This document shows, piece by piece, positions 1 to 64,000 of a stretch of DNA of 64,000 bases (position 1 is its first letter; the number at the start of each line of letters is the position of its first letter). A program made the position numbers and the translations under genes. Location: positions 1 through 64,000 of the forward strand of contig QCDH01000005.1 of NCBI GenBank assembly GCA_003280985.1. The letters are read 5' to 3'. Under the pieces are notes generated by a model. The model worked only from the letters and a program-made list of their open reading frames with translations. It searched no databases and was not told the DNA's origin. This DNA comes from Prochlorococcus sp. AG-355-A18 (lineage in GTDB: Bacteria > Cyanobacteriota > Cyanobacteriia > PCC-6307 > Cyanobiaceae).

Positions 1-351
1 AAACATTCAGCAAGCAAGGAATGGATTGAAAAACTACTTCACCCCTTAATTAAAAAAAGAATGATAGAAGAATGCAGTCAATACAGAAATAATCAAACTA
101 TAGTATTGGTTATTCCATTATTGTTTGAAGCAAAATTTGAAGATATTTGCACTGAAATATGGTTAGTTAAATGTCCTAAAGAAATTCAAAAAAACAGACT
201 TATCACAAGAGATAAAATTAGCGAAAAAGAAGCATATGAATTGATAAATTTTCAATTAAGTTTTGAAGAAAAAAGAAAATTCTCAGATATTATTTTAGAG
301 AATTCAGATGATCAAAATAAATGGATCAATATGATAAAAGAGCTTCTTTAA
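1..351 (+). CDS. coaE: Dephospho-CoA kinase, C-terminal part (5' end outside window)
   Basis: CoaE phosphorylates dephospho-CoA with ATP in the last step of coenzyme A synthesis in the cytosol. The reading frame is open from the first base of the window, so the gene starts upstream and only about 116 C-terminal residues are visible. These include LLHPLI followed by the VIPLLFE segment typical of the CoaE substrate-binding region, then the helical tail. The P-loop half is missing, so the call rests on the C-terminal half alone. It converges on gatB with a 3-nt gap between the two stop codons. Confidence 0.85.
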   Translation, partial: KHSASKEWIEKLLHPLIKKRMIEECSQYRNNQTIVLVIPLLFEAKFEDICTEIWLVKCPKEIQKNRLITRDKISEKEAYELINFQLSFEEKRKFSDIILENSDDQNKWINMIKELL

Positions 352-354
352 GCT

Positions 355-1827
355 TTAGCTATTTAATTTTTCCATAAGAAGTTTATTTGCAAGTTTAGGG
401 TCAGCTTTACCTTTTGTTTTTTTCATAAGTTGACCAACAAAAAAACCAAGTAACTTAGTTTTGCCATTTTTAAATGCTTGAACTTCATTTGGATGTTCAT
501 TTATAAGTTCATCAATTATTGGTGAAATACTTGAAGAATCAGATATCATTGCCAACCCTTTTTCTTCAACTAATTTTTTCGGGGAAATATTTTTTTGAAT
601 AAGTTCAGGTAAAATTTCTTTTGCAATTTTTCCACTAATTATATTTTTTGAAATCATGTTGATCATTTCAGCAAGATTTTCAGGACTAAGCTTTAATTCA
701 CTAAAACTTAGTTTGTTTGATTTTAAATAGCCAACAATATCACTTGTTACCCAATTTGAAGCTAGTTTAGCCTCAGCACCATTTGCTACTGTTTGTTCAA
801 AAAAGTTTGCCATGCTTATTTCATCAGAAATTACCCTTGCATCATATGCAGACAACCCAAATTGACTTACGTATTTATATCTTTTCTTTGAAGGTAATTC
901 TGGTAGTTCTTTAAACCATATTTCTTGTTGGGCTTTTGTTATTTCAATTGGACCTAAGTCAGGATCAGGAAAATATCTATAGTCACTGCTACCTTCTTTT
1001 AATCTCATACTTTTAGTTAATTGCTTAGCTTCATCCCATAACCTTGTTTCTTGGAAAATTTTTCCTCCATTTTCATAAACTTCTATTTGTCTGGCTATTT
1101 CATAATCACAAGCCTTTTGAATTGCAGAAAATGAATTCATATTTTTTATTTCCACTTTGGTACCAAAAGGTGCATTAGGTCCTTTTCTAACTGAAATATT
1201 GACATCGCAGCGTAATGAACCCTCTTGCATATTTCCGTCTGATACCCCTAGATATCTAACTGTTCTTCTAATTTCTGAAGCATATTCAGATGCCTCTTTA
1301 CCTGATCTAATATCTGGTTTACTTACAATCTCACAAAGTGCTATTCCGGCACGATTGTAATCAACTAAAGAATACTTAGAGCCAGCTAATCTATCACTTC
1401 CTGAATGGACTAGTTTTCCAGCGTCTTCTTCCATATGTAGCCTTTCTATACCAATTTTTTTGAAATAAGGTTCTTTGTCCTTTTCAATTATTTCAACCTC
1501 TAACCAACCATTTTCAGCTAGTGGCTCATCAAATTGTGAAATTTGATAATTTTTAGGAAGATCAGGATAAAAATATTGTTTTCTATCAAATTTACAATGT
1601 TCTGCAACGTTTAAATTTAATGCTAACGAAGTTTTTACAGCATACTCAAGAACAGTCTCATTCAGAACTGGAAGAGTTCCTGGTAACCCACAAACTACAG
1701 GATCTATATGGGTATTAGGTGCATCACCAAAAGCTGTTGACGCAGATGTGAATATTTTACTTTTCGTATTAAGCTGTACATGAGTTTCCAAACCAATCAC
1801 AGCTTCCCAAGATTCCAAATTGTTCAT
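355..1827 (-). CDS. gatB: Aspartyl/glutamyl-tRNA amidotransferase subunit B
   Basis: GatB is the kinase/transamidase subunit of GatCAB, which converts Glu-tRNA(Gln) to Gln-tRNA(Gln). Cyanobacteria lack a glutaminyl-tRNA synthetase and depend on this route. The 490-aa length is normal. The N-terminal signature GLETHVQLNTKSKIF and the YFYPDLPKNYQIS segment are visible, and the C-terminal ~150 residues form the helical, YqeY-like tRNA-binding tail. The start codon at 1827 gives the usual short leader before the signature. It is divergent from thiO, with 79 nt between them for both promoters. No gatA or gatC is adjacent. Confidence 0.97.
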   Translation of the reverse strand: MNNLESWEAVIGLETHVQLNTKSKIFTSASTAFGDAPNTHIDPVVCGLPGTLPVLNETVLEYAVKTSLALNLNVAEHCKFDRKQYFYPDLPKNYQISQFDEPLAENGWLEVEIIEKDKEPYFKKIGIERLHMEEDAGKLVHSGSDRLAGSKYSLVDYNRAGIALCEIVSKPDIRSGKEASEYASEIRRTVRYLGVSDGNMQEGSLRCDVNISVRKGPNAPFGTKVEIKNMNSFSAIQKACDYEIARQIEVYENGGKIFQETRLWDEAKQLTKSMRLKEGSSDYRYFPDPDLGPIEITKAQQEIWFKELPELPSKKRYKYVSQFGLSAYDARVISDEISMANFFEQTVANGAEAKLASNWVTSDIVGYLKSNKLSFSELKLSPENLAEMINMISKNIISGKIAKEILPELIQKNISPKKLVEEKGLAMISDSSSISPIIDELINEHPNEVQAFKNGKTKLLGFFVGQLMKKTKGKADPKLANKLLMEKLNS

Positions 1828-1906
1828 TATTAAAAGTCTCTTTATTAATATTATTGGATATAAAGGAAAAGAGGACTAAAACACAAATAAAAATATTAAT
1901 TTTTAA

Positions 1907-3016
1907 ATGGCACAACAAACCAAAAATTCAATATTAATCATTGGAGGTGGACTTTTAGGTTTATCTATTGCTTATGAATTTTCTAGAAATAACTTCAAAG
2001 TTTTAGTTTTAAGCAAAAACAGAAATGAATCAGCTGGATTTGTTGCTGCAGGAATGTTAGCTACTCATGCCGAAGGGCTCGAAGATGAATTACTAAAATT
2101 TGGCCAAGAAAGTCAAAATCTAATTCCAAAGTGGATACAAAGTATTGAACAAGATAGTAATATTAAATGCGGTTTAAAAAAATGTGGCATAGTAGTTCCT
2201 TTTAAAAACAAAGAAGATCTTGAAGAGTTTCCCACTTATGAATATGGAAAATATTTAAATCACAAAGATCTTCAAATAGAAATCAATGGAATGAATTCTA
2301 TTTGGAAACATGGTTTACTTTTTGAGCAAGATGGTCAAATAGATAACCGAAGAAAACTGATGCGTGCTCTTGAGAGAGCATGCTCATTGAATGGAGTCGA
2401 TTTTCAAGAGGGATCAGAAGTAGAGGATTTGACATTCGAAAAAAACAAAATTACAGGTGCAAGAGTTTTATGTGCCACTGGGGAAATAAAAAAAATTAAC
2501 TGCGAAAAAGCAATTATATGCAGCGGTGCTTGGAGTAAAAAAATTTTTAATAAGATTCCAGTCTTTCCTGTAAAGGGACAAATGCTTTCAATACAAGGTC
2601 CAACAAATTTTTTGAAAAGAGTTATTTTTGGTCCAAAAACTTATCTAGTTCCCCGTGATGATGGACTTATCATAGTTGGAGCGACAGTTGAAAAAGATTC
2701 AAAATTTAATCAAGGTAATACTCCTAATGGAATAAAGCAACTGCAAGAAGGCATTCGCTCCTTATTACCAGAAGCTATTAATTGGCCACAAATGGAACAT
2801 TGGTGGGGATTTAGACCTTGCACACCAGATCTGAAACCAATAATTGGAAAATCAAAAATTGAAAATCTTTTTATAGCTACAGGACATTACAGAAATGGAG
2901 TTTTATTTTCTGCAATAACAAGTGATCTTCTTTTGAAAATAGTTCAAAATAAAAATCTCAACGAAATAGAAAAAAGCTTTTTAGAAAAATTTAGTTTAGA
3001 TAGATTTGCGATTTAA
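1907..3016 (+). CDS. thiO: FAD-dependent amino-acid oxidase, glycine oxidase type (ThiO-like)
   Basis: This is a 369-aa flavoprotein of the DAO family. The dinucleotide-binding motif IIGGGLLGLS lies at residues 11-20. The C-terminal segment GHYRNGVLFSAITSDLL matches the FAD-contacting end of ThiO and DadA-like oxidases. ThiO oxidises glycine to the imine used to build the thiazole of thiamine. The exact substrate cannot be read from the sequence, so another small amino acid is possible. No thi genes are adjacent; thiL lies about 25 kb away. It converges on ndk with only 3 nt between stops. Confidence 0.85.
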   Translation: MAQQTKNSILIIGGGLLGLSIAYEFSRNNFKVLVLSKNRNESAGFVAAGMLATHAEGLEDELLKFGQESQNLIPKWIQSIEQDSNIKCGLKKCGIVVPFKNKEDLEEFPTYEYGKYLNHKDLQIEINGMNSIWKHGLLFEQDGQIDNRRKLMRALERACSLNGVDFQEGSEVEDLTFEKNKITGARVLCATGEIKKINCEKAIICSGAWSKKIFNKIPVFPVKGQMLSIQGPTNFLKRVIFGPKTYLVPRDDGLIIVGATVEKDSKFNQGNTPNGIKQLQEGIRSLLPEAINWPQMEHWWGFRPCTPDLKPIIGKSKIENLFIATGHYRNGVLFSAITSDLLLKIVQNKNLNEIEKSFLEKFSLDRFAI

Positions 3017-3019
3017 ATT

Positions 3020-3478
3020 TTAATTTTCGGATCGCCATTTCGAATCAGAAGTTTCCCACTCACATAGTTCCTCTTCGTTAAACCATAGATCAATTTCAAA
3101 TTTTGCTGTATCTTCTCCATCAGAACCATGAATAATATTCCTCCCAATATCAATAGCTAAATCACCTCTAATTGTTCCAGGCTCTGCTTCCAGAGGTTTT
3201 GTTGCACCTATTAGTTTTCTAGCACTCAAAATAACTCCTGCGCCTTCCCACACCATTGCTACAACAGGACCACTTGAAATAAAGTCTACTAAATCACCAA
3301 AAAAGGGTCTTTCTCTATGTACTCCATAATGATTTTGAGCAAGTTCTTTTGAAGGAATTAATTGCTTTAATCCAACCAATTTAAATCCTTTTTTTTCAAA
3401 TCTGCCAATAATCTCAGAAACATATCCTCTTTGAACTCCATCCGGTTTAATTGCAATAAAGGTTCTCTCTTGGGTCAT
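3020..3478 (-). CDS. ndk: Nucleoside diphosphate kinase
   Basis: Ndk transfers the gamma-phosphate between nucleoside triphosphates and diphosphates through a phospho-histidine. The 152-aa length is typical. The N-terminus [13 protein letters not shown] is the family nucleotide-binding start, and the active-site histidine is H117 in NIIHGSD. The start at 3478 puts the first strand at the usual distance. It faces speA divergently across a 122-nt gap that would hold both promoters; no clear operator was seen there. Confidence 0.98.
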
Positions 3479-3600
3479 TTAGTTAATAATCACTCTATGT
3501 ATATTCAACTTTTGGGTGGTAACTTGGCAAGTAATCATTAAAATAAAAGATATTGTTTTGAGTTATTTTCAAAAACATTTATTAATTACCAAGACATAAA

Positions 3601-5547
3601 TTGACCAATTTTGAGCCGAAAAAATTAAAAAATATTTGGACTATTAAAGATAGTATTGCGACTTATAACATAGACAAATGGGGAGATAAATATTTTTCTA
3701 TAAATTCCAAAGGAAATATATCAGTAACTAAAGATATAAAATCTGAAAATAAGATTGATCTTTTTAAGCTTGTTAAAGAACTTAAGAGTAGAGAAATAAA
3801 TCCTCCATTAATCATAAGATTTAATGATATCTTGAAAGATCGAATAAATGCATTACATGACTCTTTTTTAAAAGCAATAAAAACCTATAAATATAAGAAC
3901 ATTTATCAAGGCGTTTTTCCTGTAAAGTGTAATCAACAGAAAAATGTCCTAGAAAAGATTATAGAGTTTGGTAGCCAATGGGATTTTGGTTTAGAAGTAG
4001 GAAGTAAATCAGAACTATTAATTGGCCTTGCACTTCTTGAAAACCAAAATTCATTATTAATATGCAACGGATATAAAGATAAAAAATATATTGAGATTGC
4101 TACTTTGGCCAGAAAACTCGGCAAAAATCCAATAATAGTTATTGAACAACGAGATGAGGTAAAAAGAATTATTCAAGCAGTTCAAGAACTTAATGCGACT
4201 CCATTGATAGGAATTAGAGCAAAGTTATCAAGTAAAAGTAGTGGTAGGTGGAGTAAATCTATTGGAGATAATTCCAAATTTGGATTATCAATCCCAGAAA
4301 TTATGTTGACAATAAAAGAACTAAAAGAAGCAAATCTTATAAACGAAATGAAATTGCTTCATTTTCATATAGGCAGTCAAATAAGTGATATTGCTGTGAT
4401 CAAAGACGCATTACAAGAAGCGAGTCAAATATATGTTGAACTATGCAAACTAGGAGCCCCAATGCAATATATCGACGTTGGGGGTGGATTAGGAATAGAT
4501 TTTGATGGAACTAAAACCTCCTCCAACACTTCTACTAATTATTCTCTCCAAAATTATGCTAACGATGTAATTGCAACTATTAAGGATTCATGTGAATTAA
4601 ATAATATCAAGCATCCAACCATAATCTCAGAAAGTGGAAGAGCAATAATTAGTCATTGTTCAGTTTTAATTTTTAATGTCTTAGGAACAAGTCATGTCAG
4701 TTCCAAACTACAAATTTTTGATAAAAAAAATCAACAATTAATAATTTCAAATTTACTTGATACTTTCTATGAATTAAAAAAACTTAAAAATAAAAAAATA
4801 AATTTATCTCAAATAATTGAACTATGGAATGATGCAAAAAAGTTTAAAGAAGATTGCTTAGTCGCTTTTAGATTAGGATTTTTAAGTTTGGCAGAAAGAG
4901 CTTATGCCGAAGAACTTACTTGGGCTTGCGCAAAAGAAATTTCTAATAACCTGAATAATTATGAAATCAATCACCCTGATTTATCTGAAATTACAGAAAC
5001 TCTTGCATCAACTTATTATGCAAATTTATCTATATTTAAATCTATTCCCGATAGCTGGGCAATAAATCAGATTTTTCCAATAGTACCAATACATAGACAC
5101 TTAGAGGAGCCGTTCTGCAAAGGTAACTTTGCAGATTTAACTTGTGATTCAGATGGGAAACTAAATAATTTTATTGATGATGGAAAAATTAAATCATTAC
5201 TAAATTTACATAAGCCAGAGGAAGATAAAGATTATCTAATTGGAATTTTTATGACTGGAGCCTATCAAGAAGCATTAGGAAACTTGCACAATTTATTTGG
5301 TAGTACAAACGTTGTTCATATAGACATAAATGAAGATGATTCTTATAAGGTCAAAAATATTATTAAAGAGGACAGTAAATCCGAAATTTTACAATTATTA
5401 GATTACAGTTCAGCTTCTTTGGTTGAATCTATAAGGATTAATACTGAATCAGCAATTGATCAAAAAAAATTGACTATTGAAGAAGCGAGGAAATTAATTG
5501 GTCAAATCGAAATTAGTCTCAGAAAAAGTAGTTATTTATCAGAATGA
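3601..5547 (+). CDS. speA: Biosynthetic arginine decarboxylase (TTG start)
   Basis: SpeA decarboxylates arginine to agmatine, the entry to polyamine synthesis. This 648-aa protein has the alanine-racemase-like PLP barrel. The PLP lysine is K109 in VFPVKCNQ, and HIGSQI and the glycine-rich [12 protein letters not shown] phosphate-binding loop follow. The N-terminus matches the expected family start, but the codon is TTG. An in-frame stop 18 nt upstream (TAA, 3583-3585), with no ATG or GTG after it, leaves TTG at 3601 as the best start. The last 16 nt overlap the 3' end of alaS on the other strand. Confidence 0.95.
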
Positions 5548-8192
5548 CTATCTAATATTTTTTGCAAATAATTTTTAGCATAATCTAGAGCATCATTTAA
5601 CTTATCAATATCTTTAGCACCTGCTTGAGCAAAGTTAGGCTTTCCTCCTCCACCTCCCGAACAAATTCTTGCAATCTCATTAATTAATTTACCTGCATGC
5701 AATCCATTTTTTACTGCATCATCACCTAAAGAAACTGCAAATAACAACTTTCTATTTTCTGGATTTGGTATTCCCCCAAGAATCACTATTGCTTTATTTC
5801 CCAAATGAGAAGTTAAATTAAGTGCTGCAGATTGCAGAGAATTCCCATCTAAGCCATCAATCTGATTTACTAAAATTGAAAAAGAATTTACTATTTCTGC
5901 GGATGATTTTATAGCAGAGTATTTAAAATATGCAATTTCATCTTTCATTTTTTTTATCTCTTTATTCTTATTATTAAGCTCTGCTTGCAAATTATTAACC
6001 CTTTCAAAAAGTTGATTAGGATTTGCTTTTAACAAATCACTTAGTTGATTTACTAAAGCATTTCTTTCACTGAAATAGTCTAATGCTGATTGGCCTGATA
6101 ATGCTTCAATTCTTCTTACTCCGGCTGAGATTCCTTCCTCACTAATTATTTTGAAATAACCTAATTCGGATGTAGTTTTAACATGTGTGCCACCACAAAG
6201 TTCCATTGAAACTCCTTGCACATTAACAACGCGCACCTCATCTTCATATTTTTCTCCAAACATGGCGACTGCGCCCTTTTCAAGAGCCTCACTCTTGGAC
6301 ATATTTTTTATTTCTAGTGCATGATTTTCCATAATCCAAGAATTAACTAAAGTCTCAATCTTAGTAATTTGATCTTTAGAAATAGGATTAGAAGAATTAA
6401 AGTCAAATCGTAATTTATTGAAGGCTACTAATGAACCTTTCTGTCCAACACTTTCATTAACAACTGATTTAAGTGCAGATTGTAATAAATGAGTAGCTGT
6501 ATGATTTGCAGCCGCCTTAGCTCTATTAGCGGAACTAACATTAGTCTTAACTTTTTGTCCAGTAGTTAATATTCCTTTTTTTATCGTTCCATAATGTAAA
6601 AAAACATTTTTCTTTCGAATAACATTATCAACCAAGACCTCTACATCTTTGGAAAATATCGTTCCAATATCACCAACTTGCCCACCAGATTCTCCATAAA
6701 AAGTTGTCTGATCAAGAACAATTAAAACTTTCTGATCTGCACTTGCTTGCTTAACTAGTGTTGCATCCACAAATATACCCTTTATTTCAGCTTCCGAAAG
6801 AAGTGAATCATAACCATTAAAAACAGTTTTGTTAAAAAGAACAATTTCTCGCTCTAATGATCCCTCTAATGTCAAATCAATATTACTTGAAGCAGCTTTA
6901 GCTCTCTCTTTTTGTGCATTCATTTCTTCTTCAAAACCCTTTATATCTACACTAATACTGTTTTCTTCAGCAATTTCTGCAGTAAGTTCTAGAGGAAATC
7001 CATAAGTATCATAGAGTTCAAAAGCTTTAAAGCCAGAAATTAATTTCTGCCCTGAAGAAATTAACTCATCTAGCAATTTCTCTCCTCTTTCAAGAGTTTC
7101 CCTAAATCTTATTTCTTCAATTTTTATCTCATTCAAAATTAAATCATTATTATTTTTTAAATCAGGATAATTATTTTGCATTAAATTGATCCCGACAGTA
7201 GCAATATGAGGTAAAAATTCATTTGTTATACCTAATAATCTCCCATGTCTGACCATTCTTCTAATAAGCCTTCTTAATATATATCCTCTGCCGAGATTAC
7301 TTGGTGCTACTCCGTCAGAAATTAAATGAATAACAGCTCTTGTATGATCTCCAAGGATTTTTAAAGAAATTTTGTTTTTATCATCTGAAGAAAAATAATC
7401 AATATTTGCAATCTCACAAATTTTTTGAATGATAGGAAAAATTAAATCTGTCTCATAGTTATTTTGCTTTTTTTGTAGTATTTGAGCCATCCTTTCAAGA
7501 CCCATTCCTGTATCAATATTTTTAAATTTTAAATCTGTCAATTTTCCATTAGGGTCACGATTATATTGCATAAAAACAAGATTATAAAATTCAATAAAGC
7601 GATCTCCATCTTCTAAATCAATATTCTGCAGACCCTTTTCAGGATGAAAATCATAATAAAGTTCTGAACAAGGTCCACATGGACCTGTTTTGCCAGATGA
7701 CCAAAAATTATCTTTCTCTCCTAGTTTCACTATCCTATCTGGATGAATACCTATTTCATCTCTCCAAATTTTTGCAGACTCTTCGTCTTCGTGAAAAACA
7801 CTCACAATTATATTTTCAACAGAAAGTTGATAAATATTAGTAACTAATTCCCAAGCCCATTGAATAGCCTCTCGTTTAAAATAATCTCCAAATGAGAAAT
7901 TACCAAGCATTTCAAAAAAAGTATGATGTCTAGCTGTCACTCCAACGTTTTCTATATCGTTTGTTCTGATGCACTTTTGGCTAGATGTAGCCCTTTTTGA
8001 TGGTCTTTCTTTTAAACCTAAAAAAACTGGTTTAAAAGGTAGCATTCCAGCAATTGTGAGCATAACCGTAGGATCATCTGGAATCAAAGATGCACTTGGA
8101 ATGATTTTATGTAATTTTTCACTATAAAATTTTAAAAAAGCATTTCTTATCTCATCTCCAGTAACTATTTTTTTCATTAGTTGAGATGTCAT
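5532..8192 (-). CDS. alaS: Alanyl-tRNA synthetase
   Basis: AlaS charges tRNA(Ala) and hydrolyses mischarged Ser- and Gly-tRNA(Ala). The 886-aa protein has the full class II layout: an aminoacylation core (residues ~1-450), an editing domain with the zinc-type motifs NHTATH and CGGTH, and a C-terminal DHHA1 domain ending in [13 protein letters not shown]. An internal ATG five codons in ([10 protein letters not shown]) is an alternative start. It converges on and overlaps speA by 16 nt. Its 5' side faces the flavodiiron operon across 120 nt. Confidence 0.98.
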
Positions 8193-8312
8193 TTATCCGG
8201 AATAAGAAGAAAAAAAAATTAAAGAAAAGCGTAATTTCGGTTATTTCGCAAAAATGATCACGCGGATCTATATTCTATATAACTAAAGTTATTTTATAAA
8301 GCGAATTATTCT

Positions 8313-10088
8313 ATGATAGCCTCTGCCCAGACAAGTAATTCTAAATTGGCACAAATAAATAACAAGTTGACAGTCCAATCTCAAAATTTTACTTATGATT
8401 CTTGTGCTATAAGATCTTTGGATTGGGATCGCAGTAGATTTGATATTGAATTTGGCTTAAGAAATGGAACTACTTACAATAGTTTTATTATTAAAGGCGA
8501 AAAAATAGCAATTATTGATACTAGTCACGCAAAGTTCGAAGAATTATGGTTTGAAGAATTACTGAAAAAGGTAAACCCCAAAGATGTTGATTATCTAATT
8601 ACAAGCCATACAGAACCTGACCATTCTGGTTTAATAGGTAATCTTTTAGAATTAAACCAAAATATCACAGTAGTTGGATCAAAATTAGCCCTTAAATTTA
8701 TTGAAGACCAAATACATATTCCCTTTAAGCGTCTAGAGGTTAAGAGTGGAGAATTTTTAAATTTAGGAACTAATCCTAATAGCGGTTTAGAACATAATAT
8801 TGAATTTATAAGTGCACCAAATTTACATTGGCCAGATACAATATTTTCATATGATCACAGCACACATGTTCTCTATACATGCGATGCATTTGGACTCCAT
8901 TATTGTTCTGACGAATTTTTTGACATTGATCAAAAAGAAATATACGATGATTTCCGTTTTTATTACGATTGCCTTATGGCTCCAAACGCTAGAAGCGTTC
9001 TACAGGCAATTAAAAGAATAGATAAGCTACCTGAATTAAAAACAATAGCTGTTGGTCATGGGCCTTTGCTCAATAATCAGGTTAATTTTTGGAAAGGAAA
9101 ATATCTAGAATGGAGTAGCAATAAAAGCAAAGGTAATGATTTTGTTTCAGTCTGCTATATCAGTGACTATGGTTATTGTGATCGACTAAGTCAAGCGATA
9201 TCTCATGGAATAAGTAAAGCGGATGCACAAGTTCAATTAATTGATTTAAGATCTTCTGATCCGCAAGAATTAACAAGTTTGATTTCCGAATCAAAAGCAG
9301 TAGTCATTCCCACATGGCCAGTAGACTCAGATAATGAATTAAAGGAGTCTCTCGGGACTTTATTTGCAGCACTAAAACCGAAACAATTTACTGCTGTCTA
9401 TGATGCATTTGGTGGAAATGATGAACCAATAGATTCTTTAGCAAATAAATTAAGAGAACTTGGACAAAAAGAAGCTTTCTCTCCTTTAAGAGTTAAAAAT
9501 ATTCCAGATCCCATTGTTTATCAACAATTTGAAGAAGCTGGAACTGACTTGGGTCAATTGATCAATAAAAAGAAGAATATTGCCTCTATGAAGAGCCTTG
9601 ATTCAAACTTAGATAAAGCATTAGGTAGATTAAGTGGGGGATTATATGTTGTTACAGCGAGCCAAGGGGAAGGTTCGACATTTAGACAAAGTGCAATGGT
9701 TGCAAGTTGGGTTAGTCAAGCAAGCTTTTCTCCACCGGGTATTACAGTTGCAGTAGCAAAAGATAGAGCTATTGAATCATATATGCAAGTTGGGAAAGGT
9801 TTTGTTGTGAATATCTTAAGAGAGGATAACTACCAAAAAATGTTCAGACATTTTTTAAAGAGATTTGCTCCTGGAGCTGATAGATTTGCAGAAGTAGATG
9901 TAATTAGCAACATCGCTGAAGGAGGACCAGTTCTCTCAGATTCACTCGCCTTTTTAGATTGTAAAGTTAGTTCTAGACTGGAGACTCCAGACCATTGGAT
10001 AATTTACGGAATTGTTGAAAATGGTAATGTTTCTGACTTATCATGCAAGACAGCAGTTCATCACAGAAAAGTTGCTAATCACTATTAG
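8313..10088 (+). CDS. flv3: Flavodiiron protein with intact diiron site (Flv3-type)
   Basis: This 591-aa cyanobacterial flavodiiron protein has three parts: a beta-lactamase-like diiron domain (~30-260), a flavodoxin-like FMN domain (~280-410) and a C-terminal flavin-reductase domain (~435-585). The iron ligands are all present: H99, E101, D103 and H104 (HTEPDH), H172 in NLHWPD, D191 in CDAFG and H249 in GHGP. In model cyanobacteria Flv1/Flv3 reduce O2 to water with electrons from photosystem I, protecting the photosystem without releasing superoxide. It leads a three-gene operon with a 16-nt gap to the Flv1-type partner. Naming it Flv3 rests on the intact ligand set. Confidence 0.9.
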   Translation: MIASAQTSNSKLAQINNKLTVQSQNFTYDSCAIRSLDWDRSRFDIEFGLRNGTTYNSFIIKGEKIAIIDTSHAKFEELWFEELLKKVNPKDVDYLITSHTEPDHSGLIGNLLELNQNITVVGSKLALKFIEDQIHIPFKRLEVKSGEFLNLGTNPNSGLEHNIEFISAPNLHWPDTIFSYDHSTHVLYTCDAFGLHYCSDEFFDIDQKEIYDDFRFYYDCLMAPNARSVLQAIKRIDKLPELKTIAVGHGPLLNNQVNFWKGKYLEWSSNKSKGNDFVSVCYISDYGYCDRLSQAISHGISKADAQVQLIDLRSSDPQELTSLISESKAVVIPTWPVDSDNELKESLGTLFAALKPKQFTAVYDAFGGNDEPIDSLANKLRELGQKEAFSPLRVKNIPDPIVYQQFEEAGTDLGQLINKKKNIASMKSLDSNLDKALGRLSGGLYVVTASQGEGSTFRQSAMVASWVSQASFSPPGITVAVAKDRAIESYMQVGKGFVVNILREDNYQKMFRHFLKRFAPGADRFAEVDVISNIAEGGPVLSDSLAFLDCKVSSRLETPDHWIIYGIVENGNVSDLSCKTAVHHRKVANHY

Positions 10089-10104
10089 AAAATAATTCTT
10101 TAAA

Positions 10105-11907
10105 ATGTCAGATATTAATATAGGCTTACTTACAGAAAATCAAAACTTATCAGAATTTGAAATTACCGAAAATTTTTCTTGTGTAAGATTCTTAGACCAG
10201 AATAAAGAAAGATTTGAACTCGAATTTAACCTTGAAAAAGGAACCTCTTTTAATACTTTTTTCATTAGGAGTAATGAGAAACTTTTTATTATTCATCCAC
10301 CTGAGAAACAATATTTAAATTCATTTAATAGAGTAATTTCTAGGTTTTTCGATCAATTTAAATTAAATCAAATAAACTTCATTACTGGTCATATTAATCC
10401 CCAAATTATTGAAACCATAAAAAATATAAGTACCCAATTTCAAAACACAACTATTACTTGCTCTAATCCAGGTTATAAACTTATTAGCGAACTTTGGAAT
10501 CAAAGAAATCCTAATTTAGCAAACTTTATTGAAATTCACTTACCTGAAATAAACATAATCAAAAAAGAACTTAATTTAGAATTAGATAACATTTCACTAG
10601 AGTTAATTCCTATTCCAACAGCACGTTGGCCAGGGGGGCTGATAATTTATGAACGTAATCAAGAAATTCTTCTTAGTGAAAAAATTTTCTCTGCACACAT
10701 TGCATCTAAATATTGGTCTGAAACAAATCGAGTTAGTACAGAAATTGATAGGAAACATTTTTATGATTGCTTGATGGCACCAATGTCTAATCAAGTAATA
10801 TCAATAACTGAAAAAATTGCAGATTATGACATTCAAACTATTGCACCATTACATGGTCCCGCGATCGAATATAGCTTAAAAAGCTTTTTAAATGACTATA
10901 TTAGATGGGGAGATAACCTCTCAACAAATAATCCTAAAATCGCTCTAATATATGCAAGTGCTTATGGAAATACAGCATCAATAGGTGATGCATTGGCTAA
11001 AGGGATAAATAGAACCTCTGTAGAAGTTGAAAGTATTAATTGTGAATTTACACCTAATGATGTACTTGTAAAATCTATCCAAAATGCTGATGGGTACTTA
11101 ATAGGCTCACCCACATTGGGTGGTCATGCCCCAACTCCGATAGTTAGTGCATTAGGAACATTGTTGGCAGAGGGTAATAGAGATAAGCCAGTCGGAATTT
11201 TTGGCAGTTTTGGATGGAGCGGTGAAGCTATAGATTTACTTGAAACAAAGTTAAAAGACGGTGGTTTTAATTTTAGTTTTGACCCTATAAGGATTAAATT
11301 TAGTCCAAATAAACCAAAGATTAAAGAGTTAGAAGAAATGGGAACTCACTTTGGCAGAAAAATCATAAAAAAAGCAAAGAAAAAACCCAGAAAATCAGAT
11401 ACGGGAATGATTACAAGCAAAACGGATCCAAAGCTACAAGCTCTTGGAAGAGTAATTGGTTCACTTTGTGTCCTGACAGCTTCTAAAGGCAAAGATGAGA
11501 ATAATATTAAAGGAGCTATGCTTGCATCTTGGGTTAGTCAAGCAAGTTTTTCACCGCCCGGGTTAAGTATTGCAGTAGCAAAAGATAGATCAGTAGAGTC
11601 TCTTCTGCAAATAGGAGATTCATTCGCTTTAAATATTCTTAGTGAAAAGGATTTTAAAGAACCTTTGAAAAGATTTACAAAGCCCTTTGCACCTGGGGAA
11701 GATAGATTTGACGGAATAAATATTGAATTAACTCCTAATGAACAGATAATAATTCCTGAATCGCTCGCATGGTTAGATGCTTCTGTAAAAGAGAGAATGG
11801 AATGTGGAGATCACTGGGTAATTTACGCCGAAGTACTGCACGGTAATATACTAAGATCCGATAGTCTAACGGCAGTTCATCACCGCAAAACAGGTGCTAA
11901 CTATTAA
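10105..11907 (+). CDS. flv1: Flavodiiron protein with degenerate diiron site (Flv1-type)
   Basis: This 600-aa paralogue of the preceding gene has the same three domains, but its iron site is broken. The HxExDH motif reads HINPQI (H96, N98, Q100, I101). The next histidine is replaced by R174 (TARWPG), and the aspartate position appears to be K193. H250 in LHGP remains. Loss of these ligands is the hallmark of the Flv1/Flv2 branch, thought to work only as the partner of Flv3 or Flv4. The FMN loop (ASAYGNTASIG) and the flavin-reductase domain (MLASWVSQASFSPPG) look intact. The flv3-flv1-reductase order implies a co-transcribed heteromer module. Confidence 0.9.
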   Translation: MSDINIGLLTENQNLSEFEITENFSCVRFLDQNKERFELEFNLEKGTSFNTFFIRSNEKLFIIHPPEKQYLNSFNRVISRFFDQFKLNQINFITGHINPQIIETIKNISTQFQNTTITCSNPGYKLISELWNQRNPNLANFIEIHLPEINIIKKELNLELDNISLELIPIPTARWPGGLIIYERNQEILLSEKIFSAHIASKYWSETNRVSTEIDRKHFYDCLMAPMSNQVISITEKIADYDIQTIAPLHGPAIEYSLKSFLNDYIRWGDNLSTNNPKIALIYASAYGNTASIGDALAKGINRTSVEVESINCEFTPNDVLVKSIQNADGYLIGSPTLGGHAPTPIVSALGTLLAEGNRDKPVGIFGSFGWSGEAIDLLETKLKDGGFNFSFDPIRIKFSPNKPKIKELEEMGTHFGRKIIKKAKKKPRKSDTGMITSKTDPKLQALGRVIGSLCVLTASKGKDENNIKGAMLASWVSQASFSPPGLSIAVAKDRSVESLLQIGDSFALNILSEKDFKEPLKRFTKPFAPGEDRFDGINIELTPNEQIIIPESLAWLDASVKERMECGDHWVIYAEVLHGNILRSDSLTAVHHRKTGANY

Positions 11908-11924
11908 ATTTATTTATCTAATTT

Positions 11925-12449
11925 ATGACTAAAACCAAAGATCTGATAATCATTACGGCTAGTTGTGGTAAAAATCTAGAACTTTCTGAAAATTTTCTTG
12001 AAAAAAGTAATGAACTGAAAATAAGTTCTGAAATTTTAGATCTTACCACTCTTGATATTCCATTATTTAATCCAAGAATTCACAGCAAAGAAAATATTCC
12101 AAATGAAATAAAAGAATTAAAAAAAAAGCTTTTCAAAATTGAAAGATGGGTGATTTGTGCGCCTGAATATAATGGATCTATACCCCCCATTCTCTCCAAT
12201 TTCATAGCATGGCTTTCTATTTCTGGAGATGACTTTAGGAATTTATTTAATGGTCAACCGATTGCAATTGCAACATTTTCTGGTGGCATAGGGTTAGAAC
12301 TGCTGACCTCATTACGCATTCAATTAGTACATTTAGGAAGTCAAGTATTAGGGAGACAACTTTTGTCCTCATATAGTAAACCTATAGATACAAAAACTAT
12401 TGAAGATATTATTCAAAGACTTTTACAAATGAAAAAATTAAAAACATAA
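11925..12449 (+). CDS. NAD(P)H-dependent FMN reductase family protein
   Basis: This 174-aa flavodoxin-fold protein carries the family segment CAPEYNGSIPPILSNFIAWLS, the FMN phosphate/isoalloxazine loop of NADPH-dependent FMN reductases (SsuE/ChrR-like). The N-terminal LIIITASCGKN strand-loop is consistent. It starts 17 nt after the Flv1-type gene in the same direction, so it is probably in that operon and may supply or use reduced flavin or act as a quinone reductase. The substrate is not determined. It converges on the PBP2 gene with a 22-nt gap. Confidence 0.8.
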   Translation: MTKTKDLIIITASCGKNLELSENFLEKSNELKISSEILDLTTLDIPLFNPRIHSKENIPNEIKELKKKLFKIERWVICAPEYNGSIPPILSNFIAWLSISGDDFRNLFNGQPIAIATFSGGIGLELLTSLRIQLVHLGSQVLGRQLLSSYSKPIDTKTIEDIIQRLLQMKKLKT

Positions 12450-12471
12450 ACATTTAAAACCTAATAAAATA

Positions 12472-14262
12472 TCAACCTTTTTGATTCCAAACTCTCAAAA
12501 TTTCTCTAGCCATAGGCAGCGCATGAACAGATCCCCCACCAGGAGTATTTTGTGCAAAAGCAACTACAAGTAATTCGCTTTTTTCAGAAGGAGTAAAGCA
12601 AACAAACCAAGCATGATCTAATCCACCTTCACCATCTTCAGCAGTTCCAGTTTTACCTGAAACTGGAGGTAAATTTGAAACTCCATAATTAATTGATACT
12701 CCTGTGCCAGCCTCTACTACTTTCCTTAGACCACTTTTTATCAATTGAATATTATTTGAATCAATATCGATTTTTATAGGTTTTTTATCTGAAAGATTTT
12801 CTTCATCTTTTTTCACTAAATAGGGAGTAACTAGATACCCTCCATTTGCAATTGCAGCATATGCTCTAGCTATTTGAATAGGGGTAACTTGTACAACAAA
12901 TTGTCCAATAGACATACTCGCAATATCTTCTGGGACCCAAGGGGTTCTTCCTGGCTGCCCCCATCCTCTGCCTTCTTTTGCCCATTCACTGCTCGCTACT
13001 AATCCTATATTTTCTTGTTCGGCAATTTCAATTCCAGATAAAGAATTAAAACCAAGCTTTCGTGAGACCTTATGAATCTCATCAACTCCTACTCCATAAC
13101 CTATTTGATAAAAAAATGTATTACTAGAAACTCTTAAAGCATCTTCATAACCTATTACTCCAAAGCCTAAATCATTATGCTCTCTAAAACATTGGCTACC
13201 ATAAGTTATACATGGTTTCGTTTCTAACATGGTTTCTCTTGGGAATTTTCCACTTTCCAAGCCAGCTAAAGCAGTTACAATTTTCCAAACGCTTCCTGGA
13301 TCGTAGGCATTTAATGCTCTATTAAATAAAGGTTTTTCAGGAGAATTAAAAAGTTTATTATATTCTTCCTCAGGTTTAAAATCCTTTGAAAAAAAATTTA
13401 AATCAAATGTAGGTTTACTTGTCATTGCTCTTATTGCACCATCTCTTGGATCCATTACTATTATGGCTCCAGCTTTTTTATCTTTAAGAACTTCCTCAGC
13501 AACTAATTGTAGATTAAGGTCGATTGTTAGTTCAATATCATTTCCTTGTACTGGAGGTTTTATACCCAATGATCTTTGAAATTTTCCTAATGAATTCACT
13601 TCAACCATTTCCCCACCCCATTCACCTCTTATATAATCTTCGTAAACATATTCAATTCCAGTTCTACCGATTAAGTCATTTAATTTATAACCATTCTTAG
13701 ATAAAAATTTATATTCTAATTCAGTAATTGGCTGAGTATACCCAATTACGTGTGCAGCAAGGGATTTATAAGGATAATTTCTAATTAATTTGGTAGCTAT
13801 TTCAAAACTATTTAAATTACCTTCATTCTCCTTAAATTTTATTAATTGATCTACATTTAAATCCTCAAGAATAATTACTGAAAGTTTCTGATTTTTAATA
13901 CCTTCAGAGTATTTTTTTTGAATTACATTACTATCAATATTTAACAAGTAAGAAATACTTGATTTATGTTTTTCCCAATTACTTTTATTTACAGATTGAG
14001 GCTTTATTATTAAAGAATATTTAACTCTACTATCTGCTAAAACGTAACCATTTTTATCAAGTATTCTTCCGCGTATTGGCTGTGTAGCAATAAGTCTGAT
14101 TCTATTATCATCTGACATCTTTTTAAAAGATTCATAATTTAAAAGTTGTAAAAAAATTAACCTAAATAGTATTAATAAAAAGGAAACAGAAGTAAAAATA
14201 AGTAAGACTAGAGGTTGTCTATTTAATGAAAAAAGGTTTTTATTGGGACTTGATTTTATCAA
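12472..14262 (-). CDS. mrdA: Penicillin-binding protein 2 (peptidoglycan transpeptidase)
   Basis: This 596-aa class B penicillin-binding protein cross-links peptidoglycan during elongation. A cytoplasmic tail and one membrane anchor (about residues 16-41, PLVLLIFTSVSFLLILFRLIF) precede the PBP dimerisation domain with its RGRILDKNG start motif. The transpeptidase domain carries S324-VW-K327, S379-S-N381 and K537-T-G539. The length and the RGxI...Y-E...YED motifs fit MrdA better than FtsI. It probably acts with RodA/MreB, which are not in this window. A 47-aa ORF ends 11 nt upstream in the same direction. Confidence 0.93.
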   Translation of the reverse strand: MIKSSPNKNLFSLNRQPLVLLIFTSVSFLLILFRLIFLQLLNYESFKKMSDDNRIRLIATQPIRGRILDKNGYVLADSRVKYSLIIKPQSVNKSNWEKHKSSISYLLNIDSNVIQKKYSEGIKNQKLSVIILEDLNVDQLIKFKENEGNLNSFEIATKLIRNYPYKSLAAHVIGYTQPITELEYKFLSKNGYKLNDLIGRTGIEYVYEDYIRGEWGGEMVEVNSLGKFQRSLGIKPPVQGNDIELTIDLNLQLVAEEVLKDKKAGAIIVMDPRDGAIRAMTSKPTFDLNFFSKDFKPEEEYNKLFNSPEKPLFNRALNAYDPGSVWKIVTALAGLESGKFPRETMLETKPCITYGSQCFREHNDLGFGVIGYEDALRVSSNTFFYQIGYGVGVDEIHKVSRKLGFNSLSGIEIAEQENIGLVASSEWAKEGRGWGQPGRTPWVPEDIASMSIGQFVVQVTPIQIARAYAAIANGGYLVTPYLVKKDEENLSDKKPIKIDIDSNNIQLIKSGLRKVVEAGTGVSINYGVSNLPPVSGKTGTAEDGEGGLDHAWFVCFTPSEKSELLVVAFAQNTPGGGSVHALPMAREILRVWNQKG

Positions 14263-14273
14263 AAATATAAAAT

Positions 14274-14417
14274 TTATTTAAATATTGTTTCTTCCAATAA
14301 AGCAATAGTTGATTTTATTTCTTTAAGTTTTACTATTAAATCTTTATAATTACTATCTTCAGTTTTGACATTAAAATCAATCTTTTTAATATTATTTGAA
14401 TTCAAATTTCCACTCAT
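14274..14417 (-). CDS. Small ORF upstream of PBP2 (47 aa, unknown)
   Basis: An ATG at 14417 opens a 47-codon frame ending at TAA 14274-14276. It is preceded by AAGGA about eight bases before the start, a better ribosome-binding site than most genes here have. The product is hydrophilic. Its second half (KLKEIKSTIALLEETI) could form an amphipathic or coiled-coil helix, and no known domain was recognised. It lies 11 nt before mrdA, so the two are probably co-transcribed. The reading frame and ribosome site are seen directly; that it is translated is inferred. Confidence 0.5.
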   Translation of the reverse strand: MSGNLNSNNIKKIDFNVKTEDSNYKDLIVKLKEIKSTIALLEETIFK

Positions 14418-14527
14418 AACATTTTTCCTTATTTAAAGAAATTATTTCAATTGATATAATCTTAAATAGAAAATTTATTTTTTCAAAATTATATTAACTT
14501 AGATATTTAAAAAATATCAAAAACAAA

Positions 14528-15136
14528 TTAATTTAATTGATCTATATTTTGTTCAAAGTAAGGATTACAACTATTCTTTGATATACCTAAAGACCATCCA
14601 ATAAATGAAGAAATAAATATCGTGACAATTAACGGCATAATTGCTTGTTGAGTATTTACAAGACTAAACCATTCTCTCCAGCTACTAAAAAATCTTTCTC
14701 TTTGAAATTTTCTTTTTTCATTTTCTAATAATCTGGCTTTTTTGGCGAAAGATTTTGTTACCCACTTTTCGAAAGGAATCTTTTTTATAATCGCCATTTT
14801 TCTCTCCACTTCTAATAATTGACCGGAACTAAGATGAGGATGAAATGTACTTATCAGTTCAAGAGTTTTTAAAAACATCTCAACAGTTGCATCTTTTATG
14901 AGCTTTTGCTCATTACTTAAATCAGACCACTCTATTTCTGGATAAAAACGATTTCTATTTGGTGAAATTTGATCCTCTGACATTTGACCAGGTTCTCTTA
15001 GCCATCTATTAGTATTTTCATCAAATCGCCGCCAATATAGAAAAGGATTAATAAAAATTGTTTTACCAGATACTTTGACTACATCTTGTTGAAGATGATT
15101 AGTTATCTTTCTTTCAGAATTTTTCGATTTTATCAA
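14528..15136 (-). CDS. Conserved hypothetical protein with C-terminal membrane segment
   Basis: The 202-aa product has a polar, tryptophan- and arginine-rich N-terminal region (YWRRFDENTNRWLREPGQ), a central helical region with many basic residues (~115-155) and one hydrophobic segment near residues 164-183 (MPLIVTIFISSFIGWSLGI), followed by a short tail. This suggests a tail-anchored membrane protein with a cytosolic domain. I recognise no enzyme motif. It sits between the PBP2 cluster and the PD-(D/E)XK gene in the same orientation. Function unknown. Confidence 0.75.
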   Translation of the reverse strand: MIKSKNSERKITNHLQQDVVKVSGKTIFINPFLYWRRFDENTNRWLREPGQMSEDQISPNRNRFYPEIEWSDLSNEQKLIKDATVEMFLKTLELISTFHPHLSSGQLLEVERKMAIIKKIPFEKWVTKSFAKKARLLENEKRKFQRERFFSSWREWFSLVNTQQAIMPLIVTIFISSFIGWSLGISKNSCNPYFEQNIDQLN

Positions 15137-15216
15137 AAGTCTAAATTAATAATCTTATTAAAGATTATCTTTTATTCACTATTTTTCCAGAAATATATAA
15201 AATTATCCCATGAATA

Positions 15217-15930
15217 TTAAGTTATTGATAACTGCCAACGCTTCTTTAAATAATTACAGTATTCGCAATTTAAGGACGGTTTTGGAAAAACATCCGAACG
15301 TAATAAATTAACCGTATCAATTATCTTATTCTCTACCCATGAAGTGGAACAATCTAATTTAATTAGATGTACGTCAAAATTTAATTGGCTATTAAATAAC
15401 TCTTCATTTTTCTTACCATTGAAATATAAAAGATAAGCTTCTTTAGCCACTTGAAAACCGTTTTTTTTAAACAACCACTGGTACATTTCTAACTGTCTTT
15501 TATAAGCTTTTGCATATTCGTATTTATTAAAAGTCTCAAACCAATCAAAATTATTTCTAGATGTTGCTTTAACATCAACGATAATAAGATGACCATTTTT
15601 TTTCTGCCAAATATCATCTATAGCTCCACCGAAGTCATATTTGTGTTCAATTGACTTATATCTTATCCCTTGAAAATTATTTCTCCAACGTTCAAAATCT
15701 TTGTGTTTGAAAGGTACAGCATCAATTCCATTTTCAATAAATAAAGGATGGGGCTCCTGAATTTTTCTATAATAATCAAATTCATTTTTACATAAATTAT
15801 CCACAGCTATATTTAAGGTAAATGGTAATGATGGCGGTTTTATTTGATATTTTTTGTCCAAGACACAACATCTTGGACAACTAAGATATTTCTCAACTGT
15901 AGATCTACTTAATTTAATAATATCGGGCAT
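15217..15930 (-). CDS. PD-(D/E)XK nuclease-like protein with cysteine cluster (RecB/Cas4-like)
   Basis: The 237-aa protein carries the RecB-type nuclease motifs: GGAIDD (D105), IIVDVKAT with D119 and K121, and a QxxxY helix at Q146-Y150. Cysteines lie at both ends: C18, C21 and C22 near the N-terminus, C222-x2-C225 near the C-terminus, plus C194. In Cas4 and AddB, cysteines placed this way hold a [4Fe-4S] cluster, so an iron-sulfur nuclease is possible. No cas genes or CRISPR repeats occur in the window. Nuclease activity is inferred from motifs; its substrate and pathway are unknown. Confidence 0.7.
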   Translation of the reverse strand: MPDIIKLSRSTVEKYLSCPRCCVLDKKYQIKPPSLPFTLNIAVDNLCKNEFDYYRKIQEPHPLFIENGIDAVPFKHKDFERWRNNFQGIRYKSIEHKYDFGGAIDDIWQKKNGHLIIVDVKATSRNNFDWFETFNKYEYAKAYKRQLEMYQWLFKKNGFQVAKEAYLLYFNGKKNEELFNSQLNFDVHLIKLDCSTSWVENKIIDTVNLLRSDVFPKPSLNCEYCNYLKKRWQLSIT

Positions 15931-15999
15931 TACGTTTTAAATCTCATTTAAAAATTTCTTGCTTAAATAAAAAACTTTAAATTTTTTAAAAGTTTGAAG

Positions 16000-16023
16000 A
16001 CTTACTTCCACTTAATGGTTCCA
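16000..16023 (-). repeat. Degenerate copy of the guaA 3' end (candidate distal attachment site)
   Basis: Read on the minus strand, this segment encodes Gly-Thr-Ile-Lys-Trp-Lys-stop. The last codons of guaA encode Gly-Thr-Ile-Glu-Trp-Glu-stop. By eye, 20 of 24 bases match 18064-18087 in the same orientation. A shortened copy of a host gene's 3' end is the usual trace of integration by a tyrosine recombinase, and guaA is a known integration hotspot in other bacteria. The match is seen directly; its origin by integration is inferred. Confidence 0.45.
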
Positions 16024-16116
16024 CCCAATTTTTAATGCTTCAAACTGGTTGGTATCATTAACCTCTTCAAAAGGAGAATTCTCGTAACAAACCCCTGACA
16101 AACCAAAGAGTACCAT
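16012..16116 (-). CDS. Possible small ORF (34 aa)
   Basis: An ATG at 16116 opens a 34-codon frame ending at 16012, with a weak AAGG about 15 nt upstream. The peptide looks like ordinary protein sequence, with a hydrophobic start (MVLFGLSGVCYENS) and an acidic-aromatic second half. It overlaps both the guaA-tail-like segment, in a different frame, and the direct repeats. It could be a real small protein or a chance frame. It resembles nothing I recognise. Confidence 0.2.
   Translation of the reverse strand: MVLFGLSGVCYENSPFEEVNDTNQFEALKIGWNH
16082..16104 (+). repeat. Tandem 11-bp direct repeats, left copy
   Basis: Two adjacent 11-bp units, TCGTAACAAAC and CCCTGACAAAC, are followed by C. By eye, 20 of 23 bases match the segment at 18005-18027, which has the same two-unit structure. 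The pair lies about 60 nt inside the left guaA-tail copy. Paired short direct repeats at both ends of an element resemble the arm-type binding sites of a tyrosine recombinase; this role is inferred. Confidence 0.45.
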
Positions 16117-16266
16117 TGTTTATACTTTACCTTGCAATTATATGAACTAATTGTAGAGAATTCGTTGGTAAATATCAAAATTTTGACGTTTAAAAAATTA
16201 GCTTAGATAGTCTCTAAAGAACTCTATAACTATAATCAACACAAAGTTGAACAGTATTACTAAAAA

Positions 16267-17859
16267 ATGAATGATTTTGAAAATCAAGATAAATTTCATA
16301 AAAAACAAAACAAAAACACCAAAAAAATTAACCCTTCTAAAGAACAAATATTAAGTCAAGCATTTCAGTTTCATTCACAAGGAAATATTTCAGAAGCAGC
16401 CAAATATTATCAATATTTTATTAATCAGGGATTCGAAGACTATAAAGTATTTTCTAATTATGGAGTCATATTAGTGGGTTTCGGCAAATTTAAAGAAGCA
16501 GTATTTTGTTATCGCAAAGCAATTAAACTTAATCCTGATTTCGCTGACGCACATTTCAATCTTGGAAATTTAATGAGAAATCTAGGCGAATTACAAAAAG
16601 CAGAAGTTTCCTTTCGCAAAGCAATCGAAATAAATCCTAATTTTGCGAATGCTCATTCCAATCTTGGAAATGTATTAAGAGATCTTGGAAATTTACATCA
16701 AGCAGAAGTTTCCTTCCGCAAAGCAATTGAAATAAATCCTTATAATGCGATCTTTCATTCCAATTTAGGAGGTATTTTGAAAAATTTTGGCAAATTAAAA
16801 GAGGCGGAATTATCTTGTCTAAAAGCAATTGAAGTAAATCCTAATTATGCAAGAGCATATTTTTCAATTTCCAATCTTAAATATTCCGACAAAAATAAAA
16901 TGTGGAGGGATAACCTTTTTTCTAAAAGCATATTAACTAACAAATCAACACAAGATCATATTGATATTTACTTCGCAAGAGCAAATGTTCTTCATAAAGA
17001 AAAAAATTATAGTGATAGTTCTAAGTATCTAGAATTAGCGAATAAACTAAAACTTACTATTCGTCCATCGAAACCTGAGATAATACTCAATAAATCAAAA
17101 TCATTACTTTTTGAAACTGATAAAATAAAAAATAGTCAAAAAAATAATACAAAATTTTCTCAGAGTATTTTCATAGTAGGAATGTTTAGAAGTGGTTCTA
17201 CTTTATTAGAATCAATTTTAAGTATGAATAATAGTGTGGATGATTTAGGGGAGATTAAAATCCTAGAAAATTCATTTTTAGAGAGTAAAAAAATTAATCA
17301 ATCATTATCTCTTGCTAAAAACTATTGGACAAAGATTAAAGAATTGAATAAAAAATCGCATATAACAACTAATAAAAACTTATTTAATTATCAATATACT
17401 GGGATCATCGCTAAAGAAATACCAAATTCCAAAATAATTCATTGTTTTAGAAATCCTTTAGATAATATTCTTTCAATTTTTCGAGCACATTTTGCTATTG
17501 GAAATGAATATTCATCGTCCCTTGTCGATACTACAAAAGTATACTTAGATCAAGAAGCAGTAATGACAGAATATAAAAATAGATTTAGATCAAAAATATA
17601 TGACCTAAATTATGACTCTTTAGTTAGTAATCCTCAAAAAGAAATCAAGGATTTAATTTCTTGGTTAGGGTGGAAATGGGAAGATACATATTTATCACCT
17701 CATCTCAATTCTCGTTCAGTTTTAACTCGCAGCAACGTTCAAGTTCGTTATCCTATAAATTCCAAATCTATTGGAAGTTGGAAAAACTATAAAGAAATGC
17801 TTAAACCTGCTATGGAAATCATTACTAAAAACGATAAATACACTGACCTTAAGTATTAG
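16267..17859 (+). CDS. TPR-repeat sulfotransferase
   Basis: This 530-aa fusion has several tetratricopeptide repeats (~28-255) followed by a sulfotransferase domain (~298-510). The 5'-phosphosulfate loop of PAPS binding is FIVGMFRSGSTLLES (302-316), and the 3'-phosphate site is CFRNPLDNILSIF (393-405). Related bacterial proteins sulfate glycans, proteins or lipids; the acceptor here is unknown. Two consecutive TPR units (from 16600 and 16702) are nearly identical at the DNA level with a 102-bp period, so they duplicated recently or are kept alike by recombination. The gene stands alone between repeats resembling attachment sites at guaA, which suggests acquisition as cargo. Confidence 0.85.
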   Translation: MNDFENQDKFHKKQNKNTKKINPSKEQILSQAFQFHSQGNISEAAKYYQYFINQGFEDYKVFSNYGVILVGFGKFKEAVFCYRKAIKLNPDFADAHFNLGNLMRNLGELQKAEVSFRKAIEINPNFANAHSNLGNVLRDLGNLHQAEVSFRKAIEINPYNAIFHSNLGGILKNFGKLKEAELSCLKAIEVNPNYARAYFSISNLKYSDKNKMWRDNLFSKSILTNKSTQDHIDIYFARANVLHKEKNYSDSSKYLELANKLKLTIRPSKPEIILNKSKSLLFETDKIKNSQKNNTKFSQSIFIVGMFRSGSTLLESILSMNNSVDDLGEIKILENSFLESKKINQSLSLAKNYWTKIKELNKKSHITTNKNLFNYQYTGIIAKEIPNSKIIHCFRNPLDNILSIFRAHFAIGNEYSSSLVDTTKVYLDQEAVMTEYKNRFRSKIYDLNYDSLVSNPQKEIKDLISWLGWKWEDTYLSPHLNSRSVLTRSNVQVRYPINSKSIGSWKNYKEMLKPAMEIITKNDKYTDLKY

Positions 17860-17892
17860 TCATTAAATATATATTTATGAATATCTGCATTT

Positions 17893-18021
17893 ATGAAAAA
17901 AATATTTAGAAAAAACAAACTTTATACGATTTCTCTGAAGAGACGGTCAATTAGGGCTATGACAAACAAAGGGATTGAAATCACAGTAATTCCGCTAATA
18001 TCATTCGTGACAAACTCGTGA
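17893..18021 (+). CDS. Possible small basic ORF (42 aa)
   Basis: An ATG at 17893 opens a 42-codon frame ending with a TGA that lies inside the right-hand direct repeats. The N-terminal half is strongly basic (MKKIFRKNKLYTISLKRRS) and the second half is hydrophobic. There is no convincing ribosome-binding site. It may be a remnant of a lost coding region between the sulfotransferase and guaA, or chance. Confidence 0.15.
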   Translation: MKKIFRKNKLYTISLKRRSIRAMTNKGIEITVIPLISFVTNS

Positions 18022-18027
18022 CAAACC
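18005..18027 (+). repeat. Tandem 11-bp direct repeats, right copy
   Basis: Two units of TCGTGACAAAC lie back to back (18005-18015 and 18016-18026) and are near copies of the pair at 16082-16104. A further single copy, ATGACAAAC, is at 17959-17967. They lie about 37 nt inside the guaA 3' end. The perfect tandem unit and its placement at the edge of the sulfotransferase segment suggest protein-binding sites, possibly recombinase arm sites (inferred). Confidence 0.45.
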
Positions 18028-18063
18028 GCAAAAATGAGTATTTAACTACAATCTGAGACTATA

Positions 18064-18087
18064 ACTTATTCCCACTCAATAGTTCCA
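18064..18087 (-). repeat. guaA 3' end segment matching the distal copy (candidate attachment core)
   Basis: These are the last codons of guaA (ending GTIEWE-stop) and four bases beyond, which match 16000-16023 at 20 of 24 positions. In elements that insert at gene ends, the functional gene keeps one intact core and a second copy marks the far end. The functional guaA tail lies here. Confidence 0.4.
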
Positions 18088-19652
18088 GGAGGTTTGCTTG
18101 TAATATCATAAACAACTCTATTAACTGAACTTACTTCGTTTACGATTCTATTTGCAATCCTCTCCAAAATCTGGAAAGGAATTTTCGACCAATCGGCTGT
18201 CATACCATCTTCACTGGATACACAACGTAAAACTATTGGCCATGCATAAGTCCTTTTATCACCCATAACTCCTACTGTTTTTACAGGTAGCAATACTGCA
18301 AAAGCTTGCCAAATATCATTGTAAAGACCTGCTTGTTTAATTTCATCTCTTACTATCCAGTCTGCATCTCTTAAACAATCAAGTTTTTCATTATTCACCT
18401 CTCCCAAAATTCTTATAGCTAATCCTGGTCCCGGGAATGGATGCCTTTTTATAATTTCATCAGGCAAACCTAAAGCAGCTCCCAGTTTTCTGACTTCATC
18501 CTTAAAAAGTTTTCTTAATGGCTCAACTAATTTAAATTGTAAATCTTTTGGCAATCCACCCACATTATGATGACTCTTTATTTTTACAGCTATTCTTTCT
18601 CCTGTTTTAGGATCAATATTAGTCCCAGCACTTTCAATAACATCAGGATAAAGAGTACCTTGGGCTAAATACTGAAAAGGTCCCAATCTATTGCTTTCTT
18701 CCTCAAAAACTCTAATAAATTCTTCACCTATAATTTTTCTTTTTTGTTCTGGATCAGTAATACCTTTTAATTTGGCAATAAACCTTTCCCTTGCATTAAT
18801 ATATTCAACTTTTATATCAAATTTCTTATCAAAAAAATTCATTAAAAATTCCGGTTCACCTTTTCTCATGAAACCTTGGTCTATAAACATGCATGTAAGT
18901 TGATTTCCAATAGCTTTATTGAGAAGAAAAGCAAGAGTTGAGGAATCAACTCCTCCAGATAAGGCAAGCAAAACTTTTTTATCGCCAACTTGCTCTCTTA
19001 TCCTGGGAATAGTTTCCTCTATGAAGGTTTCGGTTGTCCAATCAGCAGCACAACAAGAAATTTTATAAACAAAATTTTTAATTACCGTCATCCCAAACTC
19101 TGAATGAATAACTTCAGGATGAAATTGTACGCCAAATAATTTCTTTACATCATTTGAAATTGCTGCATGGAGTGTGTTCTCGGTATGGGCAATTTTATTA
19201 AATCCATCAGGCAAGCAATTAATAGAATCGCCATGACTCATCCACATAATAGATTTATCTTCTACATCAAAAAGGAGGTCAGATTCTTGGTCTATATTTA
19301 TTGGTGCTCTACCATATTCAGCTCTTTTGGTTGCCGAAATAACAGATCCTCCAAGTTCTTTGACCATTAATTGCATTCCATAGCATATGCCAAGAATAGG
19401 AATTCCTAAATTAAAAATTTTTTCATCACACTTAGGCGCATTTTGTTCATATACAGAATTTGGGCCTCCACTCAAAATAATCCCTTTAGGGTTAATATTT
19501 TTAATTTCCTCAATTGAAATGTAATTACTTACAACAAGAGAAAAAACATTAGTTTCTCTAATTCTTCTTGCAATCAATTCAGAATATTGAGATCCGAAAT
19601 CCAAAATTAATATTGAAGGATCTCGTTCTTTTTTTAAAATTATTTGACTCAT
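18066..19652 (-). CDS. guaA: GMP synthase (glutamine-hydrolysing)
   Basis: GuaA aminates XMP to GMP with glutamine-derived ammonia. The 528-aa protein has a class I glutamine amidotransferase domain (nucleophile in GICYGMQ, histidine in GVQFHPEV), an ATP-pyrophosphatase P-loop ([13 protein letters not shown]) and the C-terminal dimerisation domain ending KPPGTIEWE. All parts are intact. Its extreme 3' end doubles as the putative attachment core described separately. It converges on the sulfotransferase gene with a 206-nt gap, unusually long for this window. Confidence 0.98.
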
Positions 19653-19706
19653 GTATAAAAGTTAACTCAATTTATTTACAAAAGCATAATGAATCACAAA
19701 TTAATC

Positions 19707-20819
19707 TCATTGAAAATAAGAAATATAATTCTTTCCGTTAATTCCAACCCACCTTATTTTCCTTTTTCTATCAAAAATGATTGATGCGATTACCATATCA
19801 GTTTTTACATACCTATTTACGTAATTAAAAGAACGCTTTTCGATCGTATTTGATAAATTCTTGAATAATTTATCAGCTAAAGATTTATTAAATCTTTCGA
19901 GAAGTTGTAATGCATTCTCAATATTATCCAACTGAGACAATTCAATTATTATTTTAGGTGGTAACTTTTCTTGAACGGCTAAATAAACAAGAATCTCGAT
20001 TCTTGCATCAGCCAAATGATTATGTGTATGAAAAATACCGCCTGCTAATTTAATTAATTTCCCGTGATAACCAAAAAGAATTACAGTTTTAACTTTTTTT
20101 ATTGCAGCATCAACTAATAATGGTCCTATCCAATTTCCAATTTTGATAATGGGAAAATTAACATTATAAGTTTTGGCCAAATTAAAACCATTTTCGCCTA
20201 GAACAAATATAACTTCCCCTTTAAAATCATTTTGAATTAACTTTGCTAGATTTTTTTTAGCCTCTTCTAATTGTTCAGGTGAAGCACTCGAATAAGTCTC
20301 AGCCGAAGTACCAATAATAGATAATCCATCAACAATACCAAAAGACTTATTACTAGTTCTTTCTGCTAAAAAAGCTCCATTTGGGAAAATAATTTCTAAT
20401 GTCAAATTAAAGCCTGCAGGAATACTATCTAATAAATTTTCATATAAAACTTCTTTGGCAAAATTAGAAATGCATATCTCTGATGTATCTTCTTTTATGC
20501 CTACCCCTGATCCTGCAATAATATTTAATGGGATTTTTTGAACAGGATTATTAGAAGAAATTTTTTCTAAAGAGGCTATTGTCCATATCTCTAAGTTTTG
20601 TGTAATGTCAAGATCTAAGCCAGACTTTGCAAACGTAATTCCTAATGCATGCGAGTCATCTTTAAGTAAACCAACAGAATGAATCTCTATTTTTATTTCT
20701 TTTTTTTCATTAGGAATTTTTATTAGTTCATAATTCTTAAATGGTAATCCTACTAGTTTATTTAATGCTGACCTAGCAGCTCCAGCAACCCACAAAGGTA
20801 AAGAAAATCCTTTTTTCAA
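19707..20819 (-). CDS. cbiD: Cobalt-precorrin-5B C(1)-methyltransferase
   Basis: CbiD methylates C1 of the corrin ring in the anaerobic (early cobalt) route to cobamides. The 370-aa protein has the family features: a basic N-terminus with TAARSALNKL-like sequence (GAARSALNKL), the GSGVGI loop and the C-terminal FGYHGKLIKLAGGIFHTHNH segment with conserved histidines. Marine picocyanobacteria make pseudocobalamin by this route. No other cob or cbi gene is adjacent. It is divergent from the class V aminotransferase with a 60-nt gap. Confidence 0.93.
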   Translation of the reverse strand: MKKGFSLPLWVAGAARSALNKLVGLPFKNYELIKIPNEKKEIKIEIHSVGLLKDDSHALGITFAKSGLDLDITQNLEIWTIASLEKISSNNPVQKIPLNIIAGSGVGIKEDTSEICISNFAKEVLYENLLDSIPAGFNLTLEIIFPNGAFLAERTSNKSFGIVDGLSIIGTSAETYSSASPEQLEEAKKNLAKLIQNDFKGEVIFVLGENGFNLAKTYNVNFPIIKIGNWIGPLLVDAAIKKVKTVILFGYHGKLIKLAGGIFHTHNHLADARIEILVYLAVQEKLPPKIIIELSQLDNIENALQLLERFNKSLADKLFKNLSNTIEKRSFNYVNRYVKTDMVIASIIFDRKRKIRWVGINGKNYISYFQ

Positions 20820-20879
20820 ATCAAGTAATTGAAAAATATATAATGAGAACTAATCTAAGAATGACCTATTTAATAAAAA

Positions 20880-22043
20880 GTGGCCATACAACAAAAACTA
20901 TCATTGATGATTCCTGGACCCACACCAGTTCCAGAAAAAGTTTTACAAGCATTAAGCAAGCATCCAATAGGCCATCGCAGTAAAGAATTTCAAGATCTCG
21001 TAGAGCGAACAACTAAAAATTTACAGTGGCTTCATCAAACGCAAAATGATGTTCTAACGCTCACTGGCAGTGGAACGGCTGCAATGGAAGCTGGAATAAT
21101 TAATACCTTAAGCAGAGGAGATAAAGTAATTTGTGGAGAAAATGGAAAATTTGGCGAAAGATGGGTAAAAGTTGCTAAAGAATTTGGTCTAGAAGTAATA
21201 AAAATTGATTCCGAATGGGGTACTCCACTTGATCCAGAAGAATTCAAAAAGGTATTAGAGGAAGATAAACAAAAAGAAATAAAAGCGGTTATTTTGACTC
21301 ATTCTGAAACCTCAACAGGTGTAATTAATGATTTAGAAACTATTAGTGCATATATTCGTGCACACAACACAGCTTTATCAATTGTTGATTGCGTAACAAG
21401 TCTTGGAGCTTGCAATGTACCAGTAGATGAATGGAAATTAGATGTCGTTGCTTCAGGATCACAAAAAGGATATATGATACCTCCAGGGCTTAGCTTCATA
21501 GCAATGAGCCAAAAAGCATGGGAAGCTGCAGAGAAATCTAATTTACCAAAATTTTATTTAAATTTAAAATTCTACAGAAAAAGTCTTTTAGCTAACAGTA
21601 ATCCATACACCCCAGCAGTTAATTTAGTTTTTGCTTTAGATGAAGCTTTAAAAATGATGAGAGAGGAAGGCTTAGATAACATTTTTCTAAGGCACAATAA
21701 ACACAAATTAGCGATGAGCAATGCTGTAAAAGCTTTAAATCTAAAATTATTTGCTAACGAAAAATATTTAAGTCCTTCAATTACTGCAATAAAAACTGAA
21801 GGAATTGATGCGGAAGAATTTAGAAAAACAATAAAGAATAATTTTGATATTTTGCTTGCAGGTGGTCAAGATCATCTGAAGGGGAAAATATTCAGAGTCG
21901 GACATTTAGGTTATATAAATGATAGAGATATTATTACGGTAGTTTCTGCTATTAGTAATACGCTTCTCAAACTCGGTAAAATTACAGCCAAACAAGCTGG
22001 TGAAGCATTAGTTATTGTATCAAAATATCTAGAGGAAATTTAA
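20880..22043 (+). CDS. Class V aminotransferase (serine/alanine-glyoxylate type), GTG start
   Basis: This 387-aa PLP enzyme starts its conserved region at LMIPGPTPVPEKV. D170 in SIVDCVTS and the PLP lysine K196 in ASGSQKGYMIPPG fit the serine-pyruvate / alanine-glyoxylate aminotransferase group. In cyanobacteria it would handle photorespiratory glyoxylate and make glycine or serine. The longest frame uses GTG at 20880; an in-frame ATG at the MIPGPTPVP position (20907) is a shorter alternative, and neither has a clear ribosome site. Its stop is one base from the stop of the following small reverse gene. Confidence 0.88.
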   Translation: MAIQQKLSLMIPGPTPVPEKVLQALSKHPIGHRSKEFQDLVERTTKNLQWLHQTQNDVLTLTGSGTAAMEAGIINTLSRGDKVICGENGKFGERWVKVAKEFGLEVIKIDSEWGTPLDPEEFKKVLEEDKQKEIKAVILTHSETSTGVINDLETISAYIRAHNTALSIVDCVTSLGACNVPVDEWKLDVVASGSQKGYMIPPGLSFIAMSQKAWEAAEKSNLPKFYLNLKFYRKSLLANSNPYTPAVNLVFALDEALKMMREEGLDNIFLRHNKHKLAMSNAVKALNLKLFANEKYLSPSITAIKTEGIDAEEFRKTIKNNFDILLAGGQDHLKGKIFRVGHLGYINDRDIITVVSAISNTLLKLGKITAKQAGEALVIVSKYLEEI

Positions 22044-22044
22044 G

Positions 22045-22242
22045 TTAAGTACCTGGCTCTTCAACATTTCCACCTAATTCAACAATCTTTTTTCTAAGAG
22101 AGATTGATTTTTTTTCATCACCGTTGGTTTGAGCTATTGCAAGGGCAAACTCTAATTTTTCAAGTTGGTGACCACCCTCAAAAAAAGATAATTTTTTCTT
22201 TATTCGGTTTTTATTATCTTTGTAAGAAATTTGTGAAGACAT
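22045..22242 (-). CDS. Small conserved hypothetical protein (65 aa)
   Basis: This 65-aa hydrophilic protein contains LEKLEFALAIAQTNGDEKKSISLRKKIVELGG, which looks like two amphipathic helices in a hairpin, with a short acidic tail. No motif or function is recognised. It converges on the aminotransferase with a 1-nt gap, an arrangement that makes a chance frame unlikely, and the composition is protein-like. Confidence 0.65.
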   Translation of the reverse strand: MSSQISYKDNKNRIKKKLSFFEGGHQLEKLEFALAIAQTNGDEKKSISLRKKIVELGGNVEEPGT

Positions 22243-22365
22243 AAAAAATCATACTTTAAGTAATATTATGCCAATAAAAGGGGACATTACGAGAGGAACT
22301 AAAAATATTATTTGACTATAAACGTAAACAAAAAAAAATTTTTCTAATATTATGTTCAAACATCA

Positions 22366-22887
22366 TTGAAATTTATGCCTAACATAAATCTAATCTATTA
22401 TATTTTTGCAGGTTGTATTTTTGGAGCTTTAGCTCTTAAAACAGGTATTCCTGCGGCTCCTCTAGCAGGTGCTTTAATAGGAGCAAGCATCCTTAGTATA
22501 AGTGGCAAAGTCGACATCGCAGAATGGCCAATGGGAACAAGAACAATTTTAGAAATCGGAATTGGAACAGTCATTGGTACATCGTTAACAAAAGATGCAT
22601 TAGTTGACATTCAAAATTTATGGAGGCCAGCTATATTAATAACTTTTACTTTGGTTGTTACTGGTTTAGCAATTGGATTATGGACAAGTAGATTACTCAA
22701 TATAGATATCATTACTACAATTCTAGGAGCTGCCCCAGGAGGAATCAGCGGAATGAGTCTTGTAGGGTCTGAGTATGGAGTAGGACCGGCGGTAGCAACT
22801 TTACACGCTGTAAGATTGATTACTGTACTCTTGATTCTTCCGTTAGTTGTAAAATGTTTGAATATATTTGGAGTGATTAAATCTTAA
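22366..22887 (+). CDS. AbrB-family membrane protein (half-length)
   Basis: This 173-aa, highly hydrophobic protein has about five predicted membrane segments. Glycine-rich turns in GAPLAGALIGASILS-like and GAAPGGISGMSLVGSEYGVGPAVATLHAVRL segments match the AbrB membrane family (PF05145). Full-length relatives have two such halves of ~170 residues each; this one has a single half. Function is not established, though the family has been loosely annotated as ammonia-monooxygenase-like. It is followed 56 nt later by an exported protein gene. Confidence 0.75.
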   Translation: MKFMPNINLIYYIFAGCIFGALALKTGIPAAPLAGALIGASILSISGKVDIAEWPMGTRTILEIGIGTVIGTSLTKDALVDIQNLWRPAILITFTLVVTGLAIGLWTSRLLNIDIITTILGAAPGGISGMSLVGSEYGVGPAVATLHAVRLITVLLILPLVVKCLNIFGVIKS

Positions 22888-22943
22888 ATTTCTATAGACA
22901 TATTCACAATAAAAGATATTTTTAAATAGAAGATAAAAGCCTA

Positions 22944-23366
22944 ATGCAAAGATTAAATAAGAAAAAACTAATACCATTAGCGTTAGGAATTTTCGCTCCC
23001 CTGTCCCTCACCACGCCAAGAGTATATGCAAGTTCATTTGGAGCAGAAATTTTTTGTACTATGAGAGATGGCGGAAATGACCATGAAAGTAGTTGGGAAG
23101 CAGCTTACACATATATAAAAAGACAAAAGGGAGGATTATTCAAAGTTTCACCTAAAAATGCAGCAGCGCAAATCACTGAAACAGTTATAAGAGAAAGAGA
23201 AAAATTTGGTTACTGCGTTGAATATTTAGATAAGCTTCATCCAAATAGAAAACTAATACGAGAATTAGAAAAAGAAGAAAAAAGAAAAGAAAAAGAATTA
23301 GAAGAAGCTAATGAAAAAATTTCTGAAGAATTTACTGATGAAATACTAGATAGATATAGTTATTAA
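22944..23366 (+). CDS. Putative exported protein, unknown function
   Basis: The 140-aa product begins with a basic start and hydrophobic core (KKKLIPLALGIFAPLSLTTP) ending near VYAS-S, a likely signal peptide cleaved after residue ~30. The mature part has two cysteines (FCTMRDGG and YCVEY) that could pair, and a strongly charged coiled-coil-like C-terminus (KEEKRKEKELEEANEK). This suggests a periplasmic or lumenal protein. No enzyme family was recognised. The 162 nt that follow are AT-rich without clear features. Confidence 0.75.
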   Translation: MQRLNKKKLIPLALGIFAPLSLTTPRVYASSFGAEIFCTMRDGGNDHESSWEAAYTYIKRQKGGLFKVSPKNAAAQITETVIREREKFGYCVEYLDKLHPNRKLIRELEKEEKRKEKELEEANEKISEEFTDEILDRYSY

Positions 23367-23528
23367 TTAAGGTTTCCAAAAATAATAATTCTTTTAACTT
23401 TTATAAATACTTTTTTGTATCTAAACACACTAAATTTTATTTTTACTAGCAAATTTAGGATAAAAAGCTTAAATAAATGTTGACTTTTAAGATATTCAAG
23501 AGATTATTTATTTAACTAAATATTCTGA

Positions 23529-23930
23529 ATGCATATTAACGATGCGGTGTTTTTAGAGGATTTATGTCCTAAGTTCAGATTTAGACAATGGCGAAAATCT
23601 ATTCATAAGTTTACAGGGAAAAGTTGTATATATTGCGGAAAACCATCTGAATCTATTGACCATGTAATACCAAGAAGCCAAGGAGGTTTAAGTAAAACAG
23701 AAAACTGCGTCCCTGCCTGTCTTTCTTGTAATGGGGATAAATCAGATGAAAATGCTTTGTATTGGTATAGAAGGCAAAAATTTTATGATCCCCGAAGAGC
23801 AATGGCTATAAGAGCTTGGTTAGAAGGAGATTTACGATTAGCTATTAGATTACTCCAGTGGGCCAATCCAAATTTTAAGGTAAAAAATAAAAATTACATA
23901 AAAGATGAATCAGAGTATAAAGCAGCTTGA
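23529..23930 (+). CDS. HNH endonuclease family protein
   Basis: This 133-aa protein has a zinc-ribbon HNH core: C33-x2-C36, D44-H45 (DHVIPRS), N59, C64-x2-C67 and N68. These residues match the beta-beta-alpha metal nuclease fold of stand-alone HNH proteins found widely in cyanobacteria. The remaining C-terminal part (RRAMAIRAWLEGDLRLAIRLL) is helical. The target is unknown, and no intron or intein is nearby. Its stop directly abuts that of the next, reverse gene. Confidence 0.85.
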   Translation: MHINDAVFLEDLCPKFRFRQWRKSIHKFTGKSCIYCGKPSESIDHVIPRSQGGLSKTENCVPACLSCNGDKSDENALYWYRRQKFYDPRRAMAIRAWLEGDLRLAIRLLQWANPNFKVKNKNYIKDESEYKAA

Positions 23931-24164
23931 CTACCAAACATTACATACTTTTCTAGAGTTGTAACTTTTACATATATTTTCCAATTCTTTAGGTGATTCT
24001 GGAAATATTAAAATTGTCGAAATTGAAATAAGAAAGACGAATAACTTTTGGTAGAATTTAAAATTAACTAAACTTACTTCTTTCTCTCCAAGAGGGGAGT
24101 AGCTTTTGCTAATACAGAAAGTTTTTGATTTTAAATCGGGTTCAAAAGCTGTCTTCATCATCAA
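23931..24164 (-). CDS. Small single-pass membrane protein (77 aa, unknown)
   Basis: This 77-aa protein has one hydrophobic segment (about 41-53, KLFVFLISISTILIF). Its short C-terminal domain holds two cysteines, in NICKSYNSRKVCNVW, that could form a disulfide or bind metal. It abuts the HNH gene stop-to-stop with no gap and lies 29 nt from the divergent SDR gene. The frame fills the gap between neighbours, and its composition looks coding. No family was recognised. Confidence 0.55.
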   Translation of the reverse strand: MMMKTAFEPDLKSKTFCISKSYSPLGEKEVSLVNFKFYQKLFVFLISISTILIFPESPKELENICKSYNSRKVCNVW

Positions 24165-24193
24165 TTAATACATATGTACTACTTTAATGCAAA

Positions 24194-25072
24194 ATGAAGA
24201 AGTCTGCAACTTTACTCGGGAATAAAAATAAATTTTTAATCTTGGGATGTGGTTTTAGTGGTAGTTTCTTCGCAAAAACTATTAGGAAATTCGGTTGCAC
24301 TGTTTTAACAAGTTCAAGATCTGCAAGCAAAGATCCAAATAGTTTTATTTTCAACAGTGAAAACGGTATTGTTCCTGACGAAAAAATTTTTGATGGAGTC
24401 ACGCATATTCTTAGTTGCGTACCCCCTGACAAAAATGGTAATGATCCCGTACTAGAAACCCTTCAAAGTAAACTACGAGATTTACCCCTTGAATGGGTTG
24501 GATATTTATCTACAACAGGAGTATATGGAAATACTGAAGGTGGCTGGGTTTCTGAGATAGACCAGCCTAATCCTTTTCAAAAAAGAAGCCATAATAGATT
24601 AAATTGTGAAAAAAAATGGATTGAATCTAGTTTGCCCGTGCAAATTTTTAGATTGCCTGGCATCTATGGACCTGGAAGATCCACGTTTGAAGCAATCAAA
24701 AATCAAAAAATTCGAGTCATCTTAAAAAAAGCTCAAGTATTTTCAAGAGTTCATGTTGCTGATATTACACATGCGATTATTTTTTTATTACAAAATCAAG
24801 ATAGTTTAAAATTTCACCAAATCATTAATATTGCAGATGATGAGCCATGTTCTCAGTTAGAAGTTATTCAATATTGCTACGATTTGCTTGGCTTAACAAT
24901 GCCAAAGCCAATATTATTTGAGGACGTAAAAGATGAATTATCACCTATCGCTCAATCTTTTTGGATGGAAAATAGAAAAGTTTCAAACAAACTTTTATGC
25001 GAAACGCTCGGTTATAAACTAATTTATAAAAACTATAAATTAGGCTTAAAAAATTGCTATCTGAACAGTTAA
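24194..25072 (+). CDS. NAD(P)-binding SDR-like epimerase/dehydratase (YeeZ-like)
   Basis: The 292-aa protein begins with a Rossmann fold (FLILGCGFSGSFFAKTI, GxGxxG) and continues with YLSTTGVYGNTEGGWVSE and a C-terminal substrate-binding region. This is an atypical extended SDR resembling YeeZ-type proteins; the classic YxxxK catalytic pair is not obvious. Substrate unknown; a nucleotide-sugar or other small-molecule role is possible. It precedes pdxA by 24 nt in the same direction. Confidence 0.75.
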   Translation: MKKSATLLGNKNKFLILGCGFSGSFFAKTIRKFGCTVLTSSRSASKDPNSFIFNSENGIVPDEKIFDGVTHILSCVPPDKNGNDPVLETLQSKLRDLPLEWVGYLSTTGVYGNTEGGWVSEIDQPNPFQKRSHNRLNCEKKWIESSLPVQIFRLPGIYGPGRSTFEAIKNQKIRVILKKAQVFSRVHVADITHAIIFLLQNQDSLKFHQIINIADDEPCSQLEVIQYCYDLLGLTMPKPILFEDVKDELSPIAQSFWMENRKVSNKLLCETLGYKLIYKNYKLGLKNCYLNS

Positions 25073-25096
25073 AAAAATAAATTAAAGAAATTTTTT

Positions 25097-26131
25097 ATGG
25101 ATTTTCAAAATGCAAATAAAATATTGAAGTTAGTATTAAGCGTTGGAGACGAGTCAGGTATTGGACCTGAAATAATTTTAAAAGCACTTTGTTCTAATCA
25201 GATACCAAAAAATATTGACTTTATATTAGTTGGATCAAAGAAAAATCTACAAAATACTTATGAAAAACTTAGATCATTAGGATTAGAAAACCTTGCTAAC
25301 CCAAAAAATTTAAAAATACACGATCTCGAAATTTCATCATCAGATAATGACCCTAAATCAAATTACGGCAATGCAAGTTTCCAATATTTAACAAAAGCGA
25401 TAGAAATTGTAAAACAATATCCCAATTCAGCACTTGTAACTGGACCAATTTGCAAGAAATCATGGTCTTTAGCAGGTCATTACTTCTCTGGTCAAACTGA
25501 AGTGCTAGCAAAATCATGTGGAGTAAAAAAGGTTGGCATGCTATTCACAGCTAAATCACCAATTACAGGTTGGAGATTTAATACTTTATTAGCTACAACC
25601 CACATAGCCCTTTCTGAGGTTCCCAAGAAATTAACTACAGAATTAATCCACTCTAAATTGGATCTTTTCAAAGATTTTTGTAATACCTATACTGATACAC
25701 CTAGTTTAAAAGTAGCAGGATTAAACCCTCACGCAGGCGAAGGGGGTATCTTAGGTCATGAAGAGAAAGATTGGCTCAATAATGCATTAAGTATTTGGAA
25801 TGAAAAAAATAGAGGTATTGAATTATTAGGCCCTTTATCACCCGATAGTTGCTGGAATTCTTCTGTAAAAGCTTGGAATGACAAAAATGCTGAAAAACAT
25901 GATGGCATTCTTGCTATGTATCATGATCAAGGTTTAATACCAATGAAAGTGATAGCTCTTAATTACTCAGTCAATACCACAATCGGTTTACCTTTTGTGA
26001 GAACATCTCCTGATCATGGAACGGGATTTGATATTGCTGGCAAAGGAATTGCTCAATCTCAGAGCATGATTGAAGCTATTAAGGCTGCCGTAGAAATGAC
26101 TAACAATTTAAGACTGCTTAACGCGCATTAA
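25097..26131 (+). CDS. pdxA: 4-hydroxythreonine-4-phosphate dehydrogenase
   Basis: PdxA oxidises 4-phosphohydroxythreonine in the DXP-dependent route to pyridoxal phosphate. The 344-aa protein has the start GDESGIGPEIILKAL, the metal-binding histidines (TTHIALSEVP, AMYHDQGLIPMK, TSPDHGTGFDIAG) and normal length. It probably shares a transcript with the upstream SDR gene. Its last 24 nt overlap the 3' end of accB on the other strand. Confidence 0.96.
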   Translation: MDFQNANKILKLVLSVGDESGIGPEIILKALCSNQIPKNIDFILVGSKKNLQNTYEKLRSLGLENLANPKNLKIHDLEISSSDNDPKSNYGNASFQYLTKAIEIVKQYPNSALVTGPICKKSWSLAGHYFSGQTEVLAKSCGVKKVGMLFTAKSPITGWRFNTLLATTHIALSEVPKKLTTELIHSKLDLFKDFCNTYTDTPSLKVAGLNPHAGEGGILGHEEKDWLNNALSIWNEKNRGIELLGPLSPDSCWNSSVKAWNDKNAEKHDGILAMYHDQGLIPMKVIALNYSVNTTIGLPFVRTSPDHGTGFDIAGKGIAQSQSMIEAIKAAVEMTNNLRLLNAH

Positions 26132-26614
26132 AACTTGACCAAATTCAACTGGTGTTCCATTTTCAACTAGGATTTCTACTATTTCAGCATTAAATTCAGA
26201 TTCAATTTCATTCATTAATTTCATCGCTTCCAAAATACAAATAGTTTGACCGACCTTAACTGTATTCCCTACTTCGACGAATGGCTCCTCACCTGGCGCT
26301 GCAGCCCTATAAAATGTCCCAACCATAGGAGAAGTAATTTCAGTTAGATCAGAACGTCCTGGAGGTGCCACCTGTGGCGCTTCAGGCTCATTAACAACAC
26401 TGATATTATCATTAATATTTTTTTGATTAGTAATTATTTGCTTATCAAATGTAGTATTTGAAACCAAATTATTGATACCTTGATTCTGATCAAATACGTT
26501 CCTTTTTATTTTGAGTTTAAAATCTTCTCCCTCCAGCAAAAACTCTTGAATATCACTTGTAGAGATTTTCTCTATTAAGCGATTTAAGTCTTCATGTTCT
26601 AATTTCATAGCCAT
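26108..26614 (-). CDS. accB: Acetyl-CoA carboxylase biotin carboxyl carrier protein
   Basis: AccB carries the biotin that shuttles CO2 between biotin carboxylase and carboxyltransferase in fatty acid synthesis. The 168-aa protein has a charged N-terminal domain, a flexible Pro/Ala-Asn linker (~55-90) and a biotinyl domain with the attachment lysine K132 in EAMKLMNEIE. Its ATG overlaps the efp stop by one base (TAATG), so it is translationally coupled to efp, a common cyanobacterial arrangement. It converges on pdxA with a 24-nt overlap. Confidence 0.97.
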   Translation of the reverse strand: MAMKLEHEDLNRLIEKISTSDIQEFLLEGEDFKLKIKRNVFDQNQGINNLVSNTTFDKQIITNQKNINDNISVVNEPEAPQVAPPGRSDLTEITSPMVGTFYRAAAPGEEPFVEVGNTVKVGQTICILEAMKLMNEIESEFNAEIVEILVENGTPVEFGQVLMRVKQS

Positions 26615-27174
26615 TAATTTTCACGTCCAAGATAACTGTCATTACGAGTATCAACTTTAATCATTTCTCCCACCGAAATAAATAAAGGAACCATAACTTG
26701 AGCACCTGTTTCTAGAATAGCTGGTTTCGTGCCCCCACTAGCAGTATCACCTTTAACTCCGGGATCAGTCTCTGTAACTTTCAAAGTAATAGATATTGGA
26801 AGTTCTACTTCTAAAACTTTACCATTATGAAAAATTACATTAACCTCCATTCCCTCTTTCAAATACTTTGCACCTTTACCGATTTGTTCAGAGGTGAGTC
26901 TTGTTTCTTCAAAACTTGTCATATCCATAAAAACATAATCGCCAGACTCCACATAAGTATGCTGCAGGTTAGACTTCTCAAGGATAGCCTGCTGTACTGA
27001 TTCTCCGGCTCGAAAAGTTTTTTCAACCACGTTGCCGCTTTGAACTGATTTTAATTTTGTTCGCACGAAAGCAGAACCCTTGCCAGGCTTGACATGTAGA
27101 AATTCTACAACTCGCCAAACTTGTCCATCCAATTCGATGGTGGTACCTGTGCGAAAATCGTTACTGGAAATCAT
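26614..27174 (-). CDS. efp: Elongation factor P
   Basis: EF-P rescues ribosomes stalled at polyproline. Starting at the ATG at 27174 gives [17 protein letters not shown] and a normal 186-aa, three-domain protein. A 12-codon upstream extension is possible but does not match the family start. The tip lysine of domain I is K32 in KPGKGSAF. The modifying enzyme, if any, is not in the window. It is the first gene of an efp-accB pair and faces the cyclophilin gene divergently across 43 nt. Confidence 0.96.
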
Positions 27175-27217
27175 TCCTGTATTACATCCCCAAGGATCAT
27201 AAACCTGCAAGAGTGCT

Positions 27218-28309
27218 ATGCAAAAATTCTTATCAAATCAGAACAAACTTTTCTTAACTCTATCGATTGTAATTTTACAGGTTTTTCTCTTAAAACCGAT
27301 TCAAGTACTAGCTGATTTACCTACTGGAAATGCAGTAAAAGACCCTAGTGCAATCCTCAGAAACGCACTCCCTATCAAGCAAGTTGAGTTACAAGAACTT
27401 CAACACAAATTGGAAGAAACTAGTGACCTGATAAGAGGAGGAAGATGGCCTGCTCTTTCGAAAACTGTTACAAAATGTCAATCTTTACTAAAAAAATACC
27501 AGAGTAAAATTATCCAAGAATTACCAAATGATAAAAAGAAAATTGCTGAAAAAACATTTTTAGAACTCAAAGAAAATTTTGATAGTCTTCAAGATTACTC
27601 TAAATCAAAGGATAAATACTCATTTATAGCGACCCGAAGAGATGCTTTAGATAAAATAGGTGGATTAGAAGAATATTTTCTACCAAATGAATTTCCATAC
27701 TCAATTCCCAAGGAATTTGATAATTTACCGCGATTACTTGGTAGAGCAAAAGTCAATATAAAAACCTCCAAAGGAGATATGCAAGCAATTGTGGATGGAT
27801 TTAACGCCCCTCTTACGGCAGGAGCATTTATAGATTTATCTTCAAAAAACTTTTACAAAGATTTACCTATCAACAGAGCAGAAGAATTTTTTGTCCTGCA
27901 AACAGGGGATCCAATTGGTGAAGATATTGGTTACATAGATCCTGAAACAAACGAAGAACGTCACGTTCCCTTAGAAATTAGAATTCCTAATGAACAAGAT
28001 ACCTTTTATAATCAAACTTTTGAAGATTTAGGTCTCTACACAGAGACGCCCACATTACCTTTTGCAACACTTGGAACTCTAGGATGGTCCCATTCAAATA
28101 CCGCTGTTGATGATGGCTCATCGCAATTTTTCTTCTTTTTATATGAAGCAGAATTAAATCCAGCAGGTAGAAATTTAATTGATGGCAGGAATGCTGCCTT
28201 TGGTTACGTTTTAGATGGATTTGATGTATTAGAAGAGCTTACTAAAGATGACACAATAATTTCAATCGATGTTTTAGAAGGGATTGAAAACCTCAAATTA
28301 AATGCATAA
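27218..28309 (+). CDS. Lumenal cyclophilin-type peptidyl-prolyl isomerase
   Basis: The 363-aa protein has a signal peptide (residues ~10-32, [22 protein letters not shown]), a helical N-terminal domain (~50-165) and a C-terminal cyclophilin-like domain (~175-355) with FFVLQTGDP and [21 protein letters not shown]. This layout matches the thylakoid-lumen cyclophilins of the TLP38/TLP40 type implicated in photosystem II maintenance. The isomerase residues are only partly recognisable, so activity is uncertain. Its last 8 nt overlap the start of thiL. Confidence 0.88.
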
Positions 28310-29288
28310 AGAAATATTAGAAGATATTGGTGAAAAAGAATTAATAAATAGGCTAGGAAAATTTATGCCTAAAAACCAAATTTCAGATGATTGCGCTTTA
28401 ATCAAAACTAAAAATGAAAATTTACTTGTTAACACTGATTCTTTGGTAGAAAATGTTCATTTCAATGACAGTACTATTTGTCCTAGGGACCTTGGTTGGA
28501 AAGCAGTTGTTAGCAACATCTCTGATTTATTATCCAGTGGAAGCAAGAAAACTATAGGTATCACAATAAGCCTAGTTCTACCTGCTAGAACTGAGTGGAT
28601 TTGGGTTGAAGAATTATATAAAGGAATAAATAAAGCATTGAAAAAATATGGCGGGGTGATTCTAGGGGGAGATTGCTCAAAAGGAGATGAAAAAATCATT
28701 TCAATTACGGCCTTTGGAATTCAAGGTGAACTGGAATTACGAAGAAACGCATGTAAACCAGGAGATATTATCCTGACTACAGGAATTCATGGTCTTAGCA
28801 AACTGGGATTTTTGATAAAGAATAAAATTAATTTCGAAAATGAATTTTCTCTTCATGAAAGATTAATCATTAAGTCCATCGAACATTTTTGTCGCCCTAG
28901 AGTTTACCCAAATTTTCTAAATAATCTGCTCAAAACTCGCTCCAACAAAAAAATAAGAAGAATAGGGTGTACTGATAGCAGTGATGGTCTATTTCAAGCC
29001 TTACAAGATTTAACAATAGCCAGCCACTGTAAAGCGATCTTAAATTATGAAAAAATACCTAAGGATAAGGATTGGCCTAAAGGAGATAAATGGGACGAAT
29101 ATTATTTTTTTGGAGGTGAAGATTATGAATTAGTTTTTTCGTTGCCAAAAAAATGGGCAAAGAATTTATCTAAACTTGATAAAGATATTAAAGAGATTGG
29201 TTTTTTCACCGATGGTGAACCATCGATAGAATTTAAAAATAATAAAAAAAACCAATTATTTAATAACAAACCTTTCAAACACTTTTAA
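28302..29288 (+). CDS. thiL: Thiamine-monophosphate kinase
   Basis: ThiL phosphorylates thiamine monophosphate to the active pyrophosphate. The 328-aa protein shows the AIR-synthase-like fold motifs: DDCALIKTKNENLLVNTDSLVENVHF, SNISDLLSSGSK, GGDCSKG and CTDSSDGLFQAL. Its start lies inside the end of the cyclophilin gene (8-nt overlap), implying co-translation. Its stop directly abuts that of gap2 on the other strand. Confidence 0.95.
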   Translation: MHKEILEDIGEKELINRLGKFMPKNQISDDCALIKTKNENLLVNTDSLVENVHFNDSTICPRDLGWKAVVSNISDLLSSGSKKTIGITISLVLPARTEWIWVEELYKGINKALKKYGGVILGGDCSKGDEKIISITAFGIQGELELRRNACKPGDIILTTGIHGLSKLGFLIKNKINFENEFSLHERLIIKSIEHFCRPRVYPNFLNNLLKTRSNKKIRRIGCTDSSDGLFQALQDLTIASHCKAILNYEKIPKDKDWPKGDKWDEYYFFGGEDYELVFSLPKKWAKNLSKLDKDIKEIGFFTDGEPSIEFKNNKKNQLFNNKPFKHF

Positions 29289-30311
29289 TTATTCCCAATT
29301 TTTAGCAACAATCTCTGCTAAATCTACAACTCTCTGACTATAACCCCACTCATTGTCATACCATGCAAGGACCTTTACAAGGTTATCTCCGATACACATA
29401 GTAAGATCACTATCTACAATTGATGATTCATTTGTACCTGCATAATCGCTTGACACTAATGGTTCATCGCCATACTTAATAATGCCTTTCATTGAGCTTA
29501 GAGATGCTTGCTTGAGAGCATTATTGACTTCTTCAGTTGTGACAAATTTAGAAGATTCAAAAACGAAATCTACTGCTGAAACGTTAGGAGTTGGAACTCT
29601 CATTGCAATTCCTGTTAATTTGCCTTTCATTTCTGGGTACACTAATGCCACTGCTTTTGCAGCACCTGTAGAAGTAGGCACAATGTTTGTAGCAGCAGCT
29701 CTAGCCCTTCTTAAATCCCTATGACTATTATCTAAAATTCTTTGATCCCCTGTATAACTATGGATTGTAGTCATCAAACCTTTGTTTATACCAAAAGTTT
29801 GGTCTAAAACTTTAACTACTGGAGCTAAACAGTTTGTTGTACAACTAGCATTACTCAAAATATCATAATCTTTATGTTTATATGTATCAGCATTCACTCC
29901 AACTACATAAGTACCAACTCCATCACCTTTACCGGGGGCAGTTAAGATTACTTTTTTTGCTCCTACCTCTAAGTGCTTACTTGCTCCCACGTCTGTATTA
30001 AAAACTCCAGTAGATTCAATAACCAAATCTACACCCCAGTCTTTCCAAGGGAGATTCAATGGATTTCTATCAGAGAAACACTTTATTGTCTTGTTATTAA
30101 TTACAAAAGTATCATCAGTATATTGAATATCGACACCGTCAAGTTGACCAAGGACTGAGTCATACTTTAAAAGATGAGCGTTAGTCTTAGGATCTGAGGT
30201 GACGTTAATTCCAACTACTTCAATATTGGTGTAAGCCCCTCTACTAAGCCAACAACGCATAAAGTTTCGACCAATTCTGCCAAAGCCGTTAATTGCAACA
30301 CGCAAAGTCAT
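29289..30311 (-). CDS. gap2: Glyceraldehyde-3-phosphate dehydrogenase, photosynthetic type
   Basis: This 340-aa enzyme has the NAD(P) loop [14 protein letters not shown] and the catalytic cysteine C157 in [11 protein letters not shown]. In cyanobacteria the Gap2 type uses NADPH in the Calvin cycle; the N-terminal and coenzyme regions fit it better than catabolic Gap1. It ends in a plain VAKNWE, without the CP12-like tail of plant GapB. It does not overlap thiL, but the stops are adjacent. The 193-nt gap towards murC would hold its promoter. Confidence 0.95.
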
Positions 30312-30426
30312 AACTAATAATTACTAAATGATTAACCTAAGTTGCTGATCATACTGAATTTTGTGCAATAACGTAAGTTTTTTTTGATTTATTAAGCAAA
30401 TAAGTCTAGTTTTGTATTAATTCAAG

Positions 30427-30446
30427 AAAAAAAACATTTTTTTTTT
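30427..30446. repeat. Poly(A)-poly(T) tract upstream of murC
   Basis: Eight A, then CA, then ten T lie at 30427-30446, about 60 nt before murC. The tracts could pair as a weak hairpin, act as bent DNA near the murC promoter, or simply be slippage-prone homopolymers. Seen directly; no function is assigned. Confidence 0.4.
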
Positions 30447-30504
30447 AAGAAAAAATAGCAAAATTTCATCTAGAAGTTATTTTGATTTAAGTAAAAGATA
30501 AACA

Positions 30505-31920
30505 TTGGATAAAGAATTACTGCTGAAAAGTCATTTTCATTTTATTGGGATTGGAGGTATTGGGATGTCAGCATTAGCAATGGGTTTACTTAAAAAAGGT
30601 TGTTCAGTTTCGGGATCTGATTTAGTAAAAAACGATGAAACTAAGAAATTAGATAAACTAGGTGCAGTAATTTTTACTTCTCAAGTTAAACAAAATATTG
30701 AATTTGTTATTTCAAAATTTACCAACAAATTGATTAATTTTGTTGTAAGCTCCGCGATCAAGCCAGAAAATGAAGAATTTTCGTACTGTAGAGAGAAAAA
30801 TTTATCAATAAAACATCGTTCAGATATACTTGCAATGTTAATGCGCACTTACACTACATTAGCGGTAGCTGGCAGCCACGGAAAAACATCAACCAGTACA
30901 TTTCTTTCTACAATACTTGAGTTATCTACACATAATTCTTCTTCAATAACTGGAGGAATAATTCCTATATATAACTCTAATTGTCATTTAGAAAATACAA
31001 AATACTTAGTAGCTGAAGTTGATGAATCTGATGGAACAATTAACAAATATAAATCTGATATCGGAATAATCAACAATATTGATTTTGATCATTGCGATCA
31101 TTTTTCTAATTTAAGTGAAGTCATATCTTCTTTTAAAAGTTTCGCTACAAACTCTAAAAAATTATTACTAAATTTTGATTGTGAAACCTCAAAAAATTAT
31201 TTTTATCCAAATTGTAAGTGGTCAAACACTACGGCTAAAAATGTAGCTTATGCAATAATCCCGACTGAAATTAATTCAAAGTATACAATTGGAAAATATT
31301 ATGAAAATGGGAATTTTATAAGTAATTTAAATATTCCAATTCCAGGCTTACACAATCTATCTAATATAACCGCAGCAATAGCAGCCTCAAGAATGATAGG
31401 AATAGATTTTAAAGAGATTAAGAAAAATATAAAATATCTGAAACTGCCAAAAAAAAGATTTGAATTCAGAGGCCAAATAGATAAAAGAAGTTTTTATGAT
31501 GATTATGCACATCATCCAAACGAAATAAAAGAGACGATTAAGTTAGGAAGATTATTTTTTCAGCAAAAACATAATAATAATTCTCAAACAAGTAGATTAA
31601 TAGCTATATTTCAACCTCATAGATACTCTCGAGTAAAGCAATTTACCAAAGAATTCGCTGAAGAATTATCAAAAGCAGATGTTATATATGTAACAAGTAT
31701 TTATGGGGCAGGAGAAGTAAACAAAGATAAAATTACTTCGAAAATTATCACTGATCTAATTTATAAAAAAAACAAAAATGTTAGTTACATAAATAATTAT
31801 TATGAAATTACAAAGAATTTTTACGAATTAACTCAAAAAGGGGATTTAATTTTGAATATGGGAGCTGGTGATTGTCATAAATTTTGGTCAATTTTGAATG
31901 AAAAAAACAATTCAAATTAA
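30505..31920 (+). CDS. murC: UDP-N-acetylmuramate-L-alanine ligase (TTG start)
   Basis: MurC adds L-alanine to UDP-MurNAc in peptidoglycan synthesis. The 471-aa protein has the N-terminal FIGIGGIGMSALA loop, the ATP P-loop VAGSHGKTSTST, EVDESDGT and the central DDYAHHPNEI. TTG at 30505 places the first strand correctly; no ATG fits. It leads murC-murB-ebfC, each separated by only 10-17 nt. Confidence 0.96.
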   Translation: MDKELLLKSHFHFIGIGGIGMSALAMGLLKKGCSVSGSDLVKNDETKKLDKLGAVIFTSQVKQNIEFVISKFTNKLINFVVSSAIKPENEEFSYCREKNLSIKHRSDILAMLMRTYTTLAVAGSHGKTSTSTFLSTILELSTHNSSSITGGIIPIYNSNCHLENTKYLVAEVDESDGTINKYKSDIGIINNIDFDHCDHFSNLSEVISSFKSFATNSKKLLLNFDCETSKNYFYPNCKWSNTTAKNVAYAIIPTEINSKYTIGKYYENGNFISNLNIPIPGLHNLSNITAAIAASRMIGIDFKEIKKNIKYLKLPKKRFEFRGQIDKRSFYDDYAHHPNEIKETIKLGRLFFQQKHNNNSQTSRLIAIFQPHRYSRVKQFTKEFAEELSKADVIYVTSIYGAGEVNKDKITSKIITDLIYKKNKNVSYINNYYEITKNFYELTQKGDLILNMGAGDCHKFWSILNEKNNSN

Positions 31921-31930
31921 TAATTAATTA

Positions 31931-32824
31931 ATGAATAAAAAGATTCTTTCTGAAAACTGTAATTTAAGTAGTTATACAACTATAAAAGTGGGAGGAATAG
32001 CTGAATATTTTGCTGAGCCAAGAAGCATTAAAGAATTTTCATATCTTATAAAATGGGCTAATTTAAACAAACAAAGATGGCAAATAATTGGCGCAGGTTC
32101 AAATCTTTTAATAAATAATATTTTCATAAAAGGCTTAGTTGTGTGTACTAAGAAATTGAAATCATTAAAAATAGAGCCATGTTCAGGAATTGTTGAAGCT
32201 GAAGCAGGTGTAATGCTCCCAACATTATCTAATTCTCTTGCTAAAAATGGATTACAAGGAGGGGAATGGGCAGTTGGAATTCCTGGAACATTAGGAGGCG
32301 CAATTTACATGAATGCTGGCGCAGGTAATGGATCGCTTGCAAAAAATCTTATTTCCGTAAAGGTTATAAATAATAAAACTCATGAAAAACTTGAGATTGA
32401 AAAAAAAGATATCAATTTTGAATATAGATTTAGCTCTTTTCAAAAAAATGATTTGACAATTATTAGTGCAAGACTACATTTTGAGCCTAATGGAAATCTA
32501 GAAAAATTAATTCAAACAACCAAAAATAACCTTAAATTAAAAACAGAAACACAACCATATCATCAGCCAAGTTTTGGTAGTGTTTTTAAAAATCCTGAAA
32601 ATAATTATGCAGCAAAATTAATTGATGATATGGGTCTAAAAGGATTAAAAATTGGTGGTGCTGAGATTTCTACAATGCATTCAAATTTTATAATTAACAC
32701 TTCTTCAGCAAGTTCAAAAGATATTTATGAATTAATAACAGTAATTCAACAAAAAGTACTACAAAAAAAAGGAATTTTTCTGCAACCGGAAGTAAGAATG
32801 ATTGGTTTTGACTATCCTAACTAA
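31931..32824 (+). CDS. murB: UDP-N-acetylenolpyruvoylglucosamine reductase
   Basis: MurB reduces UDP-GlcNAc-enolpyruvate to UDP-MurNAc with FAD and NADPH. The 297-aa protein has the FAD-binding [27 protein letters not shown] and YRFSSF motifs, and the catalytic serine in GSVFKNP. It follows murC by 10 nt, so two consecutive cell-wall steps are in one operon. Confidence 0.97.
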
Positions 32825-32841
32825 AGAAACTTTTTTTACAA

Positions 32842-33192
32842 ATGGCGGGTTTTGGACTTCCTAACTTTGGACAATTAACAGAAGCTTTTAAAAAAGCCAA
32901 ACAAATTCAGCAAGATGCTCAAAAATTACAAGATGAGCTTGAAAATATGGAGATTGAAGGGAAAAGTGATGATGAAATGATAAAAGTCTGGATAAGTGGA
33001 AATCAACTTCCTTTAAAGGTAGAAGTGCAAGAAAGTATCTTGAACGCAGATAAAGAAAAAATAGAACAAAATATCTTACAAGCTATTCAAAAAGCTCATG
33101 AATTATCGACTACAACTATGAAAGAAAGGATGAATGATTTGACTGGTGGATTAAATCTTAATCTTCCTGGTTTTGATAATAGTGACTCTTAG
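32842..33192 (+). CDS. ebfC: Nucleoid-associated protein YbaB/EbfC family
   Basis: This 116-aa protein is of the YbaB/EbfC type, a small tweezer-like dimer that binds DNA. The family core is visible: [25 protein letters not shown], then the [15 protein letters not shown] strand region. It follows murB by 17 nt. Its last 35 nt overlap the 3' end of rsgA on the opposite strand, one of the longest overlaps in the window. Confidence 0.93.
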
Positions 33193-34075
33193 AAGACTCA
33201 ATCATTTCTTTATAGAAAGAGTATCTTTCGAAGGATTTATTTAAATTACATCCCTCATCTTTTAAGTGTAAGCAGTTACGAAATTTACACTTAATTCCTT
33301 CTTTGATTACCTGTTTATATATTTCTGAATACAGATTTGGTAAAAGCTTAATATCAACATCTAGAGGTTGCATATTAAAACCAGGAGTATCAACAATGTA
33401 ACTTTGATTCGATATAGAAAATAACTCGACATTTCGAGTAGTATTTTTTCCTCTCTTAATTTTATTGGAAACAGGAGCAGTACTATTTTGCAGGCCAGGA
33501 ATAATCATATTTAGCAAAGTAGTCTTGCCAACTCCTGATGGACCCATAAAAATTGAACATTCTTTTTGCTTTAAATCAACTAATAAATTTTTAAAGCAGT
33601 CAAATTTCTGTAAATTTAAAGTTATTACTTGGTAACCCCATTTCTCAAATTTATCAATTAAGTATGATCTTCTTTTATCAGAAATTAAGTCACACTTTGT
33701 CAAAACTAATGAGACTTCAACTCCCATTGATTCTGCTGATATCAAAAACCTATTAACTTGAGATAAATTTAACTCTGGTTCTTCAACGGAAAAAGTAACG
33801 TATATATTAGAAATATTTGCAACTGAGGGTCTAACTAAAAGATTTTTTCTTTTTTTTAGACTTGTTATTACTGCTCGTTTACTTTTAAAATCAATTTTTT
33901 CAATCGCTACTTCGTCTCCAACATAAATTAATTGATCCTTGAAATTTATGGACTTCTTAACCTTACATAAAAATTTGTCGCTATTTCCATAATTTTCTTG
34001 ATTTTTTAAATCAACTAAAAAAAAATCATTAAATTTTTTCGTAACTAAACCTAAATATTTATTATTTATTGTCAT
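33158..34075 (-). CDS. rsgA: Ribosome small-subunit-dependent GTPase RsgA
   Basis: RsgA is a circularly permuted GTPase for late 30S assembly. The 305-aa protein shows an N-terminal OB domain and then permuted G-motifs: TKCD (G4), [12 protein letters not shown] (G1) and DTPGF (G3). A C-terminal zinc cluster follows ([14 protein letters not shown]). It starts inside the end of the upstream sulfurtransferase gene (14-nt overlap), and its end overlaps ebfC by 35 nt. Confidence 0.95.
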
Positions 34076-34295
34076 TCAATATTATTATTTTTATAAATTT
34101 TTTATTTTCTTTAATTTCTTTAAACAAACATCCCATTTCTTTTAAGTTGTTTAATACCATTTCTTCTGGTTCACCTTTATCTAGTTCAACAATAAGTTGT
34201 TCGTTTTTGGATAACTTCTCCAAAGCCAGTTTGATTTTGACAACATTTAAAGGACATGGAACGGATTTAAGATCCAAATGCTTTAAGGAAGTCAT
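34062..34295 (-). CDS. TusA-like sulfurtransferase family protein
   Basis: This 77-aa protein of the TusA/SirA fold has the cysteine in VPCPLNVVKIKLALEKL. The family motif is CPxP; here the last proline is Asn, so relay activity is uncertain though the cysteine is kept. TusA passes persulfide sulfur to tRNA-thiolation or cofactor enzymes. It is wedged between dnaJ (stop/start share a base, TAATG) and rsgA (14-nt overlap), so all are likely co-transcribed. Confidence 0.8.
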   Translation of the reverse strand: MTSLKHLDLKSVPCPLNVVKIKLALEKLSKNEQLIVELDKGEPEEMVLNNLKEMGCLFKEIKENKKFIKIIILNDNK

Positions 34296-35419
34296 TAAGA
34301 TTCTTTACCAAATAATTTACTAAAAAGTCCGCTACTGGAATTAATATTTTTATCTGAATATTGAGAAGCTAAACCCTCTAAAAGATCTCGTTCTCCGTCG
34401 GTTATACGAGTTGGTAGTTTTACTTTTACTAAGACTTCATGATTTCCTCTTGCAACCGGATTTCCAAGTCTAGGTACTCCTTTATTCTCAAGTGAAAGAG
34501 TTGTATTTGGCTGCGTACCACTTGGAATTTTTAAATTAACATCTCCATCAACTGTAGTAATTTTAACAGTGTCACCTAAAATAGCCTGCAAATAACTTAC
34601 TGCTATTTCTGAGTAAATAGTTACACCATCTCTTTTAAGTTTTGGATCATTCTTAACCTTTATAAAAACATAAAGATCTCCAGGTGGGCCCCCTTTCAAA
34701 CCAACATTTCCCTCACCAGAAACTCTTAATTTCGTACCAGTATCGACTCCTGCAGGAATATTAATTCTTAATTTTTTTCTGACTTGCTTCACTCCATTAC
34801 CGCCGCAACTTACACATGGATCCGCAATTATCTGACCAGCCCCATTACATGATGGACATTCAGCTACTTGCGTGAAATTACCAAAAGGTGTTCTTGTAGC
34901 TCTTCTAACTTGTCCACTTCCACCACATGTTGAACAAGTTTTGGGTCCGGTTCCTTGTTTTGCACCTGTTCCCCTACAGACTTCACATGTTTCCAGATGA
35001 GGAATTTTAATTTCTCTTTGTTGCCCAAAAATTGCATCTTTAAAGTCAACATTAAGGTCATACCTTAGATCATCTCCTTGTTGAGGACCTCTTCTTTGTG
35101 TTCTTCCTCCCTGTGGATTTTGGCCCCCAAAGCCATTAAAAAAGGTTTCAAATAAATCAGCAAAGCCACCCATATCTCCCATATCAGGCATTCCAGCTGC
35201 TCCTCCAAGACCAGCCTCTCCAAATTGGTCATATCTTGCTCTAGTTTCAGGATCAGCTAATGCTTCGTAAGCCTTTCCAATTTCTTTAAATTTATCTTCC
35301 GCACCAGGTTCTTTATTAACATCAGGATGGTATTGTCTTGCTAATTTTCTATAAGCCTTTTTTAAGGTATCGGCATCAGCATCTCTTGAAACTCCAAGTA
35401 TTTGATAGAAATCAGCCAT
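34295..35419 (-). CDS. dnaJ: Chaperone DnaJ (type I)
   Basis: DnaJ delivers clients to DnaK and stimulates its ATPase. The 374-aa protein has a J domain with H31-P-D33, a Gly/Phe-rich region (~75-120), four zinc-finger repeats ([32 protein letters not shown]) and the C-terminal substrate domain. It follows grpE with a 29-nt gap in a grpE-dnaJ stress operon; dnaK is not in this window. Confidence 0.97.
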
Positions 35420-35448
35420 TAGGTAATGCTTAAATAAAAATTTAGAAT

Positions 35449-36168
35449 TTATACATCTTCAGAAGTATTTTCCTCTGAATCAATATCCCCTTCAACTTTA
35501 TCCTTTTCTACTTCCTCTTGTGAATTTTGTTTTCCAGGTCCCATAGAAACTTTAACCAAAGCATGTCTCAAAACCTTACCTTCAAGATTATATCCTCGCT
35601 GTAATTCTTCAACAATAAAATCCTCTTCAAACTCTTCACTGGGTTCTCTTAATACGGCTTCATGCAAGTTTGGATCAAATTGCTGACCAACAACTCTCAT
35701 AGGTGAAACTCCCTGTTGTTTTAAGACTTCTACCAATTGTTTATACAACCCTTGATAACTTCTATGAAGAGCTTGAGCTTCTTCACTTTCTGGCTTAAGT
35801 TGTTGTCTTGCCCTCTCAAAATTATCAACAATAGGAAGTATTGCAGTTAAAGTCTTTGAAACGAGTTGGATTTTTAAATCATCCTGATCCCTAGACTGCC
35901 TTTTTCTGAAATTATCAAAATCTGCTGAGATCCTAATATACTGATTTTTTAATGTTTCATGCTCTTTTTCTAATTGTTCTAATCTTGCATCATTATTTGA
36001 AATAGTATTTTTTAATTCTTCAGTATTTATTTCTTCTGTTTTTTGAGAAGATAATTCATCATTTTCGGTAGTTGAATTTTGGGTAAATGATATATCTTCA
36101 GGAGAATTATCCTGATTAGAGTCATCATTTTCTTTATTATCAATATTGTCTGATTGATTTTCAATCAT
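35449..36168 (-). CDS. grpE: Nucleotide exchange factor GrpE
   Basis: GrpE releases ADP from DnaK. The start at 36168 ([15 protein letters not shown]) is preferred over a 17-codon upstream extension, which is hydrophobic and unlike GrpE, giving 239 aa. The N-terminal ~70 residues are acidic and disordered, followed by the long coiled-coil helix ([28 protein letters not shown]) and the beta domain with [20 protein letters not shown]. No CIRCE-like inverted repeat was seen upstream. Confidence 0.93.
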
Positions 36169-36242
36169 TTTTCTAAAATTTAATAAAACTATTTTCCAAT
36201 AAAGTGATGCACAAAACAAGTTGCGGAAGGCCGCACAAAAAT

Positions 36243-36737
36243 TTAGTCAGGAACAAACCTTAATGCTAATCCATTATTGCAGTATCTTTTGCCAGTGGGA
36301 AGTGGCCCATCATTGAAGACATGTCCTTGATGACCTCTGCATCTAGAGCAATGATATTCGGTTCTAGGAACAATTAACTTGAAATCAACTTTTGTTTCTA
36401 CTGATCCTTGAATTGAATCCCAAAAACTCGGCCATCCTGTACCACTATCATACTTTTTATCTGAAGAAAAAAGCGGCAAATCGCATCCTGCACAGTAAAA
36501 AATTCCTTTTCTTTTCTCATTATTTAATTGGCTACTGAAAGCTCTTTCAGTCCCTTCCTCCCGCAAAATATAATAGGATTCGGGACTAAGCCTAGCTTTC
36601 CATTCGTCTTTTGAGAAATTCCACTCTTCTTTAGAAGCAAGTGAAGATGCTAACACTTGCAAAGGATTAAAAATTGTTTTTAAGATTGACATAGTAGGAA
36701 TTAGAATAAAAGTTCTTCTTGATAAAAATTGATTCAT
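36243..36737 (-). CDS. msrB: Peptide-methionine (R)-S-oxide reductase, probably exported
   Basis: MsrB repairs oxidised methionine. The 164-aa protein has a presequence ([18 protein letters not shown], twin-arginine and hydrophobic) followed by the domain with two zinc CxxC pairs ([17 protein letters not shown]), GTGWPSF and the catalytic cysteine in [11 protein letters not shown]. The presequence suggests export to the periplasm or lumen, possibly by Tat; this is inferred. It faces dusA divergently with only 22 nt between starts. Confidence 0.93.
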
Positions 36738-36759
36738 ATATTTAAATCACAAAAAAGTA

Positions 36760-37764
36760 ATGAATTCCATTCATCATAATTCTATAAAAAATATTCATAA
36801 ATTAAGTATTGCTCCAATGATGGATTGTACTGATAAGCACTTCAGGATGATAATGAGAAAAATAAGTTCTGAAGCTCTACTGTATACGGAAATGATTGTT
36901 GCACAGAGCCTAGTGTATACAAATAAAAAAGAAAATTTTCTAGATTTTAATAATGAAGAGCACCCGATATCGATTCAGTTTGGTGGAGACGATCCTAAAA
37001 CCCTTAAAGAGGCAGCACAAATGGCACAAGATTGGGGTTATGACGAAATAAACTTTAATGTTGGTTGTCCTAGTCCAAGAGTATGTTCTGGAAATTTTGG
37101 CGCTTCACTTATGAAAGACCCTGCAAAAGTAGCAAAATGTATAGAATCCTTAAAAAATAATTGCAACTTACCGGTTACAATCAAACACAGAATCGGTCTA
37201 GACAATGATGATAGTTTCGCCAACTTGAATAATTTCGTAAGAATTATCGCAAATGCTGGTGCAGACAGATTTATAGTTCATGCAAGGAAAGCCATATTAA
37301 AAGGTCTAAATCCAAAACAAAATAGGACAATACCTCCACTAAATTATGATGTAGTAAAAAAATTGAAAAAATCAAATCCAGAATTATTAATAGAAATTAA
37401 TGGGGGTTTAAGAAATATCGATGAATCATTAAAAGCTTTGAATAATTTTGATGGGGTCATGATTGGACGATCAATTTATCAACATCCATTAAGATGGTCT
37501 GAAATTGATCAAAAGATTTACGGAATTAATAAAAAAACCAAATCTGCATCAAATATTATATTTTCCTTAATTCCGTACATAGAAGGACATTTAAGTAATG
37601 GAGGAAAATCTTGGGATATTTGTAAACATCTTATAAATTTAGTTGAAGGTATACCAAAAGCTAAAATTTGGAGAAATAAAATTTCAAATAAATCTATAAA
37701 AAAAGAATTAAATATTGAATATCTATTTAAATTAACGACAGCGCTTAAAGAAATGGGTTACTAA
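36760..37764 (+). CDS. dusA: tRNA-dihydrouridine synthase, DusA type
   Basis: Dus enzymes reduce uridines in the tRNA D-loop with FMN. The 334-aa TIM-barrel protein has the SIAPMMDCTDKHFR start, the active-site cysteine in NVGCPSPRVCSGNFGASLM and FMN-binding VHARKA and IEINGG. The sequence fits DusA (position 20/20a) best. Its TAA shares three of its bases with the stop of the convergent RNA-binding gene (CTAA, 37761-37764). Confidence 0.93.
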   Translation: MNSIHHNSIKNIHKLSIAPMMDCTDKHFRMIMRKISSEALLYTEMIVAQSLVYTNKKENFLDFNNEEHPISIQFGGDDPKTLKEAAQMAQDWGYDEINFNVGCPSPRVCSGNFGASLMKDPAKVAKCIESLKNNCNLPVTIKHRIGLDNDDSFANLNNFVRIIANAGADRFIVHARKAILKGLNPKQNRTIPPLNYDVVKKLKKSNPELLIEINGGLRNIDESLKALNNFDGVMIGRSIYQHPLRWSEIDQKIYGINKKTKSASNIIFSLIPYIEGHLSNGGKSWDICKHLINLVEGIPKAKIWRNKISNKSIKKELNIEYLFKLTTALKEMGY

Positions 37765-38309
37765 TTTGTCTCGTTTGAAGAATTGCTCTCATTGGACACT
37801 CCCCTTTTTCTTCTACTCCTACCATTTTCATATTCAGGGTTATCAGAAGAATTACCATAACTTCTGTCTTCCCAACCTTCTGCTCCAGAAGATTTAGTAA
37901 CGTTAGAGCTGTTAGATCCAGAATTGCCACCACCGTAACCGCCACCGTAGCCATTATTGTTGCCGCCACCGTAACCGCCACCGTAGCCACTATTGTTGCC
38001 GCCACCGTAGCCATTATTGTTGCCGCCACCGTAGCCGCCTCTTCCTCCTCTACGAGATCCACCGGAACCTCTAGGCTCAGCTTTATTAATTCTTAATGGC
38101 CTACCCATAAGTTCTGTGCCTTGCAAACCATCAATAGCTGTTGACTCAATCGCTTCATCTGCCATTTCAATAAATGCAAATCCTCTTTTCCTTCCAGTAT
38201 CTCTCTCCAAAGGGAGGGAACAATTTAAAACCTCACCAAAAGGGACAAACAATTGTAAAACATCTTCACGCTCTGCGCGGAACGGCAAATTGCCAACAAA
38301 AATACTCAC
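37761..38309 (-). CDS. RNA-binding protein: RRM with glycine/asparagine repeat tail
   Basis: This 182-aa protein has a single RRM (residues 1-80) with RNP2 IFVGNL at 3-8 and RNP1 KRGFAFIEM at 41-49, followed by a low-complexity tail of GGNNNGYGGG/GGYGGGNNSGYGG units (~90-135) and an Arg-rich C-terminus. It resembles cyanobacterial Rbp proteins that rise in the cold and help target mRNA. Cold control is not shown by the sequence here. Codon-level repeats make up the Gly tail (see findings). Start at 38309. Confidence 0.9.
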   Translation of the reverse strand: MSIFVGNLPFRAEREDVLQLFVPFGEVLNCSLPLERDTGRKRGFAFIEMADEAIESTAIDGLQGTELMGRPLRINKAEPRGSGGSRRGGRGGYGGGNNNGYGGGNNSGYGGGYGGGNNNGYGGGYGGGNSGSNSSNVTKSSGAEGWEDRSYGNSSDNPEYENGRSRRKRGVSNESNSSNETN

Positions 38310-38337
38310 TTTAAACTCAACAAAAAATTTAACTTAT

Positions 38338-38358
38338 AAAAAAACTACAATTAGTAGT
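38338..38358 (-). terminator. Possible terminator downstream of argH
   Basis: On the minus strand, ACTAC and GTAGT form a 5-bp stem around a 5-nt loop, followed by a run of about six T. It lies about 65 nt after the argH stop and 29 nt before the start of the RRM gene. The stem is AT-rich and weak, so it may instead be a regulatory structure in the RRM 5' leader. Seen in sequence; function inferred. Confidence 0.35.
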
Positions 38359-38422
38359 CTCATAGCATTGCCATACTATTCTACTTCAAAGCATACCCTT
38401 GTTGTAGAAAAATAATTGAGAT

Positions 38423-39802
38423 TCAAAGTAACAATCTTTTTTGCCAATTATTTACCTCTTTTTCTACCTGAACAAAACCTGTACCACCTTCGCTATTTCT
38501 TGATTTAACAACATTAAGAGGTTTCAGTTCCACAAAAACATCCTCATCAAATTCAGGATGAAATTTTTTAAATTCTTCAATTTTAAGATTTTTAAATAAC
38601 ATTTTTCTCTCTAGGCAATATTTAACCATTTGACCAACAACTTGATAGGCGGTCCTAAAAGGAACATCTTTATCAACTAAGTAATCTGCCAAATCAGTAG
38701 CATTAGAAAAGTCGTTTTCTACAGAATCAGATAGATTTTCGATATTGAATTCAATGCCCTCATTAATTAAAATAGTCATTGCTTTTATACATGAAGATAT
38801 TGTTTCTGCAGTATCAAATATTGGCTCTTTATCCTCTTGAAAATCCTTATTGTACGATAGTGGTACACCTTTGACCATCGTTAACAAAGCCTGAAGATTT
38901 CCATACACTCTTCCTGTCTTACCTCTTATCAATTCTGGAACATCGGGATTTTTTTTCTGCGGCATTAAGCTACTTCCTGTGGCACATTTATCTGTTAATT
39001 TTGCAAAAGAAAATTCATCAGTTACCCATAAAATTATTTCCTCTGAAATTTTACTTAAATGAGACATCAATATAGCAGATGCAGAAACAAATTCTATACA
39101 AAAATCTCTATCACTTACTGCATCAATACTGTTTTTATAAATCTTTTTAAAACCCAATTCTGCAGCTGTAAAGTGCCTATCTATTTTTATTTTTGTTCCA
39201 GCTAATGCTGCAGCTCCTAATGGAGAAATATTAACTCTTGAGCGTACTTCTTTATACCTTTCACGGTCTCTTTGGAGCATTTCTACGTAAGCCAATAAAT
39301 GATGAGCCAAAGATAATGGTTGAGCTCTTTGCATGTGGGTATAACCAGGAATTAAGGTATAAATATTGGATTTCGCAAGATTTAAGAAAGATTTTTGCAA
39401 ATCGGTTATTAAGATTTCAATATTGTCAATCTCTTTTCTTAGCCACAATCTTATATCTGTACCAACTTGATCATTTCTACTTCTACCAGTGTGTAATTTT
39501 TTTCCAGTTTCACCAATTAAACTTATCAGCTTTTCTTCTATGCAATAGTGAATATCTTCAGAAGGTGGACTAGGAGAAAATTTACCCTCCAAATACTCAA
39601 CTTTTATTAACTCTAAACCATTAATAATTTGCGAAGTTTCAGAAGAGGATATAACTTTTGTTTTGCCAAGCATTTTCGCATGAGCGATAGAACAATCTAA
39701 GTCTTCTAAAATAAGCTTTCTATCAAAACCAATTGAGGCATTAAACTTTTCAATAAAAGGGTCAAGTGCACTGTCAAATCTTTTACTCCAAACTTTTGCC
39801 AT
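38423..39802 (-). CDS. argH: Argininosuccinate lyase
   Basis: ArgH splits argininosuccinate into arginine and fumarate, the last step of arginine synthesis. The 459-aa protein has the fumarase/aspartase signature [12 protein letters not shown] in the C-terminal half and the [17 protein letters not shown] motif. All parts are intact. The next upstream gene on the same strand is the PP2C phosphatase, which ends about 62 nt before it. Confidence 0.98.
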
Positions 39803-39864
39803 ATCAATTAGTAACTTTAAGTATCTCTAATAAAGCATTTTTTTATATGAGTGACAAAAAATAT

Positions 39865-41208
39865 CTATTTCAACTGAAAAATAACCATCGAAGCATCATC
39901 TTCAAGATGTCTATTTTGCCCTGTAAAATCATCTAATTTTTTAAATATTTTATTTAAAATTTCTTGAGATGTATAAGCTTGCTTACATAATTTTGTAAGA
40001 GTTTTAATTAATCTTTCCTCATCAAATCTTTGTCCTTGGGAGTTAGAAGTATCAATTACTCCATCTGTGTAATAAAGAACTAAATCATTTTGATTAAGCT
40101 TAATTTCACCACAATTATATTCAGCATCTTTTTGTAATCCAAGTACATATCCTTTTGCATCTAATTTAATAATTTTCTGATCTAAACTTTTCCAAAGTAG
40201 AGGAGGATTATGAGCAGCATTAGCGAATCTCAATTTTCTAGTTCTAGGATCATAATCTGAATAAAATAATGTCACAAATCTATGCGATTGATCTAAATCA
40301 TTTATTGCTAGTTGATTCAAATCATGCAAAATTCTATCTGGAGGCAAGCCTGTAAGAACCTCTGCACGTAGCATTCCTCTTAACATCGTCATTAAAAGAC
40401 CGGCTGGAATCCCTTTACCCATGACATCACCTATTACAAAAGCCCATCTTGATTTTTCTTTCCTTTTTTCAGAGATATTCGTCTTTAAGCACATAAAATC
40501 ATAGTAATCACCACCGAGCTGGAGAGCTGGTCTACAATGTGCAGCCAAATCTATACCATGGATAATTGGACAATAATCGGGGAGTAATTGAGATTGAATT
40601 TCAGCACCAGTGGAAATTTCTCTATCTACATTGTCATGCTTTTTCTTTGTTTGTATTAAGTAGTGATTTTCTAATCCAACTGCTAAACAATTTTCAATAA
40701 AATTAAAATTACTATCTTCAGTAATCGACTTTCTAGAAATATCTTTGCTAAAAATATAAATAAATCCTCTACATTTACCTCTAGATATTATTTTTCTTGT
40801 TTCAATTTTATATTCTTTAAATTTATTTTTTAAAACATTTTCAAAAATTATAATTTCTTTTATTTTAAAATTTTTTGAAAATTGAAATTGATTCAAAAAA
40901 GTATTAATTTCTTCTTGAATTGTTAAATATTCATAATTAACAGATATTTTTATATTTTCATTCCATATCTCCCCCTCGTAATTTAAAGGAATAATTAAAA
41001 TTATATTCTCAGAAAAAATATGTTTGAAAATTAAGCATACATAATCCAGTAATTTATTTATATTGGAAAATGATTTTAAATAGTATGCTAAGGAGGACGC
41101 AATTTCAGCGAATTTATATTTATTTTTTTGAGTTAAATTAGGATCATTTTCTAAAAAATTTTGAATAAATTTATTCGAAAATATTTTTTCTTTTTGATTA
41201 TTTGTCAA
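39865..41208 (-). CDS. PP2C-type (SpoIIE/RsbU-like) serine phosphatase
   Basis: This 447-aa protein has an N-terminal ~190-residue region that looks like a sensory GAF-type domain and a C-terminal PPM phosphatase domain (~205-445). The phosphatase motifs include LGGDYYDFM, FVIGDVMGKGIPAGLLMTML and LRFANAAHNPPLLW, and D-residues at the metal site are present. RsbU-like phosphatases release anti-sigma antagonists; the partner is not in this window. The N-terminal part is very AT-rich and variable. Confidence 0.88.
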   Translation of the reverse strand: MTNNQKEKIFSNKFIQNFLENDPNLTQKNKYKFAEIASSLAYYLKSFSNINKLLDYVCLIFKHIFSENIILIIPLNYEGEIWNENIKISVNYEYLTIQEEINTFLNQFQFSKNFKIKEIIIFENVLKNKFKEYKIETRKIISRGKCRGFIYIFSKDISRKSITEDSNFNFIENCLAVGLENHYLIQTKKKHDNVDREISTGAEIQSQLLPDYCPIIHGIDLAAHCRPALQLGGDYYDFMCLKTNISEKRKEKSRWAFVIGDVMGKGIPAGLLMTMLRGMLRAEVLTGLPPDRILHDLNQLAINDLDQSHRFVTLFYSDYDPRTRKLRFANAAHNPPLLWKSLDQKIIKLDAKGYVLGLQKDAEYNCGEIKLNQNDLVLYYTDGVIDTSNSQGQRFDEERLIKTLTKLCKQAYTSQEILNKIFKKLDDFTGQNRHLEDDASMVIFQLK

Positions 41209-41275
41209 AACAAATCTAATAGATAAATATGTTTTACCATTAAAATTAAGTTTTTAAAAAAAATTAATTAAATAT

Positions 41276-42502
41276 TTATTTATCTGCAAGCATAGCCTCT
41301 ACAAATTCATAACTATTAAATGGTCTCAAATCTTTTATACCTTCTCCAGCTCCAATAAACCTTATAGGCAAATTTACTTCTTCAGATACAGCTAAAGAAA
41401 CTCCTCCTCTAGAAGTACCATCCAATTTTGTGATAATTGCACCACTTAAATCTGCTGATTTAGCGAAACTTTTTGCTTGCTTTAAGCCATTTTGTCCCTG
41501 ACTTGCATCTAAAACTAATAATGATTCAACAATTGCATCTGGGACCTTTTTATCAATAATTTTTCTTATTTTTGATAATTCATCCATCAAATTATTTTTT
41601 GTTTGCAATCTACCCGCTGTATCAACAAGTAATAAATCAACATTTCTTTTTTTTGCAGAATTAATTGCATCAAAAACTACAGCAGCTGGATCAGCATTTT
41701 TTGATTGATTAGATATGACATCAACATTACTTCTATCTCCCCACACTTTAAGTTGTTCTACTGCAGCCGCTCTAAAAGTATCAGCAGCAGCAATCAAAGT
41801 TTTATAGTTACTATTTGATGACAAATATGCTAATTTTCCTAAAGTAGTAGTTTTACCAACACCATTAACTCCTACTAGTAACCAGACGTTCAACTTACCT
41901 TTTTGTGGCACTAAAAGATCAGAGCCCGAATTTTTTATTGGTTTATCGATAATTAACTTTAATTCCTTCTTCAAGAATTTTATTCCTGCCTCTCCACCCA
42001 CGACTTCTTCGTTTAATTTTGTTCTTAAAGAACTTATAACTTTATCAGTTGAATCAATCCCTACATCAGCTCTTATTAATAGAGTCTCTAAATCATCAAG
42101 AGATTCAGGAGTAAGAGGATCATCTCCTAATTTATCCAATAATTCAGTAACAAATCCTTTTCGAGTTTCTTCTAATCCTCTGCGTAATTTAGTTAACCAA
42201 TCAATTTCATCAATCGATATTTGATTTATTTTTTTTCCTTGAGCAGCTAATACCATTGCAGACCAAGTAAAATTATCATCAAATTCTCCTAATTCAGGTT
42301 CGACAATATTTTCTTTATCAGGAATATCAAGCAATTCTTGCTGTTCCTGTTTCTCTAATTCTTGCTTTTGCTGTTCCTGTTTCTCTAATTCTTGTTTTTG
42401 TTGTTCCTGTTTCTCTAATTCTTGCTTTTGCTGTTCCTGTCGTTTTTTTAAGAGTGCATAAGCTTGTGCAGCCCATTCATGAGAATTATCAGTATTAGTC
42501 AT
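41276..42502 (-). CDS. ftsY: Signal recognition particle receptor FtsY
   Basis: FtsY docks ribosome-SRP complexes at the membrane. The 408-aa protein has a variable N-terminus with three in-frame copies of KQELEKQEQQ (residues ~20-54), an acidic linker, then the NG domain: GVNGVGKTTTLGKLA (G1), DTAGRLQTK (G3) and TKLDGTSRGG (G4). The A-domain is reduced to the repeats and acidic segment. It is followed upstream by nusB after a 67-nt gap. Confidence 0.96.
   Translation of the reverse strand: MTNTDNSHEWAAQAYALLKKRQEQQKQELEKQEQQKQELEKQEQQKQELEKQEQQELLDIPDKENIVEPELGEFDDNFTWSAMVLAAQGKKINQISIDEIDWLTKLRRGLEETRKGFVTELLDKLGDDPLTPESLDDLETLLIRADVGIDSTDKVISSLRTKLNEEVVGGEAGIKFLKKELKLIIDKPIKNSGSDLLVPQKGKLNVWLLVGVNGVGKTTTLGKLAYLSSNSNYKTLIAAADTFRAAAVEQLKVWGDRSNVDVISNQSKNADPAAVVFDAINSAKKRNVDLLLVDTAGRLQTKNNLMDELSKIRKIIDKKVPDAIVESLLVLDASQGQNGLKQAKSFAKSADLSGAIITKLDGTSRGGVSLAVSEEVNLPIRFIGAGEGIKDLRPFNSYEFVEAMLADK
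42331..42440 (-). repeat. 30-bp tandem repeats in the ftsY N-terminal coding region
   Basis: A 30-bp unit recurs in register at 42341, 42371, 42401 and 42431, keeping the ftsY frame and encoding KQELEKQEQQ units. Copies differ by only a few bases. The 30-bp period makes copy-number change harmless to the frame. Such repeats often vary between strains. Confidence 0.85.
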
Positions 42503-42569
42503 TATTATTTATAGTTCGTAATTAAAATTTTTCTAAATACTATTTATTTATATCAAATAATTATGAAAT

Positions 42570-43190
42570 TTAAATTGTTTGTAATCTCCTTAAAACTCCA
42601 TTTATAAATTTTCTTCCTTGCAAATCACTATATTTATTAGCTAAATTCACAGCCTCGTCACAAGCAACAGCTACTGGTGTGTTCAAAAAATTCATATCAA
42701 CGTAAGCTAAACGCAGAATATCCCTATCAATTCTTGGTAATCTTTTTAATCTCCAACCATCCATTACTTGATCGATATCGGAATCAATACTTTTAAGATT
42801 ATTAATTATATTGCAAATCCTTTGATTTACGTCCTCTCTAATATCTATTTGACCGCTAGAAACAATTAATTTTGGAAAGTCTAGAGTAACAGAGAGTGTA
42901 TTCATTACGGTTTCAATTTTTGCCAGAGATTTTTTTAACTCATCTCGAACATTTGAATAAGAGGAATCAACACCTTCTTGCAATTCACTATCTAATATTT
43001 TTTGTGAAGCATTTTCTAACTCTGATTCGCAGTTATCTAATTCCTCTCTGCAATGGTTTATTAGAGAATCCAACGCAGATTCAAATATTTCTTCTATCTG
43101 AAATTTGTTTAATTTAAAATCACCTTTATCTTTTATAAGGCCAAGAGAAATTAATGATAATTCTCTAGAAAGGGATCTATTATGCATCAA
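42570..43190 (-). CDS. nusB: Transcription antitermination protein NusB
   Basis: NusB works with NusE at boxA during rRNA transcription. The 206-aa protein has the C-terminal all-helical NusB domain (~100-204, VMDGWRLKRLPRIDRDILRLAYVDMNF and FINGVLRRLQ), with a longer N-terminal region than E. coli NusB, as in other cyanobacteria. The start at 43190 lies next to the stop of the DUF502 gene. Confidence 0.93.
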   Translation of the reverse strand: MMHNRSLSRELSLISLGLIKDKGDFKLNKFQIEEIFESALDSLINHCREELDNCESELENASQKILDSELQEGVDSSYSNVRDELKKSLAKIETVMNTLSVTLDFPKLIVSSGQIDIREDVNQRICNIINNLKSIDSDIDQVMDGWRLKRLPRIDRDILRLAYVDMNFLNTPVAVACDEAVNLANKYSDLQGRKFINGVLRRLQTI

Positions 43191-43925
43191 TTAAGAAGAA
43201 GTATTAGTGGAAGCTCGTAATTGAGAAAACAATTTTGAAAATGTTGGATTTGTAGTATTATTTTTCTCATCTGGATTAACTATCCCAGCAGAAATTATTG
43301 TTCTAAAAGCATCTTCTACAGAAATATCCAAATCCTTAACAGAAGACTCAGGAACGAGAGTGTACCAGCCAGTAGTTGGGTTTGGTGCTGTAGGAATGAA
43401 AACACTAAGTAACTTTTCTTCCAATTCTGGCTGTAGAGAAGGTCCTACGTCTCCAGTTACAAAGCCGACACTATATAATCCCTCACGTGGATATTCAACT
43501 AAAACAACTCGTCTAAATCTATTGGATTTATTACTTAAGAAAGTCTCTAGCAATTGCTTAAGAGTTTTATAAACCGCTCCGGCTACTGGGATTTTTGATA
43601 AAGTACCCTCTCCAAATTCTAATAACCATCTTCCTACAAAATTTCTCGCCATCAAGCCTATAAGCAAAATAGCTAATAAAGGAACAGTTAACCCTAAGGT
43701 GAGATTAATTAAATCCTGTAATAAAGGATTTAAAGTAATAAAAGGATTTAGTTGCTTTGGGACTGAAGTAACTAACGTTAAAACAAATTTACTAACTAAT
43801 GATGACAGCCAGATTGTTGTTGCTAAGGGTATTACAACTAATAACCCAGCAATAAGATCATTTTTAAGATCTTGTTGAAGTCTAGATCCTAAATTCGAAT
43901 CTTGATTTTGATTAGATTCAACCAA
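43191..43925 (-). CDS. DUF502-family membrane protein
   Basis: This 244-aa protein has two hydrophobic segments (~26-50 and ~76-97), then a soluble domain with PVAGAVYKTLKQLLETF and VVLVEYPREGLYSVGFVTG, the DUF502 hallmark. The function of this family is not established. The stop abuts the nusB start, so they form an operon continuing to ftsY. Confidence 0.85.
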   Translation of the reverse strand: MVESNQNQDSNLGSRLQQDLKNDLIAGLLVVIPLATTIWLSSLVSKFVLTLVTSVPKQLNPFITLNPLLQDLINLTLGLTVPLLAILLIGLMARNFVGRWLLEFGEGTLSKIPVAGAVYKTLKQLLETFLSNKSNRFRRVVLVEYPREGLYSVGFVTGDVGPSLQPELEEKLLSVFIPTAPNPTTGWYTLVPESSVKDLDISVEDAFRTIISAGIVNPDEKNNTTNPTFSKLFSQLRASTNTSS

Positions 43926-43982
43926 AATAACGTTTTAACTATATTAACTTTACTAATAATTTAACTGTTTTTACTAAGTTAG

Positions 43983-44005
43983 GATATATTTTTCTTAAAT
44001 ATATC
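43983..44005. promoter_or_regulatory. Perfect 9-bp inverted repeat in a divergent promoter region
   Basis: GATATATTT and AAATATATC flank a 5-nt spacer, so all nine positions pair. The repeat lies between the DUF502 gene (start 43925) and queG (start 44069), a gap of 143 nt. Because both genes read away from it, it cannot be a terminator of either. It may be an operator or just AT-rich chance symmetry. Confidence 0.3.
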
Positions 44006-44068
44006 TATTTTATTTATAAGTTTATTCTCCAAAAATAACTTTTAAAAGAAATGCCATAAAGAAAAAAA

Positions 44069-45025
44069 ATGATTGATACGATTCAGAACAAAAAAGAAAT
44101 AAGTAAAAAATTAAAAGAAAGAGCTATTATTGAAGGTTTTACAGTTGCTGGAATAGCTTCAATACCGGGTAGTTCACGCGTAAAATTAAGAACTAATGCA
44201 TTAGATAGATGGTTATCAAATAATTATCATGCTGAAATGAAATGGATGGAAGCAGAAAAAAGAAAAAATATAGGCTCACTTTTTGAAGATGCAAAAAGTG
44301 TTTTAAGCGTTGGGTTTACGTACATTAATTCACAAAACAGCAATAACAATTTCCTCAAAGTAGCTAAATTTAGCCAAGGTGAGGATTACCATAAAGTGAT
44401 TCACAAAAAATTAAAGAATATTGGTAAATGGATTGACCTAGAAATCCCCGATTGCAAATGGAAAATATGTGTTGATACCTCTCCGCTTCTTGAAAAAGCA
44501 TGGGCAGAGGAAGCCGGGATTGGTTGGATAGGTAAAAATAGTAATTTAATCAGCAAAAAAAATGGTTCTTGGTTTACTTTGGGTTTTATGATTCTCACAA
44601 AAGATTTAATACCAGATAAACCTCATCAATCACTTTGTGGAAAATGTGATATTTGTATTGAACATTGTCCCACAAAGGCAATCGTTGAACCATTTGTAAT
44701 ACAATCAGATCTTTGCATTGCGTATCACACAATAGAAAACAGAGATAAAACTATTCCGAAAAAAATAGAAAAAAATTTAGGTGGATGGGTTGCCGGATGT
44801 GATATTTGTCAAGATGTTTGTCCATGGAATAAATCAGTGCCTTACAACAATAATCATGAAACCACACCGAAAGAATGGATTAAAAATCTTAATATTGAGT
44901 CCCTCGATTGGGACGATAAAACGTGGCAAGAAAATCTTAAAGGAACTACTTTAAAAAGAATTAAACCATGGATGTGGAAAAGAAACATACAAGCAAATAT
45001 AAAGAATAAAACAATTAAAATATGA
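44069..45025 (+). CDS. queG: Epoxyqueuosine reductase QueG
   Basis: QueG reduces epoxyqueuosine to queuosine in tRNA wobble positions, using cobalamin and two [4Fe-4S] clusters. The 318-aa protein has CGKCDICIEHCPTKAI and CDICQDVCPWN for the clusters, and a cobalamin-binding N-terminal region (AKFSQGEDYHK). It matches the cobamide capacity implied by cbiD elsewhere in the window. It overlaps the next gene by 4 nt (ATGA), so the two are translationally coupled. Confidence 0.93.
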   Translation: MIDTIQNKKEISKKLKERAIIEGFTVAGIASIPGSSRVKLRTNALDRWLSNNYHAEMKWMEAEKRKNIGSLFEDAKSVLSVGFTYINSQNSNNNFLKVAKFSQGEDYHKVIHKKLKNIGKWIDLEIPDCKWKICVDTSPLLEKAWAEEAGIGWIGKNSNLISKKNGSWFTLGFMILTKDLIPDKPHQSLCGKCDICIEHCPTKAIVEPFVIQSDLCIAYHTIENRDKTIPKKIEKNLGGWVAGCDICQDVCPWNKSVPYNNNHETTPKEWIKNLNIESLDWDDKTWQENLKGTTLKRIKPWMWKRNIQANIKNKTIKI

Positions 45026-45876
45026 AGAAGTTTTTAAAAAAAACAATCTGGATCTTCTTGATCTGTTTTTACTTTTTTCAAATAAAAACAGTTCGAGCAA
45101 TAGTCCCCTATTATTATTTCCCAACAATAAAAAATTTACAAAAGCAAAGTTTATATATTGGCAAAAATGCGTATCAACTACTTTATTTTGGTCAATATGA
45201 AGACAGCCTTAACTTAGCCAAATTAGCAGTAAAAATAAATGCAAAAGATGAAAAACTATGGTTGATTTTGGCTGAAGCACAAATAGCTAACAAAAAATAC
45301 AAAAACGCATTAAATTCTCTAAATAAAGCAGAACAAATCAATCCAAATATTAGCGAAATATATTTTGCTAAAAGTAATGTTTATTTAAAAATTTCACAAC
45401 AAACAAAAGCAAAGAGTGCTTTGGAACAAGGGATAAAGATTGAGCCTAATAACCACAAAGCTTTTTTTCAATTAGGAAATATTTTATTAATGGAAAAAAA
45501 TTATTTGGGAGCTATCAAATTGTTTGAGAAATCTATAAAAATTAAACCTGATTTCTGGCAAGCAATCAATAATCAAGGTTTAGCATATTTCGAGAGAAAT
45601 AATATAAATCTTTCAATCAAACTTTTTGAAAGCGCAATCTCAATTGAGGAAAATGCTGAACCATTACTAGGCCTAGCTTCATGTATAAATATTCATGATA
45701 ATAAATTAGCAATTCAGCTAGCAAAAAAAGCTTTGGATAAAGATCCCAAATATGTCAATTATGATTATAGAAAAGAACAGTTATGGGGAGATAAATTACA
45801 AGCCTCTACAGAAATTCTTTTACAAAATGAACAACTTAAAAAAGATGTAATACTGGCAAAATCCAAAATAAATTAA
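45022..45876 (+). CDS. Exported or membrane-anchored TPR protein
   Basis: This 284-aa protein starts with a signal-like stretch (KKTIWIFLICFYFFQIKTVRA), then has about five tetratricopeptide repeats (~45-250). TPR domains mediate protein-protein contact; the partner is unknown. The ATG shares bases with the queG stop, suggesting co-expression, but no functional link to queuosine is known. The C-terminal ~30 residues are charged. Confidence 0.85.
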   Translation: MKKFLKKTIWIFLICFYFFQIKTVRAIVPYYYFPTIKNLQKQSLYIGKNAYQLLYFGQYEDSLNLAKLAVKINAKDEKLWLILAEAQIANKKYKNALNSLNKAEQINPNISEIYFAKSNVYLKISQQTKAKSALEQGIKIEPNNHKAFFQLGNILLMEKNYLGAIKLFEKSIKIKPDFWQAINNQGLAYFERNNINLSIKLFESAISIEENAEPLLGLASCINIHDNKLAIQLAKKALDKDPKYVNYDYRKEQLWGDKLQASTEILLQNEQLKKDVILAKSKIN

Positions 45877-45962
45877 TCATCTTAATGTTCAATACTGGTA
45901 AATATTGTTTTACCTATTAGTCTTAATTTAGTTAATTAATAATAATTCAATTTTGCGCTCTA

Positions 45963-48404
45963 ATGGATAAGAAAAACTTCACTTCCATCTCACTTCAAGA
46001 AGAAATGCAACGTTCTTATTTGGAGTATGCAATGAGCGTAATAGTTGGACGTGCTTTGCCTGATGCAAGAGACGGACTTAAGCCTGTACAAAGAAGAATC
46101 ATATTTGCAATGTACGAATTAGGTTTAACTCCTGATAAACCATTTAGGAAGTGCGCAAGAGTTGTTGGAGATGTCCTTGGAAAGTACCATCCTCACGGAG
46201 ATCAAGCGGTATATGATGCATTAGTAAAGCTAGTACAAAATTTTTCAACTAAATATCCTACTCTTGACGGTCATGGAAATTTTGGATCTGTAGATAATGA
46301 TCCGCCGGCAGCAATGAGATATACTGAGACCAGATTAGCTTCAATAGCACATAAAGGATTTCTTGAAGAAATTGGATCAGAAACAGTAAATTTTTCAAAT
46401 AACTTTGACGGTTCTCAAAAAGAACCAGAGGTTCTGCCAGCTCAACTTCCATTTTTATTATTGAACGGATCATCAGGCATTGCTGTTGGCATGGCAACAA
46501 ATATTCCGCCTCACAACTTGGGCGAAATTGTAGATGGTTTAGTTGCCTTAGTTAAAAATAAAGATATTAGTGATAAAAAACTTTCTAATATTATCAAAGG
46601 ACCTGATTTTCCAACAGGCGGAGAATTGATTTATAGTCGTGCAATAGAAGAACTTTATCAAACTGGAAAAGGATCTATAACGATAAGGGGAGTTGTAAAA
46701 ACGGAGGAGGTAAATTTAGGCAAAGGGAAACATAAAAAGAATGCAATAATCATTACGGAACTTCCTTACCAAATCAATAAAGCAGGTTGGATTGAAAAAC
46801 TCGCAGAACTTGTTAATTCAGGCAAGATTATTGGGATTTCTGATATAAGAGATGAGAGCGACAGGGATGGAATGAGAATTGTAATAGAACTAAAAAAAGA
46901 TTCTAATTCTGAACTTATTATTTCTAATTTATATAAAAAAACAACTCTACAAACAAACTTTGGAGCAATATTCTTAGCTTTAATTAAAGGGAAGCCTGTA
47001 CAACTAAATCTGAAAAAATATCTCAACTATTTTCTTGAATTTAGGGAAGAAACAATTAGAAAAAGAACTTTTTATTTTCTTAAAAACACACTTGATAAAC
47101 TAGAGATATCAAAAGGTTTATCTAAAGCTACAAAAAACATAAAAAAAGTTATTGCAATTATTGAAGAATCAGAAAACTCTGTGGAAGCTAGATCAAAATT
47201 AGTAGAACATTTTTTCTTCAGTGAAAAGCAGGCAAATTCAGTTTTGGATATGCCACTAAAAAAATTAACAAATCTAGAAAAAAATCAAATTGATAACGAA
47301 ATAAAAAATTTAGAAGAGAAAAAGAATTATTTTCAAAAATTATTGAACGAAAGAGAATTATTACTTGAATTACTCATAGAAGAATTATTAATATTAAAGA
47401 AAAAATACAATGTTATACGTAAAACAAAAATAATTAAAAATATAAATCAAATTGAAGAATTAGAAACGCTTAATAATCAGATATTAGAAGACTTTATAAA
47501 TAAAAAAACAAAATTATACATAGACAATAGACTTTATTTAAAAAGGATGATTTTAGGTAATTACAAGAAATCATTTGAGGTTGTAAATAAAATTATAGAT
47601 AATAAAAATATTCAAAAATTCATATGTAATATTGAAAAAAATATAAAATTAATTGGAATCACAAATACGGGGAAAGTTTTTCATATTGATTGGGAATCTA
47701 GTATTAATAAAGACTATAAATTAGATAATAAAATCCTTGGAAATATTCATCCTAATGAAATAATAAATTTTCATTCAATCAAAAAAGAAACTAGAAATTA
47801 TCTATGCATATTAAATTCAGACGGAAGATTTAAGAAAGTTTTGTTTGATGAAGATATGATGAAAAGTAATAGATCTTTCACTATTACAAAATTAAAAAAT
47901 AATTTAAAAACAATTGATTCTTTTATTTCTAATGAAAGCAAAGATTTAATAATATTAACCTCAATAGGGAGGATTTTTAAATTTAATTTATCAAATAAAT
48001 TTTTAACGCCAACTTCTAAACAATCCCAAGGATTAATAATTGCAAAACTTTTACCAACTGAAAAAATCGTTTCTTGTTGTTCATTCCATGATGGAGAAAA
48101 TATTTTTTTAATATCTAAGCAAGGCAAAATATTTTGCATAAATAGTGATGAAATTCACTACTCAAATGAATATATTTTGGGATATCTGAATGAAAAAACT
48201 CAACTTAAAAACGATTACTTCCTCAAAATAATTGCAAGTAACCATTACCTTGATATTGAAACTAATAAAAATAAATCTGCAAGATTAGACCTAAATAAAC
48301 TAAACTTCAAATCCAATAAATCAAACTTTTTAACTGATTTTTTAAAATTTGATGATGATGAATACCTTGAAAATTGTTTCCGACTTGAAAACTTTCTTGA
48401 CTAA
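45963..48404 (+). CDS. Type IIA topoisomerase A subunit (GyrA/ParC family)
   Basis: This 813-aa protein breaks and rejoins DNA as the A subunit of a gyrase or topoisomerase IV. The catalytic tyrosine is Y120, next to R119 ([10 protein letters not shown]). The winged-helix region contains [17 protein letters not shown]. The C-terminal beta-pinwheel (~500-790) lacks a canonical QRRGGKG box; the closest is SKQSQGL. Cyanobacteria usually encode a second, canonical GyrA, so this copy may be the ParC-like one. It ends sharing stop bases with purF. Confidence 0.88.
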
Positions 48405-49861
48405 GATTTATATTCATTTTCAACCCAATTTAAATATTCTTGATTTACTGTTCCAGTTACATAATCACCAGTAAAACAACTCATCTCTAAACCTTTAATA
48501 GGAGAATCACTTATTATAGATTTACGCAAACTTTCAACACTTTGATAAACAAGGTTATCAATTTCAAGTTTATCGGCGATCTCACTTATTGTCCTATTAT
48601 GAGCTATTAATTCATCTCTATTAGGCATATTAATTCCATAAACATGAGGGTAACGAACAGGAGGTGCTGCTGATGTAAAAAAAACTTTATTTGCTCCTGC
48701 ATCTTTAGCCATCTGAACAATTTCTTTTGAAGTAGTACCTCTTACTATCGAATCATCAACAATTAATACATTTTTATTTTTAAACTCTGCACTCATGGCA
48801 TTTAATTTTTGCCTTACTGATTTCTTACGTTTCTGCTGACCAGGCATTATGAATGTTCTGCCAACATATCTATTTTTAAAAAAACCTTCCCTATATTCTA
48901 TCCCCAATTGTCTTGCAACTTGCATTGCCGCGGGTCTAGAAGAATCAGGAATAGGCATAACTACGTCAATATCTCCAGAATTAATTGTTTCTTTTATTGT
49001 TTCTGCTAGATAATCTCCCATCTTTAAACGAGCTTTATAGACTGAAATTCCATTCATAATTGAATCTGGCCTAGCTAAGTAAACATATTCAAAAGCACAG
49101 GGAAATAACATTGGATTTTCAGAACATTGCTTAGAGAAAAACTCCCCATCAAGATTTATAAAAACAGCTTCTCCTGGATCTACATCTCTCACTACTTGAT
49201 AATCATTATTCTCAAGTACTAAAGATTCGCTTGCAACCATCCATTCTTCTTTTTTTGTGGTTAATGAGAGTCTTTTCCCTATGACTAAGGGCCTAATGCC
49301 GAAAGGATCTCTAAATGCTAATAAACCATGACCTGAAATTAATGCAATTGAAGCATATGATCCCTGAATTCTTTTATGTAATGATTTAACCGCATTAAAA
49401 ACAATATCAGGTTCTAATTCTTGATTATGAATTTGTTCTTGTAATTCCGTCGCAAATACATTTAACAACATTTCAGTATCACTTGAAGAATTTGTATGCC
49501 GCCTGTCTACATTAAATAACTGTTTTTCTAAATCTCTTGTATTAGTTAAATTTCCATTATGTATCAAAACAATTCCATAGGGAGCATTAACATAAAAAGG
49601 CTGTGCTTCTTCTACACTTTCTGCTGATCCCTTTGTTGCATATCTAACATGACCCAATCCAATTTTGCCAATTAAATTCCTCATATCTCTCGTTCTATAA
49701 GCAGTATTAACTTGACCTTTAACCTTATGTATATGAAAAACAGTATTTTCCATTGTTGCTATACCTGTTGAGTCTTGACCTCTATGCTGCAAAAGCAGAA
49801 GACTATCATAAATTTGTTGATTTACATCATTTGAAGAAACGATTCCAACTATTCCACACAT
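48401..49861 (-). CDS. purF: Amidophosphoribosyltransferase
   Basis: PurF starts purine synthesis by making phosphoribosylamine from PRPP and glutamine. The 486-aa protein starts MCGIVGIV, so the glutaminase cysteine is Cys2 with no propeptide, and has the PRPP loop [14 protein letters not shown]. Of the four Fe-S ligands of Bacillus PurF, only two align as cysteine (see findings). It lies 59 nt downstream of purL in the same direction, and its stop overlaps the topoisomerase gene. Confidence 0.97.
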
Positions 49862-49920
49862 AACTTAATATCTTAAAAAGATTAATAGTTGAGAAATATA
49901 TTTCATATTTATTTTCATAT

Positions 49921-52260
49921 TTAAAAGTAACCTGAAATACTATTATTAAATTTTTCGGTTAATTCCTCAACCCTAATATTGCAAATATTGTTTTCGTTGA
50001 TTTTTATCTTCAGAGCGTCACTAGATACGTATCCTATTTTTTTTACATAGACACTTGATGGTAAGTTTATTTGATTTTGTTTTAAATAATTAAACCATTC
50101 ATTTTGTTTCGTTTTACTAATTGAAAAAATAATTCTTGACCCCCCTTCGGCAAATAATAAATTATCAACTCTATTTAAATCTTTCTCTAATTCTATAGTG
50201 GCACCCATTGCGGACAAAATACAAGACTCTGCTAAAGCTATAGCTAAACCTCCGTCGCTTATATCGTGAGCAGAAACTATAAAACTTTTTAAAATCGCAT
50301 TTCTTAAAAAACTCTGGCAAAACTTTTCATCCAACAAATCTATTTTTGGGGGCCGACCTGTAATTTCTCCATGAAAATATTCGAGATAAGAACTAGCTTC
50401 AATTTTTATTTCTGATTTGGAAGAACCAATTAACCAGATTTGATCTTCAATATTTTTCCATTCACTACTTATAGCTTTTTCGACATTATCTAACTTTCCA
50501 ATCATGCCAATTACTGGAGTAGGGTTGATAGGAGTAATTAGATTATCTTTATTTTTAGACTCATTATATAAAGATACATTACCTCCTGTAACAGGAGTAT
50601 CTAAAGATTTACAGGCTTCAGTAATTCCATTGCATGAAGATGAGAGTTGCCAATATCCTATTTCATTCTCAGGAGAAGAAAAATTTAAATTATTTGTAAT
50701 TGCTACTGGTTCAGCCCCAACACAACTAACATTTCTAGCGGACTCTGCGACAGCAGCAATAGATCCTCTAAAAGGATCAAGCGCAACCCATCTACTATTG
50801 CAATCAACTGAAACAGCGACACCAGAAAATACTTTACTTTTATTTTTCTTATTTTGTTCCCTAAGTCTTACTACGGCTGCATCTGATTTTCCAGGCTTAA
50901 ATACTGTATTTGCTTGTACTTGAGAGTCATATTGTTTATAAATCCATCTTTTAGAAGCTATTGATGGATTAGAGAGTAATTTTAAAATGATATCTGAAAA
51001 AGAAAAATTCTTATTTTCCTTCAATGAAAATATTTTTTGCTCATGAATTTCTGGTAAATCATTTTCTTTCCATTCCCATTTCTTTAAAAGGTCATCGGGT
51101 GGATTATTAATGTCATTATGAAAATTTACAGGAGTATCATCAGATAAGGCAGAAGTAGGTATTTGAGCCACAATTTTTCCTTTATGAGAAATAATTACCT
51201 CATTAGTTCCTATCACTTCACCAATAACACTGGCATATAATCCCCATTTATTAAATTTTTCAATAAGATCATTAATTTTTTCTTCTTTAACTACGAATAA
51301 CATTCTTTCTTGCGACTCAGATAATAAATATTGGTATGAGGACATATCATTTTCTCTAGAAGGGACCAAATCTAAATCAATAGATATACCTAAATTTCCA
51401 TTTGCGGCCATTTCTGCGCTACTGCATGTTAAACCTGCAGCACCCATATCTTGAGCTGCAATTACATCTCCTGTCTTGAAAGCATCCAAACAAGCTTCAA
51501 TAAGACTTTTCTCAATAAATGGATCACCTACCTGAACTGCAGGTCTATCATCCAATGAAGTTGAAGTTAATTCTGAACTAGCAAAACTAGCACCACCAAC
51601 ACCGTCTCTACCAGTTGTATTACCAACATATAATACTGGTGATCCTACATTTTTAGCTCCAGAACACACTATTTCCTTGGTCTCTAAAAGTCCCAAAGCC
51701 ATAACATTCACTAAAGGATTTCCAGAGTAACTATCATCGAAATCAATTTCACCTCCAACTGTCGGCACGCCTACACAATTTCCATAATGTGCAATACCTG
51801 ATACAACTCCTCGTAGTAAATCAACATTTGATGATTTATCAAGGTTGCCGAATCTCAATGAATTCAACACTGCAATTGGCCTTGCACCCATTGTAAATAT
51901 ATCTCTTAAAATTCCTCCTACGCCTGTTGCTGCGCCTTGAAAAGGTTCAATAGCAGAAGGATGATTATGACTTTCTATTTTAAAAACAAGTTTTTGATTA
52001 TTTCCAACATCAATAACGCCAGCATTTTCTCCGGGTCCAACTAAAACATTTTTACCTTTAGTAGGAAACTTAGATAATAAAGGTTTTGAATTTCTATAAC
52101 AACAATGTTCAGACCACATAACGCCAAACATGCCTAATTCCGTTCTGTTAGGTTTTCTCTTTAATCTTTTGCAAATTTCTTCGTAATCATTAAGTGTTAA
52201 ATTTTCAACTTTTAGTGCTTCACTAAGATCATATAGATCATTATTTTCTTGATTTATCAT
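49921..52260 (-). CDS. purL: Phosphoribosylformylglycinamidine synthase subunit PurL
   Basis: PurL is the synthase subunit that forms FGAM from FGAR with ATP and PurQ-derived ammonia. At 779 aa this is the small bacterial form that needs separate PurS and PurQ, which are not nearby. Motifs include MWSEHCCYRNSKPLL, VFKIESHNHPSAIEP and GGVGGASFAS. It starts 3 nt from the end of the PRC-barrel gene and is followed by purF, forming a purine block beside dnaN. Confidence 0.97.
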   Translation of the reverse strand: MINQENNDLYDLSEALKVENLTLNDYEEICKRLKRKPNRTELGMFGVMWSEHCCYRNSKPLLSKFPTKGKNVLVGPGENAGVIDVGNNQKLVFKIESHNHPSAIEPFQGAATGVGGILRDIFTMGARPIAVLNSLRFGNLDKSSNVDLLRGVVSGIAHYGNCVGVPTVGGEIDFDDSYSGNPLVNVMALGLLETKEIVCSGAKNVGSPVLYVGNTTGRDGVGGASFASSELTSTSLDDRPAVQVGDPFIEKSLIEACLDAFKTGDVIAAQDMGAAGLTCSSAEMAANGNLGISIDLDLVPSRENDMSSYQYLLSESQERMLFVVKEEKINDLIEKFNKWGLYASVIGEVIGTNEVIISHKGKIVAQIPTSALSDDTPVNFHNDINNPPDDLLKKWEWKENDLPEIHEQKIFSLKENKNFSFSDIILKLLSNPSIASKRWIYKQYDSQVQANTVFKPGKSDAAVVRLREQNKKNKSKVFSGVAVSVDCNSRWVALDPFRGSIAAVAESARNVSCVGAEPVAITNNLNFSSPENEIGYWQLSSSCNGITEACKSLDTPVTGGNVSLYNESKNKDNLITPINPTPVIGMIGKLDNVEKAISSEWKNIEDQIWLIGSSKSEIKIEASSYLEYFHGEITGRPPKIDLLDEKFCQSFLRNAILKSFIVSAHDISDGGLAIALAESCILSAMGATIELEKDLNRVDNLLFAEGGSRIIFSISKTKQNEWFNYLKQNQINLPSSVYVKKIGYVSSDALKIKINENNICNIRVEELTEKFNNSISGYF

Positions 52261-52263
52261 TAT

Positions 52264-52971
52264 TTATATCCAAGGGTCATCTTCTTTTTTTTCACTAAAT
52301 GGTATAGATGTTCTGTCATTATTATAAAAACTTTTTTGTTTAAAATCTAAGTTTTGCCTAATATCTTCATCTTCTTCAAGCCATTCCTCTAATCTATTAG
52401 AAGCAATATTTTTCATATCATCAAATCTATCAAAAATTTTTTTTCCTTTTTGCATAAATTCATTTTTAATACTTGATTTTATTAAGGATAAATCATCTAA
52501 AGAATTAATTTCACAAAATACTAATCCAGGTTGTTGATCATTAATGTTTTCAATATTTAACTTCCATCTACTAGAACCAGGAATTTTAGGATTAGCTCTA
52601 GAAACTAGATAATATATAATCTTGCCCGTTTTCATTTCAAATAAAAAATCAGCAATAACTCCTATTTTTGATCCATTTACATTTATAAGATTAGCTTCTA
52701 TTAAAGTTGGGAACCTATTTAAAGTTGCTAAGTCAGAAATAGCTGGATCACCTTTGACATATATTTCATTATCTATTATTTGAGAAATTTGATTTAACCG
52801 CCAAACATTTCTTTTTAAATCAAAATTTGAAGGGCGAGAGTACCATCCTAAAATTCGATGAACAGGAGGGTGCATCCAAACATTTTCACCATTTCCGTAA
52901 TTAAGGACCATATTACCCTTAACACAATAATTCAGTAATTCACTTAATAAAATTTCTTTAGGTAATTTCAA
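52264..52971 (-). CDS. PRC-barrel domain protein
   Basis: The 235-aa protein has a PRC-barrel region (~90-140) with LIEANLINVNGSKIGVIADFLFEMKTGKIIYYLVSRA, the beta-strand pattern also seen in photosynthetic reaction-centre H subunits and RimM. The rest is polar with a C-terminal acidic tail. In picocyanobacteria this gene sits between dnaN and purL, as here. Its precise role is unknown. It starts 1 nt from the dnaN stop. Confidence 0.8.
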   Translation of the reverse strand: MKLPKEILLSELLNYCVKGNMVLNYGNGENVWMHPPVHRILGWYSRPSNFDLKRNVWRLNQISQIIDNEIYVKGDPAISDLATLNRFPTLIEANLINVNGSKIGVIADFLFEMKTGKIIYYLVSRANPKIPGSSRWKLNIENINDQQPGLVFCEINSLDDLSLIKSSIKNEFMQKGKKIFDRFDDMKNIASNRLEEWLEEDEDIRQNLDFKQKSFYNNDRTSIPFSEKKEDDPWI

Positions 52972-52972
52972 G

Positions 52973-54130
52973 TTAAGAGCGAACCTGTACAGGCATAACT
53001 AAATAAGTAAAAGAATTGAGATTATCTTCTGGTACAAAAACAGCAGGAGTAGTTGCAATATTACACTTTAGAAGTACGTTTTCAGATGCTACAACTTTTA
53101 AACCCTCTAAAAGATATCTGACGTTAAATGCAATATCAAAATTTTCGCCATTATAAGAAACAGGTATTGATTCATTTGCATTTCCAATATCTTGGGCATC
53201 TGCACTGATAAAAGCTAAATCTGTATTATCTAATTTAATCTTTACAACACTACTTTGCTGATCAGCTAAAACAGCAATTCTTTCAAGTGCATCAATTAAT
53301 TTTTTTGTATTAAAATTCAGAATTTTAGAAAAAGTATCAGGAATTAATTGTGAATAATTTGGATAAGAGCCTTCAAGGGTCCTTGTAGTAATTATTTGAC
53401 TAGAAGAAATAAATACTACTTGGCCTTTATCATAGAAAAGTTTTATTGAATTTTCTGAGCTTCTCAAAGATACTAGTTTTTCAATTTCCCTTAATGATCT
53501 AGTTGGAATAGTTACTGACAAGTCACCATCATTTGAAGATAAGTTTTCTTTATTTTCGATTTGTTCTTCATTACCAATTAAAGCAACAGCCAATCTATGA
53601 CCATCTGTAGAAGCAGACTCTAAATAATTTGATTTAAAAGTAAAGTTGACACCTGTAAGTAATTGCTTTGAGTCATCATTACTACTAGCAAAAATGGTAG
53701 ATTTTAAAGCTTTTAAAAAAGAACTAGGATTAATATCCAAAGAAGTACCACTTTCAACAAATGGCAAATTAGGATATTCATCAGAGGGGATCCCCTTAAG
53801 ATAAAAAGAACCTCTGTCACTTTTTATTAAAATATTATCTGAATTCCCATCAACTTCTAAAGAGACAGGGGTTTCATTAGGTAATTTGTTTACTATTTCA
53901 GATAAAAGTTTTGAAGGTATAGTAATCGCTCCACTATTTTTAACAGTTCCATCAAAAGAAGTTTGAATTCCTAAATTAAGGTCAAATCCTGTCACGCTAA
54001 TTTTATTAGTTCCTTCATCAGCTGTTAAAAGTATATTTGCAAGAATTGGATGAGTTGGTCTTGAAGCAACTGCTTTACTCACTAGTTGTATCGCATTATT
54101 TAGTTCATTTTGATTACAAATAATTTCCAT
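52973..54130 (-). CDS. dnaN: DNA polymerase III sliding clamp (beta)
   Basis: DnaN is the ring that tethers DNA polymerase III to template. The 385-aa length fits three repeated domains. The N-terminal LNNAIQLVSKAVASRPTHPILANILL and C-terminal TYLVMPVQVRS are characteristic. It is the first gene of a dnaN-PRC-purL-purF run and directly faces the probable origin at 54131-54467, the usual bacterial arrangement. dnaA is not in this window. Confidence 0.98.
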   Translation of the reverse strand: MEIICNQNELNNAIQLVSKAVASRPTHPILANILLTADEGTNKISVTGFDLNLGIQTSFDGTVKNSGAITIPSKLLSEIVNKLPNETPVSLEVDGNSDNILIKSDRGSFYLKGIPSDEYPNLPFVESGTSLDINPSSFLKALKSTIFASSNDDSKQLLTGVNFTFKSNYLESASTDGHRLAVALIGNEEQIENKENLSSNDGDLSVTIPTRSLREIEKLVSLRSSENSIKLFYDKGQVVFISSSQIITTRTLEGSYPNYSQLIPDTFSKILNFNTKKLIDALERIAVLADQQSSVVKIKLDNTDLAFISADAQDIGNANESIPVSYNGENFDIAFNVRYLLEGLKVVASENVLLKCNIATTPAVFVPEDNLNSFTYLVMPVQVRS

Positions 54131-54467
54131 AGGAATTTGGAACTTTTTACAAATACAATATACTTTTTTCGTAAATTAAATTCAATAAATTAATTTTTAC
54201 TATTATCTAATATTAAAAATATTAATAAAATAAATAATTTAGTAGTAGTAGTTCTTGTGGAAATTGTGGAATTTTCAAATCAAACAGCTTGTAGACTTAG
54301 TTTACGTACACAAAAATATGTGAAAAATTTTTTTTATTTGTTAAATAGCTTTTTCTTAATCTGAAAAATTTTAATTTATTCAACAAATAGAATTACTTAA
54401 TTATGCATTTTTCTACAAATGATGTTTGTTTTTAATTGATTTCCACAGACACTATTTGTTTTGGATT
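54131..54467. other. oriC: Probable chromosomal replication origin (oriC) region
   Basis: This 337-nt, very AT-rich, gene-free gap lies between dnaN and thrC. By eye it holds DnaA-box-like 9-mers, compared with TTTTCCACA: TGTGGAAAT (54256-54264, reverse), TGTGGAATT (54265-54273, reverse), TGTGAAAAA (54319-54327, reverse), TTTTCTACA (54409-54417) and ATTTCCACA (54439-54447). Most miss only one base. The AT-rich stretches between the clusters could serve as the unwinding element. The position beside dnaN is what is expected for Prochlorococcus; no GC-skew calculation was done. Confidence 0.65.
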
Positions 54468-55571
54468 TTAATATCCTAAGATTTTAGTTATATCTTTTAA
54501 TGAAGGTTCAATATTTTTTCTAAAAATAGCATCATTGTTTTTTATGGCGCAATCAGGATCTTTTAATCCATTTCCTGTAAGAACACAAACAATAGTCGAT
54601 TCTCTTTGTATTCTATTTTTATTTTTAATCAGTCCAGCAACAGAGGCTGCACTAGCAGGCTCACAAAATACTCCCTCTTTGGCAAGGATTTTATAAGCAT
54701 TGATTATTTCTTCATCTGTAACTGATTGAAAGTCTCCTTTACTTTCCTTTCTTACTTTTTTTGCTTTTTCTCTGTTTACAGGATTCCCAATCCTTATTGC
54801 AGTTGCAATTGTTTCTGGATCTTTAACTATTATATTTTTTACTAATGGAGCAGAGCCTTCGGATTGAAAACCCATCATTATTGGTAATTTCCAATTTCTT
54901 TTTATTTTTGAATATTCTTTAAATCCCATCCAATAAGCAGTTATATTTCCTGCATTACCCATTGGAATACAAAGCCAATCAGGAGCACGACCTAAATCAT
55001 CTATTATTTCAAAAGCTGCCGTCTTTTGTCCCTGTAGTCGATATGGATTAACAGAATTAACAAGTTCTATAGGATGTTCTGAGGATAAATCTCTAACTAT
55101 TTCAAGAGCCTTATCAAAGTTTCCATTAATAGATATTATCTCAGCTCCATACATTAATGCTTGCGCAAGTTTTCCTTGTGCAACAAATCCTTCTGGGATT
55201 AAAACATAAGGTTTTAATCCTCCTCGCGAAGCATATGCCGCTGCTGATGCTGAGGTGTTTCCTGTACTTGCACAAATTACTGCTTTACGGCCTTCTTCTT
55301 TTGCTTTGCTAATCGCCATAGTCATACCACGATCCTTAAAAGATCCTGTTGGATTAAGGCCATCATATTTTAAAAAAACTTTTGTTCCATTTCCAATTAA
55401 GTTGCTAATTGATTCACTTAGAATTAGTGGTGTATTTCCTTCATTAAGAGAAATAATTGGAGTTTTCTTTGTAACTGGAAGATATTGTTTATAAGCTTCT
55501 ATTAGACCTGGCCATCTTTTTTTTCTGTAATTAATACGCAGTTTATTTTTGATTTTATTTAATAACACCAT
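54468..55571 (-). CDS. thrC: Threonine synthase
   Basis: ThrC turns O-phosphohomoserine into threonine with PLP. The 367-aa protein has the PLP lysine K79 in [28 protein letters not shown], and the C-terminal [11 protein letters not shown] and [13 protein letters not shown]. It fits the short bacterial type without the N-terminal plant extension. It lies against the origin region on the side opposite dnaN and is followed by the DUF1400 gene after 6 nt upstream. Confidence 0.96.
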
Positions 55572-55577
55572 AGTTGT

Positions 55578-56150
55578 TTAATTTGTTTTGATTTTTTCTA
55601 GAGGGGAATTGGTGAAAAAGGTCAATAATTCTGAAATCGATTCTACTTTATTCATAACTTTGCTTAAAGCGTTGACATCTAAAATTACAGTTTTAGTTGG
55701 ATATCCTTCAAAAAATTTTACTAGATTTATTTTCCCATTTCCTATGTTAATTCCTTGAACAACGCTTGATCTAAGGGCCAGCATGCCTGTTCTTTTATCA
55801 GTTGCTCTGGGTGGGTAGATAATGGATGAAAGTCTTGTTAAAAAAACATTTCCTATTTCAGAATATACTAGTTTGCTTGCAATGGTAATAGGAACTTCAA
55901 AATCTTTGTTTAAAACAGTTCTAATTTCTTTATCTGGAGAACCGGTTGCTTTTAAGATTCTTCTTAATTGTCTTGTGGATTTACCTTCTTTAGCAAAATT
56001 TTTTAAAGAATTTACTTTAATTGTTCTAGAAAATATGCTGTATGTGATTTTAATTTCTTCAGCAGTATTAGCTTTTGGAACATTATAAAATAATGGGGAA
56101 ATTACTAAAATAAAAAATATTTTAAATATAAAGAATTTATTAAAATTCAT
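55578..56150 (-). CDS. DUF1400-family exported protein (alpha/beta-hydrolase N-region type)
   Basis: The 190-aa product has a signal peptide (~6-28, FFIFKIFFILVISPLFYNVPKANT) and the DUF1400 (PF07176) region, with FAKEGKSTRQLRRIL and GMLALRSSVVQGINIGNGKINLVKFFEGYP. DUF1400 is the N-terminal part of some cyanobacterial alpha/beta hydrolases. No hydrolase domain follows here, so the protein is likely a stand-alone version. It sits between ABC1 kinase and thrC with 0-6 nt gaps. Confidence 0.75.
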   Translation of the reverse strand: MNFNKFFIFKIFFILVISPLFYNVPKANTAEEIKITYSIFSRTIKVNSLKNFAKEGKSTRQLRRILKATGSPDKEIRTVLNKDFEVPITIASKLVYSEIGNVFLTRLSSIIYPPRATDKRTGMLALRSSVVQGINIGNGKINLVKFFEGYPTKTVILDVNALSKVMNKVESISELLTFFTNSPLEKIKTN

Positions 56151-58007
56151 TTAGATATTTGCCCCAGCGGCAATCTTAACAAGTCTTACTACTCCTTTTT
56201 CAGTTACCTTTTTTGCAATTTCAATACCCATTTCTTTTGTATAAGGCTCATTTATAAGTCTTGGAACCCTTTTAAGAAAAATGTCAATTGAATAACCGGG
56301 AACTTTTTGTAAAATTTCTAAAAAGTTTCTCAATGGCTCTACATACATAATAAGGTCACTCAATTTGTTATTTTCGTTAGTAGTATTTAATTTAATTGAT
56401 TGTGGAAGATAATTATTCAAATTTTTTAATATTTTTAGACTAAGTAAATCTAACTGATTTGTTAAACCTTCAACTATTTCATTTCTAAGAAATCCTCCAT
56501 TTGGGGAAAAGAGAAGATTTATAACTTCGTCTAAAAGTTTTTCTAAATCGAGATTTGTTTGCTTTGCAGCGTTAGAAAGTAGATCTTCTAAACGGTCCCA
56601 TTTAAATTTTTTATTATCAAAAAGCATTTCTTTAAGGCTTTCCCTTAATTGGGGATCAGGGTCTTCCATTAATCTTCTTGCAAAATACGGATAAGCTGCA
56701 CCTAGTATTTTGAAGTTTGGGTCTACGCTTAAAGCTATACCTTCTAATGTAAGTAAAGACCTTATTATAAGAGCATAATATGGGGGTAGTTTGAAGGGGA
56801 ATTTATACATAACACCAGACATATCGTCTGTAACGCTTTTGAAATCCATTTTCGAAACTCCTTGTTCAACGGCGTTGATGAAGACATCTTGAAATGCTGG
56901 GACAATAGGTTCTAGATTAACTTCCTCTGATAAAAAACCTAATTTTACAAAATCTTGAGACAATTTATCAAAGTTTTTATTTACTAAATGTACTACTGCT
57001 TGAATTAATCCTGATCTAGATTCTCTGGAAACCTCGCTCATCATTCCAAAATCTAGATAACATAATCTTCCGTCTTCTAAGGCTAATAAATTACCTGGAT
57101 GTGGGTCTGCGTGAAAAAAACCATGTTCTAAAAGCTGTTCTAAACTGCATTGAACGCCTATATCAATCATTTCATCAGGATTAATTCCTAATTTTTTTAC
57201 GTCTTCTAAATTTGTTAATTTTGTACCGTCTATCCATTCCATCGCCAAAACTCTTCTTGAAGTTATTTCTTTATAAATTTTTGGTACAGCAATCATTTTA
57301 TTATGTTTATGCATATCTCTAAATTTTTCTGCATTTGCAGCTTCGTTTAGATAATCCATCTCTTCAAAAACTCTCTTGCCTAATTCATCAATCAAAGCAA
57401 CTAGATCACTTCTTATTAATCCGATATTGTTTTTTAGCCAATAAGCAATATTTCTAACTATGTAAAGATCTAAGGTTATTTGTTCTCTCAAGCCTGGCCG
57501 TTGAACTTTTATTGCAACGATCTCTTCGTCTTTTAATCTAGCTTTATGTACTTGTCCTAGAGAAGCAGCGGAAATTGGCTCTTTATCAATTTCTAAAAAA
57601 ATCTCATTAATTTTGTATCCTAAATCTTCTTCTATTAATTCCATAGCTTTATCGCCATCAAATCCAGGGAGTTGATCTTGCAATTCTGATAATTCTTCCA
57701 GAAGAATCCCAGGAATTATATCTGGTCTTGTTGATAAAGCTTGGCCTGCTTTAACAAATGCAGGTCCAAGTTCTACTAATAAATTTGTTAATTCTCGCGC
57801 TCTATGTCTCGCTTGCTGTTCATTTTTAAGTCTTCCAGTTAATTTATCCCATCCCACGGAAAAGATGTAAGCAAAAATAGGAATAAGTGTTTGCCATAGT
57901 CTTTTTAAAAGTCTTTTAGGATTTTTTTTGTAAATTTTAGAAATTGTATCTGGATCATAATTTAAGAGTCCAGATAGTTCAATAAAATCAGTAAAATCTT
58001 CTTTCAT
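56151..58007 (-). CDS. ABC1/UbiB-family atypical kinase
   Basis: This 618-aa protein has the KxGQ-type motif FVKAGQALSTRPDIIP, AAASLGQVHKA-type sequence (SAASLGQVHKARL), the AVKVQRPG-like VAIKVQRPG and the DPHPGN/DFG loop (HADPHPGNLLALEDG, YLDFGMMS). The family phosphorylates or hydrolyses ATP in support of quinone synthesis, and in plastids affects plastoquinone and tocopherol. The substrate is unknown here. It is the first gene of an ABC1-DUF1400-thrC run. Confidence 0.9.
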   Translation of the reverse strand: MKEDFTDFIELSGLLNYDPDTISKIYKKNPKRLLKRLWQTLIPIFAYIFSVGWDKLTGRLKNEQQARHRARELTNLLVELGPAFVKAGQALSTRPDIIPGILLEELSELQDQLPGFDGDKAMELIEEDLGYKINEIFLEIDKEPISAASLGQVHKARLKDEEIVAIKVQRPGLREQITLDLYIVRNIAYWLKNNIGLIRSDLVALIDELGKRVFEEMDYLNEAANAEKFRDMHKHNKMIAVPKIYKEITSRRVLAMEWIDGTKLTNLEDVKKLGINPDEMIDIGVQCSLEQLLEHGFFHADPHPGNLLALEDGRLCYLDFGMMSEVSRESRSGLIQAVVHLVNKNFDKLSQDFVKLGFLSEEVNLEPIVPAFQDVFINAVEQGVSKMDFKSVTDDMSGVMYKFPFKLPPYYALIIRSLLTLEGIALSVDPNFKILGAAYPYFARRLMEDPDPQLRESLKEMLFDNKKFKWDRLEDLLSNAAKQTNLDLEKLLDEVINLLFSPNGGFLRNEIVEGLTNQLDLLSLKILKNLNNYLPQSIKLNTTNENNKLSDLIMYVEPLRNFLEILQKVPGYSIDIFLKRVPRLINEPYTKEMGIEIAKKVTEKGVVRLVKIAAGANI

Positions 58008-58075
58008 AACTTTATATATTTAAAACCTTTATTTTCTTAAAAAAGAAGTTAATTTTTTTATATGTAAGATTTATC

Positions 58076-59755
58076 ATGTTAATACAATTAAAAATAGAAA
58101 ATTTTGCCTTAATAGAAATTATAGAAATTAATTTTGAAAAAGGTTTGAATATCATAACTGGGGATTCAGGTTCAGGAAAATCATTAATTTTGGATTCCCT
58201 AAATGCTTTATTTGGTGGAACTAATATACCTCTAAAACATTTAATACGTCCAGAAAAAGATTTCTGCGTTATCGAGGCGAAATTTTCTTCTTCTTCCCAA
58301 ATTAATAATTGGTTAATAGGTAATGGCTTTGAAACAACTTCCTTAGAACTACAAATTAAAAGAAAATCTTATAAAAAAAATAATAAAATTTTATCCAAAT
58401 ATAGCCTTAACAATATACCAATTAATAGACAATTATTAGAAAAACTTGGACGATTTTTAATTGATTTTGCAGGTCAATCTGATACTTTTATCTTTGATTC
58501 TTTGGAGAAGAGGAGATTAATTATTGATGACTTATCTTCCCAAGAATCAAGAGATATAAGCGAAAGGATTAAAAGTATATGGGGGGAAACTAAAGTATTA
58601 AAAGGATTAATGGATCGAAAAATAGAATTTTCTAGGATTCAAGAAGAAAAAAACTTGGAAATTAAACACATTTTGAAGAGTTTAGAAGAAGCTGATTTAA
58701 AATCTAGTGAAGAAATTTTAGAATTAGAGTTATTAGAAAATAAACTTGTAAATAATCTCGAAATTAATAATTCAATTAAATCATCATTAGAAAACTTAAA
58801 TAATTTTAGTCATGAAGAACCATCCGTAACTTTTTTGATAAATCAATCATTAAAGAGCTTAAATAAAACAGCAGATTTCGATTTAAAGATTCAAAAATTT
58901 AGAGAGAAGTTGTTAAATATCCATGCTGATGTCGAAGATTTAATTTTTGATCTAAATTCATATTTGCAAGAAATGGATAATTATGAATCCAATCTTCCTG
59001 AAATACAAAAAAGATTATTTTTTTTAAAAAACTTAGAGAGAACTTTTTCATTGGATTTGCCTCAATTAATTCAAAAGCGTGATCAATTAAAGACGTATTG
59101 TCTACAAAATGATCAAGGTAATGAGATTTCCAGAATTAAAGCACAAATTGAGCATTTACAAAGCAATTTAAAATCTTTATTTGATATTCAATCTGCTGAA
59201 AGAAAAAAAATTGCTAAACATTTACAAAATTCAGTAATGTCAATTTTAAGCAATCTAGGTTTAGAAAATGCAAATTTTTCAATTAAATTTTCTGAATGTA
59301 AGCCTTCTAGCGATGGAATTGATGATATAAATTTTTTGTTTTCGGCCAATCCTGATCAGAAGCTTGCTCCATTATCAAATGTTATTTCTGGCGGGGAAAT
59401 GTCAAGATTTTTGTTAGCTATTAAATCTAGTATTTCTAAAAAACCCAATACTTTCTTTTTAGATGAAATTGATAGTGGTTTAAGTGGTAAATCTCTATTT
59501 TCTTTGGTTGAGCTGATAAAAGAAATTTCTAAAAATCAACAAGTTTTATGTATTACACATCAGCCTTTCTTAGCTGCTAAGGGATTAGTTCATTTTAAAG
59601 TTAATAAAAAAGTAATTAATGGAATAACTTATACTTCAATTGCAAAACTAACTACAAAAAATCAAAGAAAAAATGAATTAATAGAACTAATAGGTGGAGG
59701 TTCTTCCGAAGTAAACGAATATGCTTCTAGACTTCTTGATCGACCAGCTGCGTAA
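58076..59755 (+). CDS. recN: DNA repair protein RecN
   Basis: RecN is an SMC-like ATPase recruited to double-strand breaks. The 559-aa protein has the Walker A loop GDSGSGKSLILDSL, a long coiled-coil (~150-370), the ABC signature ISGGEMSRFLLAIKS and Walker B FFLDEIDSGLSG. It lies divergently from the ABC1 kinase with a 68-nt gap and is followed by uvrA, so two repair genes stand together. No LexA-box-like sequence was found upstream. Confidence 0.96.
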   Translation: MLIQLKIENFALIEIIEINFEKGLNIITGDSGSGKSLILDSLNALFGGTNIPLKHLIRPEKDFCVIEAKFSSSSQINNWLIGNGFETTSLELQIKRKSYKKNNKILSKYSLNNIPINRQLLEKLGRFLIDFAGQSDTFIFDSLEKRRLIIDDLSSQESRDISERIKSIWGETKVLKGLMDRKIEFSRIQEEKNLEIKHILKSLEEADLKSSEEILELELLENKLVNNLEINNSIKSSLENLNNFSHEEPSVTFLINQSLKSLNKTADFDLKIQKFREKLLNIHADVEDLIFDLNSYLQEMDNYESNLPEIQKRLFFLKNLERTFSLDLPQLIQKRDQLKTYCLQNDQGNEISRIKAQIEHLQSNLKSLFDIQSAERKKIAKHLQNSVMSILSNLGLENANFSIKFSECKPSSDGIDDINFLFSANPDQKLAPLSNVISGGEMSRFLLAIKSSISKKPNTFFLDEIDSGLSGKSLFSLVELIKEISKNQQVLCITHQPFLAAKGLVHFKVNKKVINGITYTSIAKLTTKNQRKNELIELIGGGSSEVNEYASRLLDRPAA

Positions 59756-59772
59756 AACAGAAAAAATTCTAC

Positions 59773-59795
59773 TATAATGATCTTTTTAAATCATT
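59773..59795 (+). promoter_or_regulatory. Possible uvrA promoter -10 box with overlapping inverted repeat
   Basis: TATAAT (59773-59778), a perfect -10 consensus, lies about 31 nt before the uvrA ATG. It overlaps an inverted repeat AATGAT/ATCATT (59776-59781 and 59790-59795) with an 8-nt spacer. The -35 region is not clear. The repeat may be an operator of uvrA or coincidence. Confidence 0.4.
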
Positions 59796-59809
59796 AATTA
59801 GATTTAAAC

Positions 59810-62713
59810 ATGGTTAATAAAGTTGATAGTAGTTTTGGAGAAGATAACTCAATTAAAATTAGGGGAGCTCGTCAGCATAATTTAAAAAATATTGATCTTT
59901 CACTACCTAGGAATAAATTTATAGTTTTTACAGGTGTGAGTGGAAGTGGTAAAAGTTCTTTAGCCTTCGACACTATTTTTGCTGAAGGTCAAAGAAGATA
60001 TGTTGAGAGTCTTTCGGCATATGCAAGGCAATTTTTGGGTCAAGTGGATAAGCCAGACGTTGACAATATTGAGGGTTTATCACCTGCCATTTCAATTGAT
60101 CAAAAATCTACAAGTCATAATCCTCGATCAACAGTTGGAACAGTAACAGAGATACAAGATTATTTAAGATTATTGTTTGGTCGTGCTGGTGAGCCGCATT
60201 GCCACCACTGCGGGATTCCAATTGCACCTCAAACAATTGATGAAATGGTTGATCAAATACTTCTTTTGCCAGAAGGAACAAGGTATCAATTGTTGGCTCC
60301 TGTTGTAAGGGGAAAGAAAGGAACGCATACAAAATTAATAAGTGGACTAGCTGCTGAAGGATTTGCCAGAGTAAGAATCAATGGAGAAGTAAGAGAACTG
60401 GCTGATAGTATTGAATTAGATAAAAATCAAATTCATAATATTGAGGTAGTAGTTGATAGATTAATTGCAAGAGAAGGTATACAAGAAAGATTAAATGATT
60501 CTCTACAAACTTGTCTCAAAAGAGGTGATGGCCTAGCAATAGTAGAAGTCGTTCCAAAAAAAGGAGAAAACTTACCTTCTAACCTAGAGAGAGAAAAACT
60601 TTACTCAGAAAATTATGCATGTCCTGTACATGGCTCTATTGTTGAAGAACTTTCTCCTAGATTATTTTCTTTTAATAGCCCATATGGGGCTTGTCCAGAT
60701 TGTCATGGGATTGGTTATTTAAAAAAATTTACTGCGGATAGAGTTATACCTGATAAAACATTGCCTGTTTATGCTGCAATAGCGCCTTGGAGTGAAAAAG
60801 ATAATACTTATTACTTCTCTTTACTTTATTCTGTAGGACAAGCTTATGGATTTGAATTAAAAACTCCTTGGAAGGATTTAACTGATTTACAAAAAAAAGT
60901 TTTACTTTTGGGATCAGATAAACCAATTTTAATTCAAGCTGATAGTCGTTTTAAAACTTCTAGTGGTTTTGAAAGGCCTTTTGAGGGGATTTTGCCAATA
61001 TTAGAAAGGCAATTTAATGAAGCCAATGGAGAATCAGTAAAACAAAAATTAGAAAAGTATCAAGAATTAGTTCCCTGTAAGACATGTTCTGGGAAAAGAT
61101 TAAGACCTGAAGCTTTGGCCGTTAAACTTGGTCCATACAATATTACTGACTTAACTTCTATAAGCGTTTCTGAAACCCTAAATCACGTAGAGCGCATTAT
61201 GGGTTTAGGTAAGGCAAAGAAGGAAAATATATCTTTATCAGAAAAACAAAAGCAGATAGGTGAATTGGTTTTGAAAGAGATTCGTTTACGTTTGAAGTTT
61301 TTAATTAATGTAGGTTTAGATTATTTGACTTTAGATAGACCAGCTATGACATTGTCTGGAGGTGAGGCTCAGCGTATTAGATTGGCTACACAAATAGGTG
61401 CAGGTCTTACTGGCGTTTTATATGTTTTAGATGAACCAAGTATTGGTTTGCATCAGAGAGACAATGACAGATTATTAGAGACATTAAAAAGCTTAAGAGA
61501 CTTAGGAAATACTTTGGTTGTGGTTGAACATGATGAAGATACTATGAAATCTGCAGATTATTTAGTAGATATTGGACCAGGTGCAGGTGTTTATGGCGGG
61601 GAAATTATTGCTAAAGGATCTTATCAAGATGTCTTAAATTCAGAAAGGTCGCTAACTGGAGCTTATCTCAGTGGTAGGAAGTCGATTCCTACTCCAAAAG
61701 AACGTAGATCATCTGTAAAAAAAAGTTTAATTTTAAATAATTGCTCTAAAAATAATTTAAAAGATATTTCTGTGGAATTTCCTTTAGGAAGGTTAGTTTC
61801 GGTAACTGGCGTCAGTGGAAGTGGAAAGAGCACTTTGATAAATGAGTTACTCCATCCTGCATTGTGTCATTCTCTAGGATTAAAAGTCCCTTTCCCTCAA
61901 GGTGTAAAAGAGTTAAAGGGTATAAAGGCAATTGATAAAGTTATCGTTATTGATCAATCTCCAATAGGGAGAACTCCAAGATCAAATCCTGCTACATATA
62001 CAGGTGCTTTTGACCCTATAAGACAGATATTTACTGCTACAGTAGAAGCAAAAGCAAGAGGTTATCAGGCTGGTCAATTTAGCTTTAATGTCAAAGGAGG
62101 AAGATGCGAAGCTTGTAAAGGTCAGGGAGTCAATGTTATTGAAATGAATTTTTTACCTGATGTGTATGTTCAATGTGAAGTATGTAAAGGAGCTCGTTTT
62201 AATAGAGAAACTCTCCAAGTTAAATATAAAGGTTTCAATATATCTGATGTTTTAGAGATGACTGTTGAACAAGCTGCCGAAACTTTTTCTGCTATACCTC
62301 AAGCTGCTGATAGATTATCAACATTGGTTGATGTCGGCTTAGGATATGTCAAATTAGGCCAGCCAGCTCCCACATTATCTGGTGGAGAGGCTCAAAGAGT
62401 TAAGTTGGCTACGGAATTGTCAAAAAGGGCTACTGGAAAAACTTTATATTTGATTGATGAACCAACTACAGGGTTAAGTTTTTATGATGTTCATAAATTA
62501 ATGGATGTGATACAACGATTGGTAGATAAAGGTAATTCAGTAATTGTTATTGAACACAATTTAGATGTTATTAGATGTTCAGATTGGATTATTGATTTAG
62601 GACCTGATGGAGGGGATAAAGGAGGAGAAATCATTGCAGAAGGTATTCCTGAGGATGTAGCTAAAAATCTTACAAGTCATACAGCAAAATATCTGAAAAA
62701 GGTTCTAAAATAA
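59810..62713 (+). CDS. uvrA: Excinuclease ABC subunit A
   Basis: UvrA finds DNA lesions for nucleotide excision repair. The 967-aa protein has both ABC halves: Walker A GVSGSGKSSLAF at the N-terminus and GVSGSGKSTLINELL in the second half, signatures LSGGEAQRIRLA and LSGGEAQRVKLA, and zinc-finger cysteines (CHHCG, CPDCHGIGYL, CEACKGQG, CEVCKGARF). The full length is present. It starts 54 nt after recN and probably has its own promoter. Confidence 0.99.
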   Translation: MVNKVDSSFGEDNSIKIRGARQHNLKNIDLSLPRNKFIVFTGVSGSGKSSLAFDTIFAEGQRRYVESLSAYARQFLGQVDKPDVDNIEGLSPAISIDQKSTSHNPRSTVGTVTEIQDYLRLLFGRAGEPHCHHCGIPIAPQTIDEMVDQILLLPEGTRYQLLAPVVRGKKGTHTKLISGLAAEGFARVRINGEVRELADSIELDKNQIHNIEVVVDRLIAREGIQERLNDSLQTCLKRGDGLAIVEVVPKKGENLPSNLEREKLYSENYACPVHGSIVEELSPRLFSFNSPYGACPDCHGIGYLKKFTADRVIPDKTLPVYAAIAPWSEKDNTYYFSLLYSVGQAYGFELKTPWKDLTDLQKKVLLLGSDKPILIQADSRFKTSSGFERPFEGILPILERQFNEANGESVKQKLEKYQELVPCKTCSGKRLRPEALAVKLGPYNITDLTSISVSETLNHVERIMGLGKAKKENISLSEKQKQIGELVLKEIRLRLKFLINVGLDYLTLDRPAMTLSGGEAQRIRLATQIGAGLTGVLYVLDEPSIGLHQRDNDRLLETLKSLRDLGNTLVVVEHDEDTMKSADYLVDIGPGAGVYGGEIIAKGSYQDVLNSERSLTGAYLSGRKSIPTPKERRSSVKKSLILNNCSKNNLKDISVEFPLGRLVSVTGVSGSGKSTLINELLHPALCHSLGLKVPFPQGVKELKGIKAIDKVIVIDQSPIGRTPRSNPATYTGAFDPIRQIFTATVEAKARGYQAGQFSFNVKGGRCEACKGQGVNVIEMNFLPDVYVQCEVCKGARFNRETLQVKYKGFNISDVLEMTVEQAAETFSAIPQAADRLSTLVDVGLGYVKLGQPAPTLSGGEAQRVKLATELSKRATGKTLYLIDEPTTGLSFYDVHKLMDVIQRLVDKGNSVIVIEHNLDVIRCSDWIIDLGPDGGDKGGEIIAEGIPEDVAKNLTSHTAKYLKKVLK

Positions 62714-62914
62714 AGATTTACTTGTTGTATTTCTTTTTATTTTATTTATTTCAGCAAAACTAAATTTTTTTTTAAAGGGGTATAAAACTAATCTATAACT
62801 GCTTTTTCAAAAACTTTTTTATTAAAAAAATTTAAAATCATAATGCTTTCTTAATATTTCCTTGGAAAATTCAGCCTATTTGTATTAAAGGCCCTTGATC
62901 GGAGGATTTGCTGA

Positions 62915-64000
62915 ATGAGGTTGAAATTTTTACATTTACATTTACATGGTCTTATACGTTCTAAAAATCTTGAGTTAGGCAGGGATGCAGATACAGGAGG
63001 GCAAACACAATACGTTTTAGAGTTAGTTAAAAGTTTGGCTAATACTTCAGAAGTTGATCAAGTTGATTTAGTTACTCGTTTAATAAAAGACCCTAAAGTA
63101 GAAAATGAATATTCTCAAGAAGAAGAATTTGTAGAGCCAGGAGTGAAAATTTTAAGATTCAAATTTGGACCTAATAAATATTTAAGAAAGGAATTGCTTT
63201 GGCCTTATTTAGATCATTTAACTCAAAAACTGATTTCTTACTATAAAAAAAACAACAAGCCTAATTTCATTCATGCACATTACGCAGATGCTGGATATGT
63301 AGGAGTTAAACTAAGTAAATTCTTAAACGTTCCTCTTATTTTTACTGGTCATTCTTTAGGAAGAGAGAAAAAAAGGAAATTGCTTGATACTGGTTTAAAA
63401 AATAATCAAATAGAAAAACTTTATTCTATAAGTAAAAGAATTGAGGCAGAAGAAAAAGCATTGAAGTCTGCAGATATTGTCGTTACAAGCACTAAACAAG
63501 AGTCAGTGTATCAATATTCTCAATATTCTTCTTTTTCACCTCACAAAGCTAAAGTTATTCCTCCTGGTGTTGATCATAATAAATTTCACCATATTCACTC
63601 CACAAGTGAGACAGCCGAAATTGATAACATGATGAAACCTTTTCTAAAGGATTCTACTAAACCTCCATTTTTGACTATTTCCAGAGCTGTAAGAAGAAAA
63701 AATATTCCATCTTTGATTGAAGCATATGGAAGATCTGAAAAATTAAAAAGAAAAACTAATTTAATTTTGATTTTGGGTTGTAGAGATAGTCCTTCAAAAC
63801 TTGACCCTCAACAAAAAGATGTTTTCAATAATATTTTTGAAACAATTGATAAATATAATTTGTATGGAAAGGTAGCTTATCCAAAAAAACATCTTCCAAG
63901 TCAGATTCCTGCTTTATATAGGTGGGCTGCTAGCAGAGGTGGTGTATTTGTAAATCCTGCTCTAACAGAGCCTTTTGGTTTAACTCTTCTTGAAGCTTCT
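62915..64000 (+). CDS. sps: Sucrose-phosphate synthase, N-terminal part (3' end outside window)
   Basis: The frame stays open from ATG 62915 to the window edge, 362 codons. The ribosome site GGAGGA (62901-62906) lies eight bases before the ATG. The product has the GT-B start FLHLHLHGLIRS, TGGQTQYVLEL, FIHAHYADAGYVGVKLSKF, TGHSLGREKKRKLL, PPGVDHNKFHH, TISRAVRRKN and NPALTEPFGLTLLEAS, as in sucrose-phosphate synthase (UDP/ADP-glucose plus fructose-6-phosphate). Sucrose is a compatible solute in marine picocyanobacteria. Whether a phosphatase domain follows is out of view. Confidence 0.9.
   Translation, partial: MRLKFLHLHLHGLIRSKNLELGRDADTGGQTQYVLELVKSLANTSEVDQVDLVTRLIKDPKVENEYSQEEEFVEPGVKILRFKFGPNKYLRKELLWPYLDHLTQKLISYYKKNNKPNFIHAHYADAGYVGVKLSKFLNVPLIFTGHSLGREKKRKLLDTGLKNNQIEKLYSISKRIEAEEKALKSADIVVTSTKQESVYQYSQYSSFSPHKAKVIPPGVDHNKFHHIHSTSETAEIDNMMKPFLKDSTKPPFLTISRAVRRKNIPSLIEAYGRSEKLKRKTNLILILGCRDSPSKLDPQQKDVFNNIFETIDKYNLYGKVAYPKKHLPSQIPALYRWAASRGGVFVNPALTEPFGLTLLEAS

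Follow-up and report, generated by a model that had tools for sequence, protein, structure and literature searches.

The interval at positions 16002–18065 of the window (the whole stretch of 64,000 nucleotides analysed here, from Prochlorococcus sp. AG-355-A18) is very probably (about 0.93) a small integrative unit lacking a recombinase, which integrated site-specifically into the guaA 3' end, itself a true attachment site in marine picocyanobacteria. An earlier note on this DNA had proposed the scar of an integrative element at the guaA 3' end, and a comparison of 129 loci supports both the site and the scar. Insertion polymorphism, duplication of the gene tail, its replacement, and the adjacency of one recombinase clade to guaA are all established at the level of sequence comparison. 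Judging from these loci, small DNA elements have come and gone repeatedly at the guaA 3' end of ocean picocyanobacteria.

The guaA tail and its displaced copy in the window

The features of the locus are the following:

18066–19652, minus strand: guaA (GMP synthase), the target gene, with last codon and stop GAATAA
18066–18087, minus strand: guaA-side attachment junction, with the core GAGTGGGA at 18070–18077, the core published for guaA islands (PMC7775301, PMC9376610)
18005–18027, minus strand: tandem 11-bp direct repeats of the GTTTGTCACGA type within the guaA-side end, proposed arm-type recombinase sites
17959–17973, minus strand: additional GTTTGTCA repeat within the guaA-side end
16267–17859, plus strand: cargo gene, a TPR protein of 530 aa with a sulfotransferase domain (PF13469)
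16082–16104, minus strand: related tandem repeats GTTTGTCAGGG and GTTTGTTACGA within the distal end
16002–16023, minus strand: displaced original guaA tail (distal junction), its core decayed to AAGTGGAA at 16006–16013
16002–18065, no strand: inserted unit of 2,064 bp, reaching from the guaA stop through the displaced tail, and missing in 47 of 129 loci
15931–16001, no strand: spacer of 71 bp that originally lay downstream of guaA in the empty site, similar to the spacers of empty loci in sequence and length
15217–15930, minus strand: PD-(D/E)XK nuclease-family gene (PF12705), the conserved right flank

The guaA end at 18064–18087 and the segment at 16000–16023 lie in the same orientation and are identical at 20 of 24 bases, the figure that the earlier note had given as approximate; its readings of the two copies, GTIEWE-stop for the guaA tail and GTIKWK-stop for the distal copy, were likewise correct. 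The guaA stop codon occupies 18066–18068, so that two of the 24 matched bases lie beyond guaA, and no gene ends in the distal copy, since its frame is already closed by a TAA four codons upstream. The similarity had been offered for a shuffled-sequence test, which was performed by comparing the interval with the final 60 bases around the end of guaA (first-order Markov): none of 300 shuffles reached the score at +1/−1 scoring, though 8 of 300 reached the observed score at +1/−2. When the consensus tail of the empty strains was searched for on both strands of the 64-kb window, 16 or more of 21 positions matched at two places only, guaA itself (20/21) and the distal copy (18/21), the next best reaching 15/21. 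The strongest support for the distal copy as a displaced tail is its position: it ends 71 bp from the start of the PD-(D/E)XK gene, in agreement with 65–77 bp in 46 of the 47 empty strains.

The TPR-sulfotransferase is indeed the only sizeable ORF between the copies, as had been claimed, and a 92%-identical homologue is found at the same site in another genome (G231). No match to the guaA-type recombinase was found inside the insert, in line with the claim that no recombinase gene remains, and no tRNA was found in the window, which holds one unit and no tandem stack. The nearest row to the window on the guaA tree (L042) is an empty locus. The displaced core AAGTGGAA differs from GAGTGGGA by two changes in eight bases, and the distal-end repeats, which are altered, have a common stretch of only 8 bases with those of the left end; with core and repeats thus decayed, the membership of the window unit rests on position and pattern, and this copy is probably now fixed. 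A 34-aa ORF before the distal copy was considered as a conserved small gene and rejected: its tblastn matches are repeat-bearing end sequence, and because the same end sequence is also present in units without any other gene, this reading was dropped.

Empty and filled guaA loci

The comparison comprised 129 loci with both flanks, namely the window and 128 genomes. The sample is not random, since 139 loci were listed from the best-scoring guaA hits and one genome (G185) was added for its recombinase. The earlier note had suggested looking for strains lacking the interval, and had regarded a sulfotransferase present in all strains with no insertion polymorphism as evidence against its proposal; 47 of the 129 loci are empty, with a guaA-PD-(D/E)XK spacing of 40–77 bp, and the other 82 are filled with 191–14,488 bp of varied cargo, including restriction-type genes and sulfotransferases. 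On the guaA tree, at least 37 changes between the empty and filled states are required. The description of the insertion as old and immobilised fits the window copy, with its two changes in the displaced core, but not the system, given these changes of state and a 98%-identical stretch present in two genera (see below).

Copies of the tail beside other cargo, also anticipated, are frequent. A copy matching at 15 or more of 21 positions is found at 45–95 bp from the PD-(D/E)XK gene in 52 of the 82 filled loci, against 58 of 5,261 control blocks taken from within inserts, many of these 58 being internal tail copies. Such internal copies are present in 37 filled loci, and the internal matches at this threshold are strongly oriented, with 59 along the guaA direction and 4 opposite in 267,574 bp. 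In 30 filled loci there is no distal copy of at least 15/21 at the expected place, and 27 stretches end without one, their borders thus being eroded or replaced.

The guaA end itself changes with filling. The last codon and stop read GAGTAA in 40 of 47 empty loci and in 6 of 82 filled loci (Fisher p about 1e-19), whereas GAATAA is found in 2 empty and 24 filled loci. Where a filled locus has a distal copy (52 loci), that copy reads GAGTAA in 32 cases and the guaA end does so in 6. The exceptions to the tail pattern are two empty loci with GAATAA and six filled ones with GAGTAA. The contrast in GAGTAA between empty and filled loci places the crossover in GAGTGGGA, and polymorphism on both sides confines the exchange to this 8-bp block, which is the published core of guaA islands in other bacteria (PMC7775301, PMC9376610).

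By the chemistry we infer, a tyrosine recombinase would join the guaA core GAGTGGGA to an identical core on the element, which would bring a new last codon and stop, leaving guaA intact. The original tail would be displaced to the far side of the insert, beside the PD-(D/E)XK gene, and several units may stack in tandem.

Recombinases of the guaA site and units without them

One family of tyrosine recombinases, found in 5 of 266 genomes of the genus, is located within about 1 kb downstream of guaA in all five cases, and in a wider, family-level sample all nine full-length matches adjoin guaA, so that full elements with a tyrosine recombinase at this site, as the earlier note had envisaged, do exist. 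In the recombinase tree, 11 guaA rows (10 distinct sequences) are separated from 12 other recombinases of the genus by a branch with an SH-aLRT of 100. These proteins match PF00589 and phrog_1, and by sequence profiles they resemble Tn-type Int proteins of solved structure (best E 1e-5). Two of the loci, L209 and L212, belong to different genera and share 98.2% identity over 1,692 bp, a stretch that begins at the guaA stop and takes in the recombinase gene (which has an internal stop in L212), while their guaA genes are only 73.7% identical. This places the breakpoint at the tail and not in the flanks, and, as far as sequence comparison can demonstrate it, a recent transfer between genera has occurred at the guaA site.

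The complete elements encode the recombinase just behind guaA, an HUH-type Rep (carried by three of them), a small serine recombinase and a conserved 316-aa protein, and in one of them a further protein has a weak match to DUF5906. In the HUH protein, LHxH and YxNK, which we take to be the HUH and YxxK-like motifs, are invariant in six of six sequences. The PF23343 Rep profile scores above cut-off in one of the three members scanned (L211) and below it or not at all in the other two, and sequence profiles gave no solved relative (best E 0.16). The predicted fold is weak (mean pLDDT 59.7) and its PDB matches are unspecific, mostly peptidases and small ferredoxin-like proteins, but also ISDra2 TnpA and a REP-associated transposase; the model of the 316-aa protein has a mean pLDDT of 53. 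No conjugation gene was found among the ten ORFs of two scanned elements, and the five loci with a guaA recombinase (about 4.4 kb) contain no tRNA, the only tRNA of L211 being located about 2.5 kb upstream of guaA. Scans of viral contigs, which start from exact short patterns and perform best for close relatives, confirmed no relative for either the recombinase or the 316-aa protein. One guaA recombinase had no match in phage records, and another had a single weak match, to a Rhizobium plasmid.

In contrast to these elements, 80 of the 82 filled loci, including that of the window, are without a guaA-type recombinase; given the non-random choice of loci, the remaining 2 of 82 do not represent an unbiased rate. 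Tandem repeats are found at the left end of 35 and at the right end of 38 of 79 segments, compared with about one each in shuffles, so that about half of the segments have no strong tandem repeat at a given end. The left and right motifs of one segment have on average 11.6 bases in common; after re-pairing the mean is 6.9, and 300 permutations gave no more than 8.4 (n = 42). Many inserts without a recombinase keep matched 11-bp direct repeats at both ends; one unit lacking a recombinase, in L077 (segment 2448–5117), has GTTTCCCGT repeats. Cargo-free units of about 140 bp are also present. We propose that the 11-bp end repeats are arm sites, and units with matched end repeats may be mobilised in trans.

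It is also conceivable, with an appreciable but clearly minor probability, that the units lacking a recombinase are decayed elements, which entered with their own recombinase, later lost it by deletion and are now fixed. The two changes in the eight bases of the window's displaced core and its altered right-hand repeats point in this direction, as does the insert at guaA in another genome (G029), which contains the decayed fragment of an HUH gene. However, a number of these units keep identical paired end repeats; in L121, two large restriction-type genes lie between such ends, and the nearly identical partner locus, L137, is empty. Moreover, six of seven repeat motifs linked to a recombinase recur, in two or more copies, in the ends of units without one (1, 1, 5, 4, 6 and 5 units of 76, respectively), the seventh being found in none.

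The same pair of loci bears on a reading that we consider unlikely, in which the inserts spread mainly by homologous recombination in the flanks (guaA and PD-(D/E)XK) and site-specific integration was an older, original step. The two loci have in common 1,583 of 1,584 bases on the left and about 2 kb of identical sequence on the right, yet are 5–11% divergent just beyond and 4.2% over 8.6 kb. The tract was recently shared by homologous recombination, which thus also moves alleles of the guaA locus, and the rarity of the guaA recombinase family in the genus is in accordance with this reading. Nevertheless, L121 is filled and L137 empty inside the common tract, so the gain or loss came after the exchange; in addition, guaA ends change in step with filling, and the breakpoint of L209 and L212 lies at the tail. 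Finally, the tail similarity might be due to chance or to a local duplication without any link to mobile DNA, and the eight shuffles equalling the observed score at +1/−2 could be invoked for this. Such a reading has next to no probability and is in our judgement refuted by the 129-locus comparison: same-place copies occur in 52 filled loci (with no further such place in the 64 kb), some sites are empty, the tail is replaced, and recombinases are present at the guaA site.

Relation to known systems and significance

Site-specific entry at the guaA 3' end has counterparts in other bacteria. Islands targeting guaA include GIsul2 and ICERspD18B, and those of Song et al. 2012 as cited (PMC9376610, PMC7775301, PMC5704250), as well as ATE-1 and a Brucella IncP island, listed in a review of IMEs (PMC5704250); the islands of Song et al. 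are described as having a P4-type integrase and an alpA regulator (PMC7775301). In the portions of these sources available, the guaA islands have the same 3'-end target, a direct repeat with the core GAGTGGGA and a tyrosine recombinase. The picocyanobacterial units also integrate at the guaA 3' end with duplication of the gene end, and in the complete elements only, a recombinase lies beside guaA. They differ in the recombinase family, which is picocyanobacterial and accompanied by the HUH Rep and the 316-aa protein, and in that most units have no recombinase and many are stacked in tandem.

The ssrA islands of Dehalococcoides (vcr-GI), as far as they are described in the available part of PMC3146451, similarly occupy a single-copy gene, in tandem, with copies of the gene end at their borders; of the 31 islands, 15 lack an integration module, and these were suggested to be CIMEs moved by accretion. 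The guaA site differs in its protein-coding target, the unit-specific paired 11-bp repeats in both ends and the cargo-free units of about 140 bp. A CIME (cis-mobilizable element, as defined in PMC5704250) keeps both ends and lacks integration and transfer genes. The window unit has both tail copies, repeats at both ends, one large gene and no recombinase match, its distal core being decayed; tandem accretion is indicated at the guaA site by the internal tail copies, the window itself holding one unit.

Within the genus, tycheposons are also islands with a tyrosine recombinase and cargo, but are located at tRNA genes, seven for Prochlorococcus in the accessible text of PMC10872708, whereas guaA is protein-coding and neither the window nor the five guaA-recombinase loci contain a tRNA. 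A picocyanobacterial integrase family at tRNA-Phe/Cys, often with a small serine recombinase nearby (PMC10187409), shares this combination with the guaA elements; by its published description, it uses a different site. The literature on Prochlorococcus and guaA, to the extent that it is accessible, makes no apparent reference to guaA as an insertion site in this genus, and a mention in the tycheposon (Cell 2023) or VEIME papers is possible.

In integrons, short cargo units are captured one after another at a single site, and the recombinase is encoded outside them. The guaA site may resemble integrons in both respects, and differs in that its units have paired repeats at both ends and a gene-tail core.

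Going beyond integration in the window, we tentatively suggest, at slightly less than even odds, that marine picocyanobacteria exchange cassettes at the guaA site. Units of one to a few genes (defence, surface or metabolic), each with its own type of paired 11-bp repeats, would depend for their movement in trans on rare recombinases that are specific for guaA, match the units in specificity and circulate among genera on Rep-bearing elements. The cargo-free units of about 140 bp would be the minimal mobile form, and the 3' end of the window's first diflavin-flavoprotein-like gene would be a second port of the same design served by another recombinase.

It is a standing question how cargo genes enter and leave the streamlined genomes of Prochlorococcus, and the published islands are mostly tied to tRNA genes. 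The port at guaA is protein-coding and is filled in 82 of the 129 loci compared; its core is mapped, close relatives show it both empty and filled, and its recombinase group is common to other genera of the family. It also gives a concrete prediction of which recombinases should move which of the units that lack one.

Occupancy of the guaA 3' end

The window comes from a draft genome (1.18 Mb, 33 contigs) and carries one gene between guaA and the conserved PD-(D/E)XK gene that forms the right flank:

15217-15930, minus strand, PD-(D/E)XK gene, right flank
16267-17859, plus strand, TPR-sulfotransferase gene, between guaA and PD-(D/E)XK
18066-19652, minus strand, guaA

An earlier note had described a match of about 20/24 between the guaA tail and a segment at 16000-16023 and read it as a candidate scar of an integrative element. 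The 20/24 match is real. Its score was reached by 0/300 shuffles at +1/-1 and by 8/300 at +1/-2, statistics that are moderate when taken alone. Besides guaA itself, this tail copy is the sole site on either strand of the window reaching 16/21 against the tail consensus of strains without an insert, and its end is separated by 71 bp from the PD-(D/E)XK gene.

In order to compare this locus across the genus, in which 262 of 266 genomes gave a guaA-profile match (some weak, to paralogues), we retrieved 140 loci, of which 139 were among the best-scoring guaA matches listed (about 150, not all taken) and one, G185, was chosen for its recombinase. With the window this gave 141 loci, 12 of them without the right flank on the stretch, so that 129 were compared. 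The interval between guaA and the start of PD-(D/E)XK was only 40-77 bp in 47 loci (empty), and 191-14,488 bp in the other 82 (filled). A guaA tree with 128 rows, many of its branches weakly supported, requires at least 37 changes between the empty and filled states, and the row nearest to the window, L042, is empty. In locus L025 (genome G006) the 15 kb downstream of guaA contain no close PD-(D/E)XK neighbour, the sole match being one of 35% on the opposite strand; either the insert is very large or the region has been rearranged.

When the 45-95 bp preceding PD-(D/E)XK were scanned, a copy of the guaA tail matching at 15/21 or better was found in 52 of the 82 filled loci, and no clear junction copy at this threshold in the remaining 30; as a control, 58 of 5,261 blocks inside inserts scored as well, many of these being internal tail copies. 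Across 267,574 bp of inserts, 59 internal tail matches run in guaA's direction and four against it, and 37 loci hold at least one, as expected for tandem units.

The end codons of guaA also differ with occupancy. GAGTAA ends the gene in 40 of 47 empty loci (GAGTAG in 5, GAATAA in 2), but in only 6 of 82 filled ones (GAATAA 24, GAGTGA 23, GAATAG 13, GAATGA 12, GAGTAG 4), and it is present at 32 of the 52 displaced copies. On the upstream side of the core, the opposite pattern is seen in the locus pairs compared (L121/L137, L053/L123 and L055/L116): here guaA retains its bases, and those of the displaced copy differ. Taken together, the downstream swap and the upstream retention indicate that the exchange is confined to GAGTGGGA, the core that two reports give for GIsul2 and ICERspD18B, which occupy guaA in other bacteria (PMC9376610, PMC7775301).

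Recombinase group and element backbone

A PF00589 scan of the genus identified a recombinase within about 1 kb after guaA in genome G148. A profile built from the G148 and G185 proteins and searched against the 266 genomes returned five close members (E 2e-173 or better; next best 5e-24), all downstream of guaA and on its strand, at about 0.2 kb in four and at 1.0 kb in the fifth (G177), where two small ORFs intervene. A sample of 400 genomes of the family gave a match at 1e-20 in 31. Nine of the matches are full-length (1e-159 or better); they come from six genera, and each sits about 190-360 bp from the end of guaA, the one in G341 with an internal stop. Partial copies are found within about 2 kb of guaA in G475 and G513 and 17 kb away in G349, and no guaA adjacency was seen for the five weaker matches placed (G580, G464, G446, G596, G431). 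The 11 guaA recombinase rows, which are ten distinct sequences because L211 and L213 belong to one genome, are split from 12 others by a branch with full SH-aLRT support.

Three loci, L112, L113 and L211, hold complete elements, with this recombinase, an HUH-type protein, a conserved 316-aa protein and a serine recombinase; in L211 a 665-aa protein is also encoded, its match to DUF5906 lying below cut-off. LHxH and YxNK are invariant in all six HUH sequences. The L211 protein matches PF23343 above cut-off, that of L112 weakly and that of L113 not at all; members of the 316-aa family share 40-52% identity with the first of the five. No HUH match was found within the stretch examined of L209 or L212. 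L204 (G158, 1492-2316) has an HUH-type Rep related to those of the guaA elements, with an open frame and a serine-recombinase-like ORF nearby; this genome gave no guaA-family recombinase at an E limit of 1e-12.

Between L209 (AG-321-E21) and L212, from another genus group, 1,692 bp from the guaA stop through the recombinase gene are 98.2% identical, while identity is 73.7% for their guaA genes and drops to 81.5% beyond this stretch, the pattern of a recent transfer. A further comparison involves L121, whose insert is a unit of 7.8 kb that carries two large restriction-type genes and lacks a guaA-type recombinase, and the empty L137: they share 1,583 of 1,584 guaA bases and about 2 kb of identical sequence rightward, within a near-identical tract of at least 3.6 kb, beyond which they diverge by 5-11% for about 1.7 kb (4.2% over the whole 8.6 kb). 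Homologous exchange between lineages thus spread this tract recently, and the unit was gained or lost afterwards.

Recombinase-less units, end repeats and cargo

A guaA-type recombinase match was present inside only 2 of the 82 filled loci (L112 and L113), a count that refers to this type, other recombinase types being possible. Cutting filled loci at the tail copies gave 103 delimited and 27 open-ended segments. In the 79 segments that reach 300 bp, tandem repeats of about 11 bp were found at 35 left and 38 right ends, where shuffled sequence gives about one per side, and the motifs at the two ends of one segment agree (11.6 shared bases versus 6.9 when re-paired, permutation maximum 8.4, n=42). 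Six recombinase-adjacent motifs occur in at least two copies, both ends pooled, in 1, 1, 5, 4, 6 and 5 of 76 recombinase-less segments, and a seventh in 0/76; the control was 0/594 internal windows for each. Three motifs for which no recombinase is known occur at least as often (7, 6 and 14 of 76; 1/594 internal windows each), and the window's repeat type, GTTTGTCAC, is one of them. This motif distribution suggests that the recombinase-less units may be mobilised in trans.

Of the 103 delimited segments, 22 are only 138-162 bp long. Cargo-free units of this size, with a guaA tail copy on each side, lie directly after guaA in L060, L056, L155, L166, L150, L190, L043 and others and fall into at least two repeat families; they resemble what internal deletion of larger units, between the end repeats, would leave.

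The 222 cargo ORFs of at least 80 aa form 110 clusters, the largest (56 ORFs, 33 loci) including the window's gene and having a TPR-methyltransferase as its longest member. Pfam scans covered 28 cargo ORFs (with two of L209 and L211), and ten of them were also run against PADLOC. Matches comprised type IIG and type I restriction-modification proteins, PLD- and SNF2-type helicases, acyltransferases, asparagine synthase with carbamoyltransferase, and EPSP-synthase-, MreB- and DnaB-like genes; several scanned ORFs had no match.

A second candidate site and the guaA port

Another site at a protein-coding gene end was observed in the window at 10088-10105 (and in L063 at 841-6409), between two genes, 8313-10088 and 10105-11907, which we take to be diflavin flavoprotein-like. 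Among the 109 loci spanning both genes, the gap is below 40 bp in 84 and 306-5,736 bp in 25, and is likely a second port. Seven of the 25 enlarged gaps contain a copy (at least 12/15) of the tail of the first gene, placed 13-16 bp ahead of the second; the remaining 18 score 8-11/15, a level also reached at other places in the insert. Tandem GTTGAAA repeats stand at one or both ends of many enlarged gaps. A tyrosine recombinase from a different group is encoded about 0.5 kb past the first gene in G138 and G009.

The earlier note was right about the site and the scar, and the guaA end is more than that scar: in picocyanobacteria this end of a protein-coding gene is an active port for insertions, and one decayed unit lies in the window. 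Ports of this kind are already known from the guaA islands of other bacteria, and from ssrA islands with cis-mobilizable elements. As far as the literature examined shows, the novelty would lie in the group of hosts, in the recombinase group together with its Rep backbone, and in the fact that units lacking a recombinase, with end repeats specific to each unit, predominate.
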